Shown here: positions 1 to 64,000 of the stretch, piece by piece | Position numbering within the stretch: the stretch's first letter is position 1 | Layout of the letters: each line of letters starts with the position of its first letter | Made by a program: the position numbers and the translations under genes | Notes under the pieces: model-generated | Told to the model about the DNA's origin: nothing | Databases searched by the model: none | What the model saw: only the letters and a program-made list of their open reading frames with translations | DNA from: Polymyxa betae | Lineage: Eukaryota; Endomyxa; Phytomyxea; Plasmodiophorida; Plasmodiophoridae | Direction of reading: 5' to 3' | DNA length: 64,000 bases | Assembly: GCA_003693705.1 (NCBI GenBank) | Contig: RBZT01000125.1 | Coordinates: 372,001 to 436,000 of the forward strand

Positions 1-1029
1 TGCAGTGGTCCACCTCCAGAATATTTTAGGGACAGCAACATCATTACGCCAAGCGAACAATTTGGCTACACGTTCTGCAGATCGGCCTTCCAGGGAGAAG
101 TCCAGTTCCTTCATTAAGTTGCCTGAATACAACAATTTTGAATAGTGTCTCGATGCCGGTGATAATGCTTTACTTCTGAACTCATCAACCATCCACATTA
201 AGTCAAGATTTGGATAAAAGTACATGACACTTCTGCAAACGTTTGTCATGGTCAAGAGATCAGAAATGAAAAGCTGATGCAGACGAGGATACTGTTACAC
301 GCAGTCGATATCAGAACAACAAAAGCGAACCGTAATGCTAGTTCACCTGAATTTTAACGGCAACCTCCTTTCGTGAATGGCGAAGTGTCGCTCGATGAAC
401 CTAATCGAACATCGTAATCATGAACAGCGAACAAGGCAAAATGTTCGAACTTGAGCAAGGCTGGCGGCTGCGATAGGATTCGGATCGAACCAAGAAAAAA
501 TCTCGTTAGGGTGCCGTTTATGTTCCTGCTTAAACAGCCGAACGACATCCCCAAATGGACTGGGCTTGGCGTGATCTTGAAGTTTTGATAACGTCTGTGT
601 ATATTCGGCAGGAAGAACATGTGTTAGAGTAGCCATGTATTGACCCGCCTTCACATAGACACTAAAGCCGCACAATAACTAGATTGTTATAGCTGAGCAA
701 TTGGATTACGAACCCTCCATGTCTTAGACATAAAGTTAACAGTTTCTGGGCGCTTCGGGAATGCAGCTGCGCCCAGCATTCCTTGTCGTTTTCGCATTTT
801 GACAGTTGAAAATCAAACGCAATCGAGGTCGCGACGGATGTTGTTCGCTGGAAAATTGTATTAACAAGCGACAGCGAGTCGAAGCAAGACTGACGAAAAA
901 CCGGAATGAGGGCTCAAATGGGTTATGGTCGCGGGCATAAGCGATCCCAGCGGCAGTTCCCATAACCCCCATGCCGACCAGCTTGCGGCCATGAGCCGCC
1001 AGCAGCCGCTGCATGACAGAAAACGACAT
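1..1029 (-). CDS. ADCK1-like ABC1/aarF atypical kinase, 5' part (3' end outside window)
   Basis: Mitochondrial atypical protein kinase-like protein of the ABC1/ADCK family, ADCK1/yeast Mcp2 type, linked in that family to mitochondrial lipid and cristae homeostasis. The start at 1029 gives a short N-terminus with a hydrophobic stretch (LVGMGVMGTAAGIAYA). Exons read 895-1029, 714-847, 451-661 and 347-400, with introns of about 50 bases; at least one more small intron lies further in. Spliced, the protein contains the family KxGQ motif (GGVYVKAGQYMATL), the typical LPxEYTxTL segment, the Ala-rich loop (PIAAASLAQVH), the VAVKIQ lysine strand and the ELDFSLEG-SAERV segment. The catalytic loop and C-terminal half lie beyond base 1. 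Family assignment is strong; choice of ADCK1 over other ADCKs rests on the N-terminal arrangement. Confidence 0.88.
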
Positions 1030-1386
1030 GATCTGAGTGACGGACGTTGCCGTTGCAGGCCGATGGTCACGAGATGAAATCCATCGAAAATGGCAAAGAA
1101 CTGCGTTAAGGGGCTGCCTTCATCGTGACCATTTGAATGGTGAAGGCACCCTCCTGATATTGTAATGTTACCAGACTCACCCCGACTCATGACTCCCATC
1201 TTACAAAGGAGTACGGTAGGTAATGAGCAGGAGACAGCCTCTCTTGGAATATGGGGAAGCTGACACAGCCATAAGCAAAGGATTCGGAGTGATCGGATTC
1301 GGCCCGCCCTCTCTTGCTGCGACAGGCATCTCTGGAACAGACTCAATGACGCAACGGATGTAGACATTGAACCGTTTTTTATAGAA
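1030..1386. other. Intergenic region between ADCK1-like gene and UTP25
   Basis: This 357-base stretch holds the UTP25 3' flank and the ADCK1-like promoter. A 168-codon minus-strand frame (861-1367) overlaps it and runs into the ADCK1 first exon in another frame; its translation resembles nothing and it is treated as chance. No RNA gene or repeat seen. Confidence 0.5.
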
Positions 1387-4051
1387 TCAACAGAACATAT
1401 GTAGATCCTTATCGGCGCCGATCAATTTCGCTGCTCTAACAGACCCGATGATACGTTCAAGAGCAAAAGAGTCGAACCGAGAGAACAAGGCCAATGAGGT
1501 CTGTTGCGTATCGGCTTCAATGGCGTTTAGAAAGTCGACATAGAACTCAGGTTCTTGAGGAATGCTGTAGAAGAAGACCGTGTGGGCACCGCGAATACAA
1601 TAACGGCGAAAGAAATGAAATCGTTCGGTGCAGATTAAAAATTTCTGCTGGCCATGGAAAAATCGACTTCGAGCTCGAGCTACTGAACCTGAAACAAGTT
1701 AGACACTTTAAAATGAACAAAGAACGTCCCGATCATACCTTTTCCGGTGTATTCAGAGCATAGTGCGACTTTCACCTTCTGGGATCGCAATAGATTACGA
1801 ACCCGCACATAATCGAAATAAGAAGGGATAAAGATCAAGATCTGTGCCGATAAATCCTCTTTCAGCTGCGGGAGAATGACACTCGAGAACCATTTAAAAC
1901 GAGCCTCGGAAGCCTCCGCCACCGAACGTCCAGGATCGAATCGCTGGAAATGCTGACGGATGGGGCGTACTATCTTCTCGAGAACGCCTTCAAAGCGTTT
2001 CTGTCGTATTTTGATGGTCCCTGAAACCGATCGACAGTATTTGTTGGCGAGTGAATTGATTTCTGGTAGGCTGGACGTATCGTTATTAGGACAATTGATT
2101 CGTCGGAAAAAAGTTCGATTACCAATGAGATGCGAAGACCAACGTCTGACGGTAACGAGACGATAATCCATCTAAATGCCAATGATGAACACGAGAGAAA
2201 TCAGTGTGAGATCCATCCTATAGGAAATAATCAGAACCCATATCAATTGCGTATGTATGAAGGATTGTCTTACTCGAGGAATCTGATTGCAACAGTCTAA
2301 AACAGAGACAACATGGTCCCAATTCTGCATTGTATAAACATCAGACTGATCCAGCACAAGTATCTCCAACGACGAGAGAAAGTCGAATTCACGTTCGCTG
2401 GGTTTATCACCTTCACCGCCGACAATCATACGCAGACCAAGAGGTGAAGCAATGATGATATCAGACTAACAGGAATGAGACAGATTTAACGTATTGCCAG
2501 AGATTGACATACAGAGTAGAATTCCGAGTACAGCTTCACAGAACGATTTCCTAACTTGATTCCGATTCGGAAATTATCATCAAAATTGCCTAAATGGCAG
2601 ATCTTAGTAAACAGAAGTCGATGAAACCCTTTATCAGCCCCACCTTGAATGACGGCTCTGTACAATTCTGGTTTCGCATTGAAACGATTAAGTTCGTCAT
2701 CGTCCAAATTCGGTGGTCCAAATTCCTCAACGAATCGCTTGCGATTGGAGATCTGATCGGACCAGCTTAGGATAACAAGCAGATAAAGTCATTAGCAATG
2801 TTCACCTGACGGGTATATTTATGTGGAAGAAGTTCCAGCAAGCGGTTAATAACATCGAAAGCGTTGCTTTTGAACGGGCACATAATCAGGACCTTCGGTT
2901 GTGTGAAACCTTGATCACGAACTTCCGCATCAGGATCACTGGCGAGTATCTCGTCGCCTTCTGCGACTTTACGTCTTCCATAGAGGATATGACGAACAAT
3001 ATGACTGAGATAAGCATCACTGCGATCACATTAATGAACAGGTTCAGAATCAAGCAGAAATGAGTGGTACCTAATTGGTTGATCATTACCGTGAGCACGA
3101 CAAGTAAATACGAGATCTTGATATCTGGAGATAATCGGCGATAGAGGCGACGGCTCTATTGTAGATGCTGATTGGAGCTGATTGCCTGGCCACTGGTTCT
3201 GTAGCAAGGATGAATACGAGGAATACAATTTAGCAGGTTAAAGAAACGATTACAAGGAGTTCCAAAGATGTTGGATGGCTCGCGAATGACGTCTGTCTTT
3301 CTGCTTTATCGAATCGGCCTGTTGCCTTCCACTCAGCCAGACCGTCTGCCAACTCGACGAAATCAGAAGTCGGTTGCCCTAAACTGCGGTCAATGGAGGG
3401 AAAACAGAAGCAACATGCATCGTAATAACCTGCAATATCAGAGCTATGGAAATGTCGATCATAGAATCCATAGTCGATCTTGATAGATCTGGCATTACCA
3501 TCGCTATCTACAGATCCAGCATCGTCTTCTTCTTCTTCGTTTACTTCGCTTTCTTCTCCAGATTCGGAGTTGTCGGGATCCTCAATGCCATTATCGTCGG
3601 TGTCAGCTTCCTCGTCAGAGTCAGTATTTTCATCGTTTTCGCTATGGTCGCCTTCATCAGTATCGTTATCAGAGGCGTCATCACTGCTCTGAGGCGCAAT
3701 CTCAATATTGTCACCATATTGAGCGCGCAGCTCTTCCAATTCTTTTTCAGTCAGCTCAACATTCTCCTCAAGTTCGCTCCCATCACCATCATCGTCGTCG
3801 TCCTCGGATTGTTCAGCTCCAGTTTCTTCCAGGCGTCGTCTTTTCAGAATTGGTTGATATTTCGGATTGACTTCTAATTGAGAAACAAGTTTGTCGAATG
3901 GATCGACTTCGGAATCCGAACTGTCAGAATGACTATCTGTTGCTGGGCTTCTCTGTGTTCGAATTCCGCCCATATTGACTAAGAATCCCGAAATCGAAAT
4001 TCCAGTTTTCAGTATTCCACAATCAAGAAAATCTGCGCGCGTCACGGACAT
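1387..4051 (-). CDS. UTP25: U3 snoRNP-associated protein UTP25 (digestive organ expansion factor homologue)
   Basis: Nucleolar small-subunit processome factor; UTP25 resembles a DEAD-box helicase but lacks working catalytic motifs in known members. The first exon (from 4051) encodes a long Asp/Glu/Ser-rich N-terminus typical of nucleolar proteins, with several acidic runs around residues 80-170. Downstream exons carry the conserved C-terminal half: [12 protein letters not shown], then [16 protein letters not shown], an SEYT segment, [20 protein letters not shown], and [18 protein letters not shown] followed the last exon codon by codon to a TGA at 1387-1389. Several introns of about 50 bases lie between 1680 and 3260; their exact borders were not all resolved. 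The divergent neighbour starts at 4827, leaving a repeat-bearing upstream region. Confidence 0.9.
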
Positions 4052-4130
4052 TTTTCTCGAATTTTTGTATTTTTTACCAATAAGATGTTTTGCTAGAGTT
4101 TAACGCGAAAATTTTTAATAATGCTGAAAA

Positions 4131-4307
4131 CCTCGAATATTAGGCACACTGTAAATCAAGCGAAATGTGAACCCTTGAATAAAAGGCACATTTTACGTTA
4201 CTTTGAATATAGGGCATATGCCTTATGCCCAAGGGATAGGGTCCCGTAGGCGGATATGATCAGAAATTATTCAACCTTGAATATATGGCATATGCCTTAT
4301 AAGCAGG
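4131..4307. repeat. Four dispersed copies of a GAATAt-n-GGCAyA element
   Basis: Four related elements begin near 4131, 4173, 4201 and 4274, each with the core CTTGAATAtaNGGCAcA/tA. The last two are longer and contain the perfect palindrome GGCATATGCC followed by TTAT. They sit 80-250 bases upstream of UTP25 and several hundred bases upstream of the divergent membrane-protein gene. They could be binding sites for a dimeric factor or remnants of a small element. Confidence 0.6.
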
Positions 4308-4377
4308 GGAAGACGGTAGTGGTTTAAGTGCACCTTGCTACGAATTATCCTTATCGAAGTGATTGATTTGGATGACA

Positions 4378-4394
4378 TAGGGTTTTAGGGTTAG
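4378..4394. promoter_or_regulatory. Telomere-like box (TAGGG repeats) upstream of UTP25
   Basis: The sequence TAGGGTTTTAGGGTTAG has tandem TTAGGG-like units. In yeasts and plants such telo-boxes occur upstream of ribosome-biogenesis genes; here the box lies about 330 bases upstream of a ribosome-biogenesis gene. Function is inferred only. Confidence 0.3.
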
Positions 4395-4826
4395 CTCGAC
4401 ATTGCTGTTTACTTGCCATGCGGCCTTCTGGATACTTAACGTATGCAGATGAGTGGAGCTAGCAAATCTCAATTACTACAGATTGACTTCTTTGCATATA
4501 CAGTCAGAGAAACAGATTTCTTTGTATCATCTAACGGTGATCTAAATCTATCGTTTTTCATAAACAGAAAGAGTAGAACAAAGAATTCGGAGTGCGATTT
4601 ATTTGCAAGACTCGATCATTGAAATCATATCACGAGTATTTTATATTCTGCGAATCGGCAAATAACTTCACTTGGGAGGTTGTTGCTGCATAAAACTAAG
4701 CATTTCATAGTATTAATCTGTACTTACGACAATGGTATAATATGCAAAGAATTGTAACATTGCTGCGTGGTGGATTGCCCAAACTTTTGGGATCGACAGG
4801 GCGGCGTCATCAAACTCAGCTAGTTA
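4395..4826. other. AT-rich intergenic region before 4827 gene
   Basis: No gene recognised. A 34-codon ATG frame at 4742-4846 ends in a stop and overlaps the start of the next gene in another frame; it may be an upstream frame in the leader. No RNA gene motif seen. Confidence 0.4.
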
Positions 4827-5585
4827 ATGCGATCGCCATCTGACGATGGTGGCCATCTTTGGAAATCAACAGTACCCATCGTGCTGGCCTGTTGCTATGT
4901 GGCTTTAGCCAGCGATGCTGTGGCCATGTCTCTGTCATCAGCTGCAATAGATCCAGTTATAATATCTGTGATCCTGTTTGCCACATTGCACAGCATTTGC
5001 TCTCTATCATTCCTGTGGCAATCATCCCCTTCCGCTTTCCGTCTGTTTCTTCAATCAACATCTCTATTGGTTGTTCTTCCGATCGGGAGTCGTATCGCTG
5101 CTGCTTGGAATGTACCTTTTGTATGATTTGGGATATGTCGTTACCTGATCCTGCCCGGTGATTGCTTAAACAGGGATTCTTCCGTTTAAAAGACAGTGTC
5201 ATCGCCATAATAGGATTCGCAGCTGTACTAGCAGGTTTTCTGGAGTTTGCATTCAAAGGTGACAAGCTGTTATACGATTCGCGGTCAGTTATATTCGATG
5301 AATCGCTATCATAATTTAAATATCCCGTCTTTTAGAATTAGTATTTTGCAATTCATTCATGCATCAGCGAATGCACTTTGCTGGGCGCTGATTATCTCAT
5401 TGTTCACGCACACGAGCTGCTCAGTGCAGGTCATGCTAATCGGCTGTATAATCCATACAGTTTCAGTACTTAGCTTGCCAAGAATTCACAGCATCGGGAT
5501 TGAGGTTGCAGTATTTATTCTTATTTTGGCTCTATATATTACGTTTACACAGTCTATCCTAATAACAACTATTATTCATTCTTAA
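4827..5585 (+). CDS. Multi-pass membrane protein, unrecognised
   Basis: Three exons joined by two introns (about 5120-5171 and 5283-5333) give a protein of roughly 220 residues with about seven hydrophobic segments, for example VPIVLACCYVALASDAV, IISVILFATLHSICSLSFLW, VIAIIGFAAVLAGFLEFAF and VAVFILILALYITF. Splicing joins NVPF to GFFRLKDSV and YDSR to ISILQFIHASANALCW in one frame. The segment from the AGFLEF helix to the helix after LQFIHASANALCW faintly resembles the ciliary transition-zone protein TMEM107, which would suit the nearby NPHP4, but the length and the extra N-terminal helices do not fit well. I do not assign a function. Start chosen as the first ATG of the open frame. Confidence 0.6.
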
Positions 5586-5681
5586 AACACCAACACCATT
5601 GTGAAACCGCTCCGTTTCTATTGATTAAATATCTTCAACAATTTTATCAAGCTGCCGTTGTATGTACTTCGGCTGGGTTCA

Positions 5682-6843
5682 CTAACCACCTGCACGCGCT
5701 CTGTCCAGACGTTTTGGATACTTCAATGCGATGCGGTCAGAATTCCAGCGAAAGGCCGACGTTACCATGACCACAAGGGGATGGATCAAAACGTCAAAGA
5801 TGTAGAGACGGCGAGGCGTGACACCCGACATCAGAGCAATCAGAAAATCCTGCAGAATATCCGGGCACGAGCAGTTGAAATCGCCCTTTCGTACCGAATA
5901 CCAGATATAAGTGGCAACAGTGTCAGGAGAATGGGCAGATGGCATCAACATCTCAACAGTCTCCACAGGCTTCGTCTTGCTTTCTTCTATGAATCCGGCA
6001 GTTTCTGTATCAGGAGGATACGCGACCGAGATCTTGATATTGAATCCGCTGAATTCATTACGCAGAGCCTCGCCGAGGCCTCGAACAGCAAATTTTCTGA
6101 ACCAATCGTTGAGAATAGGAGCCGTCAAGTAACTAGCTGAACATACGTTGGGCTATACGATGAGTACCCGAGCCATCCGCTAATACCAGCCCCAGATGAA
6201 ACCAGAACGATATGACCGCTTTTAGCTGCGACCATATGAGGAAGGGCAGCTTTTGCACATGCAACGGTTCCGAGGTAGTTGAGTTCGACAGACTACAGAG
6301 ACAATGCTTCAACAATTGATTCTGCAGCAGAATCAGGCAATCCGTTACCTTCCTGAAGACATCCATTCCTTGCTCCAGGAAATAACCTGGAAAAGCGGCT
6401 CCGGCAGCACATACCAGATAATCAGGAGACCCATAAATATCAATGGCCTCATTAATAGCCTTGGCGATGTCTTCGTGATTAATAACATCAGCAGAAATAA
6501 TCTTGACATCGCATTTAGGCGATTTAGCCAGAATATCGACCTTCGCTGCCTCTAAATTGCTTAAGGATCTGGAAATTACTGTAATAGCACGAGCATTATG
6601 CTGAGCTGCTTGAATAGCCATTGATTTTCCAATGCCTAATATCACAACATGAACAAGGGAGTCAGAACGCCTGGAAAGACTACCTGAAGATCCGCCAACC
6701 ACAATGACATGCTTATTGAATAACGACTTCGATGGTTTCATCCATCGCCAGACAATTTCAGCAAGCAGAAGCAGCAGTGGAATGATCACCACGCTGGCAA
6801 TGATAATCGTGACCTGGCTGTCATGAGACACCTCAACGGCCAT
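5682..6843 (-). CDS. 3-ketodihydrosphingosine (3-ketosphinganine) reductase
   Basis: NADPH-dependent short-chain dehydrogenase that reduces 3-ketosphinganine to sphinganine in ER sphingolipid synthesis (KDSR/yeast Tsc10). An N-terminal membrane anchor (IIIASVVIIPLLLLLAEIVW, about residues 13-32) precedes the Rossmann fold: VIVVGGSSGIGKSMA nucleotide loop after splicing, the NAG-equivalent LVCAAGAAFPGYF, NYLGTVACAKAALPH, the catalytic SSYSPTKFAVRG (Ser-Tyr-x3-Lys) and RNEFSGFNIKISVAYPPDTET. Three introns were resolved: one splits the GSSG|IGKS loop, one follows FRK, one lies within SPT|KFAV. The tail carries further hydrophobic stretches, as usual in the family. Converges with the preceding plus-strand gene across a gap of 96 bases. 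Confidence 0.95.
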
Positions 6844-7618
6844 CTTATCTCCAGCGGCACCCTAGGGCAGACAAGCGTGGCAATTGGCCCCAGATTCGAG
6901 CCAGACGAGAGCTAAGGCTGGCCGAATTCGAGACTGCTCTTAATCCGAGATTAAGAACCTCAAAACGTCAGAGGGTGTTCCGTGACCGAGTCACCGATTC
7001 AAGACCTCAGTGCGCGCACTTTATAGCTTTATGTGCGCGGGTTGCGCCTGCAGAATCGCGCAGATCGCTTGAATGAAGTGCAAAATTATGACCAGCGAAC
7101 ATTCTGGTTGTGTTGCAATCGGGTTCATTTCGTAGTTGACCAATTTACGGGTCGGACCTCTCGGTCCATGATGGCAGCTGGTCAAACTGGCTTGCAGTCA
7201 TAGTCAGGGTCACAGGTCGTACTCGATTTCGTCAATCCCGATATTCAGGCGAGTGAACAAGCTCGCCAGGGTACGGTTGCCAGCCTGCAGTGCACATTGG
7301 TCAAACAATTACGATTACCGCGTCGCCTTATCTCGCCTGCTTTTGCCTTTTCCTTTACTGTCAATCCATTTTTTTGATCGTGCTCAGTACCTGTTTCCAT
7401 AAATTTCGAATATCTAATATCATTAAGATTGCGCGATTTCACTTCTGAGTTAGATTCTTTGGTCATGAGAAGTAACGGTGGATTTTTTGAGATACCCAGA
7501 TCAATATAGAGCAGTCCCATGGATCGTTTCGGTAGGCGGGTCGAGTGAGCTATTAGAGCGTTTTTGTTTCTTTATTGTGCAAATCAACACCGGTGCCGAT
7601 TTGCTGCAATCTTCAACA
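6844..7618. other. Intergenic region between KDSR and MYB gene
   Basis: Divergent promoter region of 775 bases. A 91-codon minus-strand ATG frame (7245-7520) and a plus-strand extension of the MYB frame upstream to 7478 are present, neither with recognisable content. No RNA gene identified. Confidence 0.4.
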
Positions 7619-8684
7619 ATGAACAAGCCAGTAAATCACGAATTTGTCGTTGTTAAGCCGGACGATATCGAGTCGAGCTCGGAGGGACAAGCACCCGGCC
7701 GGAAAGAAAACGAGCTGGGCGAAGCTGAACCTAAGCGCTCTTCCCGCACGTGGACAACTGAAGTAAGATGGATCCAACAAAGAGCATTCTGACTGACTTT
7801 CGCTCAAGGAAGACGAGCAGATTGGGAAATTTGTTCGCCAATTTGGGACGAGAAAGTGGACGACAGTGAGCATGTTCTTGAAGCGATACACGGGAAAGCA
7901 ATGTCGTGAACGGTAATTGTGGCTTAAGCTAGCAACAAATCCAATCCAATTTAATCGCTATTTTAGCTGGCATAATCACCTGAATCCTGACATCCGTAGA
8001 GATCGCTGGTCCAAGGAAGAGGATGAGACCATCGTCAGAGAGCATATGGCTAGAGGCACCCGATGGTCGGAAATTGCGAAATCTTTGCCTGGCAGGTTTG
8101 GCTAGTCGTTTGCAGTAATGGTCTGTGATTGAAATTGGTTTTAAGAACAGACAATGCCATAAAAAACCGCTGGAATTCCACTATGAGACGTGTCTGCAGA
8201 CATATCAAAGCAATGCAATCAGGCAATACACCAGGCAGGCGTATTTCACTGCCATCTGGTGAAGAGAGTCAACTCTATCCATATTGCCTTTCATTGGTTC
8301 AGAACAACAGCGACGACATAACCATGTGCTATTAGAATAACCTTGACTGATGAATCTGTGTTTACTGTCTTGTTCAGGCCAATGTTTCAAGACCATAATC
8401 CTGGAGTGAGAATAGGCGAGGTTTACGATGCTGTTAAGCACCCGGATCATTCACCGATTTCTATCCCGATCCCGATCAGGCCTGTTCAGAACATGGGGGT
8501 GCAGAAACAGTCAATTCAGCAAGAACCAGTTGTGAGTCAGACCAGCTTCGAAACGGATGGACTCCCAGTTCCTATTATCGATGAGAAACTTCTTGGTGCT
8601 GCACAGATCTTGTTTCAATCGGCATCACCGAATAGCTCTGTAGTGCTCACTGATAATATTAATTCTAAAATATTCAATGTTTAG
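7619..8684 (+). CDS. R2R3-type MYB DNA-binding protein
   Basis: Nuclear transcription-factor-like protein with two adjacent MYB repeats. After removal of introns near 7762-7807, 7914-7966, 8096-8150 and 8328-8378, repeat 1 reads RTWTTEEDEQIGKFV ... KWTTVSMFL ... CRERWHNHLNP and repeat 2 reads RWSKEEDETIVREH ... [21 protein letters not shown]; the regularly spaced tryptophans of the MYB helices are all present (the first two of repeat 1 as W). A 160-residue tail, rich in Pro/Gln and without recognised domains, follows and ends at the TAG of 8682-8684. The open frame extends upstream to an ATG at 7478, so the start at 7619 is a choice based on the acidic MNKPVNHEFVVVKPDD opening. Could also be a MYB-like cell-cycle or splicing regulator; the NAIKNRW helix favours the c-Myb/plant-MYB class. 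Confidence 0.9.
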
Positions 8685-9149
8685 ATTCTCGCAGCTCCTT
8701 TATCATGCATTTCTCAACGCTCTATGGGAAGTTGTGTCAAGTCGGCATCACGATTATTTCCCAGCCCTTGTTTATCGGATCGGCAGGGTATCACGCCACC
8801 AAAACAGTTCATCCAATATGACAATATGGAATTGGAACTAGGTCATCCTGCAGGTTTTCATCCCTACAAACCCATCCTATCCACAGCACGCTTTCATCCC
8901 GACATTACCCATCCTATTTCACAGCACGCTTTCATACCTACAAACCCATCCGATTTCACAGCACGCTTTCATCCCTACAAACCCTCTGCCGGAAAGTTCC
9001 CTACCAAGGGTTGTGGGCCTATTAGCGTGACACGCGCACTACTTTTGATCTTTCGCTCTCCAGTGCAGTAAAAAGTAGAGTGACTGTGTCGGTGGGCCGT
9101 CTTGAAATCATTTCATATAGAGCCATTTCGCTTTTTCCTTCATTGAGCC
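8685..9149. other. Intergenic region with minisatellite, upstream of BRO1-domain gene
   Basis: Besides the 37-bp repeat, a 115-codon frame (8724-9071) spans the region; it depends on the repeat and has no recognisable content. The remainder should be the promoter of the gene starting at 9150. Confidence 0.4.
8855..9000. repeat. 37-bp tandem repeat (about 3.8 copies)
   Basis: Copies begin near 8855, 8892, 8929 and 8966, an exact 37-base spacing. The consensus includes CTTTCATCCCTACAAACCCA followed by TCC-n-ATTTCACAGCACG. Because 37 is not a multiple of three, the open frame running through it (8724-9071) is unlikely to be coding. It lies between the MYB gene and the BRO1 gene. Confidence 0.85.
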
Positions 9150-11890
9150 ATGCAATCGGTTCGCCTCAAGAGCCTACGCCAGACCGACCTGATCGGCCCG
9201 CTTCGAGCCTATATTAATCAGCACTTTTCCGCGAGTGAATCGTCCGGTTTGGATCCAGCTCTCGGTAACGTCCTGCTCGGCTTTGTGTTCCGCGACCTTA
9301 GTGGATTCTCTAGCTGACATTCAAATGTTTCGAGACCAGATTCTGAGGTATTGTAACGCTTCATCCCTCGATTTCGAACGAGCTCTGCACGCTCATGAGG
9401 AATATCTGGCCGCGCTAATGGGGCTGTTGTCGAGGTTCCCTTTTGGTGAGATCGAAGCGCCCAAGCTATTCAAAAAAAAAAACGTATCAGCAGTTACGGT
9501 ATGTCTTTTATTTGCTCGTCTATAAATGCTAACGATTATTAGGTGCAATGGTATGCAACAGACGCATACAAACCTCAAAAATTCGCCGTTTCGTATAATG
9601 TGGCCTTTGAACAGTCTGTAATCTGTTTTAACATTGCTGCTATTCATTCACAGCAAGCTCTATTATTCGATCGCGAATCATCCAACGGCATCCAGTCCGC
9701 ATGTAAAAGCTTTCTCAAAGCAGCGGGCATCTTCCAAACGATGGCGGCTACAATGAGCGGGGTATATGCTAATAATATGGATCTAACTTCTGGAAGCCTG
9801 TCATTTCTTTCAAACTTGATGTTCGCCCAAGCCGCTGCTCTTTCATTTGACTCAGCTGTTCGTAAATCTATGGCACCTGCTGTGCTTTCTGTTCTGGCAG
9901 CCGGTGTTACAGACGCCTATGCACAGGCAAGAACTGCATTACGTAGTCAGCCGGATTTAGCCAAATGGCTATCCAAGTCCGATTTCATTGACGAAAAGTT
10001 CTTGTCCTATCAAATTGGGTAATTTTGGAAATGTTGTTATTAGCGAATTTGAGGTTCAAGGACCCTGTCTAGATGTTTTGAGAGTGCTTCTCATTACTGG
10101 CAATCTGAGAAAGATCAGGCCGACTGCAAATACGGCGTCGTTATTGCTCGATTGCAGCTGTCCCAGCTTCTTTCACAGTCGGTGGCTAGCAGCGAGCCTG
10201 CTCTTGAGAGCTCTCGTAATGCACGAAAGGTTTCCATTTTTTATGTTTTTTATGTGATTCGGTTTCAATCTGATTTATCGATGTAGAAGTTGGACGATAT
10301 CGTTTCCAGTAAACTGAAGACCGCAATTTATGATAATGACACGATCTATCACTATTCTGTTCCAAGTTTTCCTGAGCTACCGGTCATTGCTCCTAAGACC
10401 GTTGTAAAGCCAACTCCTTTCGTTTTGCCTCTTGGAAAACTTCCTCGCGTAATACTTTCTTGTTTGAGACATAATCGTGCTAATTGACTGATAGGCATTT
10501 GATGGCTTGGTATCAGTTGAGATTCAGAAAGCTGTACAGCGTTTTAAATCCGAAATGTCGGATGATGTAGCTGCAATTTCTAACACATGTCTGGATTCCA
10601 CAGACATTTGCCGTTCTGCTCTGTCTGAGATGAACTTTCCTGCTGCATTAGATGCATTGGATGCTGATGCTCGCATCCCTAAGGATATCGTTGGCAAGCT
10701 CAATGATGTTAGAAGTGCAGTCAGTGCTACATTTGTGTAAATTTCTTCTGTAGAATTAAGCAATTTGTTAGGGTGGACTTGCAGTCTTGCAAAATCTTCA
10801 GGGAGAGATACAAGAAATGTCTACCAATGCCTGGTCTATTCGAGATGAAATCGCTCAAATGTTATCAAAAGAACAGGTCCTTTGTTTCATCAGATTTTTC
10901 GGAGAGCTAACGTTTAACAGGAAAATGAAGAAAGGTTTCGGAATCACTACCAGCAGAACTGGGAGAGAACGCCATCATCTGAAATCAATTCTACGTATCA
11001 TCGCGATCTGAGCACTGTCACTAAGTACTTGGAGCAAGCTAAAGAGGCTGATTCCAAGATCGCTACGCTTTTTGCCAACTCTCTTGATATGCTGTCATCG
11101 GTGTCTAAGCCCTTAGCTGAAATTGAATCTTCCCTTCCTGTTCTTGATAAGGTATTGATGTCTGTTGAGCAAATTTGGTATGTCTGACAAACAAGATCAG
11201 TCCGCTAAATCGGACGCAAGTGAGAATGTTCGGTCAATTCTTCATGAGTTGTCATCGTTACTCAGGAAACGTGATCGTCTCATTGACGACTTTGTTAAAG
11301 CAGTCGATTCTTTCGATCCGACTCCCACTGTTTTAGCAAATAAGGTATTGAATTAAGTGAGCATTGTGTGGTTAACTGCTCAACGGCCTTAGGATTCGTC
11401 TACCGTTGATGAAATACTTCAATCCCAAAAATCGCATTTTGATGCAAACCGCAATGCTATAGATGAAAATCTTGCTAGGCAAAGTGTCTTGTTTGATACT
11501 CTGGTTGATGCCAACCAAAAATTCGTGCAAAGCCACAAAGTATCTGGTGTTGAAGAACAACGCCAGAGATGTTTACAGAACATCAACGAAGGCATCGCGG
11601 CATTTGAAAAAATGCACAGAAATTTCGCTGAAGGCATATCCTTTTACACCGATCTGCTTAATGATTATCTGAAGCCGTTAAAAGATGTAAGAGACTCGTA
11701 TCTATGCATTCACCCGCTAACCCGAAAATAGAACGTTTTAGGCTTCGTTACTGCTCGAGACCACGAGGCTCGTCTACTGCTTGATGATATCTCCAGAAGA
11801 TTTGGTCAAGTTTCTATTTCGGACAGAGGAAATCCGGTGCCGAGATCGGTCCCACAAGTGCACAATCCATCTGCACCTCCTCGTTTTTAA
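9150..11890 (+). CDS. BRO1/ALIX-type ESCRT-associated protein (PalA/Rim20-like)
   Basis: Scaffold protein of the ALIX/PalA/Rim20 family, acting at endosomes with ESCRT-III or in the ambient-pH pathway. The N-terminus fits the BRO1 opening (MQSVRLKSLRQTDLIGPL) and, after an intron near 9270-9315, reads ADIQMFRDQILRYCN. The BRO1 core is clear: WYATDAYKPQKFA, SYNVAFEQSVICFNIAAIHSQ, SACKSFLKAAGIFQTM, LMFAQAAALSFDSAV, followed by the downstream coiled-coil V-like domain (exons from about 10290 to 11820 with heptad-rich Gln/Glu/Ala helices). It ends with a short proline-containing tail (VPQVHNPSAPPRF). About ten introns of 45-60 bases are present. The tail is much shorter than the proline-rich tail of animal ALIX, which is closer to the fungal PalA/Rim20 form. 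Converges on the glutamine synthetase gene with a 78-base gap. Confidence 0.88.
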
Positions 11891-11968
11891 TTGCATAAAC
11901 TTATTGTATTATTCTGGTCTCTTCAGACAAGTGACTTTATGAAGCATCTTTACGCTGTTCCCAAATTT

Positions 11969-13780
11969 TTATATCATCTCGAAATATCGATTTCGCTCCC
12001 AATCCGTAACGGATTTGTTAAATGCTTGGTACTCCTTTCGGAAGAAATTGCTGTAATGCTCAACAACATCTTCACCGAAGGCCTTGCGGGCAAAGTCGCT
12101 GTTCTCGAATGTCTCTACCCCAGAGAGTAATGATTTAGGAACCTCTGGAATCTGCTTCGCTTCGTAAATGTTTCCATTGAAACATCTGGGAGGCTCAATT
12201 TGCTGCTTAATACCTTCAAAGCCAGATGCAATTGAGGCGGCGAAGACCAAATAAGGATTGACGTCAGCGCCTTGATAACAGTTCACTACATCTTATAAAA
12301 GAAATCACTTGATCATACCTGGAATTCGGCATTCGATGCGCAGGCTCTTGCCTTTGCCTACCGCGCGGTAGCCAGCAGTTCTGTTATCATACGACCCTGA
12401 ACGCCTAAGTCAGCAATAAAATGAAGTGAACCAAATTGCCTTACAAGCTAGGCGAGTAGGCGCCCATGACGAACTTTGGAATCTTTTGTATGAATTCACA
12501 GTTGGCGCATAGAATGGCATGCAATCAGGAGTGAACTTTAACCAACCTGGTCATCATCATCAAAATCTGAGGCAGATGCTTAACAATATTTCCCAGACCG
12601 CCCAGGAACATTTTGAATTCAGGAGAGCACTTAATGCCATCGAAATCTTCGTCTCCTTGAAAAGCATTGACAGTGTTTTCCTGTTTGTCGTTTTGTTTCC
12701 ATAGACTAAGATGAACGTGACAACCACTGCCGGTGGCATCGGTAAAAGGCTTGGCCATGAATGTCACGCTGCATCCCATTGAGTCGGCAACTTCTTTTAA
12801 GCACTGCTTATAGACCACATGCCGATCGCTCATTGTCTTCGTATTCGAGTTAGCACTGAATAGAGACACAATCTGATGCAGGACACACCAGCGGTTCTGC
12901 ATATTTGACGTTTAACTCGTGCTGGCCGACTCCAGCTTCACCTTTGCTGTTTTCGACTGGAATCCCTGATAAACTGCAAAGTTTTGGTTATTGTGGACTT
13001 TGTGGAACGAACGTTGCGTTTACCGAAGGTGCTTCCTGAAACTGGAAGTCAAATCCTCCTCTCGAGTAGTTTGTAGTATGTGATAATCCTCGACGTGGTT
13101 TGAAACCGGAATAACATGGTTGGGATGATAGCCTAAGCATTAATTTAGTGATGATCATATTATAATAAACTTCGTTACTGTTCTTATTTGCATTAGCATA
13201 GGATGTTCGATATTGGTAATATTCTAATTCTGATCTTGACACTCAAAATCAACAATCTAAAATAGGGTACTTACAAACCTGTGGCTGCAAGCGCTCCAAA
13301 TCCTTTGTTCTTTATGGCATCTAATTGTTTCCGAAGAACAGAACGGGGAGCGTACTGGATCAAATCGTGATTTGCGTTGTTGTAATGAACGTCGCAAATA
13401 ATCATTGCTGTTCGGTCAAGCCATGAGGCAATTCGTAAGCTTGATAAATCCGGTATTAAATGCATATCGCCGTATCCTGAAATCTGTATGAGGCTTGAAA
13501 CAATCAGAGCAAATAAACTCTGGTACCCTTCTCCCAGTTAGCAAACGACATGTCTGGTATCGGGTTCATGCTCATATCGCATGCTAAGAGATAATTGCCT
13601 TTGCAAGCTGCGTCATTTGCCCATCAAGAATCTAAGAGCTGCCTTACAGCAATGCGTCCCATTTGTTAAACAGTCTTCCAGGAAAAATTCAGCATCAAAT
13701 CGTTTGCCCATCAGCCTCCCATATATATCACTAAATCCAACGACAACCGTACGAATATTGTCATCTGTTCCCACATCCAT
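11969..13780 (-). CDS. Class-I-type glutamine synthetase family protein
   Basis: Ligase of the glutamine synthetase fold that condenses ammonium or an amine with glutamate using ATP. Spliced reading from ATG at 13780 gives an N-terminal beta-grasp (VVVGFSDIYGRLMGKRFD), a typical GDMHLIPDLSSLRIASWLD segment, RSVLRKQLDAI, then the catalytic C-terminal domain with SVTFMAKPF, the ATP/metal motif GSGCHVHLSLW, and near the end GADVNPYLVFAASIASGF and VTDWERNRYFEMI. These features fit the class I / gamma-glutamyl-polyamine synthetase-like (GlnA3, PuuA, FluG-related) branch rather than the usual eukaryotic class II enzyme. Whether the amine acceptor is ammonium or a polyamine cannot be told. At least five introns. 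The start is chosen because upstream in-frame codons soon meet a stop. Confidence 0.88.
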
Positions 13781-14257
13781 AAATTTCGCAGGTATCCTGA
13801 AACGAGACTCAACTCTTCACAAGCGATTTGAGCTCGTTAACGGTTATATGGCCACGAGGCACGGCCGTCGTTATCAAGCGATGCGCCCCAGCAGCGACAG
13901 ACACCAACCGTCTCAGCATGATGGAGCAATGGGAAGACAGCAGTATTCAAGAACTGGATAAAGAAGGCGACTACACAGGGTTGCTGCTTTTTTCTTACTT
14001 GGTGTGGGGGGACTCACAGTCGAATGTAATGTTACTTTCCCGTCTCTTTACATTTCACCATTTAATAATGTCATTAGTTTAAAGCGTCTGGGCGTCAAAG
14101 TCACGAAGGAGGTAATGATGCAGCAGATGATCGCTGGGTCCGGCGTCGATTCCATGAATCGCAACCGGACCACATTGTTGCGGAATGCAAATTGTTGCAC
14201 GTTACAGCAGTTGGCAGCCGAAAGAATGCCTGTCCCAGGGCCAAATTTCCTATTGGC
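13781..14257. other. Bidirectional promoter region between glutamine synthetase and NPHP4
   Basis: The gap of 477 bases separates two divergent starts. On the minus strand a 37-codon frame (13810-13920) opens with MLRRLVSVAAGAHRLI and stops; it could be an upstream frame in the synthetase leader. On the plus strand the NPHP4 frame is open back to about 14076 and has a further ATG at 14192. No RNA gene seen. Confidence 0.4.
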
Positions 14258-17200
14258 ATGGCCGTTGCCACTAGCGCCGTCAATGAGCTGTCTTTAGATT
14301 CGGCAAAGCAGCTCCGAAAGTGGTATGCCTATTCACGCGCCCACGAACTCATACCAAGCACGGCTTCTACCATTGCCAATCCAGATACGCCAAATGCATT
14401 CCTATGCTTGCGGTTGGACCGTCTTGAAGGTCTACTATGGCACAACGTGCTGGATACTGATTTCTCAATGATAATTTTATAGGTTTACGAATACCGCGAC
14501 AGGTTACTGAGCGATATGGTGCTGCCGCGACGCTGCAGATCTGCGTCCGTATCTCGTTTTTCCATGAGAGCACACGACGGTTCTTTGGTCGCACGGCAAC
14601 AACGCCAACGGTCGCCTTCGACGCCAGCTCCGATGGGACACTCGTTTTGAACGCCCCATTATATTTCCAAACGAGAATCTGCGACCCAACTGCGTTCGCC
14701 GTCGCTGAGCCCGTTCTCACTATCCTGGAACCTATTGATGGCGCTATAATTGAAAGCGTCGCGTTGGGATTTTGCACGCTAAACATTTTCGGTCGTTCGT
14801 TGTCATCTTTGCCCAGCTTGACCACGATGTCTGCATCTCGATCCCGCTCGTCGTCGTCAAGCTCATCATCAGCTTTGCATCGTCCGTTGTTTCAAGGATC
14901 GGCACGGGCCCTCCTCGTTATCGATCCTGCCGTAAATTGGAAAGATCGTTTAAAAGCAACCCCGGCTCGTCTTGTGTATGATATTCTGGACGCTTCATCG
15001 CTGCGTGATGCTGTGTCACATTTGATCCAAGATAATGAGCTTATCACAACGCAATCAATAGTAGCTGGCTTACCGCAACGTGCATTAGCAACAGTTCTGG
15101 CTCCGCCACCTTCTGCGGTTATTCAAATATCGTCCCCGAAAATTGCCATTCCAGAAGAAATGGAACCTCGTGCGCTACGGCATGTCGACAACCTTCGTCG
15201 TCGTTCCGGTGGCAAAGTCGTCAATCGACGCCTGATTTTGGGCGTTCACAACGGTCGACGATTCATTCATCCTCCAGTCGGATTAGAGCTAATGGCGGCT
15301 CCGAGGAATCAAGCCTTTAATTACGCGTTTGAAGGCACGACAACGTTGTCAGTTCGAGCATCGTTTGACGATCCTCTAATCGTTTTTGTCGTCGAAATTT
15401 TGCTGGAAATTGAATGGCAGACCGATAGCAGCAAGGTGCCTGAACGAGCTGTAATCTGTACTGGATGGACAGCACGACCGATATATTCGACAGAGCTGCC
15501 CGCCAATGACAAAAGGATCAATATGACCTTGCTATCAGTGCCAGGCCGTTCACCGTCAAATATGATGACGTTGGCTTTCAGCGATATTGCCATTTGTATA
15601 GAAGTTGGCATTCAGGATCCGAATCTGAACGCCATGGAACTACCCAGGTTATTAACTGCAGCAGATACTCAAATTGAGAGAGAACAAGATTTCGATCCTA
15701 TCGAGAGAAAGAGCCAGATTGGAGAACAACCACCGAGTTCTCAAGAAAAACAGTCGCCTCCCAGGACAAAACCGCCACCATCTAATTTCCTCAAGCTCGC
15801 AGCTGCACCAGCTGCCATCCTTATTGATGGTGCGATATGTCTAAATCATTTTAAGCTTCTTGCTTATGTGTCTCCAGGGGCATTGCCAAATTATGACATC
15901 TCTCTCGAACTGGAAGTTAACGACCCATTAAAAGCAGCCCGATACCAAGTGCGATCATGGACGTCCAAACATGGATGATTCTACTGATTCTGCATCTTAG
16001 GTCACTATAGAATGGATCGAAAGCATGGGCGCCCAGCCCTTCACCAGCATCGTCATGTTCATGCACATTTTTGGTGAAAAGGCCCTCGTCAGCAACCCAG
16101 TTGAACTCTCAGCAGGTTGGTCTCATTTATTTTTTCCATGCCAGACTGGATTGACGTAACACAGCTAGTGATTTCATTACGGGAAAGTCTTCATTAAGGC
16201 AAAACCTATCAATCAGTCATGCCATCTTCGTTAGAGGGCGCGACCACGATGAGTTTGTCAGCCGGATCTATGAGCAAAATGCAACTTTAGAAGTTTGGGA
16301 CTACAAATCTCAAATGTTAATCGGCCACGCTCGAATGAACTTGCGGCATACTTTACGACAGCGCCAGGTTTCCAGCTAGCGAACTACTATCGCTACCTTT
16401 TCAATATTGTTTGGTAGCCTTCAATTGAAGCGCGCGTAACCGTTAACGTTGAAGACTCCGACGATAACGTTCGTGGTCGTTTGGGGATTATGATTCGTCA
16501 TTTTGGACTTCCAGAAGAGCCTGATTCTGATTATGATGCTGCCATAATAACTCAGCCTCGTTCCCATCATATCCGCCGTGCTTTTGATAAATCATCTGGT
16601 TTGTCAATACTATGTTTTTGTTTCATAATCATATCCATTTGCTTAGAAATAATTGCTTTGAGCTCGAATCTGAATTCATCGCGGTCGGCTCAACCTATGC
16701 GAGTGATTGATCGACATGCGATTCTTGGTGATAAATTGGCTGAATATGGGTGGCACCACTCTGTTGCACAGCATCAAAATCACGTTTATGATTCCTATTC
16801 TGCACATGCCGATCAGCGTGCAAAGCTTCGCCACTTGAAACCAATCGTCAGTTACGTTGGACCTGATATACCGTCTTACTGAACGTTATTAGGTTCGCCC
16901 ACCGCTGTCGCCCTTGAATTCAACGAAAATGGAACGTGGTCTAGCGCTCATCGACGATTTCCGATCGCAAATGAAACAAGAAGGTGTGAAGAGGCTGATG
17001 CACCAGCAATGTCGTAAGATCCGAACCCGATTCGGGGAGGCGGTGCTGTTCCGTGCTCGGCTAAAGAATCCGTATCGTCAAAAGACTCGCTTTATGCTGC
17101 GTCTTCGTAATGTATAGCGATCGTTACCGTAATTTCATTAATAATCTTTTTTGTCATAGCATCCGGATGAAGCCCGTTTAGGAGGGTTACGATTAGTTAC

Positions 17201-19003
17201 CACTGCATCAGAGTTAAGGCATTGTCAGAGCCTTTTTTACGATGCAAACTCCAACGATCGGGAAGCTGATCGGCTTGGCCGTGTAGCGCTGCTGAAGCAT
17301 AAAGGCGATGACAAAGAGTAGGCAGGTGAACTATACCTTGTTAAATGCTCATCTTAATCAGAATTCTGCTGGAGCTGGGTGTCGAAGAATCCATTTTGTT
17401 TTGTTTCTGCTTCCAGCTTTGGGATGCCACCAGCATCCCGGAACCGTATACAGAAAAGGATACGAAATGCCAAAGTCCTTTCGTGGAATTAGTGGGTTTC
17501 TAAAACGGGCATTGGCTGATTGGAATTCATTCGGGATAGGTTGCCCCAGCTACACCAGAACGAAGACAAACATTCAGCAGTGAAATCTCTATTGAGAACG
17601 CCGATAACCATAATTATGTGTCCGGCCTGAAACTTCAAATCGAGCAAGCGCCTTTTTTGGTAAATCAGCAAGCCACAATTATATGTTGTCTGAATTATTT
17701 CATGTAGGTCGATGTTACTTTCCGATTTTACCACTTTAACAATGAGATTTTGAAAGCAAGTCTTCCTCTGAGCAGAGCCTGCGCTGATAGAGACCATCGA
17801 TTGCCTCTTGAGAACCGATTTGCGAACACCAATGGTATCGCTAAGGTGGGGTTCGGTGCGTCTGTCCCTTCGTATCCTTGAGCCAATAATGAAGGTCCGT
17901 TGTACAAACGATGCGGTTGCTTTTGAGTTTAGCAAAAGCGATGATGGATTCGGCGTCTTGAACTTCCGATACGCATGCGGTCAATATCCTGAAGTTGACC
18001 TCTTCTATCTGCTTTTGTATGTGCTTTATGATTGGAGTCTCTGTAGCTGATTTTTGTTCAAGATTTGAGGATGAGTTTTGTTTTTCGCTTCGCTGCATTT
18101 GGAAAGTACTGATTTACTCTCGACGTAAGCATGCCATGCGTGAACTTTATAGGTATGCATGGCTAAGCATATTCATAGCTCGTATCGACGTAAACGCTAT
18201 CGTTGGAGCATCCCAGATAGTGCAAGCATGCTTACCTCCAGTCAACTTAAGGTTGCAGATTAGATTCTTCTTCAGCTGAAAGTAACAGAACTGCAGGAAT
18301 CTCTCTCTCGCTGTCGGGTTTTCATCTGATCCGTCATTGCTTAATTTGGAGCACGGTAGCACTTCTTTCGAACTGGTTTCTAATGCATTGAATCAGGTCT
18401 TTCCTATGCTGTAACGCTCTAGATTTTTCGTTTCACATGGCTTTATAGATTGGACTTCTGGTTCGACCTAATGCTAATCATACCGATGGTGCACATGTTC
18501 TTGTCAATTTACTAGATGCTAGTGATTTTACAGTTGTTTACAGCTGGCTTGTCGAAGTTCATATTACATTTCCGCCAATTTCTACTTCATTCGATGTTGC
18601 ATTATCTCTAGGTTGTATATTGGTTTCCGTTTGTCTGCAGTCAAAACTGACAATGTTCTGAAGGGTCCACTACAAAGAAAAAAATTCGTTATAAAAACGG
18701 ATATAACGAAGATCGGGTATTCAAGTTCGAAAGCAGCAACCCTAGGTATTTGCAAGTAATAACAAATACTGTCAAAATTTCAGCAAACGAAGAGGTTTGG
18801 CATTGATTTTAGCTTCTTAACAATGATTGAACCGTTTCAAGGGTATTTTTGTGTTGTCATTTCCAGCACAGAGCTCTGCTAAAAACGAAATGGTCTACGT
18901 TTTCATTAATGATGCGCAAGATCATAATGAGGAATGTCTATCATTTTCATTAACATATGGGGTTCGCCGCTCAGCGACTGAAGCTAAAAGGATGTCCATA
19001 TAG
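14258..19003 (+). CDS. NPHP4: Nephrocystin-4 homologue (ciliary transition zone)
   Basis: Large scaffold of the ciliary transition zone (NPHP module with NPHP1 and RPGRIP1L). The recognition is by ordered motifs along the whole human protein: WYAYSRAHELIPST near the start, RISFFHESTRRFFGRT, NAPLYFQTRICDPTAFAVAE, the family signature RRLILGVHNGRRFIHPP, then ATLEVWDYKSQMLIGHARM, the VLFRARLKNPYRQKTRFML repeat, VDVTFRFYHFNNEILKASLPL, and the C-terminal VFINDAQDHNEECLSFSL strand. One long exon (about 14512-15978) encodes the Ser-rich and Pro-rich middle; the rest is cut by about ten short introns. The last exon ends with TAG at 19001-19003. Start at 14258 aligns with the usual N-terminus; an in-frame ATG at 14192 is an alternative. 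Presence of this gene is strong evidence for a cilium or flagellum. Confidence 0.88.
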
Positions 19004-19134
19004 AGTGCTTTTCTAGTACGTACATCCACTAATAAATAAGATATGAGCAATATAATAGCCCGAGATTAAATCTCAATCAAGAATCCGAAACTTCCTTCGT
19101 GATTTTGTGAAGTCGCCGGTTGCGCAAACAGATA

Positions 19135-20041
19135 ATGAGCGAAGGTGACTTGGCTGGATTTTCCTTTAGCCTTACCGATGACCGAACGGCTACCGACGAA
19201 ACCCTTCACGCTCGAGATGTTCAGCTGGCATACGATGGTCTTAAAATTGCCTGGATCAACGAGCGAGCTGCTCCTGAGATCTTACCGTATCAGGGTCACA
19301 TCGTAGATAAATTGAAGTTCACAATCGATGAAGAGGTGTCTGTCATCAATTCGAAATGATCCTATTCGAGTTACTGATCGTTGATCAGCAAGATCGACTA
19401 ATGGAAGAACAAAGAACCGGTCGAACAGCTGGGTTTCATTCAATATCGGATCAGATCAAGCAATTAGAAATTGATCGAGTTCGCTTTCTCCTTGCTTCCT
19501 ATCTTAGGACGCGGCTGAAAAAAGTAAACCTTTAAACGCTATGCTGACAGTACATTTTGTGACCGAACATCTAGATCGAACGATTCGTAATGAAGATCTT
19601 GCTGACATCACATTATTTCGAGTGTTTATCCGAAGCAGAAAAGGAGTTCGCAAAGCAGTACGAGAAATTTATGTGTTTTAACGCATTCTGTCTAACATGG
19701 AAACAGATACGTTGATTTGCTAGCTCTGCATTTCGAGGATTCGTTTTTAAATGCGATTCCCGAAAGAGTTCGGTCCCTAGACGAGCCAGGTGAAGGAGGA
19801 CCCAATATGAGTATGAGCCATTGTCAGTTCCGTTTGGGTTGCGATGGCTAACTGGTTTGTAGTAGAAGAGCCTATGCTTGATCAACATGTATTTATTCGA
19901 GTCACGAATCCTGTCGGGCCATTTACTGTTCAAAATTCTCAGCAAGAGGATCGAATCAACCTCGAAGCTGAGGATATTGTCTTGGGGCGTTATAGCGCCT
20001 TTAAAGTATTGTTGGAAACAGATCAGGGTCAACTTATATAA
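19135..20041 (+). CDS. SLD5: GINS complex subunit SLD5
   Basis: Subunit of the GINS tetramer, part of the CMG replicative helicase. The protein begins MSEGDLAGFSFSL and contains IAWINERAAPEILPYQGHIV, IKQLEIDRVRFLLASYLR, RLKKIERFVMKIL, CLSEAEKEFAKQY, and the C-terminal B domain with VFIRVTNPVGPF, DIVLGRYSAFKVLLETDQGQLI. These match the alpha-helical A domain and beta-strand B domain of human GINS4 in order and length (about 220 residues). Introns lie near 19337-19390, 19524-19573, about 19673-19708 and about 19810-19861; the last has a clear CTAAC branch-like site. An ATG 15 bases upstream in the same frame is possible. It ends 54 bases before the stop codon of the convergent Rpn7 gene. Confidence 0.9.
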
Positions 20042-20095
20042 TGATATTTGTATTGTCTCCATGTTTTGTTCTGATCTGAGTAGGCTCTAACTTTA

Positions 20096-21753
20096 TTAGT
20101 AAGTGATAACTCGAGATAATTTCTGAATACGGTTGAGCAAATGATCACCATGCTTAATGACAGACTGATACTGGGCGTTCTTGGCATCAGGTCGGCATGT
20201 GGCAATAATGCCACCGACCTACAAAGCGTTAGCTGATTCATAGCATCACACAAGTTCTGATAACCTTATCAATCTTGCAGTTTAGCCTTCCTGCTGCAAT
20301 ATGTTCTGACAAAGACTTGTCAAGCAATTCTTCCGATATAGAAAAGGTATTTGCCATAGACGCAATCTGCAAAATGTTCGATAATTAGCACGAGCAAAAG
20401 AACCCAGCTCTTATCGTACGGTTATGGAACGATATGACTGCAAGAACTGCCTATAAGCGACAACTCTAAGCTCGCGTAAGATGTAGGCAACATGGCGATG
20501 CAGATATGGGTCTAATTCAACCAAGCGCAATACTGACATCAGCGATGGGAAGAAAGTTTGGTATTCGCACTGTCAATTGTGTGAGTGTTTTGCACAGATA
20601 ATATCATTTCTCAACCTTAAACATAGAAGTCAAAAACAGATGCAAGTCGTCAACGTCGCGAATCACAGCAAGAACATCGGGAGCATTTACCAGCTGTTCA
20701 CGAATTATATTACGAGGCTGGGTTGCAATTAGTTTAGTTGTTCACATCCAACATCTACATAAGGACACACCTGGGTCATCATGGTACAAATGACAGTGTA
20801 AAGAACGAAGCGGCGGTAAGAAAACAGCTCGTAACAAGTAAAGGTCGAAACAGAATCGAGAAGCAATTTCGCTGCTTCGCTGAATTCACGACCAATCAAC
20901 AAGAAGGTCGCATTGTATACTTTAAGGCGATTGCGGCGTTCCCAGTCACCTCCTTTTTCAACCATTCTATTGGTGAACCAATTAGAGTTGTGATGACAAT
21001 CCTGCAACGTACATACGAAGAAGTTTCCTCGATCAGCTTCTTAACGGAAGAGAAGTCGCTCCAGAAAAGCCCCAACCGAATTTGGTCAAACATGAGGTCA
21101 ATCTTCTGACCGCTGCCGACCTATCAAAATTGAATAAACTGGATACACAGCATTGAACGGCTATCTTACCGTTTTGCTCATCGTTTCCTTGTAGCACTCT
21201 TCAGCTTTAGCCTTATCGCCAATGCGTGCATAGAATTCGGCTTTTCGCTAAAAGAAGTTATTATAAGATTTTAAAGAAAGCTCGCATATCATAAAGAGCC
21301 AACCTGAACTGCATCGCGAACTTCGCTTTCCCCCAAACTGTCAACAGCATCTTTGATCTTGGCCTCAATCTCAGCGAGCTCCTGGAATGGATATCAGCGA
21401 CTATAATACCTATTTTGATTATGTTGATTCCAAACATACTTGAGCGTTAATCACATCCAGCTTCTCTTGCAGCCCTGGGGCAGTTTGGAACTTTGAGTCA
21501 TGAGATGTCACGTGTCTTAGGAAAGGGCCCATCTCTTCAAAAACCAAATGAAAATTCGATATGAAGCTTTTAGTGCATACTAACTGTGTTCCTCAATAGC
21601 TGAGAGCAATTTCTTCCTGAGCTCAGTTTTTTGAGCACGGCTGGTGACCGAATCGTCCAGAGCTAGACGGGTCCGAACCTCAAGCAACTCCATCAGCAGT
21701 GCCTGAGATTCCCCTTGCTTCACTTCGTCCTTTTTCAGTTCCCAATCAAACAT
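20096..21753 (-). CDS. RPN7: 26S proteasome regulatory subunit Rpn7 (PSMD6)
   Basis: PCI-domain subunit of the 19S lid. The protein shows an N-terminal helical region ([20 protein letters not shown], then [20 protein letters not shown]), the highly conserved [56 protein letters not shown] and, at the C-terminus, [18 protein letters not shown] before the TAA at 20096-20098. The C-terminal [15 protein letters not shown] segment is the usual Rpn7 signature. About ten introns of 45-60 bases. Start at 21753 ([13 protein letters not shown]) leaves an N-terminus slightly shorter than the human one; no better upstream ATG was found. Confidence 0.92.
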
Positions 21754-22147
21754 GACTGTCGCAACTAGAAGTCCCTAAAGCTCGAATAACGACAGAAAGA
21801 TATCAATGAGCTGGATGATGTCGGCGCCTCACTTATACTCAACGAGGTGGGTTGAGGGCGCAACCCTTCAGAGCAGCCTTCTGTCCCCGTTCAGCAACAT
21901 AGTGTAACATTACCGCAACAAAGCTCTTCATGTCCAGTTTGCAAGGAAGGGTCACTCGCTCATTTAATACTACTAAGTCGTATGATTTCTTAAAGCTTGC
22001 TTTAAAGATTTTTTTGCGATGGAGAAAACATCCATGTCGGGATTCGAGCTGTGTCCCGATGTTGGCTTTATAGGTATTAGGAATGCTTCCCTCCTTACGA
22101 TATTCAACACGAGATCGGTTGTCATCTAAAAGCCTGCCGTTTGAAGT
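21754..22147. other. Intergenic region between Rpn7 and unknown minus-strand gene
   Basis: 394 bases, holding the Rpn7 promoter and the 3' flank of the next gene. A 31-codon minus-strand frame (about 21840-21932) has no recognisable content. Nothing else seen. Confidence 0.4.
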
Positions 22148-22999
22148 TTATTGGCTACTATATTGGAGAGACATACATCCAGTGTTTAGGAGGTTGGTAA
22201 TATCGATGGCAACCCCTTGAATCTCGTCTCGAATTCGCACAGCATGACCAGATACCTTCCGGGCCGAAAGCGCCCGGATGATCATACAGACTCCTGCTTT
22301 CGTTCGCCTGATTTCGCTTTCTCAGCTTGATATGGTCTGCATCTTGAGCAGTTATTGAAGGTAGTGATTCTATATATCTTTCCAGCGCTTCCATTGTATA
22401 ATTAGGCTCACGAACGACAGGTTTTTGGTCTTCTTCTGAGCGCCGTTGTGTCAGTTTTCGTTCTCGCCACTCCTCGATGCTATGCCGTACTTGATCGATC
22501 AACGAACGATAAACAGGCCCAGGTGCGACTCGTTTCAGGGTGGAGACCGGCCACTGCTTGTATTCTGAAGTGGAGAAACTCGTGCTCACTTGCCAGCCAT
22601 GCTTGTGGATGCTTGGCGTTAGAGGCTGTATCGACGCTTGCTTCGTTGATGCCTTTGGAATCCCTGGAAACGTTGCAATTTGACCATCGAGAATTGAAGG
22701 TTTCAGATTTGGTGTTGTATCCCAAGGTGCTCGGATATGGCAGTTGTTTACTAATCCTGTTCTGCATTCAGGATTCCAGGGCGGTCTACGGCTGAGGCCC
22801 TGTTTATCATTTAACGAATTGCCATCCAAAAAAATGGATCAACCTTGGCTGCTCGCCTCAGTTCAGATAACGTTCGTATAACTTCTTCCCTAGCATCCTT
22901 TGCAACATCAGGTACGTCTTCATTAGTGAAAGCCTTTTCCGTTCCGCTGTATGACAATTTGCTATGAATGCTACCGACTTTTGGTCTTCTCTTTGTCAT
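22148..22999 (-). CDS. Unrecognised basic protein, helical C-terminal half
   Basis: Exon 1 opens MTKRRPKVGSIHSKLSYSG and continues DVAKDAREEVIRTLSELRRAAK; a 45-base intron (about 22802-22846) then joins in frame to GLSRRPPWNPECRTG. The second exon is a long unbroken reading frame with Pro/Ser-rich linkers and a helix LIDQVRHSIEEWRERKLTQR plus YTMEALERYIESLPSI. A further intron near 22190-22280 probably leads to a last exon ending GVAIDITNLLNTG and TAA at 22148-22150; its left border is uncertain. I do not recognise the family. The basic N-terminus and short coiled-coil pieces would suit a cytoskeletal or nuclear protein, but that is only an impression. Confidence 0.6.
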
Positions 23000-23143
23000 T
23001 CTTTACAAAAATCTCTTATCATCAACTCGGCATTGATTTAATTCAATCCGAGTACTATCATCGATCATAGAAAAATCTCCAACTATCATTACAAATATAA
23101 CGAGATATAATTCATTTTCTGAGTTTATCTTTGAGTTAGGAAC

Positions 23144-23709
23144 TTAGAATCCCTTGAACTGCTTTTTGGCGGCCTTAGCCTGCTTAGTAGCAGCTCGTTC
23201 AATACGAAGAACGTTGAAGCAGACGGTCTTGGAAAGAGGACGGCACTGGCCGACAGTGACGACATCGCCTTCGCTAACACGGAAGCAAGGAGAGCAATGA
23301 ACCGACATGTTCTTATGACGCTTCTCATAACGGTTGTACTTTCGGACGTAGTGCAGGTAATCACGACGAATGACGATGGTACGCTTCATCTTGGTGGATT
23401 TCACGACACCAGACAAGATACGACCACGAATGGAGACGTTGCCGGTAAACGGGCATTTCTTGTCGATGTAGCCGCCAACCATGGCCTAGACACTAATAAG
23501 AACATGATTGAGGAAGGATGCAGCAGATAGAGATCTACCTCCTTGGGGGTACGGAAGCCCAGACCGACATTCTTGTAGTAATGGGTCCTCTGCTTCTTGT
23601 TCTTCTTGCCCAGAACACGACGAACGCCCTGAAAGATGGTGGGCTGCTTCTGGTAGGCCTTCTCGACCTGCTCGACGTGAGCGGCTGCGGAGGCGACGGC
23701 GGAAGACAT
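23144..23709 (-). CDS. RPS11: 40S ribosomal protein S11 (uS17)
   Basis: Component of the small ribosomal subunit binding 18S rRNA. The protein starts at 23709, and a single intron of about 50 bases joins GLGFRTPKE to [21 protein letters not shown]. The second exon has [51 protein letters not shown] and the FKGF end. The N-terminus ([20 protein letters not shown], then KQPTIFQG) and overall length (about 170 residues) match eukaryotic S11. Divergent from the NIPA-like gene; the gap of 375 bases should hold both promoters. Confidence 0.96.
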
Positions 23710-24084
23710 GGCTTCAAAGACGAATTTGTCGATGGAGAATACTCAAGCCGATGTGCGCATTGTAGTCCGCAAATATATTGCAGGTCCCCTATATAAACAC
23801 CGTCACGGACTTGCCAGAGGAAATTTTCCACATAAAAATCTTGAAAATAAAGCCAATCCGATGCTGAAGTTCCGGCCCGATTACAAATTGAGGACCTCTA
23901 ATGAATAAAGATGTTGCAATATGTTCGGAGATAGGATAAGATAGCGATGCGTTATAGTTCGGCCATTTTGGGGGTTCTGGCATCCAGGTGATTGCTGTGA
24001 CCATCAGTTAAATGGGGTGGTGGTCTCGCCATAGTTACTATTACGTCAGACTTGTTGTTATTTCACATTTAACGACGTCGGGTC
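23710..24084. other. Bidirectional promoter region RPS11 / NIPA-like gene
   Basis: 375 bases without a supportable gene. No clear TATA box, telo-box or RNA gene was noticed. Confidence 0.4.
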
Positions 24085-25579
24085 ATGTGGCTCTATGGCG
24101 TACTATTAGCTTGCTGTGGATCTTTGTTCAGCTGCACGGGGCTTAACCTCCAACGGCTGTCTCAGGTCGTTATCGCCTGCAACATGCAACCCTGCAGAAT
24201 TACAACCCTGTCGTTCAGGTTCGTAATGCGAAACTGCCAATACATCGACAGAAGCGTCCGCATCAGCAGCCTTTGAATATCCTTGGTAAACACCCCCAGA
24301 ACGACAATTTCTTTCTTAATTCGCCTAGGAGTATCCTTCATGGTTCTAGAAGCGTTTTTCGACATGTATCTTGATCATCAGCTTGCATTTCGAAATCGCA
24401 TTGATATATTGCTAGGGCTGCTTATGAGTTCTCATCGAATTCGACTTTGGCGCCGTTCAGCGCTCTAACGCTTACTTTGAATATGGTTCTTGCTCCAGCA
24501 ATCTCAAACGAAAGAATACATCTGCAAGATGTATTCGTGTCTGCTGTTAGTATGGTTGGAAAAGCAGTTTGGACTGGAAATCTAAGCTCTGTGCAGATGG
24601 TCTTTGCGGGAACATCCATAGCTGTCAGGTTCAGCAATCATGAACCGCCAAATCTTGAACTCGCCGCCTTGATCGAAGTCTTGACACGCCCCATAGCACT
24701 CATCTGCTTATCGATTTTTTGCCTTTGGATTGTCCGCTTCTTAATTGCTGTGAAATCCAATTTATTTACATGTATACAGGCACTCCTTTCGATATTTATT
24801 CATGCATGTGATCCATCCAAGACCTTTGAGTACGAATATCGACAGCGTCTGCTTCAGGAGAGCGCACACCTTGAGGTTGGCGCTAATGACGTTTCGATTT
24901 TAACGAAGCTAATGCTATTTTGGCGTTTGTAGCTTAGTCCTGGAGATTCCATGACTGATCAACCTGAGAGGCCCTCTGAGCGTTCATGCCTTCAAAGTCT
25001 ATGGACATGCTCGTTCTTCAGCCTAACTTCAACCAATTGCAAGCTTCGTCTTCATCGATGCGCATTGCCGCTGTTTGCAGGATCAGTTGGTGCATGTACA
25101 GCCCTACTTGCCAAATCGCTCAATGAATTGCTCTACGTAACTTTAGCTGGCGACAATCAGGCATGCAATTTCGCTTTGCCAGCTTGTCATTTCTTAATCA
25201 GCTCCATTTAGTTTCATTATTTCGGGACCTGGATCATAGCTGCTCTATTGATCATCTCTGCATCTACACAGATAAAGTTCCTTAATATCTCCTTGCGCTT
25301 CTACGAGTCGCTTTGGGTAAACATCGCTGTCGAATGATGATATCAAAGTAAACATGTATGCAGGTTGTACCGTTATATTCTTCTTCATATATCCTCATGG
25401 CGTCCTCCTTTACAAGCATGGTGCTTGGTGATCTTGAACGACTAAGGGGATTACATCTTTTAGGATTCTTTCTGGGAATATTGTTGACCTTATCTGGCGT
25501 CTTCATTCTGTTGGTGCGAACTGCTGAGCATAGAGTTGGCCTGGTTTTGGATGATCCCAATGGCAGTACTTACATATAA
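24085..25579 (+). CDS. NIPA-like (DUF803) magnesium-transporter family protein
   Basis: Multi-pass membrane protein of the NIPA/DUF803 family, whose animal members transport Mg2+. The start exon (MWLYGVLLACCGSLFSCTGLN) is the first helix. Spliced exons give GVSFMVLEAFFDMAAYEF, then STLAPFSALTLTLNMVLAPA and SAVSMVGKAVW, which follow the family pattern of the paired helices, then LLAKSLNELLYVTLAGDNQ and finally WVVPLYSSSYILMASSFTSM, GLHLLGFFLGILLTLSGVFIL. At least six short introns were recognised, among them one that splits the codon of FFDM|AAYE. The second cytosolic stretch between about 24530 and 24930 is longer than in typical NIPA proteins. Confidence 0.78.
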
Positions 25580-25757
25580 TTCTCCAATCGACATATTACT
25601 TCAATCTACACTATTTACACTGTATGTCAAACAGACCATCAAACTGAACTTGTGTCTTTGACTTTAGGGCATTTTTCATTTGAGTTGTCGCAATAAGTTT
25701 TATTATCTCGTTCTATGGTCTTATATATTCTTATCTATCTCGACGATGGATGCTGTC

Positions 25758-28700
25758 TTAGACACTACGCCTCGTGCCTGTGCGCTTGGTATTCTGTTTC
25801 TCCAGCCTGGCGTTTGAAGCCCTATCAATACCAAAGGTGCTGAATACAGGAGTGCTTGTGCCATCATGTACTGCCGCTCGCAGTAGACCTTCCAATGTCA
25901 CATCAAATTCAAAATCGTTATTGACCGATTTCAAGTCTGAATCGCACATCCATTCAGGAACAGCTCGTTTGTTTTGCAGATCAAAGTAGCCAGATATTGT
26001 CGAAAACAGCCAACGCAATCGGTGCATTGGCAATGCTTCAGTAGAATATTTAAAATCGCTTGGAAGCCAGTCATTTGGCAGATTCCCTCGCGATGCCTTT
26101 ATGTCGTCTGATAACTCGACGATCGTTGGCAGCTTTGATTCGGCAAAGACGGGTGGGGATTGCTTGGCTGATACGAAAGAAAGAACATGTGAGATTCTTT
26201 TGGCATTCAGAGGACCGAATCCAGTATTCCCTGCTCTATACCATACGTGTTTGCACATGCCGTTGTCGCTTTTACCGAATTCTTGTATCCTGTTCTCGAT
26301 GTTTATCAGCGCTGATTGGGTGAAGACACCGTCATGAAAATATGTGAAATGTCGGCGAAAAAATTGTAAAATATTGTAGCCAGACAACGTAAGCTGTACG
26401 CATACGAATTAGGAAGGAAGCAGATATTGCAGTCACTAAACATACCGAAGTAACCAGCAGTTCGTCAGCGTGCTCTAAGGCTTGCGCGATACTGAATCGT
26501 TCTGATGAAAGGGAATCGGGCTGTTCGTCTCTTCCAAAATAGGTACGAATCCGTCGACTGTCATACCCATATTGGTGGCAAATCTGTTGCAGAATCCATT
26601 GAAGTAATTTTGCGAACTCGAGCGAAGTACAGAACGTAACGGCTGGTTGCGATGACATGCCAGAAACGGGGCAGAAATGATCCAGAAACGACAGGATTTG
26701 ATAATCGAATAGATCAACAATACGATGATAGCAATATGTTGGAACAAGACGTATTGGAACAGAGATGTGCCGTTTTTGCAGAAAATCCGGATTCAGATCG
26801 GGGTCAAATCGGCACAGAACACGACCGGCAAAGTCAATAACAGAAGACGGGATCATCGCACCCAATGCGTATACAACCGAAGCCAACGAACACACTCCCA
26901 CCAATGCCTCCAGATTTCGTTCCGCTTCGTCCGCTAATCCGAACTGCTGCTCGAGATAAATGGCGAACACATCCTCCAGAATCACATAATCCCATTTCGA
27001 GCGGGCAGGTAGCGCTTGCATCATCGTCCCGATATGATCGAATGCCACTGTGCATTGGGGCGAGAAGTTCGCCGTCCATTCCCGATTGTTTTGCTTCACC
27101 CAGATCCCTGGGTCCGCATAGCAGTGCGCTGCATACGCCGACGCCATAGTCCTCGACGTCGCCATGGTCGTGGTCAGCACGACGAACGCCGCTTTAGCTG
27201 CATTGAGATGAGAGGCGACGAGCCGAGTCGTGCCACTCTCTGAATCGCTTTCGATCACAACCAGACGAGCCTTATCGAATGGGCTTCTACTCAAATCGAG
27301 ATGGGAGGCACCATGAGGAAGAGAGGCCGCTCCGCTGACAATGTCGATCACGTTACCCAGTCTGGTATCAAAAGGGGAAGCGATCACCTGCCCTGCACCA
27401 GGCTCATTGTGAAATGGGACTTGTTCTGGGATCTCGATGATCGAGATCATGCGCTTGCAGGCGCCGGTGCAGAAAATCACTCGCCCGTTGCTGAATCCGG
27501 GCCGGAACCGCGATGGGTAGATGACCGCCTCAGCTCGGATGCGGTCGACCGACAAAGTCGAGAGCCAGAACGTGAACAGAGCGGCGCGAGCGTCGCCCTC
27601 TCGTGTCTGATGAAGAGGGCAGAATACGGCATTGCCTTCTTCCAGATCTTGCGCTCGCCATCGGGTCCCATCGTCCCGGATTACGACCCGGTCGCCGTCG
27701 ATAGAATCGGCCTGCAAGTCGAGTGGGATTTGGCTCTGATTGGCTAAAAGCCGTTGCCGAAACTCGTCAATGACATCCTGTTTCATTCGATCCCAAACGG
27801 TTCGCGATTGTCGCAGGAATTTCGGCGCCCATGTGACATGCCGGTCCTCGTCAGGCAGATCTTGGTACCCTTCAGGATATGTTTTACGGGCCACCAGCGT
27901 GCATATCGAATCTGGCAATGGCCATAATCTGATAGCATATCTGTTAACGACAAAACTATCGGGTTGGTGGACCAGGCAAGACTGCCACTGTTCAAGTGAG
28001 TATGAGAACCCTTCTTCGGGATTGTCGCAAAATTTGATCGATTCAGGAGCTGGACGTTCCGGGTCTGTTGCAAACTGAGTCGGAACAAGCCGTAATATTT
28101 GTTGATTATCCATTCTTGAAGCTCCTAGCAGAGGCAAAGCCTGGATGGGTTCGTACATTGTGCTGTTGATGATACCTTGCGAGACGGCAGCTTCCATCAC
28201 ATTCTGCAGTATATCTGGTGCTTTTTCCTCGGATAACTGGCGTCGAAGCTGACGCAGCTGAGTGTAGAGACCAACCATCGCCTCTTCGATATACTCACGC
28301 ATGGACACGTGATGATCATAGAAGATCACTTTCCGGAATATGACAAACCAGCTTATACCACTTGACGTCGATGCGTTCATACAGACAATATTCGACTCGT
28401 CAACATCGAGTCGTGTTAATGACGAGAAAGCCGAGCGCAGATGTCGGGCGAAGTATCGTATGGAAATGCTAACTATAAGCCGTGAAGCAAGGGCGTTCCA
28501 ACTGGTTTGAGATGGAGCAGGTACATCGATGCAGTAATAAAAGCAAGTATGACGCATACTGTCGGTTAAGGTTTCGTAAAGATGGTGTTGTTTGTTGGAG
28601 CTTCGCAGCGATAACATCCGATGCATTTCTGATGTAGAGCGTGCTGTGTAGTCCTTTCCATATTCTAAATTTGTGTCAGGCGCAGCTGCACCTGGACGAC

Positions 28701-28800
28701 TGATTAAAGGGCAATCCCGGGCCCAGATTCTTTCATTGTCGCGCAAATCGCGTCTTGCAAATGAGAACTGCTTATGCCAGCATCGTATTGAGGTGGACAT
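25758..28800 (-). CDS. PrimPol plus herpesvirus-type origin-binding-helicase-like protein, catalytic motifs eroded
   Basis: Two exons (26446-28800 and 25758-26393, intron of 52 bases) encode about 996 residues. The layout follows replicon proteins joining an archaeo-eukaryotic primase, a zinc-binding segment and a Herpes_ori_bp-type superfamily 2 helicase: residues 90-200 resemble a PrimPol (CIDVPAP; NASTSSGISWFVIFRKVIF), then NAVFCPLHQTREGDARAALF ... VIFCTGAC keeps the Cys-His-Cys-Cys zinc ligands, then LVVIESDSESGTTRLVASHL, VVLTTTMATSRTMASAYA, DYVILEDVFAIYLEQQF, VTFCTSLEFAKLLQWIL and, in exon 2, SGYNILQFFRRHFTYF. The positions expected to be catalytic are changed: D-x-D to DV, S-x-H to SWF, GxGKT to SESGTT, DE to ED. 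No stop or frameshift interrupts it. It may be a domesticated or decayed mobile-element or virus-derived gene. Family assignment is by motif order, not by search. Confidence 0.6.
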
Positions 28801-29322
28801 TGTTTATGATAGACATGACCTGAGATATTCACGTCTAAGATAAGCAGGATCGATAATGAAAATGAGTCCCGTCATGCAACGTCCTTAAGGGTACGGTGGC
28901 GATTTGACGTCCTTTCAAGTTAGATATCTGGAGACGTTAACCCTAATGATGACCTGAATCGCATTGTCCTTCGCTTTATAGTCATTCAAAATGATTAGAT
29001 GGAATCAGTAAATGAAGGTCATCCCCCGTCAGCTACTGATACAGTCTGAAAGGGTGTGTCCTTGATAGCCAAGAACTTCACAAGATGTTCGAATCCACAC
29101 CATTGAAGGATTTGCCGGAACGGCCTTGTGCTCAAGGTAGCCGCACCGCCCATTAACCAAAATCAGATCCGACGATTCCCTCCCATTCTCTCACATTCAG
29201 AGACAGCAAACCTTATAGCGCACAGCACATACGATGATGAAACTGAGATTTATTTGGTATCCATCATAGATATTGCTAATAGACACAGATAAGATCGATA
29301 TGGCTGAAGGTATTGGGCATTA
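28801..29322. other. Intergenic region between helicase-like gene and FKBP
   Basis: 522 bases. An AACCCTAA telomere-like motif occurs near 28937, about 140 bases upstream of the helicase-like gene. Sequence patterns resembling snoRNA boxes near 29231 are discussed and rejected elsewhere. No gene supported. Confidence 0.4.
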
Positions 29323-29908
29323 TCAGTTGATTTTGAGAAGTTCGACATCAAACAGGAGGGTGGCATTTGGAGGAATAATGTTCTAGTTAGTCAATAAGAA
29401 TACAGCAATGAGAAATTACAGGGTGAAACATACAGCAGCTCCAGCAGCACCATAGGCGAGATCAGACGGAATCGTCAACTTTGCACGTTCTCCCATTTTC
29501 ATTCCTAGAAGCGCTTCAGCATGGAATCTGGTGAGATTGCTACTCAAAAAAACTTACGTAGAACAGCCTGATCCCAACCGGCAATAACTTCACCCATGCC
29601 GACTCGAAACTGCATAAACATTTAGCCTACACGAAACCTGTTTGTTACAATGTTCACCTGAAAAGGTTTGTTCTTATCACGAGAGCTGTCGAACTTGACC
29701 CCATTTTGAAATGTGCCAATATAATGGACCTAGTAGAACAGTAAATTGGCCAGCAGACAGCACCATAACAAGTTTGTTTTACAGTGACGCGATCGCCCGG
29801 GTGTGGGCAAGGACCAGTTCCTTCCTGAACAATTTCTGAAGCGGCAACTTGTCAGTTTCAAATCCAGACACGATTCAAATCAATAGCACCTTTAGCGACA
29901 GAGGCCAT
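29323..29908 (-). CDS. FKBP-type peptidyl-prolyl isomerase
   Basis: Single-domain rotamase that isomerises prolyl bonds; target of FK506 in the family. Spliced from ATG 29908: [54 protein letters not shown], then [31 protein letters not shown] and [19 protein letters not shown] before the TGA at 29323-29325. The key pocket residues (Tyr in HYIG, Asp in FDSS, Phe in PFQ, Val-Ile in EVIAGW, Trp, Tyr in AYG, Phe in LLFDVEL) are all present. The first intron is only about 36 bases; the others are about 50. Length, about 120 residues, fits FKBP12-type proteins. Confidence 0.93.
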
Positions 29909-30383
29909 TATCGTGTAAGGATTTCAATTCCGAGAGTCGCTGCGAATATCCTGGGAGCATGTCATGACTGCAGCAAACGAAGGCCAGCATCGAGCTGTGA
30001 CAATGCTGAAACCTACCGGCGTAGAACTCGTAAGACGACCCAGCAAGTGACAATCTGAACACTATCTGACAAATGGCGACGGAGGCGATTTCCCCCGCGC
30101 AAACTGTCACTAACTGATACAGATTTACTCACAACAGGATCCAAACAGCTCCCTCCAACGATATCTAGTTGAATACCCTAAAGACTAAACAACAGAAAAA
30201 TTAGAGCGAAATTCCTTTAAGCTGTAATTGCATTGGACAAGGCTTTCAGAGATATGTTTCCCTAGTTGAGGAAAGGCAGGCGATTGATTTCCAAGTAGCT
30301 GGTAGCTGCAGAGTGCCATCTCAACGAATTCAAAGATTAGAATAGCCCCATCCCAGGGCCCAATGATGCTATATCATTTCAAA

Positions 30384-30758
30384 TCATGATTTGGTATTCG
30401 AGATCGGAATGTGAGCTGTGTGGTTCGGTTGATATTCAGCAGCTCTATGGAGAAACGTTTCATGCAGATTGCTAATGGCAGTTGCAGGCTGATAGAGTGC
30501 TGCCGACAGATTCTGATAGTCTAGTTGAAGGGCAACGACGGCTGACGCCCGACCCAGCGCAAACGCGTTGAGGACAATCGATAACAATCGGGATACGATG
30601 TTATAACTGCTGAACTCTAGTCGAAGGTCGCCATTTGCAAACATTAAAAATACGCTAGTGTCGGCAGCAAAAATTGGCCCTTTCTCCAATGGTTTGTTAT
30701 TAAGCGGTCTGACCTCATAACCAGCTTTAGTCGTGTAATATTCCAGCCTGCTAGTCAT
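30384..30758 (-). CDS. Unrecognised 124-residue protein
   Basis: A continuous frame from ATG 30758 to TGA encodes MTSRLEYYTTKAGYEVRPLN, a mixed strand/helix stretch (TSVFLMFANGDLRLEFSS) and a hydrophobic helix (IVSRLLSIVLNAFALG), ending in a polar tail. Downstream on the same strand, between about 30130 and 30350, lie further coding-like pieces (GAILIFEFVEMALCSYQLLG; GIQLDIVGGSCLDP) that may be additional exons of this gene, but I could not join them. No family recognised. Confidence 0.45.
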   Translation of the reverse strand: MTSRLEYYTTKAGYEVRPLNNKPLEKGPIFAADTSVFLMFANGDLRLEFSSYNIVSRLLSIVLNAFALGRASAVVALQLDYQNLSAALYQPATAISNLHETFLHRAAEYQPNHTAHIPISNTKS

Positions 30759-30867
30759 TCAGATATTCATTATTCTGACAAAATGGCTGGAGAGAAAATC
30801 TTCCTGAAACAACACGCATTTTTCTACAGGCTGTGAGACTTAATTTAATCTGGTGCGGTTTGAAGAC

Positions 30868-31525
30868 ATGGTAGGAAGGAATCCAAACGTGTTCCATCGG
30901 CAGATTGATGAATAACGTCCTGATTAGGCTAACGATGCTGTCAAGAAACGCGATCGAAAAGCGTCTTACATGTCGGCATTGTACACGAAAATCACTTTGG
31001 GCGTCCAGGTCTGACCTATGGACCGCTACACTGGATCAGAGCCCCTAACTGACAATCACCGATTTTTCAGGCGTTCTATCTATTGTTCCGGGTCTTGCTG
31101 TTCTGGAAATCGTACTCATCGTTCTGGGGCTGGATCATACTGTCTGCTAGCCAGATCATCTGTTATAATCTGGTGATATCGGCCATTGCCAGTGGTCGTC
31201 CTTATGCGTATTACCAAGATATTCTTTACATTGCTTGGTTCATTCAAGCCACTCTCATCCTCACAGATTACGCCTGGCTAGTCGGCCTTCTGGTATTGTT
31301 TTCAGCTCGGTCCGTACCTGTCGCAAGTATTAAACCGATTGTGTGCAGATTCCTGGGTATATTCTGTATAAGTTGGGAGGTTATATATTTTCAGCCTTGA
31401 AATCTACTGAGGCTCCAGACGCTCAAGAACCCGAATTAACTGACAAAGAACGAAAAAAGATGGCCAAATTAGAAAGGAAGAATAAGCAACAAGAAGGGCG
31501 ATTCGGTCGTCGTGCTACTCAATGA
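30868..31525 (+). CDS. SND2 / TMEM208 ER-targeting membrane protein
   Basis: ER membrane protein of the SRP-independent (SND) targeting route. An ATG at 30868-30870 is followed at once by an intron (about 30871-30927), so the first exon codes only the start Met; exon 2 reads ANDAVKKRDRKASYMSALYT and then KITLGVQ, exon 3 AFYLLFRVLLFWKSYSSFWGW, IICYNLVISAIASG and YIAWFIQATLILTDYAW. After another intron the protein continues through PGYILYKLGGYIFSAL to a Lys/Arg-rich tail (KERKKMAKLERKNKQQ) ending at 31525. Helix number, the short paired helices and the basic C-terminus match TMEM208/Snd2 (about 170 residues). An ATG at 30783 (MAGEKIFLKQHAFFYR) was considered as an alternative start but stops after 17 codons. 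Confidence 0.8.
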
Positions 31526-31909
31526 TTCTATGCTGGATAAGCATTACATTAGATTTATTATCTGTATGGTGTATGTTTTACTGTATCTCTAATTGTATAG
31601 ATTGAATATTCAACTAGCCCATGATAGACGCATGGTTCCAGACAATGATCCAAGTGAACTGGTTCCTGATGCCAAATCGCACATGAACGAAGCATTGCTT
31701 TGCACGTTCGCAAATTGCTCTAGTTGGGACGACGCTACTCTTGATTTTGTCTTTTCAGTTCTAGATTCGAAAATTCAGTTTAGTTGATTGGAAGCAACAT
31801 AGCCTTACTCTGAATTCATCAGCGATTGCCGATGAATGCTTGAGCTTTGGCTAACACCAACTGCGGAAGCTTGCTTCCTGGCCAATGCTCTATATTAACT
31901 TATTACAAT
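31526..31909 (+). other. Intergenic region with possible 51-codon ORF (31632-31787)
   Basis: Between the convergent SND2 and 5-phosphatase genes a plus-strand frame beginning MVPDNDPSELVPDAKSHM runs 51 codons. It may be a small gene, a terminal exon or chance; no relative is known to me. Confidence 0.25.
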
Positions 31910-34900
31910 TCACCACCAAAATTGAAAGATCAGCTTACTCCGACATGGATGCTGGATGCCTGCTCTCCCTTCTGGAGCTCGGCCTAATAACCATTTGTGA
32001 AATTCTTCGATTGGGACCTGTGGTTTGTGCCTGGCCACATACTGTCAGTCATTAACCACAATATGAGCCAAATATGGAACCGCTGTGCTTGCAGGAGACA
32101 GTGTACTTCCGCCAGATAATTCAGCAGAAGTGGTGTCATTATCTAGACATGAGGATTAGCGTCACCTTCGATTACAGCAATGTTGATTTTCGCAAACCAT
32201 GTTGGGATGGTGGAGTTTGCCTATGCAGGTTGAAGGAAGACGCTTTTGACGAGCCAACCTTAGTAGTATCTATCTCTGACAGATCAAATATTTGAAAGGT
32301 CACGATTCCTTGAGCATAAACAGTGCCAGTAAAGTGCAACAGATCAACAGAAATGATATGCTGCTTAAGACGTTGTAAATTATTATGCTTCAGCTTGATA
32401 ATTGGAAAGAGAGGAGCGCTGAGCCAAGCATCATCCATTGATGGTGTTGCAGTATGATCCTCTGGCTGTGTTGGCCCGGAAATTGTAATACTCTGAATCA
32501 TCAAGTGTGTAAATGAGTAGTCTTCAGTACAGACGGAAAGTACCGTTGGCGTTGTTAAACGTACAGGTTTATCAACTAACGCTTGAATGATTGGATTTTG
32601 TAAAAAACAATCAGAACGAAAGCGCAAATGATATTGAGCGGGATTAGCGTTGATAGTCTGATCCGTTAACGTCATTGAAACCTCAGTAAACAACAGTTCA
32701 GCACGGCCTCTTTTGAAATTCTGCCAAGCAATTGAGGGAATTAAACAGCAATCTCTCTAACAGCAGTTACTCTAGATTCCTCGAAATGAAAGACAGTAAC
32801 ATCAAACAGCGAAGAAATGGGTTTGTGATCAGATGTCGCAATCGACTCGCATATGCGCATACTGGTTTGCTGGATGAGATCATCGCAGGAAAATGATTTC
32901 CATAGAACACGATCACACCACGCTGGAGACCTAATTTGAAAATTGGTAATGACAATAAACAATATGAAGGAGGTAATAACCTGGCTGGATTATATCTAAA
33001 CCCAGCATGTCGCTCAACCTTGAAGCTTGGAGGAAAATCATAAGTGCCTTCAACCCATTCGGACAGTATTTCCTTTTTTTGCATATCACGGTTAAGTTGG
33101 TCGAAAGTAAACAGGGCATTGAATCGCCCAGCTTGAGCTAGACATTCCATTTCACGGAATTCCTGAAGCGTTGGAGACTTTTGGATCGCTTGCGCGCCGT
33201 AATCCAAACGATAATTAAGATCGCCCAGGAGCCATATATAGTGAAACCTTAACATAGTCAATCAATCAAAATACAATGCATATGTAGACTAACTGGCACG
33301 CTAAGTCATTTTGCTTGTTGCCTATTCTTGATCCACTTTTGATAATTATGTCTCGGATGTCTTGATTTCTCTGATCGCGTTTCGTTTGATGAGCCGCAAG
33401 ATGGCAATTGACGAAACACATCCAAGTCTGAAACAATCGAAACGAACAGACAACGCCTCCTTTATTACCAAGAACATGAGCAATGCCTAATTTCGTCGGT
33501 TAGTAAATACTAGTCTCTAATGATAATAATACATTGCCAAGACCTGTAGCCTCTTTATGCACATTAACGTTCGATATATGAGCAAAAAGATCTTTTTTGG
33601 CAAAAATAGCCATTCTGATTTGCCAGAGTGAGCTATAATCCACCTAAATGTAATCGGTCCAAAGTTTTAAAGTCAGGATCTGATAACGTACAAGAGCGTA
33701 ATCAGGTCCCAAATGCGCGCTTAAGGTGATAATCCAATCATCTTTACAGTTTGTTCCATTTTTTGGCGTATACTGACACTCTTGACATCCAATAACATAG
33801 AGCCCTACATGATAGATAAGCTACAAACCATAATAAATTGAAGCATACCTGGGGGTGTAGGAATTTCAATTGGACTGCGTTGATATTTTGAGCGACCGAC
33901 TGGATGAGATTTTACTCCATTTCGAGGTTTACGCGATCTGATCTTTAGCTCATTTAGGCTTCCCAGTTCGTCATCATCATCGATTGATGCCACTTCTGCA
34001 GAATCAGCTTTCAGAAGCCTTCTAGTCGATGATGGTTCTGTGAGATCATTGTCGTCAACACTCTCCGATGTCTTTCCCATGCTGTCTAGCTTTGTGAGCT
34101 GAAAACCGGTCTCGCTCGCCATTGAATCTGCTCTTTGCATCTTTGGTGGCGAAGCTGGCACAGGGGTGTTGTTATGCCGGGCAATCCATGCTGAAATGTC
34201 ATCTGGCGGAGGCTCATTGCCAACATTCTGAATATCTCAGCAATCAACAAGCGCGGTATAAAAAAAATCAAATTCCTACCCAAGTTCCCACGAAAACTGG
34301 AATCTTTTGTGAACTGGGAGATACGGATTCAAGATTGTTTGTCAAGCCTTGCAAACGAAGCAGTCGAGAACTGATAAAATTTGATCCACAAAGGGAAATA
34401 TGATCTAAGAATACGACAAAATGAGCATGTGAGTCGGAAAATGCATAATGGCATACCAACTGAGTCGACTGCATCAAATATGGCAAGCTTGATATGAACA
34501 TATCCATTTCCGGGACGCACGTCGCCGAATGCATCTAATACGGGAAACCAGCCATGCAATCCTCCACGGTCCCAGTATTGTGACAAGTCAACACGAACGA
34601 ATCCAATTAACTCTGAGAAATACAAATCCCATCATCAGAAAAAAAGTGCTTGACATTATCAGGAATAACCTTTCTTTCCCCACTGATCAAAATCGAACAG
34701 ATCAACAACTACATCATCATCTCCATTAACGCATAGGCTTTTAGAGAAAGACAATAAGTATATGATACATTACGATCGGTATATTACTCACAATGTAAAC
34801 GGATCGCTGAAAACAGGATTACGCTCTCTATCACGAATTCGAACCGAGAAAACAATATCTTCGCCTTCGTTGGATTTGTGTTTCGGACGAAGCGTAGACT

Positions 34901-35904
34901 GCCCAGATGATTTAGGGATTATGCGAACCTGAACGAAAGGATCTACAGCAGAGCCTGGACAAAGTATGAAGGGATTATGATTTCCATCAAAACCTGATTA
35001 CCAGAATCAAGCAATGGCAAATCCCAGATTTCGGTCACTGTCAACAGCAACTTAACAATATAATACAGTGCAGCATAGAACTTTACCAAAAACATGGACT
35101 GTATATTTGCCCTTCCAGAAGTGGAACCGAGCTTCCCGATTCGTCTGATTTACACTCTGGTTATTGATCAAAGCAATGCAGTTATCTACAGCATCTTCAT
35201 CCTTCAATTTGATAGCAACAACTAAAGTTGTCGTCCTAATGCGAAAGTATTAAGATTTATAATACCTAGTCTGTTCAAAACGCACCGAATTTGCATTGTA
35301 TTTTTGACAGGAACTTCAGGAACCATAGCATAGCTGTCGTGAATCATGAGCGACATTTCAGGCGATGATTTCTTCTTGGAACTATTCCAATGCTTTTTGG
35401 ATTTGTAGAGTCGGACGGAGCATTTTGAAACAACGATGTAATTGGATTTTCCGTAAACGCTGCAATGGCTCTCGAATAGAATTTCTTGGTCCAACTTTGC
35501 TTGTAGAGCGAGCAGTTGTTGAACCGCCAAAAGTTCCTCATTCGAGACCTATTTTTCAGAGTATGAAAGATCGCTACTTTGACAAATAGATGCAATTAAC
35601 TAACAGTATCAGGAACATGCAAGTGATCATCTGCACGCTTTGGAGTTTGATACGTCTGGTCTCTGGAACCCTGAATTCGGTCAATAAAGACGGCAGAGGA
35701 TTCTCAAATTCAGCCTGACTTTGGCACCTGATAGCTTCTGTCGAAGTTTTTTAAACATTCGACTGGATCGCAGTGGACGTCTCGCGGTTCTAGAGAGCTC
35801 GATGCAGCACCTGCACCTGCAACATTGGATACGATCAGGTCAAGTACCGGGTACAAAACGAGAACTTTGAAAAATATGCCAATCGAAAGCAGAAACAGAA
35901 TCAT
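31910..35904 (-). CDS. Membrane-anchored C2-domain inositol polyphosphate 5-phosphatase
   Basis: Phosphoinositide 5-phosphatase. The N-terminus from 35904 is a membrane anchor (MILFLLSIGIFFKVLVLYPV). Next come a possible PH-like segment (about 35230-35530: LFESHCSVYGKSNYIVVSK, then CSVRLYKSKKHW), a C2 domain (about 34330-35000: DDVVVDLFDFDQWGKKELIG, FVRVDLSQYWDRGGLHGW), an acidic Ser-rich linker, and the catalytic domain: VIGCQECQYTPK, then WLLGDLNYRLD, FPPSFKVERHAGFRYN, PAWCDRVLWKSF and TSDHKPI, which are the family motifs with catalytic His/Asp/Asn. A C-terminal beta-rich region follows, with a likely end at TGA 31910-31912. More than ten introns; internal borders and the very last exon are uncertain. 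The domain set suggests action on membrane PI(4,5)P2 or PI(3,4,5)P3. Divergent from VAP. Confidence 0.82.
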
Positions 35905-35910
35905 TGGTCA

Positions 35911-36123
35911 ATGGATTTTGAGAAACAAACTTGGGCCTTCGGACCGATTCCAGCCCCGATAACGCAGCTCGTTTGGCGAGCGAAGTCACCGACCTCTGTT
36001 TGTCTGACCTATCTGCTGGACGACGAGATTCTGATCCAGATGGGTGACATGACCTATTCGATAAACGAAATGAAATGTGATGGAAAGGAAGTGTTAAGAA
36101 TAGAGAGCAGCAGGGCTCACTAA
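35911..36123 (+). CDS. Possible 70-residue ORF between 5-phosphatase and VAP
   Basis: An ATG frame (MDFEKQTWAFGPIPAPITQ...) of 70 codons occupies most of the gap of 296 bases between two divergent genes. It would leave almost no promoter for either neighbour, has no recognised relative, and may be chance or an upstream frame in the VAP leader. Confidence 0.2.
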   Translation: MDFEKQTWAFGPIPAPITQLVWRAKSPTSVCLTYLLDDEILIQMGDMTYSINEMKCDGKEVLRIESSRAH

Positions 36124-36200
36124 GCGGAGCACTGTTGTTACGATACATGACATAGTGGGCCCAACCACCTCATCCCTTCTTCATCTTCAAAGTCACCGCC

Positions 36201-37688
36201 ATGGAGGATGATATCGATGAGGCTCCAGACCCGTCGTCTGGGTCCGCTACCAAGCTTGTCGACCCGCTCCAGGTCCTGGAGGTGTCCCCGAGCGAGCTCC
36301 GCATCCAATGTCGGAGCCTGGGGTCGTAGACCATGTCGACTCTGAACTTGGTATAGGCCAGCTGAACACGGAAGTCAGCTATACGTTCACATTGAAGAAC
36401 TTTGTTGATCGCTGTGTGGCGTTCAAAGTGAAGACGACAGCGCCCAGGCGGTACATGGTCCGGTAATGAGATTGCGTTGCAATCCCAGCTCGTTATAAGT
36501 CTATATAGGCCCGCACAAGGCACCATTTCATCTGGTGATGCAGTTCCTATCACAATCGTCTTGGTAAAAATGTCCCAATATCCAGACCAATCGAATCCCA
36601 GGAATCTTCGTGATAAATTTCTGGTTCAAAGCTTCGCTTTGCAGCATGTATTTTAACGCAAAACTGAACAGCTGTGTCTCCGATTTATTGGGTAATTAGG
36701 AGGTTGCCGTCGATGAACTGAACGCTCTCTGGGTCACTAAAGAAAAAGAGCATAACCCTCGAGCTAATAGCCGAGCATATTACGAGCATCGTCTGAAATG
36801 TCGCTTGCTGATTCCTTCTGAGGAATCACAAGGGCCCTCTCAACCATTACCGGTTTCTCCTTTAGCCGACTCGGCTGCAGGTGTATCTTCAGATCCTGCT
36901 GATTCGGTCCTGGGAATAGTCGTATCGCCGCCACCTGATCCCGCCGTTGATGATGTGCCTTCTCCCTCAATGAAGACACCTTCGAGCTTGCAACTGAAAA
37001 CTCCTGCAGAAGGTGGATCCGACTCGGCTGCCGCATTGCCGACCACAACATCGGATTCGGCAAAGGAATCGAAGGGGAATTCCCCTGAGTCAGAGCCTGA
37101 CGCAACGCAATCAGACCAACCTGGAGTTCATGTAGAAAATCGCGAGGTTCGTTAAGTTTTTTATATGTAGCGCCGCCTGAGTGTTCTTAATTAGAAACCT
37201 GCTCCTGTTAGTAATAAGAATTTGGATAATACGCCATTATTAGCAAACCACCCAAAAGAGTATGAAAAGGTTGTTATTGCACAGTATCCGTTTTGCGTCG
37301 CTGAGGCATGGCTTTGCAGATATTGGCGTATTCAGTGAAGCTGACTGTCGAACGCGAAGCGCTCGAAAGCAAACTTGTCAAACTGTCAGAACAGAGTTCA
37401 TTTCTTTTACAAGAAAATGAAAGGCTGAGAAAGGCGCTGGCCATTGAGCAAGGAATTTCGGCAGACGCTGAGTCAAGTGCTGCGTCTGCCGAGCCAAAGC
37501 AACGCTCAGTTTTAGACGCTATTCAAGCAAGTGATACTGGATATGGACCTCTTTTCGATCAGGATTTCAACTTTTCTCGAAGCCATGCTGACAATGTCGC
37601 GTCCCAGCTCGCGTGTAGCTCAGGCATTCAAATATGGCAAGTTCTTGCTGTCGCCGTTCTTTGTTTCTTGATTGGGCGAATTTTTTGA
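36201..37688 (+). CDS. VAP / Scs2-type MSP-domain ER membrane protein
   Basis: Tail-anchored ER receptor that binds FFAT-motif proteins at membrane contact sites. The N-terminus LVDPLQVLEVSPSELRI is the MSP-domain opening; later exons give VSYTFTLKNFVDRCVAFKVK, TTAPRRYMVRPAQGTISSG, VPITIVLVKM and LRDKFLVQSFA, including the conserved KVKTTAP/RY-VRP FFAT-binding core. A Pro/Ser-rich linker (about 36810-37150) precedes a coiled coil (LTVEREALESKLVKLSEQS, FLLQENERLRKAL) and a C-terminal transmembrane helix (IWQVLAVAVLCFLIGRIF), exactly the VAP layout. Five or more introns. It is divergent to a 5-phosphatase, a lipid enzyme of the type often working at VAP contact sites; the link is only suggestive. 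Confidence 0.93.
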
Positions 37689-37769
37689 TTGCATTTGTAA
37701 TACTGTAATATATTTGAAGAGTTTCCCTCTTGAGGTCGTTTATGTGTACGAGTTAGATTTCATATCCTT

Positions 37770-39066
37770 ATGTTGCGGTTGCAGCGCCATGACCCAATGC
37801 CGGATATCATTCCCGCTGGCAAGCAAATCGTGAAGTCGTCTTTGGATTCCGTTTATGAGCCATTGGTACAGGCAGCAGCTTCAACAGATGACAACTTGCC
37901 AGTGAAAGCACATGGGCGCAACGATCCGAATTTGAAGCAGCATCGTTTCGGTGTGCAGTCTGCAAAGGGCTCCGACAATTGCTTTGATTTGCTTCACAAT
38001 GCTGAATTGAGTGACATCGGACAGTATTTCATGGATAAGAAAGAATCGATATACAACTCCCGGCAAAAGGTATTGCCTCGTATACATCAAACAGATTGAT
38101 TGTGAAGATCTACAGAAACCTCTGGGTCGAGCACCCTCAAAAGCCAACGATCTTCCAGAAAAAGTTTTTCATCAGAAATTCCGGTTCGGTTCCATATCGG
38201 AGGAAGGCGAAAGCATGGACAAGATTTTGTTCCCTGAAGAAGGTGCCGATTTCTATCGCAAAAGCGATTCTGGCGAGTTCTCCCATCTGGACAAAGACCG
38301 TCGTAAATGTATCACTCGAAATTGGCGATCTTTCGTCAATAACAACTGTAACAGGGCGGCTCTCGAATGGTTGCAGCATTGATCCAGAAAGTTATCGGTT
38401 TGGTGCCCCAGCAAATGGATCTGAAGATACTGCTGCTGACTTGCTCGCTCCAAAACGGTCGTTGTTAATCGGCATGCGCCGTCGCGAGGACCATAAAGCT
38501 GCACATCAACATGTGGTTGGTCGGTCTGGCCGTCCATCGTGAGATTGAGTTGAGTTGTCTGTGTAAAAATACGAAGTGATTGTGTGCAGAAAACCTCTAC
38601 GAGAACTAACCGATCACGCTTTTGGACTGCCGTCCAAGTCTGCAAAAGAAGAGCAGAACTGGGGCGCCAAGGAATGTTTATCCGGGTACTCGCTGCACGA
38701 TGACGCCTTTGGTGAATCTCGTCCAAAAGCCAACTATTGCGATATGATAGCTGCCGGAACCCCATCCATCCAGACAGATCGAAAGCCCCCACGAATTCGT
38801 TCTTTGGCGAACACCATTGTAAGGCCGATTGGCGGTTGTGCGCTCATGGTTAGCTGGTTGATACTTGGTCAAAGAATTATGGGGATTGCCCTAGGGCACA
38901 CGAACTTCTATATCCGCCCAAGTTCTCTTCTAATGGAATCATGGATAGCGATTTCTCAGATCAGCGCCGTCTGGATGATCTCAGACAACTGTTTAACGGC
39001 GCTGGAATGGAAGTTACCGATATTGAGTTCGATCAGATTAAGAGAAGGCTAGATAGCTCAATGTAA
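37770..39066 (+). CDS. EFHB/CFAP21-like flagellar protein
   Basis: Five exons (introns about 38069-38113, 38301-38355, 38540-38590, 38819-38874) give a protein of about 365 residues. It opens MLRLQRHDPMPDIIPAGKQI and contains several F-G type repeats: HRFGVQSAKGSDNCFDLL, LTDHAFGLPSKSAKEEQNWG, HDDAFGESRPKANYCDMI, and the C-terminal TNYGDCPRAHELLYPPKF followed by SDFSDQRRLDDLRQLFNGAG. This mix of DHAFG repeats and an NYGD...LLYP segment before a helical EF-hand-like end is what I associate with EFHB (CFAP21), a microtubule inner protein of axonemal doublets. The EF-hand calcium loops are not evident. The flagellar role is supported by the presence of NPHP4 in the same window, but the family call is from memory of motifs. 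Confidence 0.5.
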
Positions 39067-39219
39067 GGCCACAAGCTTGGATATAGCACTAGGGTGGCTC
39101 ATATGGCGTTATCAGATACTCTGACATTCTCTCGTATCAGAAAGCGTATAATCAGGTGAAGAATATCTCATAAGGTGGTTAAATTACCAGCAAAACAAAC
39201 GTGGTAATAAATATTGGAT

Positions 39220-41694
39220 TTATATACAGGTGTTGAGGTTCTTTCTTTGGGCCAGAATCAAAGTCAGCTGCTTCAAGCGCGCCTTGATCACAGAACGAGT
39301 ATAACCGGGTCTCTGAAATAATGATATACTGTTGATTGGCCATAAATTGACATCGGAACCTGTCAACAATGTCAATCGTTGCAGCAAGCAGAAATGTGAA
39401 AAACCACCATGGTGCTTTGCAGCAATTAGAATTTCGCGATCCGATGCTTTGTCGAACGTGACATCGACGCCCTGGGTTTGCGGGCTGGCGCCAACCGAAG
39501 CGGGCGAGTCGAACCTTGCCGCCCAACTTGGCTCTTTTGGCAGCGATAAACCGTGAAGAGGTAATGCATGTAATTCAGGCAGCGGAGAACGCGCGTCGGA
39601 GTCGATATTCGCGATGGGAGACAGCTCCAATGTAGCTCGTACAAGGCGAGTGGCATCGTCTAATGCAGATTGATGCACATTCTCGCTAAATGTTCGATTC
39701 GTTCTAACTGGCGAACACTCATTCACGGTAGATGCGGCATGATTATCATCTTGTTGCTGATTACCAGCCTTGAACAACCGCAAATATTCCCTATCGTAAA
39801 AAGCACAGAAATGTTACGAAGGACCCCATGTGCAACGCGAAGGTTACCTTCGAACCATTTTCCTATCTCTGTGAGGAAGGAATTCTTTGACAATACGACT
39901 CCATTGATTCCCATACAACCTGACGCCCTGGGAGTTCATTATAAATCTTTCACAGATCCCCTATCAACGTATTGTACCTGTTGGACTAAATCGAACTCTT
40001 GAGCTGTCAGATGGAGCGAGTCCTTCTTTAGATCCGAATTCGTATTCTGCTAAAATTCAGTGACTTATTGCTAATACGCCTTCCTATTACGAAAGCGCCC
40101 TTGACGAAATCCCCCTTTCTGAACAGCGTCTTGTACCTGACGCGAGCCTGCTGGACAGAACGACCGGGAATATAACGACTGCATATCCTCTCCCAATCTG
40201 GTGATAACGGGGACAGGATATTACGAACTGCAGAAGCAGCTCGAGCATATCCGAACTTTTGTAATCCCAATCGCAGTAGCTCATCCTCGGCCTGAGTAAA
40301 CTTCGTGGCCTTTGAAACGATCGGCAGCTGCGTTTCCGAAAAGGGCGGCGCCAGAGTTCTGTCGATATTTTCGGGGCCTAACACAACGAACGCCTCCCGT
40401 AAAGATCTAATAGGGACTGAATGCTTTGCCCAGATGGCAAGCGCAGGAATGTCGATAATCGGAGGTCGATCGCTGATCTCGCCTGGAAGTGCCGAATGCC
40501 AGGCTGACCTGGTAATTACTGACGTCTGACGCCCCGGTAATGTTGATGAATCAGGAGGCAGCGGTAGTTCCAGCCTTGCTCGTGTTCGTTCTTCCAGGAG
40601 ACGTCTCTGTTGAAAAAGTTGGTATCACGTCAGCAATGAATTCTCAATTAAATGAATACCATCATGAGTGAGGTCAAATCAAACACTTCTTGATTTCTGG
40701 TTCCGGGACTACTGGCGATAATGTTAACCTGAAGTAGTGTCTGAAACAGCTCCGTAAATTGACGACGAATTGCTGCACGATGGTGGTCTAGGGCTACAAA
40801 ACGGGAGATGGGCATTTGTGGCGCTAGAGAAATGTATCAGAAAATCGCATTCCCCCAAGGCGAACATTTACCTGCGTTAACGCTTGCCGAGTTCTGCATT
40901 CGCTGTTGCGATTGAAGATCGCGGCACTCTTTCAGTGTCACACGTTTAGGAGAGCTGTCCTCTTCGAAATCTGATTCGAGCCCGGCTTCACTGAATGTGA
41001 ACGACTCGTCATCGTCAACGCCATTATCGTTCTCTAAAAAGACAATATTTCAGGGTGAAAAAAGGATATTATGCTGGGTTAAGACCTGAGAAGTTGCCGT
41101 CTGCAAGGATTCCAGATAGGAACTGGTAGTATTCTTCAGATAATCTTTGTTCTTCGATATGACAATCGGCAATTTCACTCGGGCTGAAATTTACCAATCT
41201 GTTCTCAGCCTCCTCGTAGGATGTATTAAGACAGAGATCAGCGTCCTCGTAAGATGTATTCAAGCATATAGAATTGTTAACGTCATTGTTTTCATATGAA
41301 TTATAAACATGGATGTGGCCATTATTGCCATACGAATTGCTGTATTGCGACGACTGAAAGACTTGATCAACCGAATTCGTAAAATCTAATCATCGTCAAA
41401 AACAAAAACCAAAATCTCACCAAACTCAGTACTTCGGGTGATAGCAGGCATCAAGCTATTTTCGGTAGGGCATAAATCCTGGGAGACGTTGCCATTTCTC
41501 GACACTTGCGGCTGAACGCTTCTGAAAGCGTGCCCCTGGGCAAAGTTAAGCTGATTTGACCTATCAAAGCAATGACCATCTAAATCCATACACACAAACT
41601 CGGAAACCAGCTACCTGGGGCTATTCGAAGTTGATGAGGCGCTAACCAAAGTCATGCCACCGAAGGGGACTCCGGTCGAGCTAGGCTCCTCCAT
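39220..41694 (-). CDS. GON4-like/SANT-domain nuclear protein
   Basis: Probable transcriptional regulator. The central domain matches the GON4L/YARP layout: ISRFVALDHHRAAIRRQFTE ... LLQVNIIA (the Q/H-rich helical domain), then KFTQAEDELLRLGLQKFG and DWERICSRYIPGRSVQQARV with RYKTLF, a SANT-like domain preceded by the typical FTxAEDxLLxxGL. The last exons carry a second SANT/Myb domain (DREILIAAKHHGSDVNLWPI, RSVIKARLKQLTLIL) and stop at 39220-39222. The N-terminal exon (MEEPSSTGVPFGGMTLVS) is joined across an intron of about 54 bases to SNQLNFAQGHAF. Around 41069-41290 a duplicated segment CLNTSYEDADLCLNTSYEEA occurs. About seven introns. Confidence 0.7.
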
Positions 41695-42159
41695 CAGTTA
41701 CAGATTTTGGTAAACACTACTGCTGCCTCTGTTGGTTAAACGAATATGCAAGACTGGCACGTTGTCTGGCTGTTGCTGGAACAAGCAGGCAGGATTCAAC
41801 TCCGCGATGCCGACACCCTCAATCTCTTGCCTTTTCCATCACGCTTCCATCCTCTTATACCACTTGAATTTTGACTACTCACTGCTTCTCGTTCGTGCAT
41901 TTATCAGCACAAGAATATCAAGATTGAGGTCATAGCAGCATCGACCTGGAAGCAGGGACCTGCATTGGCATCGATTGCACGCAATAGAGGCATTCTATTA
42001 ACAATGACGGTTTGTCTCATCTATTGTTTCCAATGGCACAGAGATGGCTGCCTGCCACCCCACGACCCCATGGGCTGAGAGGAGGCCTCGTGGTCGATGT
42101 GCAACCACATAGGCCCTATCACATGTCACGGAGGTCCCCTGATCCACGTCATAACAATA
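41695..42159. other. Intergenic region between GON4-like and type I membrane protein
   Basis: 465-base divergent promoter region. Plus-strand ATG frames at 41732 and 42004 end quickly and resemble nothing. No RNA gene seen. Confidence 0.4.
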
Positions 42160-43095
42160 ATGTCGCTGGTCGTCGTCATCAGCTTGGTCGCTGCTTTGTA
42201 TACGAATGCTGCTGAGCCAGGCTGCACTGACAGGCATGACATCGTTGCTGATTTTGCCGATCCTATTCGATTCCAGCAAGGACTCTGTAATCTGATGACT
42301 GAAATCGACCATTCGGGCGATAGAGAATTCAGCCTCTTTCAAAGGGTCGAGCAAGCTCGGCCTTGGAACGGTGTGCATATACCGATGGTGTGTTTGAAGC
42401 CGAGACAGTCTAGTGCCTTGGAGATTCCCTTTCCGGAGAAATTCGACTCCCAACCAGATGTATTCGATAATGCTTCATGGATTGAAATTACTGATTTATT
42501 ATTAGGGTCTCCCATATACATCACTTGAATTTTATGCAATTGCGCCAAAAGAACGAGCGAAACTATATGTAAGCTCTTATTTTAAAACGATTTTGCAATA
42601 ACCGTGGTGCAGGTAAAATTGCTAAGCGACCAATCAGTTACTTGGGAATATGAAGCTCCAGATAATCAGATGCACCGTATCAGAATCTGGCTTAGGAGTA
42701 AATTGACCCAAGAAACAACTTCAATTCTCTTCACAGATTTTTCCAATATCGGGGAAAGCTACTATATCGGAAAAATAAGTTTAGTTCGAAACTGCTCAGT
42801 CGCAATCCCAGATGGGGCAATATCCTATGCAAAAAGATTGAAAGAATCAAAGTCAGTCATTTCTTCGGGCAAATCAGCATCGCTTCTTTGGTTGCTTCCC
42901 GTGATAATCGGCGTCTTTTTATTGTTAGCCATCGGTGTGAAGACGTTCCTTGCGCGCAGGTCTAAAATTCGTGCGCTTCGTCGTGGAATGAATGATGTGT
43001 TGGAAAAAGAGGATGATTTCAGATTAAATCCATGGGCACATAGCACTAATGCTGATGCATATCCGACCCAAGTTGCTGAGACTATTAATGCATAA
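42160..43095 (+). CDS. Type I single-pass membrane protein, unrecognised
   Basis: From ATG 42160 the protein begins with a signal peptide (MSLVVVISLVAALYTNAAEP). The lumenal part, joined across introns at about 42458-42506 and 42571-42611, reads FDSQPDGLPYTSLEFYAIAP, then KERAKLYVKLLSDQSVTWEY, with few cysteines, and is followed by one transmembrane helix (SLLWLLPVIIGVFLLLAIGV) and a cytosolic tail of about 55 residues with a basic stop-transfer (RRSKIRALRRG) and NPWAHS. Layout suggests a secretory-pathway or plasma-membrane protein. The GOLD/p24 family was considered but the tail is too long and the lumenal domain does not match. An in-frame ATG at 42097 is less likely because it would bury the signal peptide. 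Confidence 0.65.
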
Positions 43096-43235
43096 TTATA
43101 ATCAATACAAATGTCTAAAACTGTTATTATTTATACTCCGTATTGATTTATTTTCCTTCTATTAATTCGACATTTGAAAACAACAAGAATAATAATAAAA
43201 AACGTCGTTTTATTTTCAGAAAGAATCTATTAAGA

Positions 43236-44690
43236 TTAAGCAGATGGAGCGGTATTTGCGAAAGACCGATCGATATCACTAATATTGGCAACAGCGGCTG
43301 TACGACGGACTGTCTTCATAGTTTTTTCAAGATTGCTGGCATCAACTTGCTCATTGCGAACAATGATGTTCCCGAACCGCGTAATCTGCTCCTCGTTTGG
43401 CCGAGAAGCGTTAACGACCTCATCTTCATTATCATCCTCAAAACGCTGATTACGTTCCGGTTCGGCAGTAGAAGATCGTTTAGACGGAGCCTTAGCGGGA
43501 GAACTCTGTTGCGATGGCTGTTGCTGGCCACCGAAGATAAAGTTAGCGAACGAACTGATGCGCTTGCCAAGAGCCGCATTCTCATCCCCGTTTTCGCTAA
43601 TGTTGCGAGGGGTGCTGTTAATACTGGTGATAGGTTCCTCGCGGTTCGGCTCGTCTTGGCGAACGAATTCAGAGGTCTGACGGACTGGACGGAGATCTCG
43701 AACAGGACGAATGCCAAGTTCACTGATTGGAACCGGCAGGGTGTACTCGAACAATGCCGGCCGCTCCAAGTGAGGAGTCGGCATTTGTCGGCACGTGTTA
43801 ATGAACACTGATCGGCAAACAGCATCGTCAATACCGGCAACACCGGTCATGATTTCCATGGCCAGCTCGGTCATAACAGATCCCATCGTTTTGACTTGAC
43901 TGGCGAAAGTGGTCAATGTCTCTCGAGTAATTTCGATACGTTTGGTCTCCAGTATCTCAAGCTTGTTCTTCAAGAGTGGTCGTTGAGCCATGTACTTCGT
44001 CAACCATGCGTTAGCTTCATCAATCTGCTCCACGTACTTGACGATCGTTGGGGCAGCTCGACGAACAGCATGGCCTTTGCGAGCAGGCGTCTGATCGAAA
44101 TATTCAGGAGTCATGACGACGGAAAGCGCCTTGTAGCATTTGGCTTGGCGCTTGGCGATGCTCGTGTGGAAAATAGAAAGCGCTTTGTTCAGCTCAACAT
44201 TCCAAATAGCACTTTCTTTCAAACGCTGTCGGCCACCGATGACGACTTTGTCGAGAGGACTAATTAGGCGGCCAATGGCGGCGCTCATCTCTTTAGTAGA
44301 TTGCGACCACGTCCGACATAATCGCATCGCTAGTTGAAGCTGCGTCCAATATTCCCGATAAATAGCAGCCTCTTCAGCAGCAGGCCTAGCGCGAGCCAGT
44401 TCCCCAGCAGAAATTGCAGCTAGTTTCTCTGCGAACTCAATCTGAGCAGCGTTCAAAGCCTTCATGAAGGACACCATTCGCTCAGAAAGGGTGGCACCAC
44501 ATTGGGTTTGACGCGTCACCATCCAGAAATCAGCCTCGGTTCCAAGAGGAACCAAAGGTGTCTCATTAATTCCTGTGTCAAGACTCTCTGCACCATTAGG
44601 AAGATTCGAACCTTCAGAGATAATCTCGACGCAGGATTCCGAATCGGAAGACGAAACGTATTCCTGATCTTGTTGGTTATTTGAAGACAT
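43236..44690 (-). CDS. F-BAR-like membrane-curvature protein, intronless
   Basis: Single uninterrupted frame of 484 residues, unusual in this intron-rich stretch. After an acidic Ser-rich N-terminus, residues 55-290 form a helical domain that fits an F-BAR/FCH pattern: FWMVTRQTQCGATLSERMVS, FMKALNAAQIEFAEKLAAIS, YREYWTQLQLAMRLCRTW, RQRLKESAIWNVELNKALS and AKCYKALSVV. The C-terminal third is disordered (SPAKAPSKRSSTAEPERNQR) with an acidic patch; no SH3 domain is visible. F-BAR proteins bind and bend membranes during endocytosis or cytokinesis. A general BAR-domain protein is the alternative. Antisense frames here are shadows. Confidence 0.6.
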   Translation of the reverse strand: MSSNNQQDQEYVSSSDSESCVEIISEGSNLPNGAESLDTGINETPLVPLGTEADFWMVTRQTQCGATLSERMVSFMKALNAAQIEFAEKLAAISAGELARARPAAEEAAIYREYWTQLQLAMRLCRTWSQSTKEMSAAIGRLISPLDKVVIGGRQRLKESAIWNVELNKALSIFHTSIAKRQAKCYKALSVVMTPEYFDQTPARKGHAVRRAAPTIVKYVEQIDEANAWLTKYMAQRPLLKNKLEILETKRIEITRETLTTFASQVKTMGSVMTELAMEIMTGVAGIDDAVCRSVFINTCRQMPTPHLERPALFEYTLPVPISELGIRPVRDLRPVRQTSEFVRQDEPNREEPITSINSTPRNISENGDENAALGKRISSFANFIFGGQQQPSQQSSPAKAPSKRSSTAEPERNQRFEDDNEDEVVNASRPNEEQITRFGNIIVRNEQVDASNLEKTMKTVRRTAAVANISDIDRSFANTAPSA

Positions 44691-44881
44691 AGTTCGGATT
44701 AGGTTGCGGGGAGAAGCAATTACAAAAATTGATAAAATACAACAATGGCTTCTGGTCCTGCTCGGAGAACGAAAGAGAACGTTGAGTATGACTCAACGGG
44801 AAGTAGGCGTCATGATATGAATTAGTCAGACCAGCGAAACGGTTGAGTCATCCGAATTCCAAGGGAACTTTGAGAGAACCT
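44691..44881. other. Short intergenic region
   Basis: 191 bases between two minus-strand genes; holds the F-BAR-like gene promoter. Nothing else noticed. Confidence 0.4.
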
Positions 44882-45585
44882 TCAAGGGTTCTGATGCAAA
44901 TCGTCTAAGAACTGTTCAAGATCAACAGTGTTCTGGTCATGCAATACGTTGTCAACGATTATAGCGGTAGTTCCGAATGTCAGAAGAGAATCCGAATGGG
45001 CTAATCGTCGAGACGGAATCTAAAAAAGGTTTGAATAGAGAGAATGATAAAAGTCGTTCATCTTACTGGATCCTCACAATTGTCGTCAAATAAGTGCACA
45101 GACTTATTCCGAATAGCAGCAACTGGAGGGAAAGGTTCAATCAGCGTATCAGGAACCGTATGGTGGGCCTGCTTGGGCATATCTTGAAAGAAGCAGTTAT
45201 TTGGTTTACTTTTCGTGAAGGCAGCAGTCGCTTGAGGTCTCTTTTCAGTTGGAATCATCTGAAATTTCTGAAATTCAGCAGCGGCTGATTCCGTATTTGA
45301 AAACTGAAAGAATCCGTCTACAGTGTCTCCATTTTTAACATTTAGCCGCTGCTTCTTATGATTAGGCTCGTTAACACCCGATTTGAAATGACCCGATACA
45401 ATCGAATGAATCCCCCGAAGTATCATATCAGCGTCGAAGCATTTCAGGGGGTCGACTGATTCAGTGAGCCTCTGCGATGGCAGGCGGGATCGCAGCAGCG
45501 AGGCGACATCGTCCAGGTTGCGAGACTCCAGCCAGTTCAAGATAGTGGCAGCGGTCATTGCATCATCTGGGCTCAAGACCACCAT
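44882..45585 (-). CDS. Unknown protein with LisH-like N-terminal helix
   Basis: Two exons, intron of about 50 bases near 45010-45063 joining DDNCEDP to IPSRRLAHSDSLLTFG. The N-terminus MTAATILNWLESRNLDDVAS followed by LLRSRLPSQR resembles a LisH dimerisation motif. The middle is polar with Asn/Gln/Lys-rich stretches and the C-terminus has a short acidic helix (NTVDLEQFLDDLHQNP) before the stop at 44882-44884. Start taken at ATG 45585 (MVVLSPDDAMTAAT); ATG 45555 is possible. Role unknown. Confidence 0.55.
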
Positions 45586-45948
45586 TGAAATCAGCAATGT
45601 AAAGGATAAACCAATCTGATTGATATTTTTGTCCGTCGACAAATTAGGGAGGCTTCCTGGTACACCTTATACATGGCCTTATTTCTCATATAGCATAGAT
45701 CATACGATTCTGGAAGTACAGCACAGATGGCAGCAACAACCATCACCAGATTCTGCTCTCTTGGCGATTAGCGCTGATTGCCTCCTAAACCTGAATGAAA
45801 CGCCTGGATAGTTGATGTTGACGAGTGCAGGAAACATTCTCGCTCAGATTGACAGACTTGACCGTTGAAGATTAAATCAATTCGAAATCGGAACTGTTTC
45901 CATCATTCTACATCATGCAGGACCACCCTTTTTAGTCGGCTTAGATTG

Positions 45949-47925
45949 ATGTCAGTTTTTGTTCCCAATCTCATGAAGCGCGAGTTTCTTCTAATTGCTG
46001 CTGCAATCTGCGTAATCATCGTGATCGCTGTGGCGTGCTCAACTTCTGGAGCTGCCGATCATGACCGTTTGGGGAGTCGATCTACCAAGAATGTACACCA
46101 GATAATCAAAATGCTGAATTTAGGAAAGGTTTCAGATGTTGATATCATAACATGGCGATTGATAGCCGTATATGCGAGCAAAACTGGAAAATGGCAATCT
46201 GTGAAGCTAATTTTGGATCGAATAACTGGCATCATTGGACATTCTCCAACGCTGGCAATTCTTTATATAGAATGTCATCGATCAGATTCAGCGTGCCATT
46301 TACTGGACAGACTGCAGACGTCATTGGATGAGAATGCGGCTGCCTTCATTCTACAGTATGGATTCCAGAATGGAGATTTCGACATTCTCAAGCTGATTCT
46401 AACGAAATTCGCAAATTCTGTGGAGACTCGGTTACGAGCTGGCCAATTACTTCAAGTTGCAGTTGCTAATAGAATCTTAGACGCCATAGAACCATTGAAT
46501 GGATTCTGCTTTTATTTCGATCGTGAAGCCGCTATTCAGACGGCTGTTCACTTATGTGATCTGGATTTAATTGTGGCTCTGGATGCCATCGATCAAGAGC
46601 GGCAATGGCGCTACAGTCTTGGACTTGCAGCGATGTTCGCGGCTTATGACGACCGCAATGAGAATCTGAGCTGGCACATTTATCAACATTTCTCTTTATC
46701 AACTGAACTTCATGACGCGGGCCGATTTGCCAACGTACTCTACCGCAAATGGTATTTTACAAGTAGAGATTGTGGCAAATCCTGGCACTATCAATTAACG
46801 CATCCAACACCTCCAGAGATTACAAGCAGTTCAGCAGAAGATAGAAGCAATTATCATTCAATCCAGCAATCATTAATTGATGGAATCATTCGTGGTGATC
46901 TGCCATCTATCGAGATCGCACTGTCTGAAATCCGACAGAGCAGCGACCTGTATGCGAATGCATTGATTGCGGGCTGTATTGTAGCCAGTAACCATAACCA
47001 GGAGGAGATTCTGCACCGATTAATGCAGTTAACCGATGAGAGAATTCGAGCTGGTATCATATTGGTATGTGGTCATACACGAAATCTACATTTACTCAAG
47101 TCGGCTATCGGTCTGCCACCTATTTGCGGATCGAGGCTCATGCAATCGGAAGTTGGACGGTTGATGGAAAGAGCTGTGATTATTGGAGACAAGGAGGTCT
47201 TCTCTATTGTCTTGCAATTTAAGGATCGAGACACAGCCAGTATGTGTGGCATGATTCGCGCTGCTGTATATGCTATACGTCATGGTGATAAATATTGGAC
47301 TGATGCTATGTTTCAAGAACTATCGATCTTGGAGCTTCGACATGTCAATCGGTTGCTGCTTCATATTATTGGAGCCGCATTAGAGACTGAACGGTATCAA
47401 TTAGCATTTGATTACTGGCGATTGCGATTTGAGCTGAACGAGCGCTCGGCCGAAATCCGCCACAATGCCCGAAGAGATCGTGAATATGCAAACGATAACG
47501 ATCGAGTTGGGGCTCCAGCATCAGATAGATATATGAAGCTCGGTTTTGCACTAATGATGTCAAGTATTCCAGCATTAGAACCACTTCCTGAACTGCTGCA
47601 AAAGATATCAAAAACAGGATACAAATATGATCTGCAGCACTGTGAGACCATTCTAATGCATTTGAAAGATAATTCCGAGCCATTCTGGACGAGGCCTGAA
47701 CGAGAGCCAGTGCCCAGGAATCTCTTTCTGCCAGATTATTGCAAACAGAGGCGACCAGATTTGTATCCTGAATTTGCTGGAACACCTCCTTTACCTCTTC
47801 CGAATGGTTGGCACGAGCTGGCTAAGGCTGTATTGATGGATTTAGAGGATTGGGGACGAAACGCTCCAGTGCTACGAAGGACAACTGAGGGCATTCCCGA
47901 CCATCTCAGACCAATCAATACATAG
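45949..47925 (+). CDS. Intronless membrane-anchored helical-repeat protein, unrecognised
   Basis: Single exon of 658 residues from ATG 45949. It starts with a signal anchor (MSVFVPNLMKREFLLIAAAI, then CVIIVIAVACSTSGA), after which the chain is a long array of short amphipathic helices with many Ile/Leu/Ala and repeated patterns such as DSACHLLDRLQTSLDENAAA, DFDILKLILTKFANSVETRL and DKEVFSIVLQFKDRDTASMC. The spacing of about 30-35 residues between helical pairs recalls degenerate ankyrin- or TPR-like solenoids, but no consensus was found. The tail is Pro-rich (GTPPLPLPNGWHELAK). A first ATG upstream does not exist in frame. Lack of introns in an intron-rich neighbourhood suggests a recent or lineage-specific family. 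Confidence 0.7.
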   Translation: MSVFVPNLMKREFLLIAAAICVIIVIAVACSTSGAADHDRLGSRSTKNVHQIIKMLNLGKVSDVDIITWRLIAVYASKTGKWQSVKLILDRITGIIGHSPTLAILYIECHRSDSACHLLDRLQTSLDENAAAFILQYGFQNGDFDILKLILTKFANSVETRLRAGQLLQVAVANRILDAIEPLNGFCFYFDREAAIQTAVHLCDLDLIVALDAIDQERQWRYSLGLAAMFAAYDDRNENLSWHIYQHFSLSTELHDAGRFANVLYRKWYFTSRDCGKSWHYQLTHPTPPEITSSSAEDRSNYHSIQQSLIDGIIRGDLPSIEIALSEIRQSSDLYANALIAGCIVASNHNQEEILHRLMQLTDERIRAGIILVCGHTRNLHLLKSAIGLPPICGSRLMQSEVGRLMERAVIIGDKEVFSIVLQFKDRDTASMCGMIRAAVYAIRHGDKYWTDAMFQELSILELRHVNRLLLHIIGAALETERYQLAFDYWRLRFELNERSAEIRHNARRDREYANDNDRVGAPASDRYMKLGFALMMSSIPALEPLPELLQKISKTGYKYDLQHCETILMHLKDNSEPFWTRPEREPVPRNLFLPDYCKQRRPDLYPEFAGTPPLPLPNGWHELAKAVLMDLEDWGRNAPVLRRTTEGIPDHLRPINT

Positions 47926-47931
47926 TTACTA

Positions 47932-48352
47932 TTGCACAATAAAGCGAGAAATTGCAGTCATTGCTGAATCCGTGATAAATTTGCCTATAACAACGGCAAG
48001 TTTTACGTTGGCAGAACCGTTCTTGGCGACATTAAATACATGCGCTGGTCTATGAGTATCATGCCATTCAATTAATCCTTTATGAAAATATGCTTGCCAG
48101 TTCCTAGATTTCATCCTTGACATTACTACTGCTTTCGACTGGATTCAGATCCAAGCAAACACTGCCCTCAGCTTCTGGATTGATGATGACCTGCCAAGTT
48201 GAAACTGCACGAACAAGATCACGAAATGGTTATCGACATTCCAGTATCTGGAAAGATGCACCGCTTCCGTTTGATAGACGAGAGGTTGGCCTGAACGGAG
48301 TTTCTCTGGTAGAAGACGTAAAGGGTTGTGTTACTCCTCTCGACATAATCAT
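47932..48352 (-). CDS. Small unrecognised protein with very short introns
   Basis: Three exons can be joined in one frame. The start MIMSRGVTQPFTSSTRETPF continues RPTSRLSNGSGASFQILEF; a 33-base intron leads to STWQVIINPEAEGSVCLDLN, and a second intron of about 34 bases leads to YFHKGLIEWHDTHRPAHVF, NVAKNGSANVKLAVVIGKFI and TDSAMTAISRFIVQ before the stop at 47932-47934. About 118 residues, mostly beta-strand-like. No family recognised. Introns this short are less usual than the 45-55 base ones around, so the splice model needs transcript data. Divergent from STT3 by about 160 bases. Confidence 0.5.
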
Positions 48353-48382
48353 CTCTTAGGTCTTCCAAAGTGTCTTTCACTT

Positions 48383-48456
48383 CATTGCTTTCACTCCAGA
48401 CTTCTGTACGAGAAATCCTCATTGCTTTGACTGCAGACTTCTGTACGAGAAGTCTA
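48383..48456. repeat. 37-bp direct duplication in the STT3 upstream region
   Basis: Two copies of a unit beginning CATTGCTTT and containing CAGACTTCTGTACGAGAA start at 48383 and 48420, so the spacing is again 37 bases, the same as the unrelated minisatellite at 8855. The copies differ at a few positions. They lie in the gap between the small minus-strand gene and STT3. Confidence 0.75.
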
Positions 48457-48513
48457 CTCACTAACTGACACGATTCAAGCGAGTCTTAATCCCGGTGTCA
48501 AACCGCTTGTATT

Positions 48514-51344
48514 ATGGGGACGTTCTCCAACTTCTCAGGCAAAAGTGAATTCGTTTTCCAAGCACTGATTCTAGCTTGCATATACATCCTTGGTAATGAT
48601 TATAATCTAGAGCTGAGTTTTGTTCAATTGAATTATAGCATTCTGCGTTCGACTGTTTAGTGTTCTGAGGCACGAAAGTGTGATTCATGAATTCGATCCC
48701 TGGTTTAACTTTCGAACTACAAAGTACCTAGTCTCTGAAGGTTTCTATGAGTTTCACAACTGGTTTGATGAGATGTCATGGTATCCATATGGGCGCTATA
48801 TCGGCGGGACCATATATCCAGGTCGCCCTATCTGAAATCGTTCTGCTTTTATCTATTAACAGAATTTGCTGTAGGATTAATGTGGACTGCGGCAATCGTC
48901 TATAAACTACTGCATGCTCTGAATCTGCCAGTTGATATCCGAAATGTTTGTGTGCTCTTAGCGCCTTGGATGGCAGGCAATACCTCCATTGTTGCATATC
49001 TCTTAACAAAGCGTGCCTGGACTCCAGCGGCTGGTCTTGTTGCTGCTGCTTTCATGGCTCTTTCTCCCGGGTATAATTTCTGCTAAACTTTCTGTTTTCA
49101 GCTGAAATTCCGGTTAGATATATATCCCGATCTGTGGCTGGATCTTACGACAATGAAGCTGTGGCGATATTTGCCATGGTTTGTACATTCTGGCTGTGGC
49201 TTGTCGCCCTTGATACTGGGTCGTTACTTTGGGGTGCATTTTGTGCTTTATCGTATGGATATATGGTGGCTGCCTGGGGTGGCTATGTATTTATATGGAA
49301 TATCATTGCCGTCCATGCATTTGTATTAGGTCGACTTAAATCAGCGTTTTCTTAGTTCAACATCAACTCACTGTTCAAATAGTCATCTCTGGGCGCTACT
49401 CTGCTCGATTGTATACTGCATACTGTACTTGGTATATTCTAGGTCTGCTTATCTCAATGCAGAGTCTGTGTATTTTCTATGCGCCATATCGTATCTAAAA
49501 ACTGATTCTGCAGTCATGTTCGTTGGATTCCAGCCGGTGTCATCGTCCCCAGAGCACTTTCCTGCAACGGGAGTATTCTGCCTTCTTCAAGCCTATGCAT
49601 TTTTGAGCTACATTCATTCACGAGTCTCTGCTGAAACGGTAATCTCACCAAGATTGGTTTGTTAGCTAGCTAAAAGATTCCATGTAGTTCCGAAAGATAA
49701 TTCGAATGATATCTTTAACGATTGCCGCCAGCATTGCAGGTGTTCTGGTTCTGGCGATCACAGGAACTGTGCCATTCTTGACTGGACGTCTAAAATCTCT
49801 GATGGGAGCCACTTCGAATATTGCTATTGTCAAGAGTGTCTCCGAACATCAACCGACAAAGTGGCTGACTTTCTTCCTCGATCTTCACTGTATGGTAGCT
49901 CTTGCTGCTGTTGGCATATACTGTATGTACACTCTTACTCTTTTTGGATCACCCATCTTACTTTTGTGTCAGATGTATTTTGGTCGGTGTCTGACACAAA
50001 TATCTTCCTGGTTCTCTACATGCTATTTTCTGGGTATTTTGCGTCCATTATGATCCGACTAATGCTTGTCATCTCTCCTGTTGCATGCTGCCTTGCTGGA
50101 ATCGGGACATCTGAAACTATGCTGACATTCTGTCATATTCTTACCTCACGGTCGGATTCGCAAGAGTCTTCAACGCGCCAAAGTGGATCGAAACCCCGTC
50201 CCTATGGAGCCTCTCAGGAAGAACAAAGAGATTGGTATCGCCAAACTTACGTCAAGCCAGGTTTCTTTGCGGTGCTGATCAAATGCTAATAATCTCATAC
50301 GTTATAGTTCCAAGCATCTTTTGCATCGCCGTCCTCTCTATGTTCGTATATATGTTTTTCTTCTTCGTACCTCACAGCAGCTGGATGTCTGCCAATATGT
50401 ACTCTTCACCTCAAGTATGTCTTCTCTTTTCAAACGGGATTCAAACTTAGTTTGATTATCAGGTGGTACTTTCTGCTAAAAATCGGGACGGCAGTCTGCT
50501 CATCTTCGACGATTTTCGTGAGGCATATCAATGGCTAAATCACAACACCGAGCAGGATGCAAAAATTCTAAGTTGGTGGGATTATGGATATCAGATCACC
50601 GGAATGGGGAACAGAACGTAAGCTTATGAGTCCTTCTTAGAATGTTTATTGATAGCTGCTCACCTAGGGTCATTGTGGACAATAATACCCGCAACAATAC
50701 TCATATCGCAACAGTTGGGCTGGTCATGGCTTCTAATGAAGATCGGGCAATTGAAGTCATTCGCCGATTGGATGTCAGCTATTTACTGGGTCGGTAACTT
50801 GGTGAGAATCGAAGGTGGATCTAAAATTAATTCGCAGTTGTTTTTGGTGGCATGGTGGGTTTCTCATCAGATGATATCAACAAATTTCTGTGGATGGTCA
50901 GAATCTCGGGTGGCGTTTATCCTGAGGTATGCTCCACCTCCAAGCGGTTTGCTTCAATGCGTTGATGTTTTGCTTCAGGTTGTAGAAACCGACTATTTCA
51001 ATAGTCATGGAGAGTATCGCGTTGATCATACTCTATCTGATCGTATGAAGAATTCGCTGATGTATCAAATGTGCTACTATCGATTTGGAGAAGTGCGGCT
51101 GGGCTGGGAAGGACAAGTAAGTTCCTTGATAATTCTATTATTATTGGTTGAACTCGTCGTAAAGGGAGGTTACGATCGTGTTCGTAATTGCGTTATTGGA
51201 CACAAAGATTTCAAGTTTAAATACCTGGAAGAGGCGTTCACTAGTGAGCACTGGATGGTGCGAATATACCGGTATCAAATCATAATTTGGGGTTTGTGTT
51301 GGTTTAACATGAATTCTAGGGTTAAACCACCTGCAAATGTCTGA
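48514..51344 (+). CDS. STT3: Oligosaccharyltransferase catalytic subunit STT3
   Basis: Catalytic subunit of the ER oligosaccharyltransferase, transferring lipid-linked glycan to Asn in nascent proteins. The first lumenal loop carries the metal-binding DxD-like part of the family in [17 protein letters not shown] and [13 protein letters not shown]-like sequence ([17 protein letters not shown]). Several hydrophobic exons follow, then [16 protein letters not shown], and the C-terminal domain with the hallmark [16 protein letters not shown] (WWDYG), [31 protein letters not shown] and a C-terminal [19 protein letters not shown]. At least nine short introns. Start ATG 48514 ([20 protein letters not shown]). 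All known catalytic and acceptor-binding motifs read intact. Confidence 0.95.
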
Positions 51345-52015
51345 TATCAAGTTTATTATCAATAAATCTCTTTTCTACTGCAACAGAAAAAGCTCAGTTC
51401 GGTTTATTATCCTATCAGTTTCTGTTTTAACTTCAATTTCCACATTCGGTTCTTCATGTATACTTTCATAGTCATCAGTTTCTAGGGTCTTTTATAGATG
51501 ATTGCTATTGCTTGTGCCACAATCTAGGAGTCGAGGCACCAGAACAGTAGTGCCTTGAAAGGACCCATTTCAACTTTACTAGGATCGTCGAAATCATACA
51601 GTCGAACCTCATGTTAACCGAACATGATGCCAATTGTCATGCTGTATTGGCAGGGCGGAGCCCACAGCTCCAAGTTGACTCCAAACGGGAGATGAGAGAT
51701 CAATGAAGGTCCCCTCCGAATTGCGATGAGGGGTCACTTACCAGTTGGTCACTGTCCCATGACCCATGTCATGCATGACCATGTTCGCGCATGTCACTGT
51801 TTTCTGTTCATGACATGTCATGTCCTTGCCTGGCATCACTGAAGACCCCGTTTTTCCAATGAGGGGCCCTTTTTTCGTTTCTAAGTTCCAGTTGCTCTCG
51901 TAGTCGTATTGGATGACAATTGACACCCTCGTTGCCACACCCTTTTGTCACTGTCATATCGCCTTCGTTTGCTTAGGATTCATTTTCGTATCTTAAGCCT
52001 CCTTCATGTCGTCGA
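51345..52015. other. Intergenic region STT3 / ILEI-ankyrin gene with CATGAC motif cluster
   Basis: 671 bases. Between about 51756 and 51833 CATGAC/GTCATG/CATGTC motifs occur at high density on both strands, giving overlapping inverted repeats; GTCACTG recurs around it. No gene, tRNA or snoRNA recognised. Confidence 0.5.
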
Positions 52016-53450
52016 TCGTGCTCTGGCCATCGAACCCGGCATCGCAGATCCATGTACAAATCCCAAAGCCTCCTGAACCTACATCAATTCCTTCCCCAAA
52101 GGCTAAGGTTGGATAAGTTGCCTGCTACTAGTCAACTCGTTCTGAACCTTCTTCTAGCATGGTGCATACAAGAGTAATAGACCGCTGACAATATTGATCG
52201 TTTTAGCTTACAATCTATAGTCTGGCATCGAAACGTCGAACCGTCTTTAAGAGAAGCATATAACAGTGTTTATGGTCTGTCACTGTATGGATCCTTAGCG
52301 TTCGCTTCATTGCGAACGGCAACCGATTTTGTTCTGATCCAAACTGAGGTAATGCTGTACGTGGTCACATATCATTGCCTCATATTCCTATTATTCAGAC
52401 ACGAGAACGATTCTTGGGTCCTGCAACTGTCTCCACAACGCTGCGTTGTGGTCACAATAATTCCAAAATCGTTAAAGTAACAGCAACCAGCGCTGGCAAA
52501 GATGACGGCGATTTTGTTAGTATATTATTGGACGGCGTTGAAGTCTCATGCAATCAACGAGGATTCAATATTGTCGTTATCAATCGCGCAACAGGTATAA
52601 CGGTAAATTTGCCGATGGATTGCTCAGATTGAAAGCTTTTTAAAGGCGAACTTCATTCAAGCCACGTGTTTGATACGCATGGCTCTCCTTCGGAATCAGT
52701 GCGCTTGGCAGCTTTCATCAATGAAACAGCGACCACGCTTGAGGGTCATATTATTTTTGGTGAGTGCTGCTATTGTCGCAATCATGCATTGAGGCCTGAT
52801 ATGCATTGCAGGTGCCATTCGCGATGACGGTGCCAAGTTTCTAACTGCGAAAGGACGGAGCGCCATATCTCGTCTGGGAGTGCAGCTTCCTGAAGCAGAT
52901 AATGCAGAGCGTTTAGCTCAGGTTCGTGACATTTACGATTGACCGTCTTACTAAGTTGATGTAAACAGGTTATTCACTTGCTCCCAGCTCACCGTTGTCA
53001 AGTCTTGCTTACTGTATGTGCAAAAGCGAATGCTGCTCGGTAAAAAGATGATACCATCTAATTAGCGTGTAAACACTTGTCCAGATGTGCTCGTTTGTTG
53101 CTTGAAGCTGGATGGCCAGTATCTTATCGTGCGGCTCATACACTGAATACTCCATTGCATGATGCAGCATATCAGTGCAATACAGAGGTAATTGCTTGGT
53201 ACGGTTTCTCACCACTTCATTGATGTGTGTAACCCAGGTCGCTGAGGTCCTGATTGCATACGGTGCATGCCAAAAAGCAACGAACAGGTACTGGTTTTTT
53301 GTTCGTAAACATTTGGCTGACCGCCCTGCTAGATGGGGAGAATCCCCAAACGATATTGCAGCTACACGGCATTCATTCTCCTGCCTTGATGATATGCTGC
53401 TTGAAAGATCCATTCCAGTTCAGTCTATCATCGAATTCCTTAACCTTTAA
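52016..53450 (+). CDS. ILEI/PANDER-domain protein fused to ankyrin repeats
   Basis: Spliced exons form one chain. The N-terminal exon is Pro-rich (MSSIVLWPSNPASQIHVQIP) with no signal peptide. Then, past introns, ILLDGVEVSCNQRGFNIVVI, NRATGELHSSHVFDTHGSP, SESVRLAAFINETATTLEGH, IIFGAIRDDGAKFLTAKGRS and AISRLGV fit the ILEI (FAM3/POMGNT1 stem) fold. Downstream, two ankyrin repeats follow: AARCARLLLEAGWPVSYRAA, HTLNTPLHDAAYQCNTEVAE, VLIAYGACQKATNRWGESPN. Phase matches at each junction I checked, including the 45-base intron near 53040-53085 that makes NAAR join CARLLL. The gene ends at TAA 53448-53450. ILEI domains are normally lumenal or secreted while ankyrins are cytosolic, so the fusion is odd; two adjacent genes mis-joined by me is the alternative. 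Confidence 0.62.
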
Positions 53451-53725
53451 GTTTACAAGTAACGATTTCGGTCATCTTTGCGAAAGAACGTTCACAACCT
53501 TAAACATAATAATCTTGTATGTATATATAAAACTAATATCTGAAGTGTTCAGTTAGATCGATTGTATTGAAGTTGAAAAACACCAGCACGATTACAATAA
53601 ACTATTCTGGATGTTTCTACATGGACAGACTTCTGACTTTGATTCAAGCTGAGAGTTTTGGCACTTCCACAAAGTTCGTTATTAAACATCAATTTATTAG
53701 GTAACTGATGCACAATGGAGACAAT
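53451..53725. other. Short intergenic region between convergent genes
   Basis: 275 bases between the convergent ILEI-ankyrin and glutaminyl-tRNA synthetase genes, AT-rich. No gene or RNA recognised. Confidence 0.4.
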
Positions 53726-56328
53726 TTAAAGATCACGCTTTTCCTTGGATTCTTTTAATTCAACAACTCTGTTGAACACTATCCTTTCAGCGGTGGTATC
53801 TGTATCGACAATGAAGTAGCCGAGTCGTTCGAACTGAAACCTGCTGCCAACAGCAACATCCTTCATCATCTCATCAGCCAAAGCAGTTTTCTTGACGACC
53901 AACGACTCGGGATTCAGGTCGCTGAGCCATTCCCCAAGACCAGCCGGGTCCATTGATTTGAAGAGGTGATTATATAGGCGAACTTCGACTTGAACCGGGT
54001 TCTTGCCAGAGACCCACGTGAGAATGCCTAGCGAGAGGGATCAACAAATTCATATCAGATTGACGTTAGCGAGACCCACCTTTTACTTTCGCTTTTGATT
54101 CCTTATCAACCGAGCATAGAAGCTCGACGACATCACCGTTTTCGTCAGTAATGACCTTATCACAAGTGATGTGGAAAGCGCATTTCAAATGCACCTGCAA
54201 AACTGTTTAAGACGACTGTTGAAAGACACAATCTAGCTTGCGCACCTGCTTGCCTGGCGCCAGACCATAATAACCAGCGACATCTTCCATCCTGAAGTCG
54301 CTTCTGTCGATATAGACGACGTTGGAGATGGGGACCTTGCGAGTTCCCAGTTCGGGTCGCTTCGGGTGGATCGGGACATCGAGCATCTCGACGCCCTCAA
54401 AGTTGGTCAACCGGATTCGCAACGGGTCCAGTACGACCATGTTCCGAGGCGCTTGCTCATCGAGCTCGTTACGGATGCAGGCCTCGAGCAGCGACATGGC
54501 GATGGTGTTCTCAGCACGAGTAACGCCGACGCGCGCGCAGAACTCGTTGATGGCGGATGGTGTGTAGCCGCGACGCCGCAGACCGTTGATCGTGAGCAGG
54601 CGCGGGTCGTCCCACCCCTGAACATAGCGATCTTCGACGAGCTGCTTCAGCTTCCGCTTCGACATCACATTATAGGTGATGTTTAGACGAGAGTATTCCC
54701 AAACCAGAGGCCGGTACAGGTCGAGTGCCTCAAGCAGCCAATAGTACGAGTCCCGTCGTACCTCGAATTCCAGCGTGCAGAGCGAATGCGTGATGTGCTC
54801 AAGAGAATCGACCAGACAGTGTGTGAAATCATACGATGGATAGATACACCATTGATCACCAACATGAGGATGCGGCTCATACTTGATACGATATGCAATA
54901 GGATCCCACATACACGGATTCGGATGTCGAATATCGATCTTCATACGCAGGGATACCTCACCCTCCTTATACCGGCCCTGACGCATCCATTCGAATTTCT
55001 TCAGGTTCTCATCAGGATCCGTATCACGCCAAGGCGACGGTGCCTGCTCCATGCGTGCAGCTCGAGCCGCCTTGATCTCGGCCTGAGTCTGATGGCAGAC
55101 ATAGGCCTTGCCGCGCTTGATCAGGAGCTGGGCCAGCGCGTACAGCTGTGGGAAGTACTCGGATGAGTACGTGATGGCAGCTGGTTCATGTCCAAGCCAG
55201 TGGACATTCTCCTGAATCGAGTCGATATAGACCTTCTTCTCAGCTGATGGATTCGTATCATCGTAACGCAGGAAACAGGTTCCAGTCTTGGCCTTGGCAT
55301 AGCCGAATGAGAAGTTCATCGCCTTGGCATGACCAATGTGAAGGAATCCGTTGGGTTCAGGCGGGAATCGAGTCCTTACACGCCCACCTGTGATCTCATT
55401 ATGGATTTTGAGCAAATCGGGCGTGTTGATAGCTGAGTCTAGAGGACGAGCAATGAACTCTTTCTCCATCTCGGCCATGGTCATGACCGGAGCCAGCTCG
55501 GTCGATGATTTTGGGGCGGCGGCCGTTGTTGTACCGTCCTTCTTGGGGGCCTTGGATTTCTTAGTCTTCACCATATCTGTGAATGAAATGAGGAACGACA
55601 AAATGACACAAAGGTTAAATTCACCTTGTTCGGTTTTAGGACCCAAAAGGTTCAAAATCTGAGCATCCATCTCAGTTTTGACAGTGTTGGCATCAACGAA
55701 TGGCAGACGTCCTCGAATCATGCCCAACAAAGGGCCAAAAGCGTAATGATATCTATTTGAAATTTGAGATATAGAGCGGATACGATTAAGTTGATAATGA
55801 ACCTCTTTTGCTTGATCTCATCGACGAAGTTGCCAATTACGTCAGATACAGCCTGGGCGATCTCTTCGGGAGATGTCACCACACCAACACCGCATTTTGA
55901 TTCAAATGTGGCCTGGTCGAAGGTGGTGTTCTTGGAGAAGTAGTCGATAGCAGCAGCAACGTGTGCTGGGCTGCCCAATCGCCTATCATGTTATATCAAT
56001 AATCGGATTCTCTTTTATAAGCAAGCTCTGGTTACCCATCAACGATATAGGAAAGCAGCAGCTTTCTATGATTGAGAACAAACGGGGTGGGCTTCAGATT
56101 AGAAGCTACAGAGACCAATAGCTTTCCAATAGATTCGGAACATCCCGACACCAAGCCAGCCTAATGCATAGAGATTAGAGCGTGGAATGCCCCTTCAACA
56201 AATGCGATCTAATCAACCTCACGGATGATATTCTCGAGATTCTGAGCGTCCTGCTCGCTGAGCTGTGACACAAATTTGGGATTCAGGCCGATACCCAAGA
56301 GGAGATCATTGCGGTCGTGTGAGTGCAT
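53726..56328 (-). CDS. QARS: Glutaminyl-tRNA synthetase
   Basis: Cytosolic class I aminoacyl-tRNA synthetase charging tRNA-Gln. The N-terminal domain (MHSHDRNDLLLGIGLN ... GSPAHVAAAIDYFSK) is the eukaryotic GlnRS_NTD, separated by introns. A lysine-rich linker (MVKTKKSKAPKKDG) precedes the catalytic domain with the HIGH-type motif PPEPNGFLHIGHAKAM, ending with the KMSKS equivalent NVMSKRKLKQLVE. GlnRS-specific features include LRYDDTNPSAEKKVYI, PSYDFTHCLVDSLEHI and DDPRLLTINGLRRRGYT. The anticodon-binding beta-barrels follow (NMVVLDPLRIRLTNF; GYFIVDTDTTAERIVFNR) to the stop at 53726-53728. The main exon is long (54207-55575). Nothing looks damaged. Confidence 0.97.
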
Positions 56329-56679
56329 ATTCTCTAGACAAATGAGGGCTCGGATCACCTGTGCGCAGATTCTCGAATCTCCATCACTATACGCAAGTCA
56401 GATTGGTACATAGAGGACCGACGTGGGCCAAGTGTTTTACAAGAGATTCCGCTCACTCGCAATATCCTTCCCCAATCTATATTTAGATCAATGGGGACAT
56501 GAACTCCTCTATTCTATCACGACAACATTTCAATGACCCATGTTGAAAGATACGGATCTCGGGCATCATTGCCCGGAAATGGCTTCTTCCGCAGTTACCG
56601 TTTCATCATTTAATATTACAATATGCTACAACTTATTGATAATGATGAACTGAATAAATATATTAGTCGATAAATTAAT
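56329..56679. other. Intergenic region upstream of glutaminyl-tRNA synthetase
   Basis: 351 bases, promoter of the synthetase plus the 3' flank of the next minus-strand gene. Nothing recognised. Confidence 0.4.
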
Positions 56680-59600
56680 TCACCTAGATAAGCGATCCAA
56701 TAAGGAAAGAACATATTGCACACTAGAGTCCCTAGACTCAAAAGAAATGGACTCCAGCAGATGATGTTGCAGTTTAAAGGGCAAATCTAACCATTTTGAC
56801 AGCAGGTCGATGTCGATGAAAGATTTCAATGGATGAGAACCTGATCTATATCTCGGAGAGATATTGAACTGCCTTATGATGCTCGATTGAAGCTCTTCAA
56901 GAATTCGGCTGTCTTTCTCCACCAATTCGTCACGTAGAGATTGAACTTCGTAAACCGATCCAGAGAGAGTGAAAATAAGGTGCCGATTATCCTCCTTTGC
57001 CACAATCTTACAAACGGTTTCTCCCAAATAAAGAAACCCTTCATAAAAGCTACAGATAAAATGAGCTTGGGTTCATATCAACAATTTATCACAACGTACG
57101 CTGTCTTAGCGGCCGGGTTGATAATAGATATAGAGCCCATTTTATCAGCAACAAATTCGTTTCCGTCAGGAAGAATAGCACAACGTGTTGCAGGATGAAG
57201 ACTTCGATTTGTAGAGATGATCTGGCACTAATGAATATCAAAATGGAATAAACTGTTGCTTGTTACCTTAAAGCACGCATTGGGACCAGTTTGATATCGG
57301 AGCAGTTGCACGAAACCCCGAGAGCCACAAACCATGATTTGTCCAACTTCTTCAGACAACGCCCGGCACGAGATATAAACCACCTAAGCCAAGCACTGAA
57401 TAAATAATAGGAACTGGACCAGTGCACACTAACCAAGTCTTGGATTTTGACTTTGCATTGACTCACTATGTCTTCCGATGATATTTTCATCACATGAACA
57501 CTGTCAGCAAATGCTACACATAACGAGCGTTTATTCATAGCAGCAATCGATAGAACTGCTGCTCCAAAAACTTCACGTAACCGCGAGATAGGAGCACTAG
57601 AAGGATTAGTAAACAAACTTGAAACCCACGCACACAGACAATACAACCTTGAAAGAGCGATATCATCTTTGGAATGCCTAAGTCGAGTACCAGTGTTTTC
57701 AGATAACCGATAACAAAGTAAGCGACCGCGACTTGAGGAAAACGCGGAAGTGGTGCTCGAAACGGAAGTCCCAATACAGAGAAGTTTGCCATACAGATCA
57801 TTGTCCCAGAAACACAGAGATTGCACCGATTCCATTTGTTCCAGTGAGCCTACAAAGAGCATAGAAGCGCTGTTCAGAGATAATATAGCGTTTGTGATCC
57901 ATACCGAAAGCTGCACGAAAACCAGTCGTATTATCAATCAGAAAAAGCTTTGATCGAAGTGCGCCTTCAACTGAATCGGTACAAGCGCAAACGATAATGT
58001 TCGAAGCGGGATCGTGAGCCAGACGACGGGGCGTTAAGTTTAGTTTGTGGCCATGAGCTGAATAGTGAGAGCATGAATTCAGATTGTTCATCAGAGATGG
58101 CTTCTGACATACGAGCAATGCTGGAATTGTGCAGAATAGCGGACCTGTCCAACGTACGTTCCATCTAAGACGCATATTCAGGACTGGCAGAAGTGACTAT
58201 GGCTTGATTAACATCACCTCGACAATAGACATTTCATCATCACAGACGACGACAAAAATACCAGGAGCAAATCCAGATGCAACTAGAAATGGCGCCACAG
58301 AAGCTGATTTTGAAGATGAACCTGGCAAGAATTGCACCGAAAACTTGTCGGTGCACTGTTTTACTTCAACTGATTCTCCTCGTGTTCGTATGAGGAAAGG
58401 CTTTTCGCAAATCACCAAAAGGGAAAAGATTCCTGCAGTTTCAGTATTATAGCAAGTAACAACGATAGTGGATCAAGATACCGCAACGATCGAGAACAGT
58501 TGTCATTGCAACCGGTGCCTCACCCAATTCAATGGTTTGAGGAGCACAAAAGCAAACCGATTCCTGAGCTTGTAGCGTCTTATGGAAGGCAGAAATCGGG
58601 TAAAAGTAGCGGTCAATTTTTCCGTCTCGGCGGCCAAGGAAGATATGTATCATATCATTTGTTTGGGATCGCAAAAGTTCGATACACTCCACCGCCATAA
58701 AGCTGCCTTCGTCTGAACTTCCCTCATTCAGCGTGGACGCTATATGAAAATCTAAATCTGCATCGGGAATAGCAAGTTGAGCAGATCCGTTGCTGTAACA
58801 AAAAATGGCCCAAATAAGAGATTTCGAATTGACACTTTCGGAACACAATTTCAATGCTGTGACATCCGAGCTTGGGTGAGAATGCGCGTTAAAAAGTACA
58901 GGAGGATCCTGCTTTGTCTTTCCAAACCAATACAAGCAGCATTCCTTTCCAGAGCCAATTAGCACGTTACCAGACTCCAAGATTGAAGCTGCGACTATTG
59001 GCTCGGAGAAAGCAGTATCTGAGATGATGCTCTCTGTAGTACCCGGCTGCTGGCATCGCACAATACGAATACCATACTCATACACCTGACAGAGTAGTTC
59101 ATGGTGGTAAACTGGACTTGTTGCTATAGTCGTCGATACTTGACAGATGTTCCATTGATCGGATATATCGTTTAGGATATACTTTCCATCTAAGTCTGTT
59201 ATTCCAAGAAGGCGGCTGCTGCCAACGAAGCATAGTAGCAAAATTTGGAAAGATTTCCCACTCTGCAGCGATATGATCCGACGGAGGCCTTTATAGCCGC
59301 GAGAGGAGTTTGAAATACTTTTAAAAGGAAGTCCATATTGAAGGACAGATATCCGGCCATGTTTACCAGCTTGGCAGCCAATTATAACTTGATCCTCAAC
59401 GGAGAGGAAATCCGCGTCTAAAATAGGGCTGAAAGTAGGAAATGAATCTAAGACAGAAATAGAAGATAATCCATAGGAGGGGAACCAATTATTGATAGTA
59501 AACAGGCACCCATCACAGAAATCACCAAATAAGCACACAGCTGTCGTATTCCCAGGTGTCCTAAAAGCGGCATTCGAAGTTGCAGCGGTCGGAAACGAAG

Positions 59601-60639
59601 CCAAGGTACGGCCGGGATTCACAACGCCAAGATGATGCAACTCAAATGAGTTCGAATCATTAATAGCAATATGGAAGAGATCTCCCGATTCAAACGAAGC
59701 CAAAATGCGGCCATCACATAGGTGAAGAGCCGATAATAGGGGGGCAGAATTTTGAATGGGACGATGACCGCAATTACTCGGTTGCCAAATAGGCACGTCC
59801 TTCGAGCAAACAAAACTCTTTTTTTCTAAATCAAGTAACGAAATTTTGGATTCGCTGAAAACGATGATCGTATGATCGCTTGAGGGAATCCGAGAGCAAT
59901 CGATAACTTCGCCACTCCATGGAGTTGATATTGTAAAGACAACTCGTTGCTGAGGAGCGACCTGTATCAGACAAACACGTTCGGAACCAGCCTCTGACGA
60001 GAGAAACACAACGAGGCGCGTAGAATCAATAAATTCCATAGCCATAGGAGTCGAAGACAATCGAAACGGTTTCGTATCCGATGGATCTGATTCATTGGGT
60101 GAGACAATCCATAGATCAGTTTCAAACGAGGCAATGGCAAATCGCGAGCCATCGTCGTTTGCCACCATTAAACGGGACGGTCGGGAAAATGGCGATTCGT
60201 CTGGTAGGTAAATGCATTGCCTTGACAATACCAAATCCGGATTGAAGAACATAATTCGGCTCGTGTTGACAAGAATAGCTATGGAATCAGGACGGTTCGG
60301 CAAAAGCAGGGCACACAAGGCGACATCATACAGGTCTGCTTGCTTAACACAGTTTAACGTCCCATCGGCAAACCGCAAACGCCAAAGAGTGGACTCGCCG
60401 ACCAGAACGCAATCAGATGTGTCAGGAACAGGGACACAGGCGATGGGTGTCGATGCCTTCAGTAGGCATCGCAATGCGAATCGAGACGACGACGAATGGT
60501 CTGGAGAGGAGGCGGAAGAGGAGTGTGGCTGCTCCCCAGACAGAGATTGAAAGGGACCAAGACTGTGGAGGGGACCGTCTTCAGATGACATTGGTCGGTG
60601 GGGCCGGTCTGACTGTATTCTCCCACTGTCTAGGTCCAT
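56680..60639 (-). CDS. DDB1/CPSF-A/MMS1 family beta-propeller protein
   Basis: Large protein, 1200 or more residues, from ATG 60639. A 730-residue first exon (58447-60639) contains repeated WD-like blade strands (LWRLRFADGTLNCVKQADLY, DVALCALLLPNRPDSIAILV, SRFAIASFETDLWIVSPNES, DMIHIFLGRRDGKIDRYFYP) as in the MMS1_N domain. Later exons continue with RRLAHDPASNIIVCACTDSV, KLFLIDNTTGFRAAFG and a C-terminal SHPLKSFIDIDLLSKWLDLP, which is the CPSF_A-domain end equivalent to the FIDGDLIExFLD of DDB1. The family comprises DDB1/MMS1 ubiquitin-ligase scaffolds, CPSF1 and SF3B3. I cannot say which subfamily; the Ser-rich N-terminal extension (SSASSPDHSSSSRFALR) is not typical of DDB1. About seven introns. 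Confidence 0.7.
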
Positions 60640-61634
60640 CTGCTGCCAGTGACCAGATCACCCCACCGCAACACACTGACACTGACCACCTGCGGATTCC
60701 ATCCTTCATGCGGCTCAAACTCGAAGGTCTGTTCGATACTCGGCTCAGCATTTGACCCCTCTGTCCTTGACAAACCTTGCCTCATCGTCAATCCTTTTGC
60801 CTTGGAGAGATTCGTAACCGGTTTCTTTTCCTGGATCTGGCTATGATAACTGATGGATATCCCTGATACCGAGTTATTGAACGCATTAAAGACGACTGGT
60901 TTTCTGTTTGGTATTGAATTTATCTTTGCAATTTAAGTCTATGGGCATTATTGAACTACCAAACGGAACTCTGCAGTTAGGTATTGCCAATCTATAACTC
61001 AAGGTTTTCTGGAAGATTATGGGACGTCAACCCAAATAGGAGGTCACTCAAAGCCTAATTCGTTTTGGTAAGTTCATGTCTTCCGATAATGTTCTCCCCT
61101 GAGATCCTTCCGTCCCAATATAGCACGGCAAATGATTTATTGATACATCTTTCAATTAATGAACCAAAGTTGTTCAAACGATTCTGAGATTGCTTTTGAT
61201 ACGTCGCCAGTCAGCGAGATTGGTCCTAGAGGCTTGACTGGGTTTGGACTGGTTGCTTACATTTTGCTCGGATTCGCTTGGGACATGATAAAATACAACA
61301 ATGTAGCAAATACCTAGGTGAAGGTTGCTAGTGGTACATATACGGAAGCAATCAGTTTTTGCAAAACGGATATTGGCTGTCAGTTTCTCGGTTCAGACCG
61401 CAGGACATTCTAAAGGCTAAAGGAGCGCAGGGCTTCAATATAAATGCCACAAGCACCTAAGGCCAGGCGTCTTCTTGGAATTTTCAAAGCGAGTAATGTT
61501 ACAATGTGAGGCTGCGCCTCACGCTATTTGAATATTGAATCCATTCAATCTCCCAGTCGGGATCTGTCGTCATTTCGTAGACTGCCTGGTGTCTGCTTTC
61601 CCAGGAATCTAATTCGGCATCCAGACTCCGGTCC
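60640..61634 (+). other. 995-bp intergenic region with a possible small membrane ORF (61159-61317)
   Basis: Divergent region before MED13. A frame of 52 codons, MNQSCSNDSEIAFDTSPVSE then IGPRGLTGFGLVAYILLGFA, WDMIKYNNVANT, could be a small tail-anchored protein. Another short frame at 60852 (MDIPDTELLNALKTTGFLFG) could be an exon of the same gene but I could not splice them. Otherwise nothing recognised. Confidence 0.35.
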
Positions 61635-64000
61635 ATGTCCAATGTGTTCCGGCTCGGTCGTCTGGATCAGATCACCGTTGAGACCGGGCCTCTGCCAGCA
61701 CATGACCCGCTCTATAGACTCTGTGACAGCAGCTCCACCCATATTACACTTGATGTCATTCTCTCATCAGGATGGCAACCGCCCGGCCCTTTTCTCTCAT
61801 ACCCAGTTCGAACCGTCGACAGCTTCACAATCTGGTCGTTCTTTATCAACGACGACGCCCAAACACGCCGGCGTTTCCCTAATCATGACGACCCGACCCG
61901 CGTATCAGCTATCCAAGCTCTAAATGGCGCCCTGCAATTCAGTTATCATCGGCGAGTTGCCGAGATGCAGGTCCCATTAGTCCCTATTGATTTCTTTATA
62001 ATTGATGATGAACCTGGGACTCTATACGCTTATGCTGATACAAACCCCATGGAGTCACCCCCCGACCCCATCTCCTATCTTGGCGATCTCGACTTCTCTC
62101 TTAAAGGCAATTGTGCCGATCTCCTTCGTCAAAGCAACGCCCTTCTCCTACAGGCGTCGCTGACCTCCGCTCCGGCCCCTTCGTCCAACGTATCAACGCC
62201 GCGCGCTTCCCCGTCGCTTTCGATGGCGGCTCTGGTCTCCGCCGTCTCCCCTGCCATCCGTGAAACTGGGCCTCGAACATACTCGTCGTCTGGTATCAGG
62301 CGGACGCGGACTGCCGGCAGCAGTCCTGCCTCCCAGCTGCCACAGCAGCCGAATGTACGCGCCTGCGTTTGTAAGCCGACCTCGGGTATCAGCAGGTTCG
62401 CGGTCGATCGTCACCCACTGGCCGACGCCGTCACTCTTCCGGATGTCGTCTCGATTCGATTCGGGGCGAAGATGGCGCGCCTCCTTCCCCGCCGCATTCG
62501 CTATGGCCCATCAGCGACACCGGCTCCGATCGCCGTTGCCGGCGCCAATGACGTCATGGATGTCGACATGACTGCGACAGGGATCGAGGCTGGTCAGAAC
62601 GACGACGACGACCGCGACTGTTACGTGACGGATACGTCCAGTGATAGTGACGTGCAGAGCTCGGCGTCCGTCTTGTTGACCGCCGCCAAGACATCGCGTG
62701 CCCATCGTGCAGCTCCAGATCTCGATCCGCTTGATGCTCCGACTTTGCTGCTTCTGCAGCAGCACGTCCACGACCCGTTCTTCGGGGCCATATTGGCCCG
62801 GAGCTGGCGCCAGGCGGGTACCGCGGCGTCTGAGACGATCGGGTTTCCAACATTTCTGTCGCAGAGCTGTGGCGAGGCAATTCGTGTCAGACAGCTGCTG
62901 TTGGCGTCGAGTTTGTTGCCGAACTGGAGGGCAGTCACGAATCCGCTCCCGGTTCAGCAAACTCGACCCGACCAGACGACCAATCTAAAGGATTCGGGGT
63001 CGTCGGCCATCGACCAGATTGTCGTCAACGACTGCGACCTGCTGTTAGGGTTCGATGGTGACATCCGAACAATGTCGGCGGCCGCCGTCGAATTCTGGGA
63101 GGAATCGTGCCTGGAGCCGTTCAAATCCAAAGCCGATGTGTCGTACGTGGTCATACTACCTCACGAGACAAAGCCAACGGTTTCTTCCACCCTCATTGAG
63201 CCGTTTATCGAGGCTGTAAGCTCCATGTATGAGGTCATCCGATACTGCTGGTTTATTTGTTAACCCGCCTAACTGCTCTATAGACGAGCATGCTGGGCCA
63301 TCATACGCCCATCAAATGCTTCAGAGAGATTTTATCGCTGTCAACTCAGTTCCAGGAGACAATCGCTGCAGGAGCTAAAACTGATGACGACTTAACTGAA
63401 CGATATCACGAGTTCATTCTCGAAGCAATGAGTAACGCTCTAAAGAGATTCGCTGAAAATTTCCGAATAACATTGTTTGCAGGTTCTGCGGCGATGCGCT
63501 CGAAGCTGATTTCCACCGACACAAGCGTCGTCGTTATCTACATTGTCGTGGATGGGACGTTGCCCATCAATCTACGGCAGTTCGCGCTGCTCGTGAATCG
63601 GTTACGTTTGGTTCTGGGAGCTCCCAGCTGGAACTCGACGTCAAGACGGAAGAACGTGGTAGCTCAGATCGTCCCTCTCAGTCTAGTTCATGGAGTTCAC
63701 ATCTCCAATGAAATATCACCAATCACGACTCTCCGCCAGCTTGTGTTCTCGGTTTTCTCGCGGAACCACTTCGTACCAGCGATCCCCATCGATTTCGAGC
63801 TGAATATGAAACTTGATGCCGGCCTGGGATTGACGGCATTCGAACCGGCATACGTCGTCCACAATGAATGTGCGGTCCCGAATCCATCCCAAACTATGCA
63901 GCGATCACGTCTCTCTGTTCACATCACTTATCTCTCTATACGAGTTAGTGAACATCAGGAATGGATTGTTGGCTGTGCGACAGATATGAGAGGCGAACGT
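61635..64000 (+). CDS. MED13: Mediator subunit MED13 (SRB9/SSN2), truncated by window edge
   Basis: Subunit of the Mediator CDK8 module that links it to core Mediator. The first exon from ATG 61635 to about 63230 is long and encodes a disordered middle (SAPAPSSNVSTPRASPSLSM, GQNDDDDRDCYVTDTSSDSD) and then the clear MED13 segment NDCDLLLGFDGDIRTMSAAA, VEFWEESCLEPFKSKADVSY, VVILPHETKPTVSSTLIEP, followed by AVSSMYEV. After an intron near 63233-63283 the PIWI-like C-terminal region continues (GHHTPIKCFREILS; SVVVIYIVVDGTLPINLRQF; AQIVPLSLVHGVHI; LRQLVFSVFSRNHFVPAIPI) to the window edge, where it runs on. The match to the MedPIWI fold is strong; the N-terminal Med13 domain is weakly conserved here. 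Confidence 0.88.

Follow-up and report, generated by a model that had tools for sequence, protein, structure and literature searches.

A Polymyxa betae gene with the apparent layout of viral PrimPol-helicase fusions may encode a protein that has lost catalysis in both parts

The gene on the minus strand at positions 28800-25758 of the window, the 64,000-nucleotide stretch of DNA analysed here, is best explained as a strongly diverged descendant of the fusions between a PrimPol and a UL9-like SF2 helicase of large eukaryotic DNA viruses. We put at roughly 55% the probability that its product derives from a virus-type primase-helicase, works non-enzymatically and owes its open frame to selection. 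Kinship with the virus-type primase-helicases is in itself quite probable, and if that kinship holds, a loss of catalysis is likely. A preliminary description had read the gene as a domesticated element or virus-derived protein; the form of that reading with the best support is descent in which catalysis disappeared and the open frame was retained, while its Pfam test failed, one of its motifs was out of register and another is ambiguous. The gene would then be domesticated, of viral origin and in a new role.

The gene is real. It consists of two exons and one intron, with 996 codons and no internal stops. Exon 1 (26446..28800, minus strand) starts with the ATG at 28800 and encodes residues 1-785, the predicted intron of 52 nt (26394..26445, minus strand) runs from GTATGT through a CTAAT box to ACAG, and exon 2 (25758..26393, minus strand) encodes residues 786-996, including a basic C-terminal tail, and ends with a TAA at 25758-25760. 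The coordinates, strand, intron and TAA of the earlier gene model, a frame of about 996 residues with one 52-base intron and no stops, were thus all reproduced. An alternative 43-nt splice also leaves the frame open, and the homology comparison did not confirm the choice of the 52-nt splice. The uninterrupted frame from 28803 to 26335 on the minus strand spans 823 codons, whereas first-order Markov sampling of the same 5 kb, repeated 300 times, gave a longest open frame of 251 codons. Codon use backs the frame only weakly, the correlation with six pooled long ORFs being 0.52 in frame, 0.38 and 0.49 when the frame is shifted, and 0.35-0.46 in antisense. A single copy was found when the assembly (24.4 Mb in 541 contigs) was searched with the gene's own products, at E 0.001 for the exon 1 protein and at E 10 for that of exon 2. 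The repeats flanking the gene are short and imperfect, none being recognised as insertion ends, and the Pfam-matching neighbours in the window belong to cellular families (glutaminyl-tRNA synthetase, MID of medPIWI, short-chain dehydrogenase and inositol-phosphatase-like, with weak matches to the Mg transporter NIPA and to Myb). Together with the short intron and the gene density, these matches give the window a fungus-like appearance.

Database searches gave no family assignment. The preliminary description had proposed a profile match to PrimPol or Herpes_ori_bp as a check, its absence counting against the reading, and neither exon 1 nor the exon 2 ORF returned a Pfam family even at a maximum E-value of 10, so that the cut-off for membership of Herpes_ori_bp (PF02399) was not reached. 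In PHROGs exon 1 had no matches and the exon 2 ORF a single one at chance level (E 0.56), and a search of PDB sequences with exon 1 only gave three chance-level matches, the best at E 0.21. Among 7,987 candidates scored in a large protein-set search with the spliced protein, none reached E <= 10, and none of the 7,988 scored with alignment A3, which includes the spliced protein, reached E <= 0.001. Because there was no match at the level of Pfam, finer tests were required.

The yardstick for these tests was obtained from viral sequences. A degenerate DNA pattern for SPMGTGKT, run over IMG/VR, returned 10 stretches, one of which encodes a protein of 1,084 residues that combines PriCT-2 and Herpes_ori_bp domains, and a search with this protein yielded 30 proteins, 28 of them with a precomputed PF02399 match. 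A profile built from 18 of the 30 matches the HSV-1 origin-binding protein at E 3.7e-36 and human PrimPol at E 7.8e-17, and it is therefore a fair yardstick for the combination of PrimPol and UL9-like helicase. With two other Walker A patterns, 3 and 43 viral stretches were retrieved. Among the long ORFs scanned (>600 residues, with G-[TSG]-GKT), a C-H-C-C pattern occurred only in L041 and L053, which are of equal length and score, presumably by chance.

Measured against this family, the two halves of the protein each matched the expected part. For the N-terminal half against the primase profile, none of 150 shuffles scored as high (37 aligned columns, residues 68-105), and for the helicase half (residues 480-870, with the domain at residues 506-661) against the UL9-like helicase profile only 2 of 150 did so, whereas the swapped pairings were at chance, with 66 and 86 of 150 shuffles as high. 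The RecA2 part alone was equalled by 56 of 150 shuffles in the comparison with the helicase profile. Identity to the PrimPol and UL9-like fusions is about 11-16% in the alignments, several whole-length and conserved-column tests against the family gave a weak signal or none, and the primase sequence match was weaker in the whole-length tests than in the comparison of halves. What we observe is thus a weak, specific similarity, in profile and in model, to two domains in the expected order: a primase-like core (residues 68-240; 28081..28599, minus strand), placed by the profile match and by a model match to human PrimPol, and a first RecA-like helicase domain (residues 506-661; 26818..27285, minus strand), placed by the shuffle test and by the SF2 helicases returned in fold searches. 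The primase-to-helicase order proposed earlier is in this way remotely supported, the matched halves beating shuffles where the swapped ones do not, with no Pfam family behind it.

An AlphaFold model, which had been suggested as a check and was here aided by 17 family relatives, agrees with this layout at modest confidence. It contains PrimPol-like and RecA-like cores, with 143 of 785 residues at pLDDT >= 70, and its best matches in the PDB are human PrimPol and Hel308. The best Foldseek match of the N-terminal part is human PrimPol (5l2x, 7jlg; E 2.8e-4), with a low TM-score of 0.29 of the target and an rmsd of 13, and fold searches also return SF2 helicases, the RecA1 fold of these enzymes being present in the model. 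As a control, an unrelated ORF modelled with the same relatives had 0 of 687 residues at pLDDT >= 70 and no fold match at E <= 0.001.

The motif columns were taken from four MAFFT modes run against the family. In primase motif I (28525..28533, minus strand), C90-I91-D92 falls on D-x-E in all four modes and in hhalign, and because it aligns on D-I-E, only the second of the two acids survives, as Asp. The "DV" previously assigned to this acidic motif was out of register, as the triplet placed there retains one acid. In the region of motif III (residues 212-229; 28114..28167, minus strand), all four modes place N212 on the third Asp and S228-R229 on S-K, a loss absent from the earlier list, so that of the three acidic metal ligands of PrimPol-type primases (here C90, D92 and N212) two appear to be lost. 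The replacement of motif II S-x-H by SWF is ambiguous: S150-W151-F152 (28345..28353, minus strand) occupies this possible motif in two of the four modes and in alignment A1, and the column reads I159/H163 in the other two. In the aligned human PrimPol, D-L-E and the third Asp are intact, and motif II reads S-R-H.

In the helicase part, the Walker A position (27226..27249, minus strand) has S-D-S-E521-S-G-T524-T525 on S-P-M-G-T-G-K-T, such that GxGKT is absent, reading E-S-G-T-T, with the Lys and the first Gly replaced in all four modes. At the Walker B position (26968..26982, minus strand), I-L-E609-D610-V lies on hh-D-E-h, the order of Asp and Glu being swapped and both positions still acidic. 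Here the letters SESGTT and ED given in the preliminary description were as claimed, and their columns agree in all four modes. The Arg column of motif Ia reads T545, and at motif III (26860..26862, minus strand) G647 falls on the Asp of D-A-F, again in all four modes. Motifs IV-VI were not above chance in the shuffle test, although V-VI fell in the same columns in three of the four modes. Between the two parts lies a possible zinc segment (27457..27621, minus strand), recognised by its letters, with C394-x2-H397 followed by C444-x3-C448. The Cys-His-Cys-Cys residues described before are indeed there; the segment has no Pfam match to the UL52-type zinc finger (PF03121) and model confidence is low in this region. 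A PF03121 match on another contig (E 0.67) was judged to be chance after its ORFs had been listed. Since defining features of these groups were tested and not found, we do not class the protein in PF02399 or among the active PrimPols.

On the reading that we prefer, the primase site would be dead with two of its three acidic metal ligands gone, and the helicase site would be dead with the Walker A Lys and first Gly, the motif Ia Arg and the motif III Asp gone, while selection would have kept the frame open. The product would be a non-enzymatic nucleic-acid-binding or scaffold protein, in which junction or single-stranded DNA might be gripped by the primase core and the possible zinc segment, while the RecA-like part might act as a clamp that turns over no ATP. 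Nuclear targeting may come from the basic tail. The more specific proposal, that a cellular lineage has retained an entire primase-helicase of viral type, with the primase and ATPase sites both erased, as a double pseudoenzyme with a structural role in DNA binding or replication control, is tentative and falls a little short of an even chance.

Other explanations are less probable. That the gene encodes an unrelated, fast-evolving, lineage-specific protein, whose likeness to primase-helicases is a chance one that was chosen by eye and then tested repeatedly, is unlikely in view of the pairing-specific halves, the domain order, the stable motif columns and the model with its control. A divergent yet working enzyme with unusual residues is less likely still. 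D92 and both Walker B positions are acidic, H163 lies at the His of S-x-H in two of the four modes, and changes of this His are known in viral proteins thought to be active (available parts of PMC11253617), but all four modes show changes at the Walker A Lys and first Gly, at the motif Ia Arg and at primase acids one and three.

The virus-type architecture, the single copy and the failure of our searches to find a close relative would also suit what is left of an integrated virus or mobile replicon, with decay too recent to have closed the frame. This origin we consider improbable. When random substitutions were drawn onto the coding sequence (200 runs at each of six levels, indels ignored), all of the 1,200 simulated free decays acquired stops. 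At a level of 0.1 substitutions drawn per site there were at least 2 stops, with a mean of 1.4 of 8 key positions changed, the ambiguous F152 being among the eight. Free decay is therefore a poor account of the catalytic losses, as the simulations all gain stops and change few key positions, and the flanking repeats and cellular neighbours described above also speak against an inserted remnant. Catalytic loss under selection followed by recent decay is possible.

Human PrimPol is not known to carry a helicase. The closest known systems are the viral PrimPol and UL9-like fusions (mimivirus R8, ASFV pF1055L, Ostreid herpesvirus 1 and some yaravirus SF2_hel proteins), which, as far as the available parts of PMC11253617 and PMC1594570 describe them, resemble the gene in domain order, in similar length and in the matching halves; the fusion of a UL9-like helicase with a primase is recorded there for asfarviruses and mimiviruses (PMC1594570). 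The gene differs from them in the replacement of catalytic residues in both parts, in its cellular genome and in the possible zinc segment between the two parts. It differs from HSV-1 UL9 (structures 9hgi and 9hgj) in having neither a PF02399 match nor the Walker A Lys, and mammalian herpesvirus UL9, unlike the gene, is without a primase domain (PMC11253617, in part). In the same portions of PMC11253617 the primase domain of yaravirus SF2_hel proteins is intact, whereas most yaravirus SF3_hel1 proteins have primase residues replaced and a fused frame kept, as here; however, their helicase is of SF3 type and is presented as required for replication, whereas the SF2-like motifs of the gene are replaced too. 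Primase domains that have lost catalysis are thus known already from small giant-virus relatives, with the helicase retained there. No fusion with both parts inactive appears in the available parts of PMC1594570, PMC11253617, PMC4538821 and PMC5862659. PrimPol orthologues thought to be of viral source have been reported in fungi (PMC4538821, in part), and a literature search of titles and the starts of abstracts, mostly open-access, gave no description of such a fungal protein among the matches listed. If the reading is correct, the retention of a 996-codon frame with both engines dead would mean that the fused architecture is useful beyond enzyme work, and the gene would be a test case for the entry of viral replication proteins into cellular service.

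Searches of the gene's own genome for relatives were of uneven value. Those with profiles P0023 and P0013 found nothing and missed this gene itself, and an active paralogue may therefore exist in the genome. Those with PF02399 and PF04451 were empty, which says little because both also matched 0 of 14 control genomes, and PF08706, matched in 3 control genomes, gave nothing here. The PF01896 search returned one match, an ordinary small subunit of the replicative primase (L060, G000:C52:36879-37862; E 2.1e-27), the sole match in the genome. In the window itself, 54210-55817 on the minus strand encodes glutaminyl-tRNA synthetase in one long frame (PF00749, E 2.9e-113), the nearest solved chain being Glutamine--tRNA ligase 4ye9. 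Among the viral sequences, both ends of IMGVR_UViG_3300037485_001433 (34,654 bases) carry the same 1,084-residue PrimPol-Herpes_ori_bp ORF. When 4,165 bases of one end (L009 1-4165) were compared with the reverse complement of the other (the far end of L003), every base agreed, so these are either terminal inverted repeats of great length or an artefact of assembly.
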